Origin: Bullera alba
Lineage: Eukaryota > Basidiomycota > Tremellomycetes > Tremellales > Bulleraceae
NCBI GenBank assembly: GCA_001600095.1
Contig: BCIX01000001.1
Location: 5,667,198 to 5,731,197 of the forward strand
Length of the DNA: 64,000 bases
Direction: 5' to 3'
The position numbers and the translations under genes are program-made. The notes below the pieces were generated by a model. That model saw only the letters and a list, made by a program, of their open reading frames with translations. It was not told where the DNA came from and did no database searches. Within the stretch, counting starts at the first letter, position 1, and each line of letters starts with the position of its first letter. Shown here piece after piece: positions 1 through 64,000 of this stretch.

Positions 1-89
1 CCCCAGAGTTGAAGCGAACCGAGCCCACCCAGTGGCAGAGCACCTCGTACGATCCCATCAAGACCTCTCGGACCCCAAGGATCCCAGTC

Positions 90-1627
<1,538 letters not shown>

Positions 1628-2093
1628 AGTACAAGCAGTGGAGTAAACTTTAGCATAGAACGTGTATGACCTTGCATGAGACCGGTGGCATATCTACGTT
1701 CGGAGCCTCGGAGGCAGAAGAGATCTGTTAAATCTCGAGACTCGCGTGCTGCGGACGCGGCGGCCACGGCCCACGCGCATACGAAAAGAATTCGCACCCA
1801 CGGTCTTTTCCCCCCGTCCGTTTCCCGTGTCCCGTTCGGTCATCCTTCGTCTCATCGTCTTATCTCGAGACCAGCCTGCTACATATACAAGCAAAATCAT
1901 ATTTGACCTTGACTCTGCACAGCATTGATCGCCCTGACCTCCGAACAGTCAACGGACCCATGGACCGACTGGGTTCCTTCGGCTTGTAGGACGACCAGCC
2001 AAAGGAGTTTGAGCGAAAAACCGAAAACATTGAAACAATAGCACAGAATAGCACCATACCGGCCAGTGCGCAGTCGGCCTTCGACAGAGTGCT
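1628..2093. other. Intergenic, no gene seen
   Basis: 3' flank of the thiolase gene and upstream region of the next plus-strand gene. C/T-rich tracts at about 1800-1870 suit a fungal promoter or 5' leader. No conserved coding signal found. Confidence 0.5.
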
Positions 2094-3677
2094 ATGGACG
2101 ATCTGGCATGGGAGGTTGAAGTCATCATTGGATCAAGAACCGAATTTGCTGTCATCGAAGAAGTCCTGTCTACCGGTGCAGGGGCTGTGTATGGGATAGA
2201 CCCGTCCGTAGTTTGGCCAACAACCACCCAATCTTCCCCGACAATGAGCACTCGAACCACTTCGTCCCCAACCCCAGGGTATTCGATCTCACCTGCAGTA
2301 TCTGCATACACATACAGCCCTTACGACCAGTATGCGACCTACAGCCAGTACGCTCCTTACTCGACCTACGCGGGAGTCAATCAAGCTGCGGCGTACTCGA
2401 GTTCATCCTCCTCCCAAGGGTATTTTGATCTCTACACGTCCACCGACGCCTATTACTCTGTCCCGACCGCTGTTTATGTCAGTGCTTCCAATTCGGCCTC
2501 GAATGTGACGGTGACATCTGTCGGCACTGAGGAGGGAAACACCGGCACGGGCGTCTCCACCGGTGAAGTAGAAATCAAGCCATGGATGATGGCGGCGATG
2601 GGCATTGCTGGCGTGGCTATCATCGCAATGATGGTCCTTTGCTGTGTTTGCTGCAGACGACGAAAACGTCGAATCAGGCAACAGCGCCTTGAGGACGACG
2701 AGGAGAAACGACAAGAGGAGATCAACAGAGCCGATATCCGATCACCTGGAGACCTCACTCGAGACGAAGTGTTTGAGGTCGTGCCCCTACCACCCGCTCC
2801 ACCTCGAATGGCGACAAGGCCGAACTTGTCACTTTCTGGACAGTACGCTCATCATCCACGACACATTCCGGCTTCATCTCCAACTTCGCCCTTTGACACC
2901 CATCCATTTTTGCAACATGGTGTACCCGGTCCCCGTGGTTACGATCGGTCATCCGTCGCAGAGTACTCCCAATTCGGGCAGGATTCTGAGCTTGACGTCT
3001 ATGCTGAAGATGGATCCAGTATGACCCGCACATTATCAACCCGCTCTTTCGTCTCTTCGGCCCCGTCATATGGCGGTCCAATGGAACAAGGCGAGAACCC
3101 ATTCGACCACCCGGCTTACACTGTCATGGGGGGTCGACGCCCTCGAGGGCCGGAGAACCAGACCTGGATGAGTGGAGCTGGAACGTTGACCCGGCAGAAC
3201 ACCATGAGGACAGGCACATACACTGGATCACAGGGAACACTTCTATCCCCAACGGACATTTTACCCTCGGTATACCATTCCAGTGGCAGCAGCTCGACTC
3301 AAAGCCCAATCACGCCCATGACCTCTGCTTCTCGATTACGGGGATACCCACATCAGCCCCCCTCCGAGGCCAGCAGCGACAGACGTGCCAGCCGCGCATG
3401 GACAATCTCCACCGCAACGTCCGACGACGACATCTTGATCGGCTCAACACTACCTGAAGGCGCCACCGCTCGAACGGGTCTAGCGCGTGGTTTGACCATA
3501 GTGCAGCATGTCGATGCGGGACAGGAGAGAGTCGCTAGGAGGCAAGGACAAGGACTGGACGATGCACAGAGGATGCTGGCTCTGGAAGAGGATCAAGCGG
3601 TGGATAGGCGAAGAGGGGAGATCCACATTCCGCCAACGTACAAGGAGCTGTATGAGGATAGAAGGGGCGTAGCATGA
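2094..3677 (+). CDS. Single-pass membrane protein with Ser/Thr/Tyr-rich ectodomain
   Basis: An uninterrupted 527-residue frame that I cannot assign to a named family. Residues 40-160 are rich in Ser, Thr, Tyr and Pro with SAYTYSPYDQY-type low-complexity stretches, typical of an O-glycosylated wall-facing domain. One membrane helix at about 164-187 is followed by a Cys cluster and a strongly basic RRRKRR stop-transfer sequence. The rest is a cytoplasmic tail containing proline-rich PLPPAPPR and an NPFD motif, similar to NPFxD endocytic signals of Wsc-type sensors. There is no N-terminal signal peptide, so either it inserts by its internal helix or a signal-encoding upstream exon is missed. The topology resembles Mid2/Wsc sensors, but that is inference from layout only. 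Confidence 0.7.
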   Translation: MDDLAWEVEVIIGSRTEFAVIEEVLSTGAGAVYGIDPSVVWPTTTQSSPTMSTRTTSSPTPGYSISPAVSAYTYSPYDQYATYSQYAPYSTYAGVNQAAAYSSSSSSQGYFDLYTSTDAYYSVPTAVYVSASNSASNVTVTSVGTEEGNTGTGVSTGEVEIKPWMMAAMGIAGVAIIAMMVLCCVCCRRRKRRIRQQRLEDDEEKRQEEINRADIRSPGDLTRDEVFEVVPLPPAPPRMATRPNLSLSGQYAHHPRHIPASSPTSPFDTHPFLQHGVPGPRGYDRSSVAEYSQFGQDSELDVYAEDGSSMTRTLSTRSFVSSAPSYGGPMEQGENPFDHPAYTVMGGRRPRGPENQTWMSGAGTLTRQNTMRTGTYTGSQGTLLSPTDILPSVYHSSGSSSTQSPITPMTSASRLRGYPHQPPSEASSDRRASRAWTISTATSDDDILIGSTLPEGATARTGLARGLTIVQHVDAGQERVARRQGQGLDDAQRMLALEEDQAVDRRRGEIHIPPTYKELYEDRRGVA

Positions 3678-4348
3678 TCCATGGCTGGTTCATGGACATT
3701 GATTTTTGGGTTACGGTGTAGATTAGAGTTGTGATATAGCTGAACGTCCTAGTCAAAAGTTGCTCAAGGCGTATGTATAACCTGGGTCTGATCATTCCAC
3801 AGATCTAGAGCAACCCCAGCTCGCTCGGCACGCTCGGACCGCTGTGCGATCTCTGCCTGACGATCTCGCTAAAGGTCCTTGAGAGAACCAGCACGCGACA
3901 TGTGTGGATCCTAGGTAGTCCCAGGCTTGTAATTTCTGCATTCAAGCTGTCTGCATACTTCAGTGCGCTTCTCACGTTAGTTACTGTCGACCACTGGAAA
4001 TTAGGGACACGTCATGACAACCTTATCAGGACGCGAGCGACGCGACTGATTTCTTCAATTTCGCCGGGTTTCTATATATTTCGCCCATTGCCGCTCGAAT
4101 CGATATAAGCAGTATGGACGGACGGGGGCTGGTCCATGTCGACATGAGGCATCCGAGAACATTACTTCTTGGACGAGCGTGCGCGTCGAGACGATTCGAG
4201 AGACCCAGTGCAAAGACCTCATCGATGAATCGAAGTCCTCTTCCTGCAATCTCCTGTTTGACCAATACACTGAAACCAAAGGCTATCTGGCCATCAAGAA
4301 CAACACCGTAACACCGTCAGAAGTCCATCTTCACAGCTACTATACACC
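3678..4348. other. Intergenic, no gene seen
   Basis: About 670 bases between two plus-strand genes. Short open frames are present on both strands, but none shows a start, splice sites and a recognisable protein together. Confidence 0.5.
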
Positions 4349-5201
4349 ATGATTCCCTCAATCTTCTTTACGGTCATGGTGCTCGTCACAGGCATCTCGG
4401 CTCAAAACCCTTTCACGACAACCAACGGGGTGCGTCACTCTTTCCCCCTGTTGTAGTCCAGGTGGACGACGCTGACTTTCAAGACATAGGCTGGCGAGGT
4501 CATTGTCGGTGCATTGACGACTGACCCTTGGGGCAATAGCTGGACAAGAGTCATGTGAGTGCGAGTGGCCCTTGTAGTCCGATGGTCAAAAGGAAGATGT
4601 GCAATGGCTAGATTGCTGATTCTTGCTCTTCCGCTAGTTCCACACTTGATGCGCTACCCACCGACAACGCCGACTCGGCGGTTTCAGCCCTCATCACCTC
4701 GACTCACTCTTCAAGTGCCAGGAGCTCTCCTAGTCGCATCAGTACTGCCTCACTACCCTCTTCCACCTTGAGCTCCAGTCATCGGCCCTCGTCTTCCGCC
4801 ACCTCGAGGTCCTCACCAGCCTCGTCCGTGCCATCAGCTCTATCGTCGCCCACGACCACTCAGCCCCCAGCACAGAGCACGTGAGTGCCCTGGTATCAGC
4901 TCGGGACCGCAGACTGAATTGACTTGAAACAGACCGACCGTCAGTGGTATTACAGTGATCCCTTCACATGGATCGTGAGTCATATCAAACCCGTGGAATA
5001 CGTCAAAGCTGATAATGCCTCAGGATCATGGACTACGGAGATTATCAACGTTCCATCCAGGGCGTAGCTTTGAGTTCGGTCTCTGTAGCTGCAGCCAAAG
5101 CGGCAATGCAAACCTCGGCAGCGTCGTTGATAGCCCTTCCATCTCTGGGACTGCTTGTCTTGTCTTCAGCACTATGGTCCGGCTTGGTCTTGGCTCTGTA
5201 A
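4349..5201 (+). CDS. Small secreted GPI-anchor-type cell-wall protein
   Basis: Five exons (4349-4429, 4490-4554, 4638-4880, 4933-4974, 5024-5201) give 202 residues. It begins with a clean signal peptide (MIPSIFFTVMVLVTGISA) followed by QNPFTTTNGAGEVIVG. That start and the NPF/G spacing recall the Kre9/KNH-type N-domain of fungal wall proteins. The middle is a long Ser/Thr/Pro mucin-like tract. The last 28 residues are hydrophobic and end at the stop without a charged tail, as in a GPI attachment signal. It is expected at the cell surface. Every exon phase agrees, and the Ser/Thr tract is read through only in this frame. Function unknown. Its beginning resembles the minus-strand gene at 24828-25730. 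Confidence 0.72.
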
Positions 5202-5339
5202 CTCCTCTCAGGGATCTTTGCTTCCAGACGATCTGTGCCAATCTGTACCAATCTGTACCAATATCATATGTTACATCATCTATCTGTCTATCCACATGAT
5301 CGCCCTTTCTCAGTGAACGACCAACCTGCCGAGATCTTA

Positions 5340-7011
5340 TCAATAGTCCATGAAACCCCCTCCGCCCTCTTCGTCATCCGTGAGACCGCCATCGTCGCCC
5401 ATGACATATCTGCTGCCTGAACCATGCCCGTTCTCCGCCATGCCCCCTCCCTGGGGGCTCAGTAGCCCCTCCATCAGCTCGGGAGAGTGCAAGCTCCCCG
5501 TAAGGGATAATGCCTCTGGACCGCCGGGCTTACTCGACCGAGCAGGGGCGGTATGAGCATCCTCGGGCAGTTGACGCCGGGGGTACGCCCACCCGTTAGA
5601 TGATGGCGGTACGACCAGTGGAAACAACAATGTCCAAGGCGAGCTACATGCTTGTCAGACAAGAATCACAGAACTATATGTATCACTCACTATCCCTGAG
5701 GACCGAGATTGAAGAAGAGTTGCAGATTCCGCCGCCTGCCTAGATCATAGGGATTGAGATAGATCTGGAACGACTCTCAGTTCTGATTCGCACAGCCAAT
5801 CGCGAGAGCGACTCACAAGGCCCTCTGCCTTTGCCCGTCCTTCTAGCCACGAATTATCGTGCGACTCTATCGAAGTCTCATTCCGCGTCACCATGAAGAT
5901 ATGCCATAAGCACAAGATGGGCACCGCGACACCTGCCATCAGCTCTGTTCACCACATGAACACGTACCGATAGCTAAGCAGAGTACGTATATGAGGGTAA
6001 AGCCCACTTTCGGAGTGTATGCCGGCCACTGAGAAAAGGTCAATAAGGCTCAACGCCGAATTGGCTGGACTCACTTCTGCTCTGTAACTGAATGTATCCC
6101 AGAATCTTTGGTATCCCAATGCCGCTAATGTCCAACAGGCAAACGATAGCCATACCCTGCAAAGTCAGTCTTCTGTGATATCAGAATCACTCACATGAAG
6201 AGGATGAAATGCCGCTGGTTATGTAGTCCGACCTGTGCCTAGTCAGCTGGGTGAATGCAGAGTCGACATTCGCCAACCTACACAAGCGTTGATCCCTGAT
6301 ACAACGGTCAGCACGGATGATGCACGACCGGGCGCGTCACTTACAAGGACAGTGGTGGTCCATCATCAGCACGCACCGCTTGCACACTGAGCAATGGTGC
6401 GTACGCTGTACACCAACCATCAGCAGGAGACCGAACGAGAACAGATGGCTCGATCGCTCACTTCTGGCTTGGGCCCATCGCATTTACGACACCTCCTCAC
6501 TCTCCTACCCTGAGGTCCTCCGGCATTGCTATAGCTCACGCCGTCGTCACCAGTCAGAGAGCGTGTCTTGCCGGCTTTGCGGTGAAAGCCCCATCGTTCC
6601 GGCGTCCAGATACTCCTTTGATCGAGATTGTACCACTTTGTTTCGCTATCCGTAGATACTGAACCTCTGGGATTGAGCGCCACCGCCCTGGGAGACGGGT
6701 AGCCAGGTGGGACATGGGTGACCAGGTAGTAGTGGCAATATAGGTTGAGCGGGATCAAGACCAAGATTGGTGATAGCAAGATGAAGCCGAAGAATGATAG
6801 ATCTCGTGCTATCACGTCGACTATACCAGTCTCAGCAGTCGTTGGGCATGAATTTCATGGACTCACAGAAGAACAGCCCTCCGCTGCCGATCAACAGCCA
6901 GCAAAAGGCGATAAAGTAAGGACCGGCAGCGCCAGTGACCCAGTCTGCGAAGTGTTCGACTTTTTTGAAGCACCGAATGACCAGCCCCGAGGCATTGCGA
7001 AACACTGCCAT
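5340..7011 (-). CDS. DHHC-type protein S-palmitoyltransferase (ZDHHC16-like)
   Basis: Transfers palmitate to cysteines of target proteins at endomembranes. Exons on the minus strand: 7011-6867, 6820-6462, 6405-6345, 6295-6282, 6232-6195, 6156-6075, one of about 60 nt near 6030-5975, one near 5936-5815, one near 5758-5700, and a last one ending at 5340. Two membrane helices lie in the first two exons. The zinc/catalytic region reads [33 protein letters not shown] and continues into VGLHNQRHF; the DHHC cysteine is intact. Later come the TSIE form of the TTxE motif and [10 protein letters not shown], both typical of the family and closest to ZDHHC16-like enzymes as I recall them. The 14-nt exon 6295-6282 splits the catalytic motif. 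The start at 7011 (MAVFRN) precedes the first helix directly. Conserved termini make the call firm, though the subfamily is tentative. Confidence 0.88.
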
Positions 7012-7408
7012 TGCGTTGCCAAGTTGAGCTAATCGGATTTCGAGCTCTCTGTTCTTCTCAGTGCTATGTCGCCGATGTCGCCCACATTGTGCGCTGCTCA
7101 ATACGCAGCAGGATAGAGGAGTTGTAGGTCTCAAGCCGCTGCGTGTCAGTCGATGACAAAGGGGTGGACCAGTGGTCGTACGCGCCAACCGAAAGGTGAC
7201 GGCACGCGTTTCCGCTACGCGCATACCGGACTCGGAAGCGGTCATCTCCGCAGTAGATTGACCGCGTGCGGTTGGATCTCATGCTGCTGCTGCTACCCAA
7301 CTGGTGTTTAGACATTCGCTACTGGTCAGTATTCAGTGTTCACGAGGGCAGCAATCACACTGGGCACCTTGGTGCTGCTGTGAGGACTGATTACTTTATC
7401 CCAGCACC
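7012..7408. promoter_or_regulatory. Divergent promoter region, DHHC / golgin genes
   Basis: About 400 bases between the divergent starts of the palmitoyltransferase (minus) and the golgin (plus). Open minus-strand frames here lack motifs and probably lie in 5' leader. No TATA box stands out. Confidence 0.4.
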
Positions 7409-9169
7409 ATGTCGGAAAACGGGAGCTTGAATGGGACTGCTGGAGGTCCGGCAGACGCCGGACCCTCGAGTCCTAACAAGTTGCTCTCGCCAAGAGTCGA
7501 CAACAACGACTCGCCCCGGTCGTCCATGGATAACGACGAGAGGATCAGACAACTGGAGGAAGAGCTGGAGGCCGTGAGAGGGGAGAAGGATGTTTTGGGA
7601 AATCAGTACAGAACGCTATTGGGCAAATTGACAGCGATGAGGCAGAGTCTAGGCGACAAGTTGAGGGAAGATGCCGTGAGTGTACTGGGCGTCGGACTCG
7701 ACTTGGGCAGTACTGACACATCGCTGTAGGAGGAGCTAGATCGTAGGGAGACATCGATCAATAATTTGACTGGGGAAATCGCCGCACAGCAAGAAACGCT
7801 GCAGACGCTTCAATTGGAACTGGTATCGGCATCGCAAGAGTCGCAAAACCTGCAGTCGCAGCTGGCACATCTGCGGTCACAATCCGACTCGTCGTCCTCA
7901 GACGTACTGAGCCTTACCCGAGAGATGCGGGAGCTACGTGGAGAGATGGAGAGGCTAAGGATTGAACGGGAAGAGTGGGAGGCCGAAGCTGCCAAGGAGA
8001 GAGAACGGCGGGAGGCGATGGAGGCAGAGTTGACTATGATCGAGAGGAGAGAGGAGGAGGGTCGGAGAGAATGGGAAAAAGGTAGAGAGGAATTATTGGC
8101 GGAGAGGCAGAGAGCGGATAATCTGCAAGAGGTTTTGAGTGAATTCTCCTCAGGTCAGTGATCGATCTCTAGACAGGTGTTGGTCTCAAGACTGATGGCC
8201 CTCCAGCGAAAGATGGAGAGCTGCGGCAAGCTACTTTCGAACTAGAGAGCCAATTGAGACAGGCTGCCACGGCGTTGTCGGAGTTCAAGCTTCGGGCCGC
8301 CAACGCAGAGACGAAGCTTGGCGAGATGAGCAATGATGCGAGCAAGTCGTCTACATTGAGCAAGGAGCTCAAGGAGAAGAACCAGATAATAGGCAAGCTG
8401 CGGCACGACGGTGAGTCTGGCGATGGACATTGAGCGTGGTCATGGACTGACTGCCGTTCTTAGCCGTGGTGAACAATGAGCATTTAACTGAAGCGCTGAG
8501 AAGGCTGCGAAAGAACTCTTCGGATAACAACGTTGACAGGTGAGTTGTGGCAGTCTTGACAATGGTCTAACTCGTGTTCTTAGGCGACTTGTGACCAACA
8601 TCCTACTGCAATTCCTCACCACATCCCGGGCAGACTCCAAACGCTTCGAAATGCTCAACATACTGTCCACCATTCTGTCCTGGGACGACGTGGAGAGGGA
8701 GAAGGCGGGCTTACAGCGTATGGGCGCGGCAGCCGGAGGAGGCAAGAAGACACCTACGGATAAGGGCAAGGGCAAGTCCAAGCGGGAAGAGAGAAGCGCA
8801 GAGGAAGAAGCCGCCATGAACGAGGTACGTCCATCTCACTTTCTGTCCAAATAAATTGCCGTATCTGACCGTTTGACGTTGCAGTCCTTTTCCAACTTAT
8901 TCGTCGAGTTCCTGCTCAAGGAAGCCGGTCAAGGCCACAGGCCATCGGTTTCTTCGCCCGGTTCGCAGGTCGGCGATCCTCTATTGTCACCCTCAAAATC
9001 ACCCCCACCGGCATCGTTGCCATCATGGTCACCACCAGCGAGCGGCGCGAACACACCGAGTAATAGACCGAGAGGAATGTCGGGCAGTTCTAACACGTCC
9101 TTGCCCATGCCCCTGTTCGGCAGAAAAGGAAGTCAGAGCCTGCAACAGGCTCTCAAGGGGGACCGATAG
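7409..9169 (+). CDS. RUD3: Golgin with GRAB domain, Rud3/GMAP-210 type
   Basis: Coiled-coil tether of the cis-Golgi, recruited by the GTPase Arf1. Six exons (7409-7675, 7730-8153, 8207-8410, 8464-8539, 8584-8824, 8885-9169) encode 498 residues. The N-terminus is Ser/Pro-rich and disordered. Residues about 45-290 are heptad-rich coiled coil (RIRQLEEELEAVRGEKD, then long Glu/Arg runs). The C-terminal part contains NVDRRLVTNILLQFL...SKRFEMLNILSTILSWDDVEREKAGLQR, the signature of the GRIP-related Arf-binding (GRAB) domain. A Lys-rich linker and SNLFVEFLLKE follow. All exons keep frame. Family assignment rests on the GRAB segment, which I recognise with good confidence. Confidence 0.88.
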
Positions 9170-9383
9170 TGGTCGCGAGCATAAGTACCAGGATCCATTT
9201 GTTGCACAGATAGTATGCATTGGCTTTACTTCGGTCTAGTGATTGTCCCAAGGAGCGATATCAGGTGACAGTGAGGCACTGGATGTGCATTATTTTCGCG
9301 TATTGTAAGACATGTATAGTTTGCGCTGCCTCTCGCTCTCCGTTGACACGACGTCTCATCTCGACAACTGGTCATCCCACCGA

Positions 9384-10249
9384 CTACTCGGACTTTCCGC
9401 CGACCTTCTCAGCGGCCTTGATGGACGCAGCGTCGGTCTGGGGTCCAGAGGCTTTGCCGGTGATCTGGTCCATGAATCCTGGAGCACCCTTGAACGGCCT
9501 GGCAAGGTCACCCTCGGCCTTTTTGCCGAACAGGTGGAGTCTGGCCTCGTTGGACTCGGCAACGCCCTTCAGCGTCATCAGGCCCTGGATGAACAATGGC
9601 TGGGTGTACTTCATGTAACCGTGCTAACGAGGAGGTTAGCCAGAGTCGGGGATTTGGAATGCGGATGAACCTCACGAGGAAGCACATGAATGCGATACCC
9701 TAGAGCAAGCAGGTCAGTCCGAAGTCAAGAGACTAGTGTACGAGGCGGGCTCACTGTCAACAGTCCCTTCATGGCTTTACCCGTCTCGGCCAAGTCATAG
9801 TCCTTCACGGTGGTCGTCACCAGCTGGGGTTTGGCATCGGGGTCCTAGTGAGATGTCAGATGGCAATTCTGACTCGCGTCTCAGTCCCCCACTCACTGTC
9901 ATGGGCGCTGGGTTGACGTATTTCAGAACCGTCAAGTCGTTCTTCTTTCGGATCTGCGATGGCAATGGGTTAGCCGGTCGTCCAGGAAGGGTCCGCGAGC
10001 AGATCCTCTCACCTGGAGAGTGATAAAGTAGTACACAGCCAGGGCTGCTAGTTGAGCTCCGACGTATCCGATACGGAGGTAGTTGATAAACTCAGGGTTG
10101 TCCAGCGGCAGCCTTTTGGCGACTAGAAGGGTGTTAGCTGTGCTGGTCGACACTCTGTGGGCACACGAGCTATTCGCTGAGCGAGCCACTTCTAACTCAC
10201 CCTGCATGGCTCCTAATGAGACGACTAGGTTGGTGACGGCTGGGTTCAT
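9384..10249 (-). CDS. PHO88: ER membrane protein Pho88 / Snd3
   Basis: Component of the SND route that targets proteins to the endoplasmic reticulum; first described as a phosphate-transport regulator. Exons 10249-10201, 10122-10013, 9953-9897, 9844-9755, 9699-9676 and 9623-9384 give 189 residues, the usual family length. Visible features are MNPAVTNLVVSLGAMQ, the membrane stretch around YVGAQLAALAVYYFITLQ, the VKYVNPAPM-like loop (here LKYVNPAPM), and HGYMKYTQPLFIQ with the following helix. Exon 5 is only 24 nt (GIAFMCFL) and is needed to join the loop to HGYMKY. Divergently oriented to the subunit g gene. Confidence 0.92.
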
Positions 10250-10602
10250 CGTGGGCTATCTTAAGTAATGGCTACGCTGTCACTGTATCTATCAAGTGGG
10301 ATGGAAGACGATGTGTTGCTAGAAAGATGAGATGCCTCGTCACCCAAATCCGGGGAGTGACGCTGGAGCTTGGAGGTGGAGTTGTGAAAAGTGCCACATG
10401 CTCGATCACACCTTCACTACCCAGGGCTGAATGGAAGATAACGCCGAAACACCGGGAGACGGAGGTATCCGGACAGGACCGACTTTTACAGAGTGATGAA
10501 TGGACGAGGGACATCGATCCAACCAAGTAGAGCGAGTTCAAAACAACCATCGACCTCCTTCAGTCTCTACTATACCCCATTCCCTCCCTCCGACTTCACG
10601 CC

Positions 10603-11261
10603 ATGCAGTCCTTCCTCCGACCGATGCGACAAAATGTCGGCCAAGTTGGTCGACGATTTAACTCGACCCAGCAGAACCAGCAGCTTCACCCCCAGGTTCA
10701 GAAAGCGGTCGAAGGTGCCCAGAAGGCTTTCACCCAGACGAGCGCGACCGTCAAGCGAGTCGCCGGTCCAGTCGGAGAGAAGGTCGCCAGCTCGCTCGGA
10801 GGTGTGTAGGAAATCGGACGATACACCATGTATGGACGCTAATAGGTACATGTTGCAGGATACAGGGAGCCGATTGTTAGAAACGCTCAAATCTTCTCTT
10901 CCCTATTGAGACAGGTCTACAAGGCCGAGAAGCTCGCGCCACCCCTCGAGCTTTCCACCTGGGCCAACGCCTACTCTTCCATCCTCACCAGGGGCACCAA
11001 GCTCAGCTGGTGGAGGGAGACTCTGTCGAACGGAACTTGGGCTGGTGTTGGTATCGTCGTGAGTGGCTATCGCTGTCGATTCCGGCTGGATCGATGCTGA
11101 TCATGCTGTTTCCTCTTTTTTTTCTCTTTCCTCGACCTTCATCATCCTGTATTTGGACGCCAATCACCTTCCACCAACAGGCCGTCGAGGCTTACGGTAT
11201 CTTCTGCCTTGGAGAGATCATCGGCAGACGTAACTTGGTCGGCTACAAGCTGAAGGAGTAA
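10603..11261 (+). CDS. ATP20: Mitochondrial F1Fo ATP synthase subunit g
   Basis: Accessory inner-membrane subunit needed for ATP synthase dimers and cristae shape. Three exons (10603-10801, 10859-11058, 11181-11261) encode 159 residues. An Arg/Gln-rich start (MQSFLRPMRQNVGQVGRRFNS) looks like an import signal. The conserved C-terminal half holds YREPIVRNAQ, YKAEKLAPP and the membrane segment TWAGVGIVAVEAYGIFCLGEIIGRRNLVGY, which contains the GxxxE-type dimer motif region of subunit g. The length and the single C-terminal helix are typical. The second intron (122 nt) is longer than most here and T-rich at its 3' end. Confidence 0.9.
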
Positions 11262-11664
11262 ACGGGCTTCGCGAGGGCGTGTTTGGAAGGGGCATAGATC
11301 GGAGAGGATACTGCATGCGGTGATGAAGAAGAGGTTGAACGCAGGCCGGTGGCAGATGGATGAAGCGAGAAGACGTTCAAGGGCGTGCTTTCTGGGAGGA
11401 GACATGATGGTCGACCGGACAGGTCAACATGACAGAACACAGACTCGACATACACTCGAAGACTTGTAGATGGGCAACAACATTGCGCCTTGACACCCAC
11501 CCCTTTTCCCTTTTCCTATGGTATATTGAAAAGCCATATCGGCAGCATGAACAGCATGATTGATCCGGGCAAGGCTCAAAGACGCGCAAACTCGTTTGAC
11601 GGGTTCCTGATAGCAGGCTTGGTACTGCATACATCTCCTCACTCGATGGCTTCGTTGCATCCCA
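11262..11664. other. Convergent 3' flanks, no gene seen
   Basis: About 400 bases between the 3' ends of the subunit g gene (plus) and the RsfS-like gene (minus). Only short motif-free open frames. Confidence 0.45.
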
Positions 11665-12627
11665 CTACCTCCTCTCTATGCCAAACCTCGGCTTATTGAG
11701 CTCTTCGTAGTCATCTAGTGAGACCCGACTCTCAAACGGCGACGCCTGCTTCGACTGCCCCTTTATCGCATTCTTGTCCCATAATCCAGCGAGATCCCAC
11801 CTGTCGTGACCCTCGCTCGTGAAGAGGTTGATGCACAGATTCAGCTCTGGCAACGGGATCATGGACCAATCCGTGTCTTCCGATACTTTGGGTAGCTTTG
11901 CTCTAGGTTGATTCGCTTGAGTCCTATATTGCTGCTGGACCATTCCTTCCAATGGATTGCTCAATAGCTGTGCCAATGTCAGCATCATATCGTTGAATGC
12001 CGATTCAGCTCATCTTCGACTCACCCATAGCCTCACTGCACGTTCGGCCCGTCGTACTACTCCCTTGCCCCTTCCTTTCACTACGGCAGTAACGAGCCAC
12101 TCGTACCCTGCCGAAGTGCCAGCCTGCGATATTTTGATCACCTCTCCTTCCCCGACATTGAACGATTTTCCTTCGCGGGTACTCATAAACCTGACGGTGT
12201 TCACATCGAGGATCATATCCGCATCATCGCTCGTCATCCATTCGTGCAGGGGCGTCAGCCTGCCTGGCGCATTGCTTGGCAAGGGTTCTATCTTTCTCTC
12301 GACGAGTTCGGACGTAGTTTGATTCGGATCAAAAGTGACGAAGCGAGGTTGTGCTTTTATAAGGCGATCAGTTGAACTGGATTGAGAAGTCGATGGCGGG
12401 GTTGAGGGAGCGTCCTCGTCTTCCAGGTACCAAGCAGACGCTTTGGCTTGTCTCAAAGCCTCGCGTGGGTCCTGAGCCGGTTCTTCTTCCTCGGTCGGCA
12501 GAGGTCGATCGGTGGCATTCGACAAGAGTGATGTCGAAGAGAAAGCCTGAAGTGGGGGGGCGATGATTGATCTCGAACCGGCTCTAGATGTTCTGACGAG
12601 GCATCTTGCGCACTGTCTCATGGTCAT
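11665..12627 (-). CDS. Mitochondrial RsfS/Iojap-domain protein (Atp25 N-half type)
   Basis: Two exons (12627-12025, 11967-11665), 301 residues. The N-terminus (MTMRQCARCLVRTSRAGSRS) is a strong mitochondrial leader. Residues about 110-290 show the RsfS/DUF143 fold pattern: EWMTSDDADMILDVN, YEWLVTAVVKGRGKGVVRRAERAVRLW and the late DTDWSMIPLPELNLCINLF...HDRWDLAGLWD. In bacteria RsfS silences ribosomes through uL14. In yeast the domain is the N-terminal half of Atp25, whose separate C-terminal half stabilises the subunit 9 mRNA. Here only the RsfS half is present, so the M-domain is absent or encoded elsewhere. A TATATAA box lies on the same strand at 12666-12660. The start at 12627 fits that box; the frame upstream would be promoter. 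Confidence 0.75.
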
Positions 12628-12659
12628 GCTGGCTGATGGGTGTTGTGTTGGCGCGAGTG

Positions 12660-12666
12660 TTATATA
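12660..12666 (-). promoter_or_regulatory. TATA box for the RsfS-like gene
   Basis: TATATAA reading on the minus strand, 33 bases before the chosen ATG at 12627. Confidence 0.45.
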
Positions 12667-12857
12667 GAGTAAGAGTGATCCAGCTTGGAGCCAAGTGGAA
12701 GTACGAGCAAGGCTGCAAGAGATCGAAACGAAATATTCAGGACACCTCCACCTAAGCGTGACGACGGTCATGCTCGCCGCACCCACTACCGTATATCTTC
12801 CCCTGCTTGCATTCGCACAGGTCGGTCCGGAACGTTTACTGCCTATCTGACATGCAT

Positions 12858-15377
12858 CTAGGAAGACACATCGGCGGTAGTAATCTGCTCTGCTCGTAAT
12901 GTTTCCCCATTAGAAGACCCCATGGCCTCTGGGGTGGGGATCTCTAACTTGCCATTTTGTGTCCGTGGAGAGGCGTCCTGCGGCTTCGCGCTGCCATTGC
13001 TTCGATCAGCCTTCTTAATGTCCTTTTTCAGATCTCCGACCCCCAACAACGCCCCATAGTATGTCCTCATCTCTCTCTCTGCTTGCCTATTCGCTTCGGT
13101 GACCAAGTGGTATAGATCCACTAAGCGGGATCAGCGGTGCCCGCTGTTTAGGACCCACCTTTCCACTTTGTAGAACGGCTGGCAAGATGCCAACCCGGTC
13201 GTAGACCGGTCAAGGCGTGTGCCTCCACTCCAGGTTCCGTCCTACCCGAGTTCTGCTCTTTGGATAGTAAGGGCGAGGTGTACCACGTTTGCGTGCTGGG
13301 ATCCAGGAGATCAGGATATAGCCGCCCTGCCACATCTAGCACAATCAGCAACAGCGAAGTCCATCGACGCAACAAGCTCACCGAAGATGTCCACCATGAC
13401 CTCGGAGTCAGGCTCGTTGAGCCGCTTATACCCATAACCTCTTGTAGTCGGGTGCTTCTTCGGTTTGGGGACGTTTCTGGATGTCGGTTGATTCGAGTAC
13501 ACTGGCTGAGCGAGAGTCTCGTCGACTACCTCGTACACATCGCCATACGCCATGCAACGCCACGCCGGAATGCTCTCGGTCGCATCGGGCGAGACCTCGA
13601 CTGTGATCTTCCTAGCTGGTTCAGCTCATTTCCGGATGCTGCGGCTTACTTTATCCGTAAGAGTGCCGCTTGGTCTAGTGCTCCTGGCGACGGCACACCA
13701 AAAGTCTCTCGAGGCAATTGCCCTCGGGTTTTCTTCAACCTGACCATATCGTCTACCCATATCCTTTCGCCGCCCAACCAGAGGCCCTAGATATTAGCAA
13801 TGGATCAGGGCGCGAAGAGCATACCTGGTATAGTGTCGTCAATTGATTGTCGATCGATGCCTTGTCCTCTGCACTAATCGACGTGATGGGAATCTTGTAC
13901 ACCTTGTCGGTGATCGTCCAAGCGTCGACGATGACCTATTGTCAGATCGGCCCACACCGTTTACTCACAGATGCGATTTTGAACGCTAAACTTAGGCGAA
14001 ACGCAGCGACCTCCCAACTCTTTGCTGTCTCTTTAAACATATACCTCTTACACCACTTGGATCTCCACCTCGTGTCCAGCTCGGCTTCAGTCGTAGGAGG
14101 CTGTGTCCCTCTCATCTTATCCTCGGCCAACTCGGCTTGAACACCACTCCGCATGATTCTTGTTGCTTCTTTGCCTAACATTTCCCATCCTACTTTGCCG
14201 GAGAAAAGATCGAAACCAATCGTGTAAGGTAACATCTCTTCCGACCTGCGAATCACCTCGTCGTTTCTGTTGAACAGGCCCAATGGCCGAATGTGATAAT
14301 CGGTACTTTTTACGTGTTTCTGGTCTTTTGGGGAGGCGCCATCTTGCGGCTTAGGGGCCGTCTTTCCGTCCTGACCTCCACCTGCAGACATACTGCGACT
14401 CTGCTTTATCGCAGCCACTGTCCCTGGCCAGTGTGTAATGTCAGGAAGGGGCGGTTCCTGTTTCGGCGGTAGGATGGTCTCAATCCTGAACCACACGGTC
14501 TCGCCTTGTCTGAACCTCCTACCCGATTTCAAGGCCTCTCGGCGATCAGGAAGGACGGAAGAGATTTCCTCTTCGGAAGACTCGGGATCGATCTTCCGTC
14601 TCTTGGAAGATGGTTTGGATTCTGTGGCCGAGGGAGGTCGCTTGTGGGAGACGGGAGTTTCGGACTTGCTGAGCTTTTGCCTTGCGGCAGAAGATGATTT
14701 GTTGTATATACAGCCGCACTAAAGATACATGAGCATAAGAAAGAGATGGGTCTTTACACACCTGAGAGTGGTCGTCGAGGGGTTTGGAGGTGTCAAGGAG
14801 CCAGTCGACGTGGGGGAGAAATTCGTTCGGGCTTCTGAAGTATTTCTAAAGCGGGTGAGGATATGTTCGGTTCCGGCTAGACTCACTTTGCCTATAGAGG
14901 GGCATCCCTGTGCACAGCAGCAAGTCAGCTTTGTTAGGTTTTGGCCATTGTATCCGTACTTTCATATAGACGTCGACCCGTTCTTTCTGGTCGGCTCCTG
15001 ATCTCGGCTTGTGATGTCCCGTCAGGACGTAGCCTGGTGGTAGTTTGATTCGGAATGGCATCGCCGAGGCTATGTTTGTCAACAGTCAGCTCAGCACTGG
15101 GGTCGAGGAAGGTGTTCAGCTGCGTGAGTATGAGCGAGCCGGGGCAGGGGAAAGCAGGGTGAGGTGATGTTTTGGACCACTACGCACGCTTTGCCTTCAG
15201 CTTTTCGGCCACGTATTGCCCGATTCGTTTCTCGTATAGCTCGTACTTCTCATTAGACCCCGGGAGGATCTCCCACCAGCTTTCGACAGGGTCGGGCTTT
15301 TGCTGCTCGGCCGTGGGCCAAGCGGCTCTGGTCCCATCCGAGCGTGGCCACTCGAGGCCTGGAGTATAGTATGTCAT
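12858..15377 (-). CDS. Clr2-like transcription-silencing protein
   Basis: Ten exons: 15377-15188, 15069-14960, 14907-14887, 14845-14762, 14718-13969, 13935-13825, 13786-13650, 13611-13382, 13335-13159, 13120-12858; 690 residues. The N-terminal third carries the Clr2 pattern: MPFRIKLPPGYVL, GCPSIGK-KYFRSPNEFLPHVDWLL at about 101-124, then a CxC. After a basic linker (SKRRKID) comes a second module beginning RRFRQGETVWFRIE...ITHWPGTVAAI, also typical of Clr2. In fission yeast Clr2 is a subunit of the SHREC deacetylase/remodeller that silences heterochromatin; that role here is inferred from family. Exon 3 is 21 nt and supplies GCPSIGK; without it the frame breaks. The ATG at 15377 is used because the six codons before it start with TTG. 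Confidence 0.72.
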
Positions 15378-15846
15378 GACGGAATGTTGAGACAAGGTCG
15401 CGCGGGGAGTATCAAGATGTCGCCATCACATTCAATGTTGTTGTAGGTTGTTGTTGTTGAGTTATCTTTCCTCGCCAGGAGAGCCCGCTTGCTGGCCGCT
15501 TGAGTCACCTTGACGCGCCCCGTGCCTGGCGGAGAACATGAGATTCCCGCTTGGGAGGAAATCCGAAAAAATACAAGTCAACCAATATTTCAAGATCTCA
15601 TTTCGACCGTCACGCATACTGCTGCAACTTTAGGACCTGTCTGCGCTATCACTACATCGACGTACTGCACTCGTACAGCCACAGCCCACTGGTATCTGTG
15701 TAAGCTAAGCGGGAGAACAGGGGATAACAGCCGGCCCAAAGATCATAGGTCTCAGCAGTCGCAGGAACACATTGAGGGAAGACGGCTAGAAGGAGAACGG
15801 CGATAGAAGAACATCTGATATCGGACAATCGGCGGGTCTAGACGAG
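15378..15846. promoter_or_regulatory. Divergent promoter region, Clr2-like / uL14m genes
   Basis: About 470 bases between divergent starts. Nothing coding recognised. Confidence 0.4.
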
Positions 15847-16521
15847 ATGTTGGGCTTGAAATCTGTCATGAATGTGAGCAGACACGCTCCTGTGAAGGGT
15901 CTCTCAAACTTACTAGCACAGGTCATCGACAATTCGGGTGCTGTGCAGGCGGAACTCATCAACGTGTTCAAATGCAAACCCTCGCGGAAAAAGTCGGTCG
16001 GTGTGGGCTATGTCGGTAAGTTGCAAAGTCGTGCAACAACGCGGCGAAGCTCGGGTGCTGAGTATCGAATAGGGGACGAGGTCAAAGTGGTCGTGAAGAA
16101 GGCTAGGAGTATAGCTGCAACTACGCCCGGTCAGCAAGGTGGTCTGGTCCAAAAGATCAGAAGAGGGGACATGGCACGAGCCGTTATCGTCAGAACGAAG
16201 AAGGAGGTCCAGAGAGCAGACGGACGGATGATCAGGTAGGTAGAGAGCAGTCGCTGCTGCCTTATTTCACATCACAGTGAAACAGGTCGACTAACTCCCA
16301 GACTTAGATTCGACGACTCGGCTTGCGTTTTGCTCAACAACAAAGGCGAGATGATGGGTACGAGAATATCGGGTCCCGTCTCCGCCGCTCTTAGGGACTT
16401 TGACGGCGGAGGTGCTCCCGGTGGCAAGTGGGCCAAGGTGATCAGTTTAGCGCCAAAGGTGAGTCGAGTATCCAGTGAACAACGAGGAACTCGTGACTGA
16501 AGTGCACCTCAGGTCGTATAA
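15847..16521 (+). CDS. MRPL38: Mitochondrial large-subunit ribosomal protein uL14m
   Basis: Binds 23S-type rRNA at the subunit interface of the mitoribosome. Exons 15847-16235, 16308-16458 and 16513-16521 give 182 residues. Motifs of the L14 family are clear: [80 protein letters not shown]. It is longer than bacterial L14 by an N-terminal extension and an inserted loop, as usual in fungal mitochondria. The last exon encodes only Val-Val-stop. The RsfS-like protein nearby at 11665-12627 is the expected functional partner of uL14, though distance and strand argue against co-regulation. Confidence 0.9.
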
Positions 16522-16822
16522 GTGTTTCTCTGATTCCGATTCTTCATACTGCATTGTTCTCATAAGACATCATGTAACCAGTAGACCATCCGCGATGCGT
16601 GCGGTGCTGCAAGTTGTCCGTATTTGAATTTCAGGAATGGGGTGCGAGAGAGACAACTCATCGATCGACATGCATGTTGCATGCGGGCAGTAGCAAATTA
16701 CGTAACTCGCCTCAGATCTCTCGATGTCCTGATCAGGTCCTCGCCTCCTTTCGTTGAGTCTTTCTGCGTTGCTCTCCGCAATCCGAGAAGTCTCTCTACA
16801 GCTATATCTATCTCATGATACC
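16522..16822. other. Intergenic, no gene seen
   Basis: About 300 bases between two plus-strand genes; nothing coding recognised. Confidence 0.4.
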
Positions 16823-17505
16823 ATGGCCTCGAGCTCGAAGCCACAGGGCCCGAAAGAGTGAGCAGGAACATCAGCTCCAGGAGCATGTGCTGAAGTAAGC
16901 ACATCAGAACACCCTGGCCGTCGACAGTGATAGACGCCTCGACTCATGGCGCTATTGCCTTTTGTCAAATATACTACGAGACCTACGATGAGCCCACACG
17001 GCGCGCAGTGGTCAGTACATTCATCCCCGAATTATAGCAGGATGCAGCTGACAGGGCTGTAGGAGCTGCCAAAGCTGTATCTCCCCACGGCGAAGATAGT
17101 CTGGAATGGCAACGCCGTTTCGGCAGAGGGATTGCCTGCTTTCCTGGCCTCCATCCCCCTTTCACGGCATGATCTCCAGACATTAGACTGTCATCCTACA
17201 GAAGGTCAGTCATAGCATCGCCCATCTGCTAAGCTTTCAGGAATCGACCCTTCCAATCCCGCGCCAGACCTCATTGTCACTGTAATGGGATCCGTCCTTC
17301 ACGGACCCAGTGTCATGCAGCATCCGGATTCGACGAACAGGGAGCTACCGCCCCAAGATCACCCGAGGAAGTTTCACGAGGTGTTCGTCCTTCGGGCAGC
17401 CGAAGCCACAGAGGGTGGTCAGCCAAAGGTGTGCCAGATTGCAAAGACTAATATGCTAATGTACAGTACGCTATACACAGCTCGGCCTTCAGATTCATCG
17501 GGTAA
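16823..17505 (+). CDS. NTF2-fold mRNA export factor, NXT1/p15 type
   Basis: Five exons (16823-16857, 16908-17010, 17063-17204, 17241-17428, 17467-17505), 168 residues. Family pattern of the NTF2-related export protein that pairs with NXF1/Mex67: AIAFCQIYYETYDEPTRR, LPKLYLPTAKIVWNGNAVS, LDCHPTEG, DLIVTVMGSVLHG, KFHEVFVLR and a C-terminal YAIHSSAFRFIG. Animals and most fungi outside Saccharomycotina use this p15-type subunit instead of Mtr2. In exon 1 the ATG at 16823 joins in frame only through the acceptor at 16907; the next acceptor downstream would give a stop. Function by family; acts at the nuclear pore. Confidence 0.82.
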
Positions 17506-17544
17506 CCATCTTCATACATGCATACTGCTACGACTCCCTACTTC

Positions 17545-20110
17545 CTAGAACTTGGCAAACGAATCCGTCTTTCCGCCCTCTGCGTCTTGATACGCAGCGT
17601 CGATCTCGGCCTTGTACATCTTTGCCGCTTGCGCCCTGAGGATGTCAGCGAAATTCGAGTCGGCAACTCACCTTTTCACTTTCATCGTCGGCGTCAGAAT
17701 CGACTCTGGGAATGGCGTGGCGGTGAGGTGGACAGCCTTGATCGTCTCGAATCTACCAGACGTCAGTGGAAGTCGCGAGTCGCGAGAATCTCTTCTCACC
17801 CATTGAGCTTGTATTTTTTGCTGATCTTACCAAGCGAAGCCAAGACGGCTTGCTTGAACTTCTTGTCCTGGGCGTACTTGTCGATCGAGGCGAGATCTGT
17901 CGGGGCAACAGTCTTACCGAAGAGGGATTTGATCAAACCAGTAGCGTTCACCGGGTCGAGCACACCAACACCGATCAGTGATGACCGGGTAGAGTCTCCG
18001 TGAACGAGGAGCTGGGCGAAGACTGGGTTCAAGGCGTACATTCCCTCGAGCTTCTCCAAAGCGACGTATTCGCTAAAACTGTTAGCTATGTTGTCAAATC
18101 CGCTGACTCACCCCTGGGACAACTTGACGACGTTTTTGATTCGGTCAATGATCTTGAGTCGACCGGCAGAGTCAAACTCGGCCACGTCTCCGGTGTGCAT
18201 CCAGCCCTCGGAGTCGATCGTCTTTGCCGTGTTGACCGGGTCGTGGAGGTATCCGGGGGTAATGTTCTCGCCTCGCAGGCAGAGCTCTCCTCGAGGGTTG
18301 GGCTTGTCATTGCTGGTGTAGCCCATCTCCGGTACGTCCATGAGGACAGCCTCGTTACATGGCTGTAGAGGTCCGCAGGTGCCGACAGCGTCGACATCCC
18401 ATGCGATACCTTTACTGCAGGTACCAACGGTCTCCGTCATACCGAAGCCCTGGATCGCATCCGTCGCAAAGGCGACTTTGATCATTTGGTGAACATCGCC
18501 AGCAAGCGGTGCCGAACCGGAACTGAGGAACAGGATCTCTCCACCAAGCAGAGCTTTGATCTGGCTGTCAGCTGAGTCCATAAGATGTTGCTCACCTTTC
18601 TGAAGACCAGAGCGTCGTAAACCGCGTGCGTGACTTGGCCCTTCTCCTTCCAAGCGGCTAGCTTCGTGTTGACCGCTCGAGTGAGCAATGCACCCTTGAG
18701 ACCACCGGCGTCCATTTGGGCCTTGATGGCAGCGTGGAGTCTGTTGAAGATTCTCGGCACTCCTGGCATGTAGTGAGGCTTGATGATCTGAGCATCTTCA
18801 AGTAGTCTCAACGTATCTCCCGTTGTGAAGCCGATCGTTCCGTCACAGTAGATGACCAAGAGCTGGAGGAATCGCTCGTAGATATGACTGAGGGGAAGGT
18901 ATGACAGGAATCGCCATTCCGTACCGATCAAACCGATATTCGCCCCGAGAGCGTTGGAAATGATGGCTCGAGTGAAGTTTCGGTTTGTGAGGACGACACC
19001 CTTGGGGTCTCCGGTCGTTCCACTGGTGTAGCTGATAGTGACAATTCGCTCGAGATCCAACTCGTGCTCTTCTGGGATTCCGGGCACGACACCGGCTTCA
19101 CACTTGACTCCCTCGGTCTGACCGTAGAGTTCGAGCTCGGCGAAATCGAGGAATTCGACGTTCACAGTGGCCGCCCACTCGTTGTAGACTTTGCGCTGAG
19201 AAGCGGAGAGCTTGTCCATGCAGACTATGACTCGGAGTGTTGGGCATTCTGGAGCGATTTTGAGCAGCTCTGTCAGGTGATTGGCTGATGCAAACACGAT
19301 GGGCAATGGGCAATGGTTGATGCTGTTCGTCAGCACAGCTCGCAACTCGGAGCACTCACATGTATTTTCCTACGTCTGGTCCTAGGGTCTCGTACAGACT
19401 GACACTGACGAGACCGTATGACTGAGCGGCAATGTCGACCACCTGCCACTCCTCTCTGTTTTTACTCCACACACCGACCGCCCAACCTCTTCTCGCGCCG
19501 TTTTTGGCCCTGTTTTCATTGCCAAACGACGGGATGTTTGGGAAGGTGATTTCAGGTGGGGAGACTGGGTGTTTCTCGGTCGGGGCGGAGGTCAATCGAC
19601 CGGATCGTTCTAGCCCGAGCAGGGCAGAACCGATGGCGTCTCGGCGAGCTTGGACCGCGGCGTAGGAGGTTGGAATGAGATCCTTGCCGTAAACTGGCTC
19701 TTCGTCAAAATTGTCCGAGTTGAGAACGTTTCTTCGAAGAAACAAGGCCAGATTTGGATGTCGAGCAACACCTGTTTGTTAGCTCCTGACGTTTTGTAGC
19801 AGACTCACTCTGATCAAACAGCTCGACCAAGGTTCTTGGCTCTCCTGGCGCGGCCAGTCGTTCGACGGGCCACAAGGCTAAAGGTCAGCCATGACCGGAA
19901 TGTCCATACTCACAGCTCTTGTAGATCCCTGAGAGCGGTTAGCGAAGGACAGCTGGGGGTTGTGCTTGACACTCACCTGATCGACCTTCTTTCTTCGATC
20001 CAGGGACAACCTAACAAAGGATTAGTATCCCCTGTCCTCACATTCGACATCGCACCCACGAAACTCTGGTTCTTGAGGTCCAGATCAGCGGGATATTCGA
20101 CAAACGGCAT
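17545..20110 (-). CDS. FAA1: Long-chain acyl-CoA synthetase (fatty acid activation)
   Basis: Makes acyl-CoA from long-chain fatty acid, ATP and CoA for lipid synthesis, beta-oxidation and protein acylation. Exons: 20110-20060, 20010-19977, 19928-19914, 19877-19809, 19771-19360, 19322-18596, 18560-18112, 18072-17800, 17752-17672, 17635-17545; 733 residues, a normal FAA length. Motifs: N-terminal VVPGSKKEG, the AMP-binding loop ISYTSGTTGDPKGVVLTN (Tyr at about 292), GFGMTE, the hinge region GWMHTGDVAEFDSAGRLKIIDR and NVVKLSQGEYVALE. Exon 3 is a 15-nt microexon (GIYKS). No peroxisomal C-terminal tripeptide is seen (ends AKF), so it is probably an ER or lipid-droplet enzyme. FAA1 versus FAA4 cannot be separated. 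Confidence 0.9.
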
Positions 20111-20450
20111 GATGAGCGGTACTACAAGCGAGGCAAAGGCTGTAGAAGGTGAAGATGAACAAGGTGATGTAGTCGGTCACGAGTTGAGGAGAAAGACGAG
20201 TGACAACCGCCCACCGTGCCCCGTCTCCCGCGGGGGGCCCGGCAAGCCTGGCGATTAAAGTAACCGGGCGACCAAGCAAAGCGGAATCAAAATTCACTGC
20301 ACGGTCATCGACCTGCATCAGGTGGGCAGCTACAAGTAGCTACAAGTATAACTAGCAAGCCCTTTTGGCTCGACGTTCATGACGACGGCAACCACTGGGA
20401 TCGCGCATCGATTGTAGCCTGTGTGGCTACTCTACTGCTTGATCCACCTG
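20111..20450. other. Intergenic, no gene seen
   Basis: About 340 bases upstream of the acyl-CoA synthetase gene and downstream of the amidase gene. Nothing coding recognised. Confidence 0.4.
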
Positions 20451-21562
20451 TTACACCCCCACTTTTGCGATATCCGGGTACACCTCGAACCGCCTCTGGA
20501 CGGTCACCGGCAGATTTCGGCGCGTCGTCGCCAGCATTTCAGGGTCTGATGTCAGTGCTGTCCTGCATGTCACAAACGCACCAATGTCGGCGTAGATGGT
20601 CGCGGGATGCTCGTCGGCTTCGTCAAGAACCTCGCCGCTGAACATCAGCTCGAGCCATCGATGCTAACTCACAGAGGATTGACGACCATACTATGACCCC
20701 AAGCCTGATATGCTGAATCGGGGTTTCTAGCTGGCGAGCACATTGCAACAAACATCTGGTTGTCGACAGCTCGAGCTCGCTGCAGGAGTGTCCAATGAAG
20801 TGGGCCGGTGGTGGTGTTGAACGCGGCTGGGTAGATCATAGCAACACAACCTTGCCTAGCGGCAATCATGGCCATCTCCGGGAACCGCTAGTCATCGTCA
20901 GCGGGGTGATCTTGGGTCGACTCACAATGTCGTAGCAGATACCCAGGCCAATCTTGCCAAATGGAGCATCGAACGTGGTCAGGTGGTTGCCGGGGGACAG
21001 AGAGTCCGATTCCTACATGTCAGCCATGCCCTTGGTGGTTGTCACCCACCTTGAATGTCTGCTTGCCGGGAATGTCGATATCGAACAAGTGGACCTTTCG
21101 GTGCTTCGCTACGAGGTTGCCTAGATGTCAGCTCTTCTGAACACAGGATTGCCTACCTTCTGGGTCGTACGCCGTGGCCGAGTTGTAGATCTTATCCGTA
21201 GAAGACTCAATCTCGGGGATAGAGCCTGACTATTAGCGAAGCGTCTTTCCTCCACGCTGCTCACCTCCTATCAGCCAGCACCCAGCATCCTTTGCCATCT
21301 TCCTCATAGCCTTGACTGTCTCCCCTTCGTCCTCGTCTCGTTTGCCCACATCTGGTATCTTCTCGGAATACTCTCTAAACTTGGTAACAGCGTACGGGCT
21401 GTTCCAGATCTCGGGGAGAACGATCAAGTGCGGCTTAGGTGACGAGCTTGCAGCTTTAGATACGGCTTCCCTTGCGAGCTCAATGTTGGATGCTTTGACC
21501 GGTCCAGTATGGCCGATTTGGAGGAGCGCCAGTCTGAACGGCTGAGCCTTGATAGACGCCAT
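20451..21562 (-). CDS. NIT2: Nitrilase-superfamily omega-amidase, Nit2 type
   Basis: Hydrolyses alpha-ketoglutaramate and similar amides, a metabolite-repair step linked to glutamine transamination. Exons 21562-21265, 21225-21157, 21120-21050, 21012-20926, 20887-20673, 20637-20582 and 20545-20451 give 296 residues. The catalytic triad of the superfamily is complete: Glu51 in [11 protein letters not shown], Lys131 in KHRKVHLFD, and Cys172 in [14 protein letters not shown]. Further family motifs are [23 protein letters not shown] and WGHSMVVNP. There is no transit peptide, so it is probably cytosolic. Nit2 is preferred over Nit1/Nit3 because of the WNSPYAV and NTTTGPLHW context; that choice is moderately sure. 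Confidence 0.87.
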
Positions 21563-22050
21563 AGCGGATGAGGCTCAGTCTGAGCGGGAGGATTGCAATG
21601 CTGATATACCGGAGTGTCTCTGACAATCGAATTCACCAAGTGCGGATTAGGAAGCTGCAACCAAGGGAGAGAAAGAGTGACCTACTAAGTTACAGTACTT
21701 TGATCGCAGGCAGTAACAGACGTCGGAGAGTCGAAGAAGCTGCTGCACAGTGCAGGCAGCAAGCTACCGTCGGAACCCGCCCGGAAAACGGCTAGCGCTT
21801 ATGATAAGACCAATTTTGGGCCCAACAGCGCGCATGTGGAGTGGGTGAGTCATCGATCGGTGATCGGAGACCGAGTTTCATCTTTTAACAGAGGCCAGTC
21901 TTCTCGCTCGTCTAGATCTTCCATTACGCATCGAATCGGTGGTGAACGTTGAACTTGGGAATCGGACATCATGTTCTGATTGATGGTCTTGTGAGATCCA
22001 TAGAAGTATACGCTGGCTGGTGCCTCTGGGTATCGAATTTCTCCAACAAC
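21563..22050. promoter_or_regulatory. Divergent promoter region, amidase / Zn2Cys6 factor
   Basis: About 490 bases between divergent starts. Some of it may be 5' leader of the transcription factor. No clear additional exon. Confidence 0.4.
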
Positions 22051-24649
22051 ATGCCGCTGGCAAGGGTCAAAGAGAGCTGTTTGCCGTGGTGAGTCAGAGC
22101 GCGTTGATCAACACTGAACCTCTCTTCAGCCGGCAGCGCAAGTCGAGATGCAACGCAGAGTCTGTGAGTTCTGACTGGAGCTCATTGAGCTAATCTTTAC
22201 TTAGCCATGCTCGTCATGCGTGCTTCGAGGAACCGAGAACGACTGCTACCTCCCGTCTCAACTAGCATCAGATGGAACACCAAAGGCCGGGCCGTCACGC
22301 GAAAGGCGGTCACCAGGCATCAAGATAACCCCGACCGAGCGCAAACACACACATCCGGACCTTGCATATGGCGTTGCAGCCGAAGACTCACCACCGACCA
22401 AGGCTGAGAAGGAGAACTGGGCGAGAGTTCAGGTGGCCTTGCCATCAGTGGAAGCTTGCGAGATCTTGATAGAATATCTCTTGCAAGAGGTGAGCAGATC
22501 CTGCCGAATCTCGCTGACGCCAGTGCGACTGGCTTTGGCACTGCGCAGATGTTGTAGGCACGTTTCAATGCGCTTATCGCCGACAGGCATGCTCCAGCGA
22601 GGTCGCAGGATTGCTCTGCCTCTATATCGCCTTTCCAGCTATGTTCCTCGCCGATGTCCCCTCGATATACTACAAACCGCAGATCAATTGCACCATGAAC
22701 GAGCTGTCTGTGCGACTTTTCGATCAGGTCATGTGGTTCATCACCAAGCCCGAGCACAAAGGCAAGACGCCCGAGGACCCGCCGTTATCTCATCTTGTGG
22801 AGCCGGAGACATTGGAGGCCTTTGAACTACGGCTGGGAATAGTACACGTGTTGACCTTTTCGGGGAAGGGCAATTTGATGTTGGATATCGGTATTTCGGC
22901 CGTGGACATCGCCTTGAAGAAGGGATATATGGATGAGAGCTTGCCGAGCTGGAAGCTACTCGGCGATCAGGAGAGACAGGGGAGACGGCGCGTTGCCTGG
23001 AACCTGATATCCACGTGCAGGTGGGTAAAGGAGAGGGATCCGGAACTGACTATAGGTGGAAACTGCTCTTCATGACTCACGACCCGATGGCTCAGGCCAG
23101 GGTCAACCTGTGTCGACCTTCGGTGATCGACGCGCCGACGACTATGCCTGTTCGCCTTATCGAGAGGCGCGAGCCGGTCCCAACATTTCGTATGATGCGC
23201 ATAAAATCGCACGAAGAAATGCTTCGAGTGGGCAAATACCGAGATTTGCTCCTCGACATCTGCGAGTTGATGCCTCGGGTCCAGCAGTATCAGATGCAAG
23301 TAGGCAAGACTGATCCGGACACGCTGCTGGCAGAATGCGAAACACTCTGGCGAGAACTGGTCTACTGGCAGGAGACCAAATTGCCCCAAGCTGGTTTCGC
23401 ATCCCCGACCTCCAGCAACACCTCGCCCGAGGACTTTGACGATCTGGTCAAGGCACGGTATATCATCCAAAGTATGGTGCTACACATGGCATTTGGACAT
23501 ATCAGCGCGAACGTCTTGAGGTATTGGTTATCAGTCGGAGACAGCATCTCTGGATCTCCAACCGTCAGGCGCAAGCTCCATGACGCCTGCTTGGATAACG
23601 CCAAAAAGTCGATGATGACTATCCCGCTGGTGCAGAGGGCCATGGAGGCTAGGAATGGACCAATCATACTGCCCTTTGTGGCTGCCAACATCTTCAATGC
23701 CGCGACGACATTCGCGATACCCGTCCTTCGAGCGGTACGATCGAGAGTCGGCGGCAAGAGGAACCCTAGACCAGACGAAGAGGATATACGTGATCTGCCA
23801 GCGTGGCCAGAAGGTGTCACTGGCAGCCCTCCAGCGAGTGCCAAACGACCGAGATTGTTCCACAACGAAAACGACCCAACGCGCCGGGCGCTCATCGCGA
23901 TGAGGACGGCATCACCGAGTTCGTCCCATCAGTCGCCCCAGGACGACAAGGTGTTCACCCAGATGATGTATCCGACTCGCAAAGATAGCCTCTTTTCATC
24001 CCCGATGGAGGCTGAAAGCATGTCACGACAGCCTTCAAGCTCGAAACCTATTCCGGCGATGGTCTACAGCGATGCACTGGTCAGGGAATGTGCGACCAAC
24101 ATCCTCATCATACTCGACGGTCTCACGACGCTGAATGCCAATCCCTTGGGGTCTCAAGCCGAGCAGAGGCTGAGCGAACTGGTCACGCTGTATGGAATAC
24201 GCGAATCGCAGTACGTCCAGGCCAATCCACCCCCTTCAGCACCAGCGAACGTGGACGGAGGCCAAACGCCGGCCCTCATACGCAACTTTGCGACCAACGG
24301 CCTCGCAATGCATGGCTTCGGGACAATGGGTGAACCGATATCACCGTTGCCAGGGTATAAATCCGCTCCAGACAAGCCGCCTGTCACAGACACCGCCGGT
24401 CTCGGTCTTCCTCAGGACATGTACTTTCCACTCGATCAGTTGTTCTCCAGCAGTTACTACACCCAGCCGGCGAATCCTGGGTACACCTACACCGACCCCG
24501 CGTTTCCCGTTTACAATGTCAATAACGTCCAACCAGAGCCGACGCAGCAGCAAGCGCAGCCGGACCAAGCGTTTCTCAACAGCCTACTCCAGATGGACTC
24601 GTCCATTTGGCAGAATTTGCTGGACGCCGGCGCGTTCGCACCGAGTTGA
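22051..24649 (+). CDS. Zn2Cys6 fungal-specific transcription factor
   Basis: Five exons (22051-22088, 22130-22163, 22205-22489, 22587-23020, 23056-24649), 794 residues. The binuclear zinc cluster is split over three exons and rebuilds exactly: C10-x2-C13-x6-C20-x5-C26-x2-C29-x8-C38, with basic residues between C13 and C20. The middle homology region follows, with GLLCLYIAFPAMFLADVP, SAVDIALKKGYMDE, RRRVAWNLISTCR and later helices. The C-terminus is Gln/Pro/Asp-rich with YYTQPANPGYTYTDPAFP and may activate transcription. Gene-specific regulator acting in the nucleus; target pathway unknown. The intron at 22490-22586 is the least certain border, because a second acceptor lies 30 bases upstream but breaks the frame. 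Confidence 0.85.
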
Positions 24650-24827
24650 TAGTCAAGTGGTGTCTGAACGTCGTCCAGAACGGAGGGTGCGAATGTAATA
24701 TGTGTTGTAGCAAGCGATTGATTTTAATAGACCGCATAGATGTTGGGTATATAATATCGCAGTGAGCACGGTCGCCCTCGCACGACAGAGATGTAAGGTA
24801 TATTGTCCATAGCTACACACACTCGTA

Positions 24828-25730
24828 CTACATGGCAAGGGCAATTCCGACACCAGCAGCTCCAATAACAGCTCCGCTCCAGGCACTGCGCCTTCCTGCT
24901 CCGCCGGTCCTCGTTCCATTGGCGTTGGCCTGCTCGGCGTTGCTCAGAGCAGCAGAGTTGATGACCGATTGATACTGGGCGTAGTCCTGGATGGTACCCT
25001 CGGGGACAATAGCGGTGGCGACGGTGGGAAGACTAAATTGTAGTCAGCGACGAAGAGGGTTGAATACTCACGCAGTGACACTGGCAGTCCATGTGGCTTG
25101 GAGCCACTCGCCTCCGTTTCCAGGATCGTAAAAGTCTTTCATCAGCTCACGTCGGCATGTTGCAAAACCCACAGGTCGTCGTTCGCATAACTTCGTAAGA
25201 TGTCTGAATATTAGCGATTGTCAAATATAGCTATCTCACCTCTGTTCCTCGTCCTCGACTACGAGAATCAGTACTGCTTGGGTATATTTGAACTTACGTC
25301 TGGGTAGGCTGCACTGGGTCATCTCCACCTGCGACAGGCAGGGTGGTTGTTGTCCGGGTGTTCGTTCGCGTGGGGGTCGTCAAGGGCGTAGTTACTGGCG
25401 TAGTCAAAACACCGCCCGCGCCGGCCGTGAGCGTTTGCCTAGGCGTCAGCGCACACGCGGAGGTCAAACCCACAATGTAGTAGTGGTAAGAGCGCCCAGT
25501 CGACCTGTTCCAACAGAGATGACCAGAGTGTCACCGTCCTAGGAAGAATGAGCACGAGACGAACTCCTTTGACTCCCGACTTACAGCATACTACGTCCGT
25601 CGGTCAGCAAGATGCGTCAAGGGGCAATCACGTAAGAACTCACGGGCAGGGTGATGGTCTGTCTCTGAGCTAGAGCGGTGGTGGCCAGCAGGATGGAGGG
25701 GAGGATGGCAAGGGGTTGGAAGGATCTCAT
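24828..25730 (-). CDS. Small secreted, probably GPI-anchored wall protein
   Basis: Proposed exons: 25730-25644, 25590-25585, 25538-25474, 25438-25298, 25258-25240, 25203-25173, 25135-25072, 25032-24828; 205 residues. A signal peptide (MRSFQPLAILPSILLATTALA) precedes QRQTITLP...DGDTLVISVGTG, then a Thr-rich tract (TTPVTTPLTTPTRTNTRTTTT). The C-terminus NSAALSNAEQANANGTRTG...GAVIGAAGVGIALAM has the small-residue site plus hydrophobic tail of a GPI signal. The 6-nt exon has perfect GT/AG flanks but is optional for the frame. The 19-nt exon is needed to keep the frame. Function unknown. It resembles the gene at 4349-5201 in layout and in the G-[ED]-x-[IL]-V stretch after the signal peptide. Confidence 0.62.
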
Positions 25731-26343
25731 GATGTCGAGATGAACCGATACAGGTCGTAGTCAAGAGGTGAAGCGTTGAGCGAATTCGAACAAAGGTGAG
25801 AAGGGGCGAGCGTTGTTTTGTCTCGGGTCTATTCTTGATCTTCTCTCGATGCGTCCAGACGTCCTCGATGGCGCACGAAGTTGATTATGGTCACTGCGAT
25901 GTCCTCACTGGGTCGACGCTCGCGCAGGTTACTGGTTGTCTACAGGTGTGCTCGATCACGTAGAGTGATGCCTCGACTTGGGGTGAATGCAAAGGGATCC
26001 TAAGGACGAGCGAGAGGAGGAAAACAAATAAAATGACGTTCAGGGTCGCCGCCGAGGCGATGCCTTACGCGACATTAGTATACAATTGTAATGCTGATTA
26101 GGAACTGATCCTCTTGGCAGTCATTACAATCTCTGATGCGATCGGGCAATGACGGCGTTTGATCCCGTGTGGCGCTGAGAACGCCGCAAACACGGTCCAG
26201 TGATGTCGGACAGTCGGCCAGCAACCAGTAGCCAGCAGTAGCCCACTTGCAGCCCGCGACGTTTGTATTCAAGAATTCAGGTTTCAGATGCATCTTCACT
26301 GTCCATATTTCCATCCCATTACACTCGTTATTCGTTAGATGAC
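25731..26343. other. Intergenic, no gene seen
   Basis: About 610 bases: promoter of the minus-strand secreted protein gene and 3' flank of the dehydrogenase gene. A frame at 26075-26353 on the minus strand has no motif. Confidence 0.45.
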
Positions 26344-27687
26344 TTAGAGACAAACGTAGCCACCGTCAACGGTGATCTCGGAGCCAGTAATGTACTTTGA
26401 GCTGTCAGAGCCTAGCAGGACGATAGCACCCTTGAGGTCGGAGGGGTCGGCCAGTCGGCCCATGGGGATTCGGTGCAGCCACTCGTCTCGCAGGACTGGG
26501 TTGTTGTCGAGTATGACTTTGGTCAAGTTGGTGAGGGTGTATCCGGGACTGAACAGATCAGCTGATGCTGACGGACATGGACTCACGCAAGGCAGTTGAC
26601 TCTGATGCCCTGTTTGGCCCATTCAACGGCAAGCGATCGCGCCATGTGTCTAACGGCGGCCTCTGAGATTGTCAGTGGGGACCTGATGGCATGACTCACT
26701 TGAGAAATTGTATGGCGTTTGGGGTTGAGGCACGTTGACAATCTGATGTCAGCAGAGTCGCACACTGCTACTCACCGATCCAGACATGCTTCCGACCAGA
26801 ATCACGGAGCCACCCTCGGGCATTCGCTTCGCAGCCTCGAGAGCACAGTACCAGGAGCCTGTGGATCAGCCAAAACCATTGCACGAGGACCCACCCATGA
26901 CGTTGATATCCAGTAGTTTCTTGACTTTCTCGCTGGGGTACTCGTGCGCGACAAAGTTCTCGACGATACCTGCGGCGGAAACCATACACTGGAGGTCAAC
27001 TCTGCTTAAAGATGAGAACTCACGTCAATCTTTCCACCAAAGTCCTTCTCAATAGACGCAAAGGTGTCCTTGACCGATTGCTCGTTGGCGACGTCGCAAC
27101 CGTAGCCAACTGCCTGGATCTCGCCTTCCTTTGCTTCGCCGTGTTTGACAAACCAGTCGACAAGGTCTTTGGCGGCTTCCTCAGCGTCTTTCTTGTTGAG
27201 GTCGATCAGTGCTACGGCGTTTGCACCACTGCTTGTTAGCTGGTTCGAAATCACCGAACACACCTTTCGACAAACGTTCTTGCCATCATGTTACCCAGTC
27301 CTCTAGCCGCTCCAGTGACGACGCAGACTTTGCCGTCCATAGAGAGCGAGGCCAGGGTTCGCTTGTTGTGTCTACCGTGTCCAGCACCGACGACATCGTG
27401 ACCGGGGTCTTTGTCCCATTTCTGTCCATCAGCGGGGGTACTGAGGTGCAAAAACTCACCTTTGGCTCGGTGAATTGGAAAGACTCGTCGATACCGGCGA
27501 GCTTTGGGTCAACCTCAACTCTGTGCTTCTCGTACTTTGCCCTGTGCTTCTCCTCATCCTCGGCCGACATGGCAGCCGAGGTGGGCTTGGTGAAAGACCT
27601 GATCAGGGGGAGCGAGGGGTTGACCGACCGCCTCGAGCATGGGGCTTGACGGAGAGATCTAGCAAACGCGGTTCTAGCGACGGACAT
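26344..27687 (-). CDS. Short-chain dehydrogenase/reductase with mitochondrial leader
   Basis: Exons 27687-27460, 27421-27264, 27228-27024, 26988-26895, 26858-26776, 26742-26700, 26662-26587, 26548-26344; 363 residues. An Arg/Ser-rich leader (MSVARTAFARSLRQAP) and about 60 linker residues precede a classical SDR: cofactor loop VTGAARGLGN, MVSAAGIVENF at the NAG position, SMSGS (catalytic Ser) and [33 protein letters not shown] (Tyr-x3-Lys), ending ITVDGGYVCL. The Asp after the second strand (LIDLNK) suggests NAD(H), but the substrate is not visible. Fungal relatives include arabinitol, sorbose and xylulose reductases, so a sugar or polyol substrate is a reasonable guess only. Confidence 0.85.
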
Positions 27688-28750
27688 TGTGGTGGTGACT
27701 ATTGTTCTGTATTGATCTTGGGATGAGGGTCGTAGAGCGCTATAGAGTAACGTTAGTGATGTGATTGTGATTGTGGGTTGAATAAAAACTCTTCAGCAGA
27801 GTAAGTACCGTTTGGAAGTGGAGCTATCTGATGATCAGCTTGGATGTAATCGACACTCCCGGTTAATCTCATCGGCTCGGTCTCGGCCCGGATCCAGAAC
27901 TTCGGTCCAATACCGGCCACGTGTCAACATCCGCCGATCCGGGTCAATCTTGGCCGGTTGACCAAGGTCGATCCTGATTCAATGCCTGGTCATGCACCAT
28001 GGGATATCATGGGTCAATTCTAACTGTGCGTGGCCGCGAATCACTCGTCGACTCCGACCACCTGCCCTCCCAATGCCACTTGCCTGATAAGCTTGACACT
28101 CCTCACAAACCAAGACGCTACCACACGGTATCATATTCCACAAGCTGGGTTGTGAACGACTCAGCAGTAGGTGATCTATTGATCTATCTAGTCCCTAGAC
28201 CTAACCTGTGTAGCAATCTGGACACCGGGCGCAGGAGTGCTCTGCCCATCGCCTTTATCTGCTATCAGTGGTTCTCAGTGCTCTCTCACATCAGCACTCA
28301 GCTCACTGAATTCACCAGGAGCGCATTCTGCTCATAACAATGTCAGCGCGGAGCGAGAGCTCCGTCAACTCCTCCTAAGGCAGCTAGTCACAAGCTGATA
28401 CGTAAATCTGTCTGAACCGAAGTCCGGACTAAATGACATCCCGAGGGCGCTTGAGGATTGTGAACATGGCCCGCTTTTCGATTAGATGTCAAAGGGTGAA
28501 GCCGACAGGGCGCGAGTGCATGCGGTTACTCCAGTTGAGACATTAGACTGGAGTACTGGAATTCGGATGTGATGACAGCCGCAGTTCGATGATGGGTAGG
28601 ATGCTCAACGTTGTGCATACTAATTTGCTACTACTTCATCTTCTCCGTTACGGCGCCTTCTGTCCTTTGCGACGCTTCTCAGTCTAGCCTTGTTGCAAGC
28701 CCTGTGTTTCTACAGGCAGGTTAGCACCTGGCTTATCCTATCATGGCACG
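27688..28750. other. Intergenic, no gene seen
   Basis: About 1.06 kb. The left part is the promoter of the dehydrogenase. The right part (28600-28740) probably holds the last exon and 3' UTR of the next minus-strand gene. A 112-codon plus-strand frame at 27999-28337 shows no domain or splice logic. Confidence 0.45.
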
Positions 28751-29077
28751 CTATGACTTACACTTGGGGTTGGTTGGGTGAATGGCCTCTGGGAGAGCCT
28801 CCTCAAGACCCTTTGGGGCAGCCTTCTGAATAGCCTCAGGGACGAGCGATGGACCGGTCGCGTGGGACTTGTGGGCGTCGGTACCTGGGTTGGTGTTGTG
28901 AACAGAGTCTGGGAGGGCCTGCTCGACGCCCTCGGGCACGTTCTTCTGGACCGACTCTGGGACGGCAGACTGAGTCTGAGGGTTGGTGGCGTGAGACTGG
29001 TTGGTGGAAGACATGTTTGCGGTTTGGATTCTTGTTCGGGCTAGAGAGATGATTCGAGTGGATTGACGGATAGACAT
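28751..29077 (-). CDS. Small protein with two 35-38-residue repeats (3' end unsettled)
   Basis: Coding is clear from 29077 (MSIRQSTRIISLART) or 29014 (MSSTNQSHATNP) down to HPTNPK near 28760. Two tandem repeats are visible: SHATNPQTQSAVPESVQKNVPEGVEQALPDSVHNTNPG and the shorter SHATGPSLVPEAIQKAAPKGLEEALPEAIHPTNPK (each given here as its full unit boundaries, consensus SHAT-x-P...VPE-[SA]-[VI]-QK-x2-P-x-G-[VL]-E-x-ALP-[DE]-x-[VI]-H). A donor lies at the end (GTGTAA or GTAAGT at about 28759), with an acceptor near 28690 leading to a short basic tail, but two splice choices are possible. A TATATAA box at 29118-29112 favours the inner ATG at 29014. The protein is small, hydrophilic and Ala/Glu/Pro-rich, like stress-induced fungal proteins. 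Function not known. Confidence 0.6.
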   Translation of the reverse strand: MSIRQSTRIISLARTRIQTANMSSTNQSHATNPQTQSAVPESVQKNVPEGVEQALPDSVHNTNPGTDAHKSHATGPSLVPEAIQKAAPKGLEEALPEAIHPTNPKCKS

Positions 29078-29111
29078 TGTTTGTGGGAGAATAGGTCGCT
29101 CGGTCGAGCTG

Positions 29112-29118
29112 TTATATA
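29112..29118 (-). promoter_or_regulatory. TATA box of the small repeat-protein gene
   Basis: TATATAA on the minus strand, 35 bases before the ATG at 29077 and 98 bases before the ATG at 29014. Confidence 0.45.
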
Positions 29119-29793
29119 GCCTTCTCATAGCTCCACGTCGTCGACCATGACCGGCTGACACTGACGCGGCCATGGTATGCCATTGCCGTCATGACGACAT
29201 GCTAGCTCTCAAGGGAGGGTTGCGCAGGGTTGCGCAAGAGCAAAGGAAGTACTCGTGGTCTCGTATGGTGCCATCTGGCGAGATCGAGAGCATGCAGCGC
29301 GATCGTTCAACGTCCAACGTTCAACGCCGTCATCGACCCGCTGACAGCTGTGCTCGCACATCACGAACGCAGGAGGACGCAGGGCAATGCAGGACAAGAG
29401 CTGACCAGCAGGGAGGACGTGACCCCGATCGTGCCTTGGCGATCACGCTCCCATCGCTGGAATCGATAAGCTTAAGGGGATCGGGCATCGGCCGCATCGC
29501 CGAGTAAGCGTCAGAGGTGCCGACACTGCGACAGGTCTCGACAGGTGCCGACCTTGACCGACGCGTGTTCTTGTTTTTCGGCACGGCATCCTTGCGACTG
29601 TCATGCACCGTCAGGCTTTCCAGGATCTAGATTGGATGAGGCGACAGTACACGATGATACATAGAAGATACGAGTTACAACTCCTCAGGCAGGGCCTCAG
29701 GCCTCAGGTCTCAGATCGATCGGATGCGTCTATCGCGGTCCCACTCTCACTTGCTGACAACTTCTGGGCTGTCTGCCAGGCGCCAGCGCTGCC
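29119..29793. other. Intergenic, no gene seen
   Basis: About 670 bases: promoter of the repeat-protein gene on the left, 3' flank of the next minus gene on the right. A small direct repeat (GCCTCAG copies near 29690-29710) is the only structure noticed. Confidence 0.4.
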
Positions 29794-31001
29794 TTACTTC
29801 ACATAGTCCCATACAGCCCGCTCGGTCCCCCACTTTGCCCTGTAGAATATCGTTGGCAACTCGCCCTCTTCCAGATCCGCCATATCTACGGATCCAACCA
29901 GATCGTATCCCCGAGACGCGTGGGTGATGTATTTCATGATCATGAGCTGGATACATCTAGCCGAGATCAATGCCGAGGTCGAGTGTGCGTTCCCTGATGT
30001 CAGCGAGGTAGGTTTGAGTTCTACTCACAAGGATTACCCCTCATCTTGATCTCTCTGCAGTGTCGTTCTCGTGTCCGTGCCGATTGAACACCATCGTACC
30101 ACTCCGTCTTCATCATTTCTTCCAGTCCCTCTCCAACGTCCGCGGGTGCATCAATCAGCCATATCTTGTCGCTCCCGTGAAAGGCCACTGAGAAGAAGAT
30201 GGGGTCCTGGCATCAGCACTATCGATGGTGAACACTCACTGGATCCGGTTCGCCTTTCAAGAATACCAACGTGTCCTTGCCAGAGTCTATCGTCAGCGCG
30301 GCGTCCCCTACCTCGACTCACCCTTCTTCGACGTCCTGAACGAAGACGAAAGGCTGTACCCCTCTCTGGCAAACTCCGTCATGAGATTGATTAGTATGCG
30401 CTTAGACCTATAATCAGCTCAGATCCAACACTTCGACTCACATGACCCTTTCCGAGCTAGACGGGCTCCAAGCATCCCCCTTCATGGTCACTTCCCAGAC
30501 CCCACCATCACATCCCTTCTCCTTGTGCTTCTTCATCAATTCCGGTGCGTATTCCACCTGTCCGGTCTTACCAATCCCAGCTTTCCACGCTTGCTGCACC
30601 GCTCCTAGGACCGATGTGCGCATATGCGTAGGCAGGGCGATAAAAGAAAGTGTCGAGGTAGATGAGAGCGTCATGACAAAGAATGGGAATTTGCCCGCAG
30701 GTAGGGGACATTGTGCGCTTAGTGATGAGACGGAGGTGGCAGGCGTCGAACGTGTGTCATCGTCCGAATCGCTGTCGGGATACGAAGCGGTGGTCTCTGT
30801 ACGACCTATACTCAACGACTCCATGCTGCGTGGAAGGGACGGCTCTGACTTCTTCAGAATACTGGACGGGGCGGAGCTCGTCGACGACACCGTGCTTTGC
30901 CGCTTTGGTGAGTCAGGCGTCGGTCTCGACGCCTTGAAGGTTTCGGGCTCGATGTGCTGGGACGAGGAGCGGTGTCCGACGTGCGGGAGATGGAACGGCA
31001 T
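29794..31001 (-). CDS. Fungal protein of unknown function with an internal duplication
   Basis: Exons 31001-30442, 30407-30322, 30286-30240, 30206-30029, 29993-29794; 356 residues. The first 100 residues are Ser/Pro-rich and disordered. Two similar modules follow. Module 1 (about 105-227) runs PFFVMTLSSTSTLSFIALP...AWKAGIG...EVTMKGDAW...RILINLMTEFAREGYSL...DTLVF. Module 2 (about 233-348) runs PIFFSVAFHGSDKIWLIDAP...EWYDGVQ...EIKMRGNPW...ARCIQLMIMKYITHASRGYDL...LPTIFYR. The repeated order FF-x(n)-aP-x(n)-W-x2-G-x(n)-E-x-KG-x2-W-x(n)-GY-L is evident. I recall uncharacterised ascomycete proteins with the same phrases but no known function. No signal peptide or membrane segment; probably intracellular. 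Confidence 0.75.
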
Positions 31002-32576
31002 GGCTCGAGCTCTCTGCCTCTATTATAAGTGTAGGGTGTGACAATGCTCGTCGGGTGCAATCAAATGCTGGTGGCCGTGAAGACATCATGCGAATTGCGA
31101 AAGAGGAAACGTTGTATGTTGGATCTGAGAATCGAGGGTTTACGTCACCTTACCGGGACAACAGACACAGTCACACAACTAGCTGTTGCACAACTGGACA
31201 ACCTGCTCACTGGTCCATCACCGTCCGACTCTCTCCATTTGACGTTCAACATCCATCCAAGTATATTCCGACCATCTCATTGCTTCTGATCGGACAGATA
31301 TACATCAAGCCAGTTTCGATTGTTCTGTGCTTGACAGCGATCGTGCCGCCGTCTCGCCCAACCGCTCCACTCAGAGCGCCCTTTTTGCAGCGCGGATCGG
31401 TTCACGAAGAAGGAACAGCATCGACACGATCTCGCAATCTCTCCACTCGATGACCAGTCCCATCCCTGCGGGCGTGACAGAATTCAGTACAAGTCGCAGT
31501 TGCATTCGGTGAATTCGTCTAAAGGCCAGTGACAAAATGTGTACTGAGGAAGGGCTCCGAGAAGATGTCCTTGCTGCCTTACCAGCTTGGCGTATAGTCA
31601 CCAGGCGGGGTCAATACGGTGGCTCACATGGTTCAACAGACGATAAGCGGTAAAGTCGAAGGAGCCACCCGCATCAGCGGTGAATCCTGCGACGATCTCT
31701 CGGCAAACCGAGACAGAGAGGTTATCGAGCTGACATGGGTCGCAAGACAGCTTACTACCGTGCAACGAGGATTCGTCGTAAGCACATTCACGACCAAAGA
31801 TGCAGTCTGGTAGCTCTTCTACATGGTGCCTTTGGACCTGCGTGTGCGCCTCTTGGAGAGCTCCCACATTGCACGATTCGGGTACGATGTTGCAGTCTTC
31901 AAGACCCCTTCGCGTGCAAACTCCTTGCATGTTAAAGGTCAAACGGAGCGCATTGTCACTATGACACCTGAACCTCCGACCTGCCGTATACTCAGCCTAC
32001 CTGTTCACTGGTCCGGAGATGCACCGGTCCGCCAACCCGCCGATCCACTACGGTAACAATCCAGCCAAACGTGTGTGATCGCAAACTCCAATGAGTATGA
32101 ACTCTGTCTTTCGTGTTCGGTCTCCTCGCGGCAACTCCAGGTAAGCGACGGCTGACATACTTATCATGGATCTGACCCATGGTCCCATACCCAGCGCAGA
32201 GCTCGCTTGCACGACAGGGGATCAAACGCGGTGAACAGGATGTCATAAAGGACCGCGGGAATCCAGCGCCGTCTCGCCGTAAATTGCAACCCACTATACC
32301 GAATCACTGCTTCTCAAACACATTTGACAGATTGGCTCCCGTGAAGTGAGACACGCATGAGATTGAAAGTATCACTTGGTACACGGGGGTCTGGCGTTCG
32401 TCTGGTCTGCCAGTAGACCTGAAAGGATGGCTATTCGGCAGGCTCTTTTGTGGATTGTACTGTAGGTATAAGTATCAAGTCACTACTGAAGTCTTGCCAC
32501 TCATCCCCCATCCCTCAGACTCTGCACATTTCAGTCTTCACCTCAACTCGCCACTACACTTCAAGCCTTATCCGTT
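31002..32576. other. 1.6-kb stretch without a recognisable gene
   Basis: Longest gene-poor stretch of the window. Open frames on both strands are short, lack consistent splice signals and show no motif. The left end is the promoter of the minus-strand gene ending at 31001. A TATAAG at 32467-32472 may serve the plus-strand gene at 32577. A non-coding RNA gene could be present, but I see no tRNA or rRNA signature. Confidence 0.45.
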
Positions 32577-33305
32577 ATGTCTGGCCTGAGCACCAAAGCG
32601 CTCGGAGATCGTCAGTCCCTCGACGCATTTAGCGTTGGTGACGGACAGAACCCCTTCCAAGATCCTGGTCCGACCACTGCAAGCAATGCCTTCGAAATGG
32701 GGGACTACGGGAATGCGCGCGATTTGGCGTCCACCACCAACGATACCAGAGCTTCCATCGAGGACACCAGAGCCACCGTTGAGGTCACCGAGCCGATCGC
32801 GACTCCCGCTGACTTGGAGATGCAAGACACCGAGTCGTCTGGTCCCGGAACGTCCAAGGGGCTTCTTGGTCGTCTGTGGAAGAGTACCAGGTCGTATCTC
32901 CCCTTTGGACCACAGGATGAAGAGACAAAGGCTGCACGAAACATCAAGCGATACGACATTCAGAGACTGGAAGACGCCGAAAGGACCATTAGTGTGCTTA
33001 CCAGCAACGGCACTCGACAACTCTCGGAGCTCAGCGACCCAGAGCGCAAAGAGCTCAAGGACACCGTGGCCTCCATCAAGTCGTGGAAAAAGGGCAAAAA
33101 GACTTTGTTGAGCCGCTCTTGCCGTCCTGACTTCCGAGGCCTGGGGTCCGTGGACGAAGAGCTAGCCAATGCTATGATGGCATTCAGCGGCGAGAATATT
33201 CCGCGTCACAACGTCAACATGGGATGGGCCTCCGCCTCTGCGGCCTCGGCGTTTTTCGCTCTATACGGCTGGTACGTCTCTGATGCTTTCTCACGCAGGT
33301 GCTAG
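32577..33305 (+). CDS. Single-exon protein with C-terminal membrane segment
   Basis: 242 residues, no intron, not recognised. Residues 1-100 are acidic and Thr/Ala-rich with ASIEDTRATVEVTEPIATP. The centre is charged and helical (RYDIQRLEDAERTISVLTSNG, SDPERKELKDTVASIKSWKKGKK). The end has a hydrophobic stretch WASASAASAFFALYGWYV followed by a short polar tail, as in tail-anchored proteins. Codon use and acidic/basic patterning look real, and the ATG follows a TATA-like element by about 110 bases. A spliced 3' extension cannot be excluded, because GTACGTCTC near the end could be a donor. Confidence 0.55.
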   Translation: MSGLSTKALGDRQSLDAFSVGDGQNPFQDPGPTTASNAFEMGDYGNARDLASTTNDTRASIEDTRATVEVTEPIATPADLEMQDTESSGPGTSKGLLGRLWKSTRSYLPFGPQDEETKAARNIKRYDIQRLEDAERTISVLTSNGTRQLSELSDPERKELKDTVASIKSWKKGKKTLLSRSCRPDFRGLGSVDEELANAMMAFSGENIPRHNVNMGWASASAASAFFALYGWYVSDAFSRRC

Positions 33306-33741
33306 CTCGGAATCTCATAGTCACACTTCATCACGATCGCGTCGTAGGGCACGTCGTCTCACGGCCCTGAGGATCGCACACTCGTCGTATCATACTCATA
33401 ATCAGTAAATTGTCTCACTGCTCATGTATACGTCTCCGTTCTCGCGTACGTGCTGCCAAAGACCCATGCTGTATTCTGTTCGTCCTGCATGCCAGCGCTA
33501 CGTATGTATCCGGATGACTTCCAACGCCTTTGGCATGGCTGGACTCCTTCTTTCAGCTGGACTCAGCTGGACCACCTCCAGGCTCCACCGGGACGCAAAC
33601 CGCAGATCGCAGAGTGAAATTGACTCCGCCTCGGCAGCCCGGCCCCCTCATGGCCTCATGCAGCCGACCTGAACTGTTCTATCAGTATCCTGTATCATCG
33701 TCAGTTGGTTTGGGCATCATATAACGGTACCAGCAGCAAAG
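33306..33741. other. Intergenic, no gene seen
   Basis: About 440 bases between two plus-strand genes, without a coding signal. Confidence 0.4.
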
Positions 33742-34583
33742 ATGAACTCACTGGCTAGGTGAGCGAGGCGGTAATGGATTGCTATCGGAAGCTGAGACAT
33801 AGTACAGCTGCATCTTCTGCAAGATCATCAAGGGTGGGTCGAGTTTCGAGGCCGTGTATTGAGTGCTCGCGGCTGACCATGTTTAGGGGAAATCCCTTCG
33901 TGAGTGCACAATCGCCTCGGGGATCTGACCGACTGCAGGATGAAGCTCCTTGAGACGGATGCGATACTTGCCTTCATGGACATTGGACCGATCGCCAAGG
34001 GTCACTGCCTTGTTATCCCCAAATGTATGGCCGAGCCCCGCTTATATGCGCTTGGAACCTCCTGACAATGGCCTCAGATCACGCTGCTAAGTTGACCGAC
34101 TTGCCGGATGAGCAAATGTCCGAGATCCTACCCGCGCTCAAGAAGCTCGCCAAGGCCTATGTGAGTGAGATGTCGGAGGGTACAGCTGATGACGCTGTAG
34201 GGCTCTGAGGACTACAATATCCTTCAGGTAGGTACAGCTATGGATGTGCTTCGACTCAGCTGACCCGGTGTGCGTAGAACAACGGAAGACCAGCCCATCA
34301 AGTGGGTACGTTAGTCACGAATGCTGCTGATACAACCAGGTGGTCGATCACGTTCACTTCCACATGATCCCCAAACCTGCCGACGGAGGTGATAAGGAGG
34401 GTTTGGTCATCGGCTGGCCCAGTAAGTCGACCCAGGCCGCACAACGAGTAATGCTGACTCATAACGCAGCTCAAAAGGATGTAAGTTGGCTAACGAGCCT
34501 CATGTGATCGAGTGCTAAGCCTCGTAAAGCTGTCGAAGGACGAGATCACCAAGATCTTCGAGGAGATGAAGTCCAAGCTGTAA
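33742..34583 (+). CDS. HNT1: HIT-family nucleotide hydrolase, Hnt1/HINT type
   Basis: Hydrolyses adenosine 5'-phosphoramidates and related nucleotides. Ten tiny exons: 33742-33758, 33808-33833, 33887-33899, 33939-34024, 34078-34160, 34201-34227, 34278-34301, 34340-34421, 34470-34480, 34530-34583; only 140 residues, the usual HINT length. Motifs in order: SCIFCKIIKGEIPS, LLETDAILAFMDIGPIAKGHCLVIPK, YHAAKLTDLPDE, then the histidine triad HVHFH (His96, His98, His100) within HQVVDHVHFHMIPKP. Exons of 13 and 11 nt are needed to rebuild conserved residues (GEIPS; TQKD). The first exon joins through the acceptor at 33807, giving MNSLASCIFCK. Cytosolic/nuclear by family. Confidence 0.9.
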
Positions 34584-35095
34584 GACAGGCCTCTCGAGTC
34601 GAAGCGTCAAACAATATCATACACTCCAAATAGTCAAGTCAGTTTCCATGCCATGCATCAGTAGTCCAAGACTCCGGACATCGTCGCTGGCATTCCACGT
34701 AGCAGGCTCGCTGCATATAGCTAGCAACAGACTTCCGCAAAGGTCGCTCTCGAGCCACTCGTTGTATAGCCGCGGTAGCCGGGCAAAGCCGAAACACGAG
34801 ATGAAACGAGAGCTTGAGAGAGCATGACACGGACATTTCAACATCACTTTTGTCGTCGTTCAACCAACCTCGTTCAAAGGAACTCGAAAGCACAGCCAGA
34901 GACCCGCTGAGAATCAGGCGAGAACGAGCTCGAAGACCATTACGTAGCTCTCCGAGACCATCGCCAGCTGATAACAAAGGATGCCTGGGTAGCCGATACG
35001 CTATAACGAGACTACAAGAACCGGGTCATGCGATAGATGTGGTACGCAGATTCCCGTACGGTTCACTCTGCACCAAACCCAGGAATTATCATACG
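34584..35095. other. Intergenic, no gene seen
   Basis: About 510 bases between plus-strand genes; minus-strand frames here have no motif. Confidence 0.4.
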
Positions 35096-36352
35096 ATGTG
35101 CATCGTCTTCTACACACTCAACCATCCGGGGTATCAGCTGTGAGTCCTGCGTTGTATTGCGGCATCATACTGATGCTGCGCTACTAGGATCCTCGCCGCG
35201 AATCGAGATGAATACCTCGACAGGCCAGCCTTGCCTGCTCGATGGCACAAGTTCGAGCTTTCGCTACCACTCGATTCAGTCATCGGTTCAGGCGAGGTGC
35301 CGCCTCGACCACCAATGCAAGCAGCTATTGAAGGGACTACGAACAAGAAAGAGGCAGAGAAGGTGAAGCCAGAGGAAGAGCCATGGGTGCTGTGTGGGAG
35401 GGACCTGGGCAATCCCGCCGCTGGGACTTGGCTCGGCATGACGAGGGATTTGAGGATCGGTATCCTGTACGTGCGACGATGAGGCGCTGAGGTCATTCAT
35501 GCTGATGAAGACCTATGTATAGAACCAACATTCGTTTCCCTATAGCTCCCCCTTCACCCAACGCCCCATCAAGAGGTCTCCTCCTGAAACGATTCCTGTC
35601 TTCCTCGCCGTCTTCACAGCCCGCCTCGGTCGAGCAGTACCTCCTGGAGCACCATAGACTGATCGACCAGTACGATGGCCTCAACCTCCTTCTGTTCCAC
35701 CTACACCCTCCTACCGGTGGGACCAACGAATGGGCTAAACCCGACATTGGATATCTCACCAATCGACCTGTACCCACGATAACACAGATCGCCACGCCGA
35801 CTCGACCTCTGGTGCCATTACCCGCTATCGAAGGCGGGGAGGTGAACCAGCTTGTCATAGGGGATGTCCAAGGGTTGAGCAACTCGCCAATGCTTCAGCC
35901 CTGGCCAAAGGTCAGCAAGGGAGAGGTCAAGATGTCAGAGATCCTGTCAGAGTGGTCCGCTCAACCGAATGATCCAAACGACCCGGACAACTCGGAGACC
36001 CGGCTGATCGACTCGCTCATCCAAGACGTTCTCGCTCAGACCAAGCCCCTAGACTCGCTGAAGGACACCATGAGTTGCACCTGTCTCCACCCAGTCTTTC
36101 TTGGCGCCGACACGACCAAACAGGCCGCTAAAGGGGAGGCAGGTAGATGGTACGGCACTCGCGTGTCCACAGTCATTCTTGTGAAGAACAGTGGGGAAGT
36201 GACCTTTGTCGAGAGGGATATATTCGTCGATGACGGCCGAGGCGGACATGAGAAGGGGCGTGGCGAGAGAAAGTATCGGTTCAGTGCGTCCTGTAGTTTA
36301 TGAATCCTCGTGTGAATGATCTGCATTACACAATCTCATAGGCGGTACATGA
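35096..36352 (+). CDS. TANGO2 / NRDE-family protein
   Basis: Exons 35096-35139, 35188-35466, 35523-36283, 36342-36352; 364 residues. The family signature is at the very start: MCIVFYTLNHPGYQL-ILAANRDEYLDRP, with the NRDE motif and the free N-terminal Cys2 that some relatives expose. Further family blocks are VLCGRDLGNPAAGTWLGM, RIGILTNIRFP, SRGLLLKRFL, GLNLLLFHL and YLTNRP. Near the end, YGTRVSTVILVKNSGEVTFVERD matches the conserved C-terminal strand pair. TANGO2 proteins are linked to acyl-CoA or heme handling and Golgi organisation; the exact reaction is unsettled. The last exon encodes only the final few residues. An alternative tail (HDLIEELVPNP...) lies in another frame and is not used. 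Confidence 0.85.
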
Positions 36353-36396
36353 CCTGATCGAAGAGCTCGTCCCAAATCCCAACCAAGCGCGCCAGA

Positions 36397-37282
36397 TTAG
36401 ATGAAGCCAATCTGCAGATGGTCAGCGATCAAGTTGGCCTTGACAATCTCTCTACTCACCTTGTTGGCAACCTCAAGGGCGTCGTGGTCCGCGGTCAATC
36501 GGACGTAGGCCTTCTTCTTTCCATCGGGCCTGATCAGGGTGTTGATCTTGGCAGACTCGACATCGTACAGCTTCTTCACAGCGTCCTTGATCTGTCTCTT
36601 GTTGGCTTTCAGGTCGACGATGAAGACGAGGGTGTTGTGGTCCTCAATCTTCTTCATGGCGCTCTCCGTGTTCAATGGGTGCTGGATCGTCCTGAACTGG
36701 TCCATTCGTGGCAAGTGTGGGACGGATTTTCGAGGGTATTTAGGAGCTCGGGGCAGTCGAAGCGTCGTGGGTCGGTGGAACGAGACCGAGGTTCGGACCT
36801 TTCGGATGGTGTGGGACTGGGTACCCTTGAGGGCGGCCTTCTTTGCCGATTTGGCTTTGGCATCTTGGGGCTTGGCCGAGGCTGCAAAGGGTCAGTCAAG
36901 TTCCATAGAGCCTCATAGAGCCTGACGCAACGAGCAACACTGGATCTGGCAACGACTTCCTGCTTCTCTCCATGTAATCCAATTGCTCCACTATGTCCTA
37001 AATCATCTTCCAGTCGACCCATTTCTGTGGAGGCAATCCTTTTCCGCTGGATCTCAAGCATGCCTCCTGAATTCGGTTCCCATGGCTTCCTGTGCCGGGG
37101 TTCTCGGTGTCCCGAGCTCATCTGCGGCCTTCCTACGCTCCAACATAGAATCCTTTCTTGCCGACATCTTCGCACCAATCACCATCCACGCAAGGTCGCC
37201 AAGTTGTGCCAAATCCAGTGTTCCCGACTCTCCAATTGACTCCTCACTCACCCTTCTTGCCGGAGGATTGCTTAGCAGACAT
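36397..37282 (-). CDS. RPL25: Cytosolic large-subunit ribosomal protein uL23
   Basis: Component of the 60S subunit at the polypeptide exit site. Exons 37282-37252, 36881-36460, 36411-36397; 155 residues. The N-terminal Ala/Lys-rich extension ([20 protein letters not shown]) is typical of eukaryotes. The core contains [66 protein letters not shown] and the C-terminal ALEVANKIGFI. The first intron (37251-36882, 370 nt) is seven times longer than most in this window, as often in ribosomal protein genes. The last exon is 15 nt. Its 3' end nearly meets that of the TANGO2-like gene. Confidence 0.93.
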
Positions 37283-38338
37283 TTTACCGGAGCTACAGAG
37301 TACGATAAGCTGTGTACCGACGACCAACAAGACGGTTTACTCACTATTTTTTGATGGATGAGTGTGACCAGTCGTTGCTGCCCAAAACCTCGAATCCACA
37401 GGAAGCTCCAGTGGGAGCAAAATCGTAGGAAGTGGAAAGTGCCACAAAGCTGGAAACTCCGAAGTTCCGCGGACGGGGGATGCATGGGCGAATTCCTAAT
37501 CGCCGATGATGACGAGATTTTAACGCCGACGCGGGCGGACCATTAAGGTAGGTGTTTGTGATCCGCTGCTTCCGGGATCGATGGTCCGGGCTAGGAGAAT
37601 ACTCGTTGACCGAGCACACTACTTTGACACCACTTTACACGTTGCACACATCGGATAGCTTCAAACACGCGCAATCGAAAGCACCACAATCTCGGGTTCG
37701 GAGATGGTCCCTCGCCGTGATTAGCGCTGAGCATTCCACGCCCGAAATGACCTCATTCCTTCGAATGGCAGCGGAAAGGTGTTGCTGCGAGCTAGAGAAG
37801 CTCACTAACTTAATCCGATGAACCCCATCAACGTACCTCACTTTGGACCTTTGGAGCGTCGGACGGGAGTTTCAAACACCCACTATCGCTAGCTCCAAGG
37901 CGGGACGGGATACTTGTAGGACGGGATGTCCCTTTCTCGGACAGTGTTCGCGACTTGCGGATGACACTGAAGGTGATCCGAGCTCCAGACCATCTCAGTA
38001 GCTCCCATTCCACACACGCTCCAAGTCCGTAGCACCACTCTCACACACGCCCGGGGATGACAACTTAGCTCCAATCACACATGCCCTGCTCCACTAGAGT
38101 GTTCACGGACCTCGACGCGATCGCAAGGATGACGTCGAACGTGGTGCACTTGTCGATTGTCAATTCTTGCGCGATCTTGAGATGGCAGAGAATGTATAAA
38201 GAGGGCCACTGACAGCTCGTTTCTCTTCTTCTTCATCAACTCATTCTCAAAGCAACTTCACTACTCCACTCTCTCCAGACTTATCAAACTCTATAATCTA
38301 CACCCTCCAAACCCAAACCACACACCACCACATCGACA
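37283..38338. promoter_or_regulatory. Divergent intergenic region, RPL25 / secreted protein gene
   Basis: About 1.06 kb between divergent starts. It includes TATAAA at 38195-38200, 139 bases before the ATG of the secreted-protein gene, followed by a C/T- and A/C-rich leader typical of strongly expressed fungal genes. No coding signal of its own. Confidence 0.5.
38195..38200 (+). promoter_or_regulatory. TATA box of secreted protein gene
   Basis: TATAAA followed by a pyrimidine-rich leader (38220-38280) upstream of the ATG at 38339. Confidence 0.5.
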
Positions 38339-39074
38339 ATGCTCTTCACCAAACTCGCTGTCCTCGCCCTTCCCTTCATTGGATCCGTCTTCGGTTCCCC
38401 CATTGTCAAGAAGGATGAGCTCTCTATCGAGAAGCGAGACTCCATCGTCACCGTCATCACCAACTTCCAAAACCAGGTCGTGAGTATTCAATTCTAGCTG
38501 TCGATCCAACCCGCTGACATCGATCAGAACGGACCTGTTGCCTCCCTCAAGGCTGCCAACAACGGCAACATCCTCACCGCCAATGACGCCCAGGTCTACC
38601 TCAAAGACATCCTGAACGCCATCCAGGTCGCTCAGACCGGTGTCGGAAGCGCTTCCACCAAGCGAGACCTCGGCGAGCTCGCTTCCGAGCTCCAGGCTAG
38701 GCAGGAGGCCGACCTCCAGATCGTTGGCGCTGTCCTCGCTGAGATCATCCAGGACATTGTCGAGGCTGTCGAGGGTATCGTCGACGACTTGAGGGCTCTC
38801 CCCTTGGTTGTGAGTAGATCGGGCTTCTTGAACATGACTGTGACTGACCTGTGCCCAGGGTGCTCTCATCATTGCTATTGACGGCGGCCTCACTACTCTC
38901 CTCCTCGGTGTCCAGGTCGTCCTTGTCGGTGTCCTTCAAATTGTCGCTGGTCTCCTCGGCGGTGTCCTCGGCCTCGTCCAGAGCCTCGGTCTGTCCCTTC
39001 TTGCTGGTGAGTGAGCCTCGTTTTCCAATTAAGACACATCTAACCCTGTCCTAGGCCTCCTCCTCGGCGCCTAA
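38339..39074 (+). CDS. Secreted hydrophobic protein with two Kex2-type sites
   Basis: Exons 38339-38479, 38528-38809, 38859-39006, 39055-39074; 196 residues, no cysteine. A signal peptide (MLFTKLAVLALPFIGSVFG) is followed by a short pro-segment ending in EKR (32-33); a second basic site is TKR (92-93). Residues 110-140 are amphipathic and rich in Ile/Val/Glu (VGAVLAEIIQDIVEAVEGIV). The last 55 residues are almost wholly Gly, Leu and Val (LLLGVQVVLVGVLQIVAGLLGG...). Codons are strongly biased to C-ending forms and the promoter has a TATA box, so expression is probably high. No family recognised; surface-active, hydrophobin-like or HsbA-like roles are conceivable but unproven. Confidence 0.75.
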
Positions 39075-39737
39075 ATGTGCTTCATGGAAGCTTAAGACGT
39101 GTCTCCGATACCCACTGTAGCTACATAATACAATTCCCTCATAGCTATACACGAACACTATGCACTGTTTCAAGTCTTATCATGACGGCCGTCTTTGTTG
39201 TCGCATTGCTGTACATATCCTCTAAGCCTAGCTTGTTTACCTGAGCTGGACGCGAGGAAGCCTGCTTTGGCTTCAGCTGACTCCCTTTCTTTGTTTTGCC
39301 ACCCACCCTGGAGACTAGATGACACGCGCGGCCAGTTCCTCCTCCTCCGCCTCTGACGCCACGCCCGTTCAGCTGCTCGTAGGTGATTACGTTTTTTCCA
39401 TCCCATTCCCGCCAGCCCTTTCCTTACCGGTGACGATCTTCCAGCTCACTGTCTGTCCTCGCCATTCTCTCTTCACACTCCATAGATCTCATAGACCGTA
39501 GACATCCCTTCATCCTCCTCAACACGTACCATACCCACCAACACTCTCATCAAAGCGATTCTCACGCCGCAGAGCAGTAATACCCAGGTACCTTCGGGCA
39601 AAAGGAAAAACAATACGACGAGATCGGTCAGCCTTGCGTCACCACGTCCGATACAACCCGGCTATAGTTCTGTGCTTTAGTTTTTCATCTCCTTCTTCAA
39701 TCCTTCTCCCGCCAGCAAACATCGACGCATAGTCAAT
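39075..39737. promoter_or_regulatory. Upstream region of the PP2C gene
   Basis: About 660 bases. C/T-rich stretches at 39330-39560 and 39680-39720 suit a promoter and leader. Nothing coding recognised. Confidence 0.4.
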
Positions 39738-42085
39738 ATGGTGAGTTGTCAGGTTTATGAACGTGTCAGAGGACGATGGAGCACAGAATGAGACCTTTGT
39801 GGAACGCCTTTTGGTATCAACAGCCTTTCAAGGAAGAAACTCTTTGTCCGGCCGATCGCATCGTCGTGAACGCGTAACTGACGACTCCTCTTTCCACAGG
39901 GTCAAACACTCTCAGAACCAGGTCAGTATTATGGACCGTTCGCTCGAGCGAGACGCTGATGTCAGCTGTTTTGTTCATCACCTCCTTTATCCTCACACGA
40001 CCACTTACTACGTGTTTGCTCACGCCCCGCAGTCACGGAGAAGCACACCACGGTTGTCGTGCGTGGAAAGCAGTATTGGGTCGGACTCTCGGACATGCAA
40101 GGATGGCGAATAAGTGAGTGAATGGTGTCGAGCTCTTCTGATACCCTAGGTATGGAGGATGCCCATTCGGTCCACCTTTACATGCCCTCCCCTAAATCCT
40201 CTTCCGCCCCCATCGAGCCTTCTTCCGAGACTATCCCCGAGCAGCCTACAGGATCGACAGTCACAAACAACTCGCCCGACAACCAAGATGGAAACGCGCT
40301 CTTTGGTGTGTTCGATGGACACGGCGGATCGACGGTCGCCAAGTTTGCTGGAACAACGTTGCACAAGCGTCTATCCGACTCGGACGCGTACAAGTCAGGA
40401 GATTATGACAAGGCATTGAAAGAGACCTTCCTGAAGACGGATGAGGATCTGAGAGCGGATGCTAGCTTTTTCAACGATCCAAGTGGTTGTACCGCTGTGG
40501 TGGGGTTGATAACCCAGGACGGAAGAATCATTGTGGTATGTCGCTGAAGTCGAGGAAGCGTTTGCTGATCTTATAGGCCAACTCGGGAGACTCCAGATCG
40601 GTCCTTGGCTACAAGGGCGAGGCGAAAGCCATGTCTCACGATCACAAGCCAACGAATAAAGGTGAGTAGTTTGTCCTTCCCAGAACCAGTACTGATTTTC
40701 TCCCAGAGGAGACTGCGCGAATCACTTCGGCCGGTGGCTTTGTCGAATTCGGTCGTGTCAATGGTGAGTCTGGCTCCCAGATGACAATGCTGACCTGCAG
40801 GCAACCTCGCTCTGTCGCGTGCTCTAGGAGATTTCGAATTCAAGCAGAATCACTCGCTAGAGCCAGAGAAACAAATTGTCACCGCCGACCCCGATATCAT
40901 CACGCACAAGATCGACGGAGAGGAAGAGTTCCTTGTTCTCGCTTGCGACGGTGAGTTGCCGTCTACAATCAGAGCTGATCCTGCAGGTATCTGGGACTGC
41001 TTGACTTCGCAGCAGGTCATCGACTTTACCCGACGGGCCATTGCAAACGGAGATGACCTCGGCAAGATCTGCGAGGACATGATGAAGAAATGCACTGCGA
41101 CCGAGTCGGATACAGGCGGAATCGGATGCGACAACATGACGGTCATCGTGGTTGCCCTGCTCAACGGCCGAACTCCGGAGGAGTGGCAGCAGTGGGTCCA
41201 GGAACGGGTAGAAAAGAAACGTAAGTCTTCACTTGACGATCAATGCTGACTGGCAGACGGCTACGACACCCCAGCCAGCGTTCCGGACATCTTCGGCCAG
41301 ACGCAAGGACGTGGATTGACGGGAGGCGTGACCAGCGGCATGGGTATTGGCGGAGGCGCGGGTGGCTTCCGAGTTGCCGGCGCCGGCGGCCTGGCCAATA
41401 TCGCCAGCATATTGGGCGCTTCCGGCATCACTTTCAAGCCCAGCGATGACAGCGACGAGGATGAGGACGACGAGGACGATCTGCAAATAATCGGAGACGA
41501 GAGCCAATCGGATGTTCCTGAAAGCAAAATCAAGGAGATCAACCAGAATAGCTATATCGATGATAAAGGACTAAAGGGAGACACCAAGCCCTCGGATGTC
41601 ACTGATAAGCTGGTGAGTAAGCCCTAAAAAGCCCCACCAGCTTGATCTCCATTTCCCCATTGTATAAATAGACGACGTCGCTGAATGAATCTGCTTTGCC
41701 CCCCTTTGCGCAGGACTCGACCTCTGCTCTCGACACGGACAGTCAATCTGGTAGTGTGAGACTGGTTGACGAGGATGGCGACTCGACCATGGATTCTGGA
41801 GATGATTCGGATGAGACGACAACGGGGGAACCCTCGGCACCGGCAAAGTCATCGGGAACGAAGACGCCAAATTTCACCTCTGTCGGCTCACCAAACGTTC
41901 CACCTCACAAAGAGCTTCTCCCTCTAGATGACAAGATTGGCGGTGGCAAGCAGAGCAACAAGGATAGATTGAACGATTCGTCCGATCAAAAGCAGTTTGA
42001 AACTGTCCCACTCGGCGACGAGCCGAGTGCTGCGGTAGGGACCGAAGGACTGATGGACACGAGCGAGAACCCAACAAAGATGTAG
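39738..42085 (+). CDS. PTC2: PP2C-type Ser/Thr phosphatase, Ptc2/Ptc3 group
   Basis: Metal-dependent phosphatase that in yeasts switches off stress MAP kinases and the DNA-damage checkpoint. Exons: 39738-39740 (ATG only), 39900-39921, 40033-40113, 40150-40535, 40577-40661, 40707-40763, 40801-40950, 40987-41220, 41257-41612, then from 41672 (or 41715) to 42085. The N-terminus MGQTLSEPVTEKHTT is diagnostic for this group and proves the 3-nt first coding exon; Gly2 is a possible myristoylation site. Metal-binding motifs: WRISMEDAHS, VFDGHGGS, NSGDSRSVL, ALSRALGDFEFK, ACDGIWDC, GCDNMTVIVV. The C-terminal 280 residues are acidic and Gly/Ser-rich, as in Ptc2/3 tails. Two acceptors for the last exon are both in frame, so 14 residues are uncertain. 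Confidence 0.92.
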
Positions 42086-42316
42086 CATGGTTGTCAGAAC
42101 GGGAAGTTGTGCAGAGAGGAGCCTTCTCTCTTTTAGATCGGAGAGCCTAGATACCCCTTTTCATACGATGCTCTATAAACAATCCGGGTAGAGAACACTG
42201 AATGTATTAAAACGATTCCGGCGGAGTTGACGCGTTCGAAAGTCGTCACTTGTCAATATGAAACACGTCCAAATTGATCTCTTCCTCCTCGTCATCTGAC
42301 TGCAACTTAGGCGAAC
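42086..42316. other. Short intergenic spacer
   Basis: About 230 bases between two plus-strand genes, without a coding signal. Confidence 0.4.
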
Positions 42317-43712
42317 ATGAACCCACATCAGGCCCAAGCCTCGTCGTCGAAACCGGTCAGACCTGCGGGCGCGCTCACCCCTGAGTTACTGGGCAGATTC
42401 AAGCCAGCCAAGGTATTCACCGAGGAAGCCCTCGAGAGAGGCGCACCGGGATCATCACCTGCTCAAGGTGCCAGCTCGACCAGTCTGAAGCCTCAGATCA
42501 TATCCATCGCCTTTGACGATACAGGAGATCGATGCTTGACCAGCGGAGAGGATGAGGGATTCACACTGTGGGACGCGAAGAAGGGAAAGTGAGTGAGACT
42601 GTGCGCTTGTAACGAAGACTTGAGCTTACTGGTGGGTAGGAAACTACGCAACTTCTGGTCAAAGAAATACGGAGTCTCCCTCGCCCGCCTGACCCACAAG
42701 GCGGGCAATAGCATTCATTCGTCGACAAAAGGCAATGACCATGCGCTACGATACCACTCCGCGCATGATAACAAGTATCTGTCGTATTTTTCGGGACACA
42801 CAGGAAGGTGAGTAGACCGGCCTGCCTGGCTGTCGCTCAATCCGAGCTCATTGTTATCAGAGTCCGATCGCTGCACATGAATCCATGCAACGATACGTTC
42901 CTCACCGCTGGTGATGATGGAAGTGTGAGACTGTGGGATCTAAAGTCGAATCATTGTCAGGTGAGCATTGGCTTCCGATGCACCACTGACGAGGACAGGG
43001 CGTATCAGAAGATTTGGGCGGGTCCACCATCGCTGCATTCGACAACACCGGCGCCATCTTCGCAGCAGCTGTCGCCGACACTCAGTATATCCTGCTCTAC
43101 GACGTCTCGGCCATGGACTCGGTACGTTGGCCAGCATAGGCTAGCTTGTTGACATTTCACAGACCGCCTTCCACTTTGTCCAACTGATCGACGTCTCATT
43201 AAGCAGAATATCTGAACCCCCGCCTAAGGTCGATTTCACCTCCATACATATTTCAAACCACGGCAAGTACCTCCTCATCGGAGCCGCCGGTGATGCCCAC
43301 TACCTCTTCGACGCCTTCGCCCTCCTCCCATTGCGCAAGCTAGTCGGTCATGTGGGGCTCGGTAAATCCAGTGGAGAAGAGGTCTCCTTCACAGCCGACT
43401 CGAGGTTCGTTGTCTCAGGCTCGAACGATGGGAAGGTGTACTTCTGGGACCTGGGCACGGAGGACCTCACCGGGCCTGAGACAATGGAACGTCCCTGGGT
43501 GGAGCTCAGACCGTGCGCCGTGGCCAAGTCGTCGTTGGACCCCGGACCGAGCCGTTGTGTGAGATTCAATCCGCGGCATCAGATGATGGCCGTCGGAGGC
43601 AACGAGCTGGTGAGTGACTTCAGTCTGCCCGCAGTGCAGCACGCTGATCCGCTCTCAGTCGTTCTGGATACCTGCACCCGATGAGGAGGCTCTACTAGAG
43701 GAGGGACGATGA
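42317..43712 (+). CDS. SWD2: WD-repeat protein Swd2 (COMPASS / 3'-end processing)
   Basis: Exons 42317-42588, 42640-42807, 42861-42960, 42999-43121, 43163-43609, 43659-43712; 387 residues. WD repeats are visible as ISIAFDDTGDRCLTSGEDEGFTLWD, VRSLHMNPCNDTFLTAGDDGSVRLWDLKS, STIAAFDNTGAIFAAAVAD and VSFTADSRFVVSGSNDGKVYFWDL. The phrase LRYHSAHDNKYLSYFSGHTGRV with FWIP at the end (SFWIPAPDEEALL) is characteristic of Swd2/WDR82. The protein serves both the Set1 H3K4 methyltransferase complex and the cleavage/polyadenylation factor. The last exon (54 nt) has a decayed second copy about 1.5 kb downstream, inside the peptide-gene duplication. Confidence 0.9.
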
Positions 43713-43889
43713 AGTCATTGTACAGTATACATTCATGTCATTCCCATCGCATCACACTTATTAACCGTATCATTGACGTACAATCCCAGAGTCGTTCATT
43801 CTTGTCTCACGTCGCAGACTTCATCAAGCCCGACATGATTCCGCCCTAACGACCAGTACAGCTCTTCCCTTGGTCCGAAAGTCATCGGT

Positions 43890-44611
43890 CTAAAGACCCT
43901 CATCGCCGTCGTCGTGGTAGTCGCTGCTCTCCTCCTCCTCCTGGCGCTTGTATGGCTTGGCGCCTCCAGCGTACTGGAAGTCCTGCCCTGCCGGCTCTCC
44001 CTCTTCCTCGTCCTGCCTCTTGTAAGGCCTGGCACCCCCTGAACGTTGGAAATCCTCCGCTTCTAGCTGTTGCTCGTCGCCCTCCTCATCGTCGTCATCC
44101 CTCTTGAAAGGTTTGGCCCCACTGGAGTTTTGGAAGTCCTGACCTTGAGGCTCGTCGCCCTCACTCTCGCCCTCGAAGTCGTCCTCTTGCCGCTTGTAGG
44201 GTTTGGCACCACCAACGTACTGGAAGTCCTGGCCCTCCGGCTCGGTCTCATCTCGCTTGTAGGGTCGCGCTCCGCCGGAGTGCTGGAAGTCGAGCTCCTT
44301 GGGCTTTCCCTTATTGTCAGGTTTACCGTGGTGACCGTGTGATTTTGGATCTCGAGAAGCGATCTTGCGAACGGCGCCGTTGACATCGGCCGTCACCAGG
44401 GTGCCCTTGTAGTCCTTGATCAGACCATGGGTAGTGGACTCTAAGGACTACAGTCGAAGTGTCAGCTACACGTTGCACCAGTCGGTCTGTAGACCTCATG
44501 GACGACAGTACCCACTCTCTCGAAGGGAACATCACCATTGACGGGCTGAGGCAACGCGCAAACGGCGCTCACAGAGAGTAGGAGGGTGAATAGGGCTTTG
44601 GTAGGTAGCAT
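43890..44611 (-). CDS. Secreted precursor with five Kex2-bounded peptide repeats (copy A)
   Basis: Exons 44611-44516 and 44447-43890; 217 residues. Signal peptide MLPTKALFTLLLSVSAVCA, then a pro-region with THGLIKDYKGTLVTADVNGAV and SRDPKSHGHHGKP. Five units follow, each ending in Lys-Arg: DFQHSGGARPYKR (85-97), DFQYVGGAKPYKR (106-118), DFQNSSGAKPFKR (136-148), DFQRSGGARPYKR (164-176) and DFQYAGGAKPYKR (188-200). Spacers are strongly acidic and usually end in Gly-Gln. Kex2-type cleavage after KR would free acidic-tailed peptides whose conserved 11-residue core is DFQxxGGA(K/R)PY. This is the layout of multi-copy secreted peptide precursors (pheromone-like, Rep1-like). The core shares F-x3-G-G-A-x-P-aromatic with the Cryptococcus peptide Qsp1 as I remember it. 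No cysteine in the repeats and no CAAX box, so not a lipopeptide mating pheromone. Confidence 0.82.
43944..44291 (-). repeat. Five coding peptide repeats of copy A
   Basis: 39-nt units at 44291-44253, 44228-44190, 44138-44100, 44054-44016 and 43982-43944. Spacers are 24, 51, 45 and 33 nt and encode acidic residues. Unit sequences are more alike than spacers, which suggests selection on the peptide. Confidence 0.85.
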
Positions 44612-44723
44612 GATGTCTGTGAGTGGTAGGTGGAAGGGGATGAGTGGGGAAGACAGGACGTCCACTGGTCGATGCCGGTCGAGATATACGTTTACTTGAC
44701 CTTCACCGTCGAAAGTTGTGTTT

Positions 44724-44743
44724 CAGGTGCGTGGCTGGAATGA
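44724..44743. promoter_or_regulatory. Conserved upstream block, copy A
   Basis: CAGGTGCGTGGCTGGAATGA (plus-strand reading), about 113-132 bases upstream of the copy A start. An identical block sits at 46415-46434 upstream of copy B, followed in both by ATTYCGATCTGGACC and GGCGCCATA. The rest of the two upstream regions is less alike, so the block may hold a control site. Confidence 0.5.
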
Positions 44744-45197
44744 CCAACATTCCGATCTGGACCATGGGCAAGGCGCCATATCGTCCAACATATCAGAAAC
44801 CATTCGCCATTCTTCGTGCTTGTGGCTATACATAGCGCCAGTACGGGTCAGCTGTCAGCGTGTCAGTGAGATACGACTCGTGATATCGACGTTAGGGATG
44901 TTGTAATGCAGTCTCAATCGCCGCAATATCAGTTGCCGACTGCCGTATGCCGGAAGTAGTCTCCAGTGCTCGCTTCACTTGAATCCAACCCCAACTGCCG
45001 CTAGCGAATAGCGATTAGTGATGAGCGAGCTGAGGGCTTCCCCAGGCCAGGTCATACGGTGAGCGTATGTAACAGAGCTACACACGACATCACTTGCGTC
45101 TCCTGGCTCGAGCGCTGGAACGCATCAATGAGTAACGTGGTGTGACGAAGTGCAGGATCTCGATCTGTCTTTCTCCCCGCCGATCACTGTTCGAGCA

Positions 45198-45258
45198 TGT
45201 CTCAGTCGGTCTGACACCCGGCGAGCAGGCTTTTACCGAGAAGGAGGTGGTGAGACCA
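45198..45258 (+). pseudogene. Decayed copy of SWD2 last exon
   Basis: TCTCAGTCGGTCTGACACCC and the following GCGAGCAGGCTTTTACCGAG line up with the acceptor plus last exon of SWD2 at 43653-43717 (TCTCAGTCGTTCTGGATACC, then GATGAGGAGGCTCTACTAGA), including the bases just after its stop codon. Substitutions and small gaps destroy the frame. It marks one border of the tandem duplication. Confidence 0.6.
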
Positions 45259-45401
45259 TTGTAATGTGTTCGTTCATGTCATACCCACAGCATCGACTTC
45301 ATGAGTCATCGTCGTACAATCAGGTATAAGCTCAAAATCGTTCGTTCTCGTCTCAGGTCGTTATTTTCACCACATCGTCCTATACCACTGCAGCCAAGCG
45401 T

Positions 45402-45482
45402 CTAGAGCGGCCCGGCGTAACCGAAACGTTGAACATCCTCCGCGTCTACTTGTTGCTCGTCGCCTTCCTCCTCACCGTCAAC
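45402..45482 (-). pseudogene. Degenerate, out-of-frame peptide-repeat remnant of copy B
   Basis: On the minus strand one frame reads EEEGDEQQVDAEDVQRFGYAGPL and a stop (23 residues; the key part is EGDEQQVDAEDVQRFGYA). It matches EGDEQQLEAEDFQRSGGARP of copy A residues 154-173. It lies downstream of the copy B stop codon at 45544 and in another frame, so it is no longer translated. Confidence 0.6.
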
Positions 45483-45543
45483 CCTCTGAGACGGCTCTGC
45501 CCCGGGGGAATATCGAGAGCTCTAACCTTGAGACACATCATCC

Positions 45544-46320
45544 TCACTCCCGGGCCTCAGCGTCCTCCTCTCCATTTCCTGCTTCGTCGTCCACCTCCCC
45601 TGCTTGTTCCTGACCTTGCTCGTCGTCCTCACTTAGGGCTTCAGCGTCCCCGTCCCCGCCTCCTTCCTCGACGGCCCCCTCACCCCCGTCTTGGTCCTCA
45701 GCGGTCTGACTCGTGGCCTCGGCGTCCGCCCCACCATTCCCTCCTGGGCCATCGTCCACCTCCCCTGCTTGTTCCTGACCTTGCTCGTCGTCCTCACTTA
45801 GGGATTCAGCGTCCCCGTCCCCGCCTCCTTCCTCGACGTCCCCCTCACCCCCGTCTTGGTCCTCAGCGGTCTGACTCGTGGCCTCGGCGTCCTCTCCTCC
45901 ACTCCCCCCTTGGACGTCGTCTTCTTCTCGTTTGTAGGGCTTAGCACCACCGATGTATTGAAAGTCCTGACCATCCGGCCTGATCTCTTCTCGCTTGTAG
46001 GGTCGCGCCCCGCCGGAGTGCTGGAAGTCGAGTTCCTTGGGCTTGCCATGGTGACCATGTGATTTCGGATCTCGAGAAGCGATCTTGCGCATTGAGCCGT
46101 TGGCATCGACTGTCACGAGCGTGTCCTTGTAATCTTTGACAAGACCATGGGTAAGGGAGTCGTACGACTGAAGGTCGAGTTATCAGCTACACGGCATCCA
46201 CGCGATGGAAGTTGAGGTACTCACCCTTTCGACCAGACCATCGGCGGTGACGGGCTGAGGCAGAGCGAACACGGCGCTCAGAGTGAACAGGAGGGTCAAA
46301 AGCGCTTTGGTAGGGACCAT
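45544..46320 (-). CDS. Secreted precursor with two peptide repeats and acidic tail (copy B)
   Basis: Exons 46320-46225 and 46167-45544; 239 residues. Signal peptide MVPTKALLTLLFTLSAVFA; the pro-region THGLVKDYKDTLVTVDANGSMRK is nearly that of copy A, and the single intron is in the same place. Two intact units remain: DFQHSGGARPYKR (79-91) and DFQYIGGAKPYKR (100-112). The remaining 127 residues are Glu/Asp/Gly-rich and consist of two copies of a 55-residue acidic module (DAEATSQTAEDQDGGEG...EDDEQGQEQAGEVDD). Paralog of copy A by tandem duplication. It has lost units and gained the acidic tail, so it may be less productive, or the tail may be a long spacer. Expected in the secretory pathway and cut by Kex2. 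Confidence 0.78.
45588..45892. repeat. 165-bp-period tandem repeat in copy B
   Basis: Two near-identical 140-bp blocks at 45588-45727 and 45753-45892 with a 25-bp divergent link. The period is 55 codons, so the frame is kept. Absent from copy A. Confidence 0.8.
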
Positions 46321-46811
46321 GGTGTCTGTGAGTGGTGAGTGGGATGGGATGGACGCGGTAGAAAGACCTCAATGTCAACCAAGATATACCGATACCTTTA
46401 CCATCAAAAGTTGTCAGGTGCGTGGCTGGAATGAACGGCATTTCGATCTGGACCAAGGACAAGGCGCCATACATTCCAGTACGTCTGGAGACACGCACTC
46501 GCCATCGATCTTGCTCGTGGCTATACACAGCGTCAGTATATCGATCGGATGTCAGTAGTCAGTCACGACTCGTCGTGATATTCCATCAATGTCGCGCTAG
46601 CAAGCTCAATCGCCGCAAGATCAGTTACCATATACCGGACATGTTCTCACTTGTACGGATTGCTAAAAATCTTCATACAATGCCGGAAGGAAATGTAAAG
46701 ACATGTCCAGAGAGTTGGATCGAGCATTCTGCCCGTGACCGAATACACAGCATGCTAGAATACTGCCGCTACGCCTCGTCGATGCTGCCATACGTGCCGT
46801 GCATGGGCTGA
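46321..46811. promoter_or_regulatory. Promoter of copy B and 3' flank of SUMO gene
   Basis: The first ~330 bases are the duplicated peptide-gene promoter, alignable with 44612-44940. The remainder shows nothing. Confidence 0.5.
46415..46434. promoter_or_regulatory. Conserved upstream block, copy B
   Basis: Same 20-base block as at 44724-44743, 95-114 bases before the copy B start. Confidence 0.5.
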
Positions 46812-47444
46812 TCAGAACCCGCCGACCTCTGCGAAGGAGTCAGCACTCATAAGGTGGTGCGGGCCCGAACGTTCTCCGAGTGGTTGAACAGGGTAAGTGG
46901 AAATTGCGTGTGATTGAGCAAGACTCACGCTCCAACAACACATCGAGGGCGTCACCCTCCTCCAAGTCGAGATCGGCGGCCGTCTGGTCCTCCTGGATAC
47001 GTTGACCATCGAAGAGCAACCTGAGACATGGTCAGACACCGTAATAAGGAGAGATCGACCGTGTCCCCAAGCCAAGCCAGACTGACCTGATAGCCGCAAC
47101 ATCGGCACCAACTCGGTCGGCGTAGGCGTTCTATGGACGATGTCAGTCGAGCCCCGGAAAAGGGCATCGAGATAGGCCCATGACTGGTGCCTCGCGCTCA
47201 ACGCGTCGAACCTCTCACCTTCAGCTTGTTCAGCTTGGTTGTCTTCTTGATCTTGAAAAAGACCTCGTTACCGTCGGTCGAGACGATCTTGATGTTCAAG
47301 GTGTTCTCTGCGCAAGGTTAGCCTTGCTCGAGCGGATTGTATGGTACGGACACGTCCATCTGGACAGCAGTAAACGATGAAGCAGCTCGACTCACCCTCG
47401 GGTTTGGGTTTCTGCTCGGGAGCGGGAGATCCGGCGTCAGACAT
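46812..47444 (-). CDS. SMT3: Ubiquitin-like modifier SUMO
   Basis: Exons 47444-47396, 47307-47219, 47130-47087, 47020-46929, 46828-46812; 96 residues. Ubiquitin fold: [66 protein letters not shown], ending VGGF (each cited in parts of the conserved core). The di-Gly at 94-95 is followed by one residue, so the precursor must be trimmed by a Ulp-type protease before conjugation. The short N-terminal tail MSDAGSPAPEQKPKPE is typical. Two introns (79-109 nt) are longer than average. A TATAAAA box lies on the same strand at 47492-47486. Confidence 0.95.
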
Positions 47445-48235
47445 TGTGTTTAAGTGGTTTTTGGGAAGGGTAGAGTCTGTGGGTGTTTTATACGCGTGTG
47501 ATGCGTGGTCGTGCTAGTCTTGTTGGGTTCTGTTGTCTGTACAGTGAGGAGGTGTGACGAGGACGAGGAAGGGAAGAAGTGAACGCGGTGGGATTTGGTC
47601 ATTTAGATGTCGCCAGTCGCGGTGGGCACGCGAAGATTATTCCGAAGATTGGGCATAGGCTTAAAGTGGAGGGGTCTAATACAAAAGTTTGGGCTCCCAT
47701 ATATAAAGGCCTTCTGTGCTGCTCGCTGTTGCTCACCTCCAAGTCACGCTGTAGCTCCCTGTTCCGGTCCATCCACAGCCTACAAGCATAGCATCACTCT
47801 CGAGCACCGCACGAGAGGACACTGCAGCGTGCGTTTATATAACGGCTCAGCGTAGGATAGTCCGTACGGATCGTGACGCGTGGAAGGATCACCCAAGATC
47901 TGGCCAAATCTCAACAACACACGTCTCGAGGAACCGGACGCGTGCCACGAGGTCACAACATCACCAAAAGTCAATATCGGTCGCTGTCGAGAGGGTCTGT
48001 ATCAAGGTGACTACCAGCGCTCACCCGAAAGCGCGTTACCGCCCATCGCGAGACCTCTACGTGCGATCAAAGACCATAGCGTGGTGACCACTTCCCCAAA
48101 GTCGATGCATATCTGTGAGTATCATCTACAACTCTTCCCGGCTCCCGCCCATCGGTACGGCCGATTATTCAGGTCATCGCGTGACATTGATTGTCGCGAC
48201 TTAGCTGACACTGGACTCCTCCAGAGAAACACATA
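47445..48235. promoter_or_regulatory. Divergent promoter region, SUMO / PHD protein
   Basis: About 790 bases. A plus-strand TATATAAAG at 47700-47708 could start a leader for the PHD gene or an unrecognised transcript; the palindromic TTATATAA near 47835-47842 is a further TATA-like site. No protein recognised. Confidence 0.45.
47486..47492 (-). promoter_or_regulatory. TATA box of the SUMO gene
   Basis: TATAAAA on the minus strand, 42 bases before the ATG at 47444. Confidence 0.5.
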
Positions 48236-51200
48236 ATGCCGAGGAGACTACCACCACCTCAAGCCGTCGCGCCAATCACCGCCCTGGCAGCGCCTCTCCC
48301 GCCTTCGCCGTTAGTACAGCTCCTGAGGAAAGACTGGCGATGGGCCGCTATCAGTCAATTCATCTGGACGTTCTCCGACGCCTTCGGCCTTTTGAATTGG
48401 GACATTGAGGTGAGGATGTTCTTCCGATGCAAAGAGGCATAGTCTGTTTGACCAGGACGTTGTGGTACACACCTGTCGACCAGTCCACAATATAGAAGAT
48501 CCTCTTCATGGCCCAGCTGCACGCTGGTAGAAAGTCCAAACTCCGAATGCTGATCATCTTACCTTAGGAATTGGAGACAGACCTAGATGGGGATGAGACC
48601 CGTTTACTGCCGGACCTCATCGCAAAGCTGCTGTACGCGTTGACATATAACCGATTCATCAAGTAAGTTTTGACTCTATCCTCTAGGTTAATGCGCAGCT
48701 TTTCGAGGTCGCTGACCCGCTCTTTCAGCCGAAGTAACGTCTTTGACAATCTACGCAAGCAGTACCTCAAGCGTCGGCCTGAAGACACACCCTTTGGCTC
48801 GCTAGAAGAGCCAGTGGAATGGGCTACTCTGGGACTATCCGCCAAGGTGCAGGTCCTCTGGGAGTTGTGCGAATGGCAATTGGAAGACCCGGCGAGGTTC
48901 CGAGCTCTGCTAAAGTCTGAAGACGATGCCGCTAGTTGGGTAAGAGATATGGATGCACCTCCCCTGCTTCGTCGCTGACTGTGGAATAGCGAGTCGACCC
49001 GGTCGGTTGGGACAAATCTGGGAACACGTACTGGCTTTTCGACGGTATGTGTACACCGACGTATCAAGTCCGAGTACTGACAATTTCGCAGACAACAGGC
49101 TGTGGATACAGCGGTTACCCCCGGCTCCGCCTCGTCCGGCAAAGAAGACTTCTTTGAAGGCCAAACGCGCAGAGAAGGCTCAGAAGCGCTCACGCCGGTC
49201 GACCTCTACTCCAGCCAACACATCACATCGTCGTAAAGCACCTCCAACGCCACCCGACTCTTCACCGACGCCGCCAGCAGATGTACCCGAGCCGGATATG
49301 AACAGTGGACGGCGCAAACGGACTCAAGTGTCTTTCTACGGCAACGTCACTTCGACCGTTGAAGCTCTGAAGCGCGGTAGCAACAACGCCACGCCTTCTA
49401 GCAGTGACAGAGCTACACGTAGCGGTCGCACGACCAGGGGCGAACCTTCTTCCATTGCCAAGGCACCGACATCCACATCTCGAGGCCGGCGCAATGACGA
49501 CCTGAATGGATCACCGTCCAAAACCGACAAGAGCACTCCCGTACCATTGGGCACGAGAGTCAGCCGGCGCTTGCGGAATGTGGACGATGAGTGGCAGCAG
49601 GTCCCGGAGGAGTGGCTGAAGACCGACGCCAAGTCCAGATCTAATGGCAAGATCAATGGGAAGGGCAAGGCGCGACCTGAAGAAGACGAGAGCGAGCTCA
49701 GTGAGCTCACGGATGAGGAAGAACACGAGGCGAAGTTGCAAGAGGCACATGTCGAGTCGGCCAACTCTCCGCTGGATAATGGAAAGGAGAACAGACTGAA
49801 CGCGAATGGCACGGAAGGATCACTCACGCCGGTAAGTATTTCGCTCTATGTGCAAGCCCCAAATATCATAGAGCTAACTCGTTCACAGGTGGTCGGTGAT
49901 CAGGAGGCAATCACGATCGATGAACCTGCGGCTGCAGAAGGCGTGGAGACGGAAGATAAAGCGGGACACTCGAAGGAACCCAAGGTGGAAACGCAGACGG
50001 ATGTCGAGGCGAAAACGGACTCGGACGCGAAGATGGACGTCGATGACAAGCCGGAAGACATTGGACCACCAACTGATCCTGGGGAAGCCGTGGATGGCGT
50101 AGATCAGGACGTGAAGGCTGTCACGGATTCCCAGGTAAAGGCCGAAGATTCAGCAGGTCCTCAGCCAGCAGCAGAAGATCACGATGAGACCGACGAAGTC
50201 AAAATGGCGGTGAAAGAGTCGAGAAATCTGCCAGAGGGCTTTGTCGAGTGGGAAGCTGTAAGTCAGCGAGCAGCCACGCGGATGCTGACATGAACAGGTC
50301 TGTGTCACGTTGTATGACTGGAGGTCGTTCCCAGAACAATTCGCCAAGTCGAAGGACCCGGACGAGAAGGCTCTGTACTCCCTGTTAACCGGACAAGTCG
50401 GCCCGACCATCATCGAGGCTTTAGTTGTGAGTGGTCTCCACCTGAACGCATGGCTGACCTTGTAGGCCAAGGAGCAGGAGAGAATCAAACAAGAAGCCAT
50501 CAACAACCGTAAACGGTCTTCGCGAATCGCAACTAAGGAGCTGGAAAAGGAGGAGATGCTCAGGCAAGAGCAAGCCCAGAAGGAGATGGAGGAGCGAATG
50601 GAGAAGATGCGGCGCGAGGAATCCCGAAAGGAGAAGGAAGAGCTGGAAATTGCCATGAAGGAGAAGTCTAGAGAGGATCGACTGAAAGAGCGGGAAGAGA
50701 GGCTCGCCGCTAGAGAAGAGGCTATGGCGAACAAGCTCGTACAGGAGCAAGAGGCCAAAGATCAAGCAGCGCAAAGTCGTGAAGAGCGGAAACGTAGGCG
50801 GGAGTTGGGCGAGCAAGAGGGCTCGGCTACACCGTTTGGCAGTGAGAGCACACCTGCTCCTGCAAAGTCGACAGGAGAACGATGGGAGCTCGCTTGCGAG
50901 GTCTGCAAGAAGACTGGATGGAATGTCGTGAGTGGAATCTATTGATGATTTCAGGAGCATGTGTCTAACAGCTTTCAGGACGAGGACCTCGATCTGGTCT
51001 GCTGCGACGACTGCGGTCGGTGGCAGCATACCGAGTGTCATGACAGAATGGACCGAGCACAGCGTAGGCCACCGAGGAACTGGAGCAAAGTCGATTTCAA
51101 GGTGGGTACGAAAATAGGCGAGCTGCGGCAAGTGCTCACCTCGTACAGTGTCAGGATTGTCTGCATCGGGACGCTCGAAAACGTCAAAGAATCGAGCTCG

Positions 51201-52024
51201 ACAGACTTGCCGCGAATGGTGGCGCCAACGGATTGAATGGTTCTGGGCCAGCCCACGGACCTGGACCATTGACAGCGCAGGCCAGGCCTCTGCACCCAGC
51301 AGCCGAGCATCGCCAAGCTCCACAGCCACCTCCTCATACCCAGCCTCCAACTCCGCACTACTCTCCCTCTCCACTGTCTCGACCTATGCCTCATCAAATT
51401 CATGGTCCGAACGGCTCAACAGTGCCCCATCCCTATGCTCAGCAGCCGGCCCATGGCTATCCCCCGGGCCAGCTGCCAATAGCTCATGCCCCAGGTCATT
51501 CGCCGTATCATATTTCGCATGGCCAGCCACCTGTGCAGCAAATGGGCATGGGAAGCAGGCCTCCTCACGGTCCTCTACCACCGATGCACCCCCAGCCCTT
51601 CGCTCACGGTGCTCCTTTGGGTCTGAATCATCCTCAGCAATTCAATGGACATGCTCGACCACCTCAAACATATGCCCCAGCCATGCCTCATGGTCAACAT
51701 CAATACCCGCCACCGATGCAGATGCATCCCAGTCAGCGGCCACATCCCTCGATACAACCCAGGCCAATGCCAGTTCATGCGCAAACTTCAGTTCAGCCAA
51801 GAGGCCCTCCGGTATACCAAGGCCAGCCGCAGCATCAACAGCAAGGGTCGTCAGCCCAGGTGGCGCCGAAGGGCATACCGGTGCAAATGCCACAGCAGCA
51901 GCAAAGTGGGCTCCCGAGGCCCCATCCTCAGCAGACGATGCCGCCTGGACAACACCCACAGCAGCTTTCTGCGGACCAGCATCATCAGACGCTGACTTCG
52001 CAAGATAGCGCCCACCGCGCTTAG
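48236..52024 (+). CDS. PHD-finger chromatin protein with DDT/WHIM-like N-terminus
   Basis: Ten exons (48236-48409, 48568-48662, 48729-48939, 48990-49044, 49092-49831, 49889-50257, 50298-50426, 50466-50927, 50979-51101, 51149-52024), 1077 residues. The N-terminal 185 residues resemble the DDT/WHIM arrangement of ISWI-associated factors (EEPVEWATLGLSAKVQVLWELCEWQL, then RVDPVGWDKSGNTYWLFDDNRLW). A long Ser/Lys/Glu-rich linker holds nuclear-type basic runs. Residues about 600-720 form a charged coiled coil. A PHD finger spans about 735-790: CEVC, CCDDC, H-TEC and final CQDC in C4HC3 spacing. The tail is Pro/His/Gln-rich (PHTQPPTPHYSP). Probably a histone-tail reader in a remodelling complex (RSF1/CECR2-like); partners are inferred. 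Confidence 0.82.
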
Positions 52025-52178
52025 CCAGTGATAATGCGGTCACTGCACAGTGTTCATATTGTCATGCATTGCTAGTAGCTACACTGTCGTCTGACTCTTC
52101 TCTATCGTCTATGTCTATCTTCGTGGCGTCTACAAACCAATCGGAACCCATCTATACACCACAAGTGGACTTTACTCG

Positions 52179-54685
52179 TTACACGCTACCAGTACTGACG
52201 AAACGAATCACTCTATCTCTAGCCTCGCCGGCGAGGCCATCGCCGTGTCCAGCATTCTTGTCCCAGTGCAATCCGCCCTTGACCCCGTCTATGCGTTGTC
52301 AGCATAGTCAAACAACTCTGGGGGCACCAACACTCACGCTTTTCTAGGTAACGCCTAGCTCGGGCGGCGTCGATGATGATATCGTGAGCTCCCAGAAAGA
52401 AGGCCGTGCGCGATGGATCCTTGAGATTTGGAATCTCGTCGCAGAAGAGGTTGTTGTCCGCCCAGTCAAAGTTCTAGTCACATCGTCAGCGGAACGAACA
52501 CATACTCTCGCTGAATATCACCCTCACCCTCTGGATGTAGTTCGCAATACCGACCTCGCTTGCGATGAAATAGTACAGCAAGAGCTCGAGAGCCTGATAC
52601 GTTGTCAGCCGATCCAATGAGGCTGCGGATAGCTTGCTCACCGTGGCGGGTTTGCGGTAGCAAAAGGAATGGCAAATATCTGACCGGTCGTCGAAGATCA
52701 GTTGAACGAACCTCTGGACAATTCTGACAGAACTCACCTCCTTCCCACATGACGAAAACGACGGGATCAACGAAGGTGTTTCTCTTAGATAGTTCCGGGC
52801 AATCCTTGAGTACTGGAAAGAATCAGCTGTCGAATCACGGCCTGACCGCGAGCACTCACTCCACGAATGCGCCACACTGCCGTTTGAATGACTTAGCAGA
52901 CTGACTCCGCCCCAGCCGCCTCGCTTCCTGCCCGATCTCTCGTCCATCTTGCCCTCCTTCCAGAATCCCCATTTGGTACAAATCTTCTTTATGGTCTGCA
53001 CCGTCTCCTCCTTGGTAGAGGGTCTGAGATGTCTCTCGTGGAATATCGATTGCGAGGTATGCGGAGACAAAGGCACCACGATCGGGTGAGAGGCCAGTGT
53101 GCTGACCAAGTGCTTGATGAGTAGATGATTCTGCAATAACCCAAACCCAAGACCGTGGAAATATACGATTGGCATGGAAGCCGCCTCGGTTCGACCCTTC
53201 TCGGGACTCCACCCATTGGGAATACGAACGAGGTAATCGATGTCATCCTCTCGGTACTACGACAAGAGGGATCAGCTGGGACCCGGGCCGAGTTCTTCCA
53301 GCTTACCAGACCCATCCCTTGGTATGGATACACCACTTCCCGCAGATACCAATTAACGCAATTGGACAATGCGTACAGAATCAACGGTCGGTGCTTGGCC
53401 TATGACACAATGAGCCGCGCTCTGATCATACTAAAGGCAACTCACATTGACCGGATCCAGAGTCAGCCGCATAAGCTCTATACTCCCATTGAACCCCTCG
53501 GGAAACGTGGTTCCAGTCCTCGCCTCCAGCAGTTCCAGCGAGTGCTCGAGGAACTCATTCCACTTTTCATTTCTCTGAGCATCCTCATATGGCAATCCGA
53601 AACAGGTCCAAGAGAGCCAGATGAGCATGTTATTCCTACGAATGGATTCCCATGGCGCGTGATTGAACCTGACCAGTCAGTGCTGTACCATCTGGCCATG
53701 TACTCACCAAGTCCGTAATCTCTCCCTAAACTCCACAGCACGGCGATCCATTGGATGTAGTTTGGTCAATGTCCCGTCTCTGGCGAACAAACCATCCTCA
53801 TTGAAATCATCCTGGCCGTAGCCGACATCTTGCTCGATCTGAGCCCTCAACCTGGCTTCCCTGTCTCCCGGCACCTCCTCGACAAAGGCCTCGATCAAAT
53901 CCGCATCGACTTTGGTCATTTTGCCCACCCGTCTTCGACTTCCTTGTCGTATACCGTGGATTTCCTCATAGTCTCGATCCTTGAGGTGGTGGTACTCGGC
54001 GGGCGTCAAGTGACCTCCCTCGTACATCTTGAACAGCTCTCTCTCCATGGCGACTTCTGGGTCGGCGGAAGGCCCAGGTCTGGAAGGGCGGGAATAGGTG
54101 AGGTCGGATCTCAGAATACGGCGGAAAAGCTCGTTCCGGGTTTCCAGGGGCAGCGTTGATGCTGGAGCAGGGACTTGAACGAAGCGGATAAGGTACGCCA
54201 TGTAAATTGCGAAAACGACCTCGGTCAGAGCGTAGGCGGCGAACAGAGTTGCGGTAAGGCCGCCTGGATGCCCACCGCCGAGGCCTTGACCGATCAAGAC
54301 GAACCATACCAGGTATGCGCTACGAGATATAAGCTTATGCTGACATGGCAGAGTAGCAGACCCACCAAGATAAAGGTGTGACCATCCACACTGCCATAAC
54401 CAAGCCCATGGCGATCCAGTATCCTTGCGAGGGATCCCTCTTCTCCACCACCCTTGGAAACTTTTCATCTGGCAAGGGATCTATTCCCCACCACTCATCT
54501 CCCAGTTTGACGGCGTATCCATCAAGGCCAACCTCTATCTCATCCGCTGACATTGGGGTTGCCGTCCCTGATGTCGAGGATTTGTTCGGGATGCGATGGC
54601 GAAGTGCGGGAAGGGCTTCTATCGATGAACCAGCGGATCGGAGCTCAGGAGTCGTGCCAAGTGAGTCTTTGTCGTTCAGCGACAT
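52179..54685 (-). CDS. Membrane-anchored alpha/beta hydrolase
   Basis: Exons 54685-54366, 54319-53708, 53668-53446, 53399-53307, 53256-52860, 52812-52738, 52679-52642, 52593-52528, 52473-52338, 52288-52179; 689 residues. The N-terminal part has two or three membrane helices (IAMGLVMAVWMVTPLSW; AYLVWFVLIGQGL; TLFAAYALTEVVFAIYMAYLI). The C-terminal domain has the hydrolase marks: oxyanion-type MPIVYFHGLGFG, nucleophile elbow LLSHSNGSVAHSW (SxSNGS with Ser), an acid after the sixth strand (FFLGAHDIIIDA) and a final histidine HWDKNAGHGD. A GxSxG-like SHSNGS with Asn is usual in this fungal family. Substrate unknown; lipase or esterase activity at an endomembrane is plausible. Tail to tail with the PHD gene. 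Confidence 0.82.
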
Positions 54686-55289
54686 GCTGTGGTTGAGCTT
54701 GTGGACACCTAGATCGAAAGGATAGCGTCAAATGAAAGGAGGTCGTTCACACCTGTTCACACGTTCGAATCCATCCCGCTGCTTACAGGTCTGGCCAAAA
54801 CGTCACTGCTGGCAGGTTGCAGCGAAGTGGCGATGTGATAAGCAGATTGTAAAGGCTCCAGCTGTCAGCTGCGGGATGCGTGGAGTCGTATAGGGTCCTT
54901 GTTGGACGCAGTGACATGGACAGACATGGACCAGGTGCGACACTGTCATCCCCACGCTCGTTCCCATGCTCATCCGAAAGTCAAAAACAAAAACAAACGG
55001 ATATGACGAATGCGCGGGGTTGCGGGGAAAGATAAGCTTGCTCAGTGGATTAGCGGGATCTCTTTACCAATTACAAAGCCGCCACCTCCCTGATCTAATC
55101 AAACTGTAGTTGGTATAACAAAAGTCCCCCAGGCGTCGTCGGCCCGGAACTTGGCGTCTTCGGGTAACGTTTGACTTTGGGTATCCGAAACAGCGACCCA
55201 GCCATCCATATCAACGTCGACGCCGCATCCGTCAACGTCACCACTGATCGAAACAGCAGCGACCATTCCACAAGGTAGTATCGATACTT
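54686..55289. promoter_or_regulatory. Divergent promoter region, hydrolase / HMG-CoA lyase
   Basis: About 600 bases with A-rich (AAAAACAAAAACAAAC near 54980) and C-rich tracts; nothing coding recognised. Confidence 0.4.
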
Positions 55290-56996
55290 ATGCTCAAAAT
55301 CACATCCCTGTCTCTTACCACTCGGTCAGCCCTACGGAGAGCTACGGCCATGTCTGCCGGCGGCGGCGAGGATGGTCTCCATTCATCAAGGCTCCCTTCA
55401 GTCGCGACAGCTAGAGCGTTGCACTCGACGCGAACAGACCCGGCGGATATGAAGACAGGTCTACCGTCGTACACCCCTCCACCACCTTACACCGTGGCAG
55501 GAACGGCAATGAGCCCATATAGATCGATGAAAAGGGCAAAGTCAGCCTCAGCTTCGGCCTTGTTTTCAAACTCAGGCGATCGTCGGTTTCTGAACACAGC
55601 CACGCAGGCGAGCAATTCGGATGGGCAGGGAAGATATATAAGGTGAGTCAGCGCGGTGTGAGGATCATGTACCGTCGCCAAGCGCTGCTGCCTCACCAGA
55701 TAAGCTAATGATCATGCAGGATTATCGAGGTCTCGCCGCGAGATGGTCTTCAGAACCTCCCTCCACCGGCCGTCCCCACCTCAGTCAAAAAAGAGCTCGT
55801 GGAAAGACTACTCGCCGCTGGAGTCAGGAATATAGAGGTCGGAAGTTTCGTCCGTCCAGACTGGGTGCCACAGGTGAGCCTGCATGAGACACGAGTGGTG
55901 ATTGCGCTGACTAGAATATCTCAGATGGCAGATTCGGCGGCTTTGTTACCTCTTTTACCTTCCCCATCCACGATCGATGCACCCACGCCTCGGCCACTAC
56001 GGTCGGCCTCACCTCTTTCTGGAATACCGGTAGCCCATAAGACCGCCCAACTACCTCCACACGCGGAGGAAGTCCACTTCCCAGTACTGGTACCCAACAT
56101 GCGGGGGCTGGATAATCTGCTCAAGCTGGAGGAGGAGCATGCTCAGAAGGGCAGGAAGGAGAAGCTCACAGACGAGATTGCAGTGTTTGTCTCTGCAACA
56201 GAAGTCGGTGTCCGGCGTACATCTTGGAGAGTGGGTATGCTGACTCTCTAATAGGCATTCTCTCAAGCGAACAATCACGCATCAGTAGCCAAAGTCCTCA
56301 GCGGACTTCCTGCCGTCATCGCAAAGGCTAAAGAACACGGATATCGAGTCAGGGGATACGTCTCATGCGTCATGACATGCCCGTATTCTGGTCCAACACC
56401 TCCAGAGCAGGTCGTGGATGTGACCCGTCAACTACTGGGTATGGGGTGCTATGAAGTCTCGCTAGGAGACACTACTGGCGAGGGAAACCCCGATGGTTGG
56501 AGGCGATTATGGGAGACGTCTCAGAAGAGCGGCCTGGACATGACGAAGATTGCTGTAAGTGGTGCGCTCTTCAACATCCAGCAGTGCTGACCATTGGCGT
56601 AGGCTCATGTACGTTCTTACCCACGCCACTTCTTGGCTGGTTCTTGACGATAGAGTTGTGCTAACAGATGTATAGTGCCACGATACCTTCTCAATGGCTC
56701 TGTCCTCGATCATATCGCTACTGCCATACGGACTGCCTACCGTGGACTCCTCTTTGGCCGGTCTGGGTGGATGCCCATATTCCCCTGGAGCCACTGGCAA
56801 TGTTCCGACCGAAGACGTCGTGTATGCACTACACAAACTGGGCTACGAGACGGGAATCGATTTGGACAAGCTGGTAGAGGCGGGGAATTGGCTCTCAGAG
56901 ACACTCGGAGTCCGCAACGAGAGTCGTGCGGGTAGGGCGATTTGGGCAAGGCGACTTGCTAGGGAGCAGAAGGAGCAACAGGACGCTCAATTGTGA
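55290..56996 (+). CDS. Hydroxymethylglutaryl-CoA lyase
   Basis: Splits HMG-CoA to acetyl-CoA and acetoacetate, last step of leucine breakdown and ketogenesis, in mitochondria. Exons 55290-55642, 55720-55873, 55925-56203, 56255-56554, 56603-56608, 56676-56996; 470 residues, about 140 more than usual. The excess is a long Arg/Ser-rich N-terminus that probably contains the import signal, plus a Pro-rich insert (PLLPSPSTIDAPTPRP). Core motifs: IIEVSPRDGLQN, GSFVRPDWVPQ, FVSATEAF, GYVSCVMTCPYSG, EVSLGDTTGEGNP, AHCHDT (metal-binding His364, His366) and the catalytic signature GLGGCPYSPGATGNVPTEDVVY (Cys397; cited in its conserved part). The 6-nt exon codes Ala-His of AHCHDT. The donor after exon 3 is GTCGGT, weaker than its neighbours. 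Confidence 0.9.
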
Positions 56997-57087
56997 AAGT
57001 CTTACTGTCACCAATCACTGTATGTTGTACAAAAGCCATCTAGGCAACAATCCATGTGATATTCATCTATCGTTACAACACCACAAC

Positions 57088-58136
57088 TCAGATCCCTGAG
57101 GGGGAACCTGGCACAGTTGCAACACCCCTTATTCTGACGTACATCATCTCCCAGCCGTCTATCTGCTCGAACCCCTCCGCAGAAGCTCTGCCCATCCCAG
57201 GACTCGCTTCCGACCAGTAGTGGTCAACCCGGGTCATCTCCTGGACTATACCCATGAATTCATCTGCCTCCTCGTCGCTAAAGTCGGCAAAGAACGTCTT
57301 TCGAGCGAACGTCTCGAGCCAGCCGTACATATCGGTGGGCAGCGGGGTGGGTCGAGGGAACAACTTGACGGCCTGGGGTATGAGTCCATGTTGTTGTAAT
57401 AGCTAAGTTGGATGTCAGCTGCAGTGACCCCTTGTTTGAACTCTGAGACTCACTTGGGTGTATTGATTCGCGGTGGGGAAATACCACGGGTCGAGCGGTA
57501 TTGGATCGACGCCGTTAGACCGGAGGACGTCATGTATTGCTGATCTTGTGCCAATCCTGTGGTGATGTGTCAGTACAGGAACAGGACGTTTATCTCTCTG
57601 ATGTCTGTAGGAACTGACGTGTTGCCAAATCCTCCAAATTCGAAGACCATTCTGCCGCCGGGCTTGAGCAGCCATTTCACACCCTCCAGTACTCCTCCAG
57701 GGGACGCTTTGCACCAGTGAAGAGTGGCGTTGGTGAATACCGCATCGAAAGTGCCCTTTAGATTGGACGGCAGCGATGTCTCTAAGTGCTGAATATCCGC
57801 CCGAATGAAGTCTACTTTCACAGACTGCGATCCAGCATTTATCTGAGCTTGTCTGAGCTACAACTGTTGGTGAGATTGGTCACAACCATCGGTACACTGA
57901 CTCACCATGCTCTCACTTGAATCAACTCCATAGACTTTGCCCTTAGGACCGAGTGCTTGAGCGATCTGAAAGGTGATCTCACCCGTGCCGCATCCCAGAT
58001 CAATCACCCTCTCCCCCTTCCGAGCTTGAAGCAGCTCGAGGACCGGCGAGGAGAACTTGGGATCATAGGAGAACGATCCGTGCTTGGCGTATACCTCGGC
58101 ATCGTGGTTCGTCAGTGAGGTTTTGTAGCCAGCCAT
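57088..58136 (-). CDS. SAM-dependent methyltransferase
   Basis: Exons 58136-57906, 57857-57619, 57556-57454, 57402-57088; 295 residues. Class I fold: motif I VIDLGCGTGEITF, acidic end of strand 2 (VYGVDSSESM), DFIRADIQHL, motif II FDAVFTNATLHWC, motif III LLKPGGRMVFEFGG. The N-terminal DPKFSSPVLELLQARKGERV and the phrase TNATLHW are typical of the trans-aconitate methyltransferase/Methyltransf_11-25 group. The long C-terminal helix bundle (MYGWLETFARKTFFADFSDEEADEF) matches that group too. The small-molecule substrate is not determined. No leader peptide, so cytosolic. Promoter faces the chromodomain cluster. Confidence 0.85.
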
Positions 58137-58456
58137 ATCGAAGTAGACACAAGTCGTGGCTGAATGATAGACTGAGTGAACACAGCTTGTGGGGGGATCA
58201 GTAGTCGACGCTACCAAGACGCTATAAGTACTCATAGCAACTTGCTCGCCGTGCTCGGACTGCCTCCACACGGGTCAATCGGCCTGCCCGGACCCGATCG
58301 GCCGACGCGGTTTCACTGCCTGCCAGCGACAGCTAACCCGGTGCATCCATACTCCAGGATATTCATCTCCTGCACTGCTAATGCCTCTGGAGTTCATATG
58401 ATCATCTCTCCAACTTGGTCGTGCAGAACTCCAGTATGCTGAGGTCTGTCGACTTT
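58137..58456. other. Intergenic, no gene seen
   Basis: About 320 bases: promoter of the methyltransferase gene and 3' flank of the next minus gene. Confidence 0.4.
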
Positions 58457-59242
58457 CTAGTCTTTGGTCCGCGTACTCGTCCCTTCGCCAGCACTGGTTT
58501 TCGACACCTTCACGCCTCGCTCGAGTCGATCGTCGGATTCTTCAGCCTTGCGCTTCACTTTGACTCCACCTCCTTGTTCCGATACCTCCAGGTCTATATA
58601 CGATGAAGAAAGTTCCGTCCCAATCTGAGACCTCAACGCTCCCGCGAGCAGCTGGACCCCACGCTGAAGTTGAGAAGCGAACGTCGCGATGATAAGTGCC
58701 TGCATCAAGGTATCGCTCGATTCGGCTCGATTGCCATCTGTGGACGCCGCTTCGATCTCGCCTTGTCGAAGCAGACTGGCCGAGGTCTCCCATCCCAACC
58801 GACTGAGGAAGAGCATATCGGCTGGATTGAGCCCTGAGGAATCCGCGATGGACATCAAGCCCTCTTCACCGGTCGAATCCGCAGAGTCCAACTTGGCAAA
58901 CAGGTGCGTCAAGCGCTGTTGGGCAATAGAAGTCCCCTTCTCCACGGGTTCTTGGAAGTCTCGCTCGTCGGGCATGTATATCCTCAGCCTGCTCAAGGAT
59001 CGGATGAGCGAGTTAGTCACTGTTGACAAGGTATCAAGCTGGTCTACCATCGCAGCCGCCAAACTCCCACGATCGATGGTATTGGAGTTGGTCGATACGT
59101 CCAGGCAGAATCGCATGAACGACTTCCAGCCTCTTGGCCACTCTGCCGCACTTCCTTGATCACCAAAGAGACTTTGTTGACTTGCGTCCGACTCTTCCAC
59201 TGAGTCTGTTGGGAGTAACCCATAGTCTGGAGCTGATGACAT
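58457..59242 (-). CDS. Unknown helical protein, first member of right-end cluster
   Basis: One exon, 261 residues from the ATG at 59242 (MSSAPDYGLLP; the frame extends 11 codons upstream only to a TTG). Mostly helical with two bundles (SLAAAMVDQLDTLSTVTNSLIRSLSRL and SSDTLMQALIIATFASQLQRGVQLLAG) and a basic C-terminus KVKRKAEESDDRLERGVKV that looks like a nuclear signal. No chromodomain is visible here. It shares strand, single-exon structure and the two-bundle layout with the next three genes; sequence similarity to them is weak, so membership in one family is only suggested. Confidence 0.6.
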   Translation of the reverse strand: MSSAPDYGLLPTDSVEESDASQQSLFGDQGSAAEWPRGWKSFMRFCLDVSTNSNTIDRGSLAAAMVDQLDTLSTVTNSLIRSLSRLRIYMPDERDFQEPVEKGTSIAQQRLTHLFAKLDSADSTGEEGLMSIADSSGLNPADMLFLSRLGWETSASLLRQGEIEAASTDGNRAESSDTLMQALIIATFASQLQRGVQLLAGALRSQIGTELSSSYIDLEVSEQGGGVKVKRKAEESDDRLERGVKVSKTSAGEGTSTRTKD

Positions 59243-59634
59243 TGGCGATGTCTGACTATCCTTGGGTAGCTTCAAGCGTTCAAGGGGAAGCAGCCACCAG
59301 CAGAGATAAGATCGCTTCAGAATTCAGAAATACACCACTCCCTCGCCATCGAACTGGACAAGCTGTTATCTTGTGAGTGAGCGAAGGCGCAATGCCATCA
59401 CTGCCCGCGAGCGGCTTAAGAACGTGAAAGGATCCCAAGATGGCCTTCGGTTCTACTCGTCCACCTCACAAGTGAGAGTTTGCTAGACGAATGGTTGAGG
59501 CTTCCCCCGGGAAGGGATCCCTGCTGGCTTCGCACGGGCGTAGATGCTGGAGATCGAAGAAGCTGCCTAACGACACTTGCATACTCATGCCATATCTAGC
59601 GCTATCGTCACTCATCGCCGCTGGCTCGAACTCA

Positions 59635-60282
59635 TCACGTCTCAGCGGACGTCACAGGGCTCGTCCACTCGTCAATGGAAGCCAGAGTCCGTTGGCTTGT
59701 AACTCGTGCAGTTGCCACGAGTTTTGCGAAGGCAGCCTCATCGCTGATTCCAAATTTGACCGCAGATCGAATGGCTTCTTGTAGGATCCACACCGCTACT
59801 GTCATCTTGCCGCCTATTCGACTCATCTGCCTTCGGCTTCCAGCTGCCGACCCGTACTCGGCAGCCAGCGCCTCGAACATTTCTTCGCGCTTTCGAGCAC
59901 TTATCGTCGTCGCTGGTGTGGTTTTTGCTGAATCGATTGCGGTATCCATTTCGGGTCTGCAGGTATCCACGATGGCCTTCTGCTCGTCGGTCATGTCGCC
60001 AATCAGATCATCGAAGATCGTTATCATCCGCTGTAGACCCCTCCTCAGATCTTGGGTCACTGTCGTCACTCGATCGCCCCATTTGGTGACCTCAGATGTA
60101 CCGGCGCCGGTCTCGTCTGAAGCCTTAGAGTCCGCCCAATTGGTGACCATTTGCGCGAGTTTGGTCCACTTTCGCTTGCACTGATTGGTTACACTGTGAT
60201 TGTCCAAAAGAGATGTTCGCAACCGATCTGAGACTGCAGAGGGCGCCGGAAGGGAAGCCGAGGTCTCGGATACCCTTGGCAT
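59635..60282 (-). CDS. Unknown helical protein, second member of right-end cluster
   Basis: One exon, 215 residues from the ATG at 60282 (MPRVSETSASLP); the open frame runs 61 codons further upstream, so the start is uncertain. The sequence alternates Arg/Asp/Glu helices (LRRGLQRMITIFDDLIGDM; RKREEMFEALAAEYGSAAGS; MTVAVWILQEAIRSAVKFG). No chromodomain. Same orientation and intron-less structure as its neighbours. Function unknown. Confidence 0.5.
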   Translation of the reverse strand: MPRVSETSASLPAPSAVSDRLRTSLLDNHSVTNQCKRKWTKLAQMVTNWADSKASDETGAGTSEVTKWGDRVTTVTQDLRRGLQRMITIFDDLIGDMTDEQKAIVDTCRPEMDTAIDSAKTTPATTISARKREEMFEALAAEYGSAAGSRRQMSRIGGKMTVAVWILQEAIRSAVKFGISDEAAFAKLVATARVTSQRTLASIDEWTSPVTSAET

Positions 60283-60810
60283 TGATGGATCATTCCCATT
60301 TACGGGCGTTTGATTAGTCGGCAATGCTATGTTTTGAGCAATGTTATGTTTTGTCAGGTGAATCACCACTCGGTGGTCAAGTGGCGGTCCAACGATGAAG
60401 GTCGTATACAGACTCGCACAGGCATGTCCGCAGGATTGCCATGGAGTGAAAGGATCGAATCCCACCCAAAGGAGACGAGCTGTATGGATCGTGGAGTGGA
60501 GCTATGACGATAAGCCATGGAAGGTGCTGGACAAGACAGCACGCACAGCGCAAGACATAAAGGACGAGCGAGCACGCTGGGAAGTTGGGAACCGGGGCTT
60601 TTGGCTCGGAAAGCTCGAGGATATTGACAATCAAGAGTGGTGCCCAGATCGCACTAGAAGAGGGATGGAGAAACTGAAGGGTATGCATGTGATATTCGGA
60701 GGTATGGTCATCGTCTGAGGCGGTTGAATTTCAAGGAATACGATCAGTTGAATCACTGAGGCGACAGGCCTGGTCCCATCATTGAGCTGCGGTGTGATCT
60801 CACACCGGGT
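60283..60810. other. Intergenic, no gene chosen
   Basis: About 530 bases. A plus-strand frame of 107 codons at 60395-60718 (rich in Trp, Arg and Lys) is possible but has no start context, domain or splice support. It is not annotated as a gene. Confidence 0.35.
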
Positions 60811-61872
60811 TCACTGGGTGATCCCGCTGACTCCGCTGTTCGGAGTCGGATGACGGCTTCTGGTGATCCTGCTTGGAGCAGTCATGATGGCTTGTTCCGC
60901 CTTGTCCAAGCTGGTGTTCAGTTCGGACATCAGACTCTGCCCGTTGGAATACGTCTCGATCAGACTGTCCTCTTCCCAATTGGATTTGTTGGAACCCACC
61001 CACTTCACTTCATAGAAAGTCTTGCGATCCTTCTTGTGTCCTTCATATCGCCTGCCTAGCAGACTCTCGATTTGCCATGCTTCACTCGTGATCGGCTTCT
61101 CGTCATCAAGATCCATCGCATCACCAGAGTCTTGTTCGTCGTCGTCGTGGGGTCCGATTGACGGCTGTACCTGGGAAGTGGTTTCTTCCGCCTCCGTGAC
61201 CGTCGCCTCATTCGCTTCTTCTGCAGCGACTTCTTTGTCGATCAGATCGCTCTTGGATTTGACATCGATCAGCAACCTGGCGAGGCTGGCACAGTGCTTC
61301 ACGGATTCGAGGATGAGACTTTCGAACTCCCACCTCTTTCCAGCACTTTGAATGAGGAATTTAAGACCTGCCAAACGATCAGAAAGCTGCGACCCAGTAC
61401 GTGCCACTAGGATATGGGGGTAATCTGCGACATCAATGTCCGAGTGAAGCGAGTCTCGGAATTGTTTTTCCAGCCCAGAAGGGTAGAGGGGGCAAGGCAA
61501 TATGGTAGCCTTTTCAGCGGAGATGGGTTTTTCGGATTTGACTGGATCATCTTCCTGGGCCGACCTCTGCTCGGTATCGTGTCTTTTTGTGCCGAAGAGA
61601 TTTATGCTGAAGACCTCGATAGTGTCGAGCGGAGCCAGAAGAGCGTCAGCCAAGTCCGAGATTTTGCCCCAGGCTTCCTCTTGGTGAGGACTCCACTTGA
61701 ATCCCTTGCCAGGCTGGCTTTTTTGATCTTGTGTACCGCAAACCATCTGCCAGTTCTGGATGAAAGCGTCACCCAAATCATCGTAGGTGGTCGCTCGCTG
61801 GCCTCGCTCGGTCTTGTAAAGCCAATCGGCGGGCTTTCGTCGCTCATTGTTTTGGGAATCGATCGGATTCAT
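60811..61872 (-). CDS. Chromodomain protein, third member of right-end cluster
   Basis: One exon, 353 residues, with a TATA box about 90 bases upstream. N-terminal helical region (WQMVCGTQDQ..., ISDLADALLAPLDTIEVFSINLFG), a second bundle (SDRLAGLKFLIQSAGKRWEF...ESVKHCASLARLLIDVKSKSDL) and an acidic linker (DDDEQDSGDAMDLDDE). Residues about 265-318 form a chromodomain: WQIESLLGRRYEG, then FYEVKWVGSNKSNWEEDSLI with aromatic cage candidates Tyr287, Trp291 and Trp299. The tail is basic (PSRITRSRH). A methyl-lysine reader role in the nucleus is inferred from the domain. Not the usual HP1/Swi6 layout, because the chromodomain is C-terminal and there is no chromoshadow domain. Confidence 0.7.
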   Translation of the reverse strand: MNPIDSQNNERRKPADWLYKTERGQRATTYDDLGDAFIQNWQMVCGTQDQKSQPGKGFKWSPHQEEAWGKISDLADALLAPLDTIEVFSINLFGTKRHDTEQRSAQEDDPVKSEKPISAEKATILPCPLYPSGLEKQFRDSLHSDIDVADYPHILVARTGSQLSDRLAGLKFLIQSAGKRWEFESLILESVKHCASLARLLIDVKSKSDLIDKEVAAEEANEATVTEAEETTSQVQPSIGPHDDDEQDSGDAMDLDDEKPITSEAWQIESLLGRRYEGHKKDRKTFYEVKWVGSNKSNWEEDSLIETYSNGQSLMSELNTSLDKAEQAIMTAPSRITRSRHPTPNSGVSGITQ

Positions 61873-61958
61873 TGTATGATCGTGGTCTTTGGTAAGACTT
61901 AGGGGAAAAGACCGAGACAGAAGGATATTTGATGCCTTTTCACGATCTCAGCGAGGCA

Positions 61959-61966
61959 TTATATAA
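61959..61966 (-). promoter_or_regulatory. TATA box of chromodomain gene
   Basis: TTATATAA, 87-94 bases upstream of the ATG at 61872; palindromic, but placed correctly only for the minus-strand gene. Confidence 0.45.
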
Positions 61967-62464
61967 GTAAGTCCGGGAGATACTGGTGTCTTTGGGATCA
62001 GCGATATCTTCCATGGGTGACGTCGTTACAGCCAGGGAGGACTTATCAAGGAGGAGTTTGGCGTCCGTGATGAGAAAGGAGGGTCAGTGATTCCCACGCA
62101 CGAGACATGTCAGATCATCGAACACCCTTGCGCGAACGCATGAAACACCCATCTTCGGTCAGGAGACGGCGGGAGCCGATAACGTACCGCCAGTGTAGTC
62201 TAACAAGGAGTCAGATGTGTAACATGTGAACGACAATGATCCCGACCGGGTGGTGGATCTCGCTGAGAGCGGAGTCGTGTGTAGCGAGACGAGAGGGATT
62301 TCCCACGTCAACTGTCATTGTTTCAGCATCAATCTTGCATCATAGCGCGGCATTCAATCTACACTCCGGATACCGGCCTTCAGTGTTCTGTCGGTTCTGT
62401 GAATGTCGTGCTTTGGGGCCGAGATGCGAAATGGCTCACCGATCTACGTCTCGGTCTTGAATGA
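61967..62464. other. Intergenic, no gene seen
   Basis: About 500 bases between two same-strand cluster genes; promoter of the third member on the left. Nothing coding recognised. Confidence 0.4.
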
Positions 62465-62647
62465 TCATATGTCAGAGTTGATACGTTGACAAGTGGATCT
62501 AATATGCCCTCGTGTGGCTCGTGTTGGACTCGACATGGCAACCATCTCTTTGATTGCCAGTCTGCTTTCCAAATCAGAAATCAGAACTTCGAGCTTCTGA
62601 ATGGTTCCAGATTTTGTGGCGGCTTCGCGGACTGTGTCCTCCGTGAG
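62465..62647 (-). other. In-frame continuation of a chromodomain beyond a TGA
   Basis: Sixty sense codons continue in the same frame after the TGA at 62650-62648 and end at the TGA at 62467-62465. They begin LTEDTVREAATKSGTIQKL and match the post-tryptophan half of the paralogous chromodomain (EEDSLIETYSNGQSLMSEL). Either a recently silenced 3' end or a readthrough extension. Confidence 0.55.
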
Positions 62648-63481
62648 TCAAGACGGCTTGTAGTCCCCCGGCCATTCGACATAGTAAGAGGTTTCGTCAT
62701 TGCTTACTCGCTTATTCAGCAGCGACTTGATATCCCAGCCCTCGTCCGGCATGTCTTGATACAGCCCACCCCGGTTCCGGCTGCGAGTGCCAGTGGGCTG
62801 AACATCCTCCAATTCAACGCTCCCACGAACCTCGCTTTGATCTGACGGTAACGAAGGTTCCTGTTCAGTAGGCTGTTCTTCTCCAGAAGGTTGGTCTTCG
62901 ATTTGACTGTCGCTGATACTCTTCTGCTCGATCAACTGGTCCAAGAGCGCTGAACACACCATAGCACACTCGTTGAGATCGTCCTCCATTTCGCCTTCAG
63001 TCTCCCATCTGCTGAGAACAGCGCGTAGGTGCTTCAGCCGATAGCTGGCTATCAAACTAAGCTTGACCACCTGGATGTCAGCGCCTTCATCCTTGGTTCC
63101 CAGTATTCCCACTGTGCGGCCAGACGACAAGAACGTGCTCCACCTGGTAACAAGATCGCTCATTGGTCTCCTGTTCACCGACTTCTCTTCCAATGCAGGC
63201 ATGATGTCCTCAAGCATCGCCGCGCCTCGGTTTCTGATCGTCTCTACGGCAAAATCTCCCTCGCCAGTTGATGAGATCAGGTCTCGTAGGTGAGCCTGGA
63301 CCGATTTCGCAGATGATGTGAGTTCATGCCATAGTTCTAGCTGTCTATCGTTCCAGTCCAGTTCCGGTTGCCGAAGCTCTTCGGAAGAGTAGGCCTTTAA
63401 CGAGTCGTACAGCTCGTTGCGTTCGTCGATGAACCTGCTGACCACACCGGTAGAGAACACAGTCGATTGATGTCCTTCCAT
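62648..63481 (-). CDS. Chromodomain-type protein cut by an in-frame TGA, fourth cluster member
   Basis: 277 residues from the ATG at 63481 (MEGHQSTVFSTGVVSRF); the frame stays open upstream to a TTG at 63571, so an upstream exon is possible. Helical bundles ELWHELTSSAKSVQAHLRDL and KLSLIASYRLKHLRAVLSRW...DLNECAMVCSALLDQLIEQ resemble those of the gene at 60811-61872. An acidic linker follows. The last 30 residues are the first half of a chromodomain (GWDIKSLLNKR, SYYVEWPGDYKPS), and the TGA comes where the paralog has its conserved Trp. A truncated product would lack part of the methyl-lysine cage. Could be a nonsense allele, a pseudogene in progress, or a readthrough gene. Confidence 0.6.
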   Translation of the reverse strand: MEGHQSTVFSTGVVSRFIDERNELYDSLKAYSSEELRQPELDWNDRQLELWHELTSSAKSVQAHLRDLISSTGEGDFAVETIRNRGAAMLEDIMPALEEKSVNRRPMSDLVTRWSTFLSSGRTVGILGTKDEGADIQVVKLSLIASYRLKHLRAVLSRWETEGEMEDDLNECAMVCSALLDQLIEQKSISDSQIEDQPSGEEQPTEQEPSLPSDQSEVRGSVELEDVQPTGTRSRNRGGLYQDMPDEGWDIKSLLNKRVSNDETSYYVEWPGDYKPS

Positions 63482-64000
63482 TGCCTCGAACTCTGGATGT
63501 TTGAGGTCTGCCTGATTTGTTGAGTGTATTCTCGGAGAGAGAGGGGAATGAGCGTTGACGCCGTTGAGCAATCCTCTTTCTGACAGTCTTACGCACTCGG
63601 CGATCCGGCTAGTGAAGAACCACTGACTAGCCTGTTCGCCTCAAAGGATAACCAAAGACGGGGGTTCTGGCCGCAAATCAGGCGTGTGGGCATGTGGGGG
63701 AAAGCGCGATAGAGTAGCAGCATCAAACCTCATCAAACGCGTTTGGTGTATTTTTCGAAGAAAGGACTGACGACGATCGAGAGAGGCGTTGCTGTGTTGT
63801 AGTGACGTATCGTTACCAGCCTGAGCTGGTAGATGAAGTGCTTGTACTCTACTCACAGTGAGCAGCTTCAACAACTCGAGAACAAGTAGGGTTGCAATTG
63901 GACTAGATACATTCGATGCTCATACGGGCCAAGCCTGCGCCGACCTGTTAGTCTGGTGGAGAAACTGGTCATAGAATCTCGATCAAGAACAAGTAACAAC
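63482..64000. other. Right end, no settled gene
   Basis: Upstream region of the fourth cluster gene. Minus-strand frames at 63641-63874 and 63345-63596 could contain a 5' exon, but I cannot join them with confidence. Confidence 0.35.

What the first reader, a model, noticed from the sequence alone, without database searches (positions are those of the whole stretch)
43890..46320. Multi-copy Qsp1-like secreted peptide precursors
Two adjacent genes encode signal-peptide proteins carrying five and two copies of DFQxxGGA(K/R)PYKR. Every copy ends with a Kex2 site and is set between acidic spacers. The 11-residue core has F at position 2, G-G-A at 6-8, P at 10 and an aromatic at 11. The Cryptococcus quorum-sensing peptide Qsp1 is also 11 residues, as I remember it, and has the same F-x3-G-G-A-x-P-aromatic order. 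Qsp1 is made from a small precursor with one copy, so a tandem multi-copy arrangement would be a new form of this signalling system. If right, the peptides are secreted signals, probably taken up by an oligopeptide transporter.
Basis: partly seen in the sequence, partly recalled or inferred. Interest (0 to 1): 0.93.

Follow-up and report, generated by a model that had tools for sequence, protein, structure and literature searches.

The report
Multi-copy precursors of Qsp1-like fungal peptides
Two neighbouring genes of an unidentified fungus encode apparently secreted proteins that carry several copies of a short peptide resembling the Cryptococcus quorum-sensing signal Qsp1, and a third, similar multi-copy precursor in the same genome sits beside a peptide transporter gene as Qsp1 does, which suggests, but does not prove, a wider family of peptide signals.

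Summary
Minus-strand genes A (44611..43890, 217 aa, five copies) and B (46320..45544, 239 aa, two copies) have signal-like N-termini; 7 of 7 copies end in KR (one is the variant DFQNSSGAKPF). Between copies synonymous sites are near saturation while core and KR hardly change, so the peptide seems under purifying selection. These are Kex2-processed repeat proteins (KEPs) by anatomy. Direct similarity to Qsp1 (NFGAPGGAYPW) is only suggestive (shuffle p about 0.01-0.08). The stronger link lies 83 kb away, outside the window: KEP C, with seven visible copies of QCFGRSCGGAPPW and alpha-factor-like KREAEA spacers, 2 kb from an oligopeptide transporter gene and 6 kb from a PAP2 gene. In C. neoformans QSP1, OPT1 and a dolichyldiphosphatase are CNAG_03012, 03013 and 03014. 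C is thus the better Qsp1 counterpart; A and B look like diverged relatives. In the genome 12 of 13 matches to a GGA-x-P-aromatic-KR DNA pattern lie in A, B and C. Kex2 would release core plus leader, so an 11-mer needs a further cut. No expression or peptide data exist here; one metagenome fragment is the only relative found.

The parts
43890..44611 (-). Gene A: precursor with five core copies, 217 aa, two exons
44448..44515 (-). Proposed intron of gene A (68 bp), same place as that of gene B; chosen among 9 candidates, not confirmed by transcript
44253..44291 (-). A copy 1 DFQHSGGARPY-KR
44190..44228 (-). A copy 2 DFQYVGGAKPY-KR
44100..44138 (-). A copy 3, variant DFQNSSGAKPF-KR
44016..44054 (-). 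A copy 4 DFQRSGGARPY-KR
43944..43982 (-). A copy 5 DFQYAGGAKPY-KR
45544..46320 (-). Gene B: precursor with two core copies and a long acidic tail, 239 aa, two exons
46168..46224 (-). Proposed intron of gene B (57 bp), chosen among 4 candidates
45991..46029 (-). B copy 1 DFQHSGGARPY-KR
45928..45966 (-). B copy 2 DFQYIGGAKPY-KR
45587..45921 (-). Two tandem 165-bp units (94% matches) coding most of the acidic tail of B
45425..45552 (-). Relic at and after the stop of B, alignable to copies 3-4 of A (local score 89; best of 200 shuffles 33)

Best explanation
A and B are paralogous prepro-proteins of short secreted peptide signals. Inferred route: the signal peptide takes the protein into the secretory pathway; Kex2 cuts after each KR and a carboxypeptidase removes KR, freeing pro-peptides made of a mostly acidic leader plus the C-terminal core F-x3-GGA-[K/R]-P-[Y/F]; a second protease, comparable in role to Pqp1 acting on proQsp1, removes the leader; the free peptide signals to other cells, most likely by import through an oligopeptide transporter. 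They probably share ancestry with the multi-copy precursor C, which occupies what looks like the counterpart of the Cryptococcus QSP1-OPT1 neighbourhood. Shown: reading frames, copy number, KR sites, constraint on the core, closeness of C to an OPT gene, presence of Kex2-type, DPPIV-type and WOPR domains in the genome. Inferred: gene models, secretion, each cut, import, signalling, homology to QSP1.
For: Anatomy. Among 21 pairs of the 7 copies pS 0.83 against pN 0.12, and 0.058 without positions 4-5. P0001, a metagenome relative of B (135 aa), keeps both cores and KR exactly and differs by one spacer residue and one tail unit less. Shared context GQ-x-F-x(3,4)-[GS]GA-x-P-aromatic-KR in C and in 4 of 7 A/B copies, the other 3 lacking GQ. 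C starts 2 kb downstream of an OPT gene (TIGR00727, 640 bits against a cut-off of 438.7) and ends 6 kb from a PAP2 gene; in C. neoformans QSP1, OPT1 and a dolichyldiphosphatase are CNAG_03012, 03013 and 03014 (passages), the first two being neighbours (passages). Rough estimate after the fact: a given gene has 0.5% chance of lying within 4 kb of one of 12 OPT loci and 0.6% within 10 kb of one of 6 PAP2 loci. Kex2-type P domain, DPPIV_N and WOPR domains are in the genome.
Against: Direct similarity of A/B to Qsp1 is weak by shuffling, and the shuffles do not correct for choosing Qsp1 as the comparison. A/B cores are charged (D1, K/R9), Qsp1 is not. Copy 3 of A lacks the first G of GG; a Qsp1 with the second G changed to A is listed as inactive. 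No listed OPT match lies in the window. The first copies of A and B differ by one synonymous change only, so that pair says little about selection, and the N-terminal part also changes less at non-synonymous than at synonymous sites (16.5 in 109 against 16.5 in 35), so constraint is not unique to the cores. No transcript, peptide or phenotype. One relative of A/B and none of C was found (one search scored only the 7992 candidates sharing most words, and the database did not list the window's own proteins, so its cover of fungi is unclear). At C the gene order differs from what the locus numbers imply for C. neoformans, and no C. neoformans sequence could be compared. The PAP2 match is barely over its cut-off (27.8 against 27.2). 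B is partly decayed.
Confidence: 0.58

Rival explanations
1. A and B are ordinary KEPs whose GGA-x-P-aromatic ending resembles Qsp1 by convergence, and their function is something else (a hyphal surface peptide of the Rep1 kind, or a pheromone-like cue).
For: KEPs are diverse and mostly without known function (PMC7329392 and PMC6339444, abstracts and passages; PMC9769878 abstract start); direct shuffle significance against Qsp1 is poor; charge differs.
Against: Shared GGA-x-P-aromatic-KR context with C, 8-74 of 20,000 shuffles, and the OPT neighbour of C.
Confidence: 0.27
2. Precursors of cyclised peptides (dikaritin-type RiPPs), the tyrosine at position 11 being the cross-linked residue.
For: Multi-copy Kex2-type precursor with Tyr in the core; 65.6% of repeats of KEPs with nearby DUF3328 genes contain Tyr (PMC7329392, passage).
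Against: No UstYa/DUF3328 match in the own genome, a weak negative since no control genome rang; the discussion of PMC7329392 excepts Tremellomycetes from DUF3328 pairing (passage), which counts only if this fungus is one.
Confidence: 0.05
3. Acidic secreted proteins in which the repeats are structural or metal-binding and the KR sites are incidental.
For: D/E content 23% and 26%; long acidic tail of B without KR; HGHH motif in the N-terminal part.
Against: KR kept in 7 of 7 copies with 4 different Arg codons; compared spacers vary more than cores.
Confidence: 0.08

Closest known systems
Qsp1 / CQS1 (CNAG_03012) of Cryptococcus neoformans
   Same: Short peptide with F at 2, GGA at 6-8, P at 10 and an aromatic at 11; made as a pro-peptide; for gene C also an adjacent OPT gene.
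   Different: Qsp1 comes from a single-copy precursor (recalled, from no call) matured by Pqp1 (passage); A/B are multi-copy with Kex2 sites, have charged cores and no OPT match in the window.
Kex2-processed repeat proteins (KEPs)
   Same: Signal-like N-terminus, repeats, KR between repeats.
   Different: The letters GGA do not occur at a word start in the main text of PMC6339444 or PMC9769878; PMC7329392 was not searched for them. Tremellomycetes are reported as poor in KEPs (average 1.00 per strain). Supplementary type tables were not readable here.
Ascomycete alpha-pheromone precursors and the alpha-like KEP of Trichosporon oleaginosus (peptide QSWGGCGGRGTPCW, PMC6339444 passage)
   Same: Gene C has KREAEA-type spacers, two cysteines per copy and a C-terminal W.
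   Different: A/B lack cysteines and regular EA-dipeptide spacers; no STE2 match in this genome, again without a positive control.

Membership tests
KEP (Kex2-processed repeat protein) | Signal peptide | tested here: inconclusive
   Hydrophobic N-terminus with small residues before LPQPV in A and B by eye; no predictor available
KEP (Kex2-processed repeat protein) | Internal repeats | tested here: met
   Five and two copies
KEP (Kex2-processed repeat protein) | Kex2 site between repeats | tested here: met
   KR after 7 of 7 copies; Kex2-type P domain in the genome. Cutting itself not testable here
Qsp1 signalling system | Core peptide with F2, GGA 6-8, P10, aromatic 11 | tested here: met
   6 of 7 copies; the seventh has SGA. 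Weak on its own
Qsp1 signalling system | Single-copy precursor | tested here: not met
   A 5 copies, B 2 copies; C 7 visible copies. That Qsp1 is single-copy is recalled
Qsp1 signalling system | Gene next to OPT1 | tested here: not met
   A/B: none of the listed OPT matches lies in the window. For gene C, outside the window, an OPT gene is adjacent; its orthology to Opt1 was not tested
Qsp1 signalling system | Maturation by Pqp1, import by Opt1, intracellular action | not testable with these tools
   Needs mutants and peptides
Dikaritin RiPP cluster | UstYa/DUF3328 gene near the precursor | tested here: inconclusive
   No match in the genome, but no control genome rang

The most novel reading that the evidence does not exclude
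The Qsp1 signal is one branch of a family of imported fungal peptides that in some relatives is made from multi-copy, Kex2-cut, alpha-factor-like precursors: gene C at the QSP1-OPT1 locus keeps the older tandem form, and A/B are a duplicated, charge-altered second signal 83 kb away, so one cell sends two related peptides that could share or compete for one transporter.
Probability: 0.4. Interest if true: 0.82.

Novelty: new variant of a known kind. Interest (0 to 1): 0.62.

Why it matters
Qsp1 is described as a quorum-sensing peptide that acts inside the cell after import (start of the abstract of PMC7537855). A multi-copy KEP beside an OPT gene in a matching neighbourhood would tie Qsp1 to the large class of Kex2-processed peptides, offer a route by which a pheromone-like precursor became an imported signal, and give a ready search rule (KEP next to OPT) for finding imported peptide signals in other fungi.

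Tried and rejected
Literal 'A/B are the Qsp1 genes': rejected, because the OPT-linked candidate is gene C. RiPP cyclisation: no DUF3328 match, weak negative. Ste2-type pheromone system: no STE2 match, weak negative. Wider relatives: three protein searches gave P0001 and nothing for C (that query held 33 X). A fourth precursor in the genome: the one extra pattern match is antisense to a gene that looks by eye like a KH-domain gene; of three matches to a stop-codon pattern one is the last copy of C and two, both ending GGA-x-P-C, show no repeats in the three frames of the matched strand (the reversed control pattern gave 4). Pfam gave no family for A; for the readable first part of C it gave DUF2694 (23.7 bits, cut-off 22, but no stretch passing alone) and two weaker ones under cut-off, which I take for composition effects. 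The PAP2 frame was not recognised from a truncated piece, only from the whole frame; that it is a dolichyldiphosphatase rests on the Pfam superfamily and a recalled motif; no PDB match. Two DOIs recalled for the Qsp1 maturation and Cqs2 papers were not held. The match at C1:6595633 (E 0.09) looks by eye like a chance acidic match. Structure prediction was not used.

Full report
Setting. The window is C1:5667198-5731197 of an unnamed 19.4 Mb genome in 7 contigs, 54% G+C in the window. The species was not identified; a tremellomycete is my inference from the neighbourhood shared with C. neoformans.

The two genes. Gene A runs from 44611 to 43890 and gene B from 46320 to 45544, both on the minus strand, 932 bases apart, each with one proposed intron at the same place (68 and 57 bp). 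They encode 217 and 239 residues. Seven of seven are followed by KR. Residue changes are confined to positions 4 and 5, K/R at 9, and the S6 and F11 of copy 3 of A.

Selection. Over all 21 pairs of the seven copies the proportion of synonymous differences is 0.83 and of non-synonymous 0.12, falling to 0.058 without positions 4 and 5. The copies are related by duplication (copy 1 of A and of B, copy 2 of A and of B, are pairs), so the 21 comparisons are not independent. Between A and B, spacer 1 has 5 non-synonymous differences in 19 sites and the compared part of spacer 2 has 5 in 27, against 0 in 29 for core 1 and 1 in 31 for core 2. Core 1 has only 1 synonymous difference in 10 sites, so it is uninformative; core 2 has 7 in 8.5. 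The signal and N-terminal parts have 6 in 52 and 16.5 in 109 non-synonymous. These are small counts. The only relative found, P0001 (135 aa, 960-base metagenome contig), is near-identical to B and has one acidic tail unit less.

Decay and turnover. At and after the stop of B a stretch aligns to copies 3 and 4 of A (score 89 against at most 33 in 200 shuffles), with a stop inside. B carries a doubled 165-bp unit coding an acidic tail. So B probably once had at least four copies and has kept two.

What Kex2 would release. There is no basic pair directly before a core. Cutting after KR and removing KR gives 19, 28, 26 and 22 residues in A and 19 in B, each a leader plus core, besides the N-terminal piece that ends in copy 1 and the tail. 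An 11-mer needs another cut. In C. neoformans Qsp1 is secreted as a pro-peptide, matured outside the cell by Pqp1, and its action needs Opt1 (PMC7537855, passages). The likeness of the two-step route is inference.

Gene C. Searching the own genome with exon 2 of A gave six matches: A, B, the relic, two at C1:5796.5-5797.0 kb (E 7e-5 and 0.01), and one at 6595.6 kb (E 0.09). The gene model at 5796.2 kb (5796162-5797145, three introns, 272 residues of which 33 are an unread 100-N stretch) starts with MKVLSLLFAAVAATTAFAAPIAEP and shows seven copies of QCFGRSCGGAPPW, four before and three after the gap; six are followed by KREAE-type spacers and the last ends at the stop. Against shuffles, C matches Qsp1 better than A/B do (82 of 20,000 against 169-1568), and six distinct A/B contexts, KR removed, match C with 8, 16, 20, 20, 9 and 74 of 20,000. 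These shuffles keep composition and do not correct for my having looked for a likeness.

Neighbourhood of C. Upstream on the same strand lies an OPT gene (model 5790371 to 5794197, 1145 residues; its transporter part scores 640 bits with TIGR00727 against a cut-off of 438.7). Downstream on the other strand is a Zn2Cys6 regulator (5797.7-5800.6 kb; PF00172 25.2 bits, cut-off 21; its two other frames scanned match nothing), then an unassigned open frame, then a PAP2 gene (5803333-5803893; 27.8 and 28.8 bits, cut-off 27.2). A lumazine-binding (riboflavin synthase) frame and SNF5 lie on the OPT side. In C. neoformans OPT1 is CNAG_03013, QSP1/CQS1 is CNAG_03012, two papers use the intergenic region between them on chromosome 3, and CNAG_03014 is called dolichyldiphosphatase; all of these are passages, not whole papers. 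The OPT matches and both frames were in my listings before I read those passages, but I recognised and scanned the PAP2 frame only afterwards, so the comparison is after the fact. The order differs: here the precursor lies between OPT and PAP2, whereas the numbers put OPT1 between QSP1 and 03014. Orthology of OPT and PAP2 was not tested by sequence, as no C. neoformans sequence was at hand.

Other components. A Kex2-type P domain at C1:6522.6-6522.9 kb, DPPIV_N at C2:2172.0-2173.3 kb and two WOPR loci on C2 are present. No UstYa/DUF3328 and no STE2 match was found, but no control genome rang for either. The 53 OPT matches form 12 loci and the 7 PAP2 matches 6 loci by my grouping. In the window, 20 open frames scanned in two calls gave TANGO2, WD40, PP2C (two frames) and, under cut-off, HMGL-like and DUF445, and no transporter or protease; not all frames were scanned.

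Literature (search listings, abstracts and passages only; no paper was read whole). 7 papers hold at least three of Qsp1, Kex2, repeat, oligopeptide transporter, and none of these 7 holds both Qsp1 and Kex2; a paper with only those two of the four terms would not have been listed. 1 paper holds three of five related terms and has neither 'oligopeptide transporter' nor 'quorum sensing peptide'. Of 248 papers with two of Qsp1, Kwoniella, Tremellomycetes, Trichosporon, 15 were listed and none of these holds Qsp1. So these searches found no description of a Kex2-processed multi-copy Qsp1 relative; papers outside the library and supplementary tables were not seen. PMC7329392 lists a KEP type shared by Talaromyces and Cryptococcus (35 KEPs in 33 strains; passage); whether it is related to A, B or C could not be checked, and if it is, the novelty shrinks.

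Verdict. Well supported: two paralogous KEP-type genes with a constrained peptide core. Likely: common ancestry with gene C. Plausible: C is the QSP1 counterpart, and A/B are a second, diverged signal. Unknown: expression, processing, uptake, effect.

Noticed in passing
G000:C1:5790371-5803893 (L024-L026), outside the window: OPT transporter, multi-copy alpha-factor-like precursor C, Zn2Cys6 regulator and PAP2 gene together, resembling the QSP1-OPT1 neighbourhood of C. neoformans; the regulator beside the precursor is a candidate partner.
   Followed up: partly
L010 3225-3324: Run of exactly 100 N inside the repeats of gene C, perhaps an assembly gap that holds about one more copy.
   Followed up: no
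window 45425-45552: Relic of two further core copies at and behind the stop of gene B.
   Followed up: partly
window 40122-41246 and 43145-43684: PP2C phosphatase exons and a WD40 protein next to gene A; ordinary neighbours.
   Followed up: no
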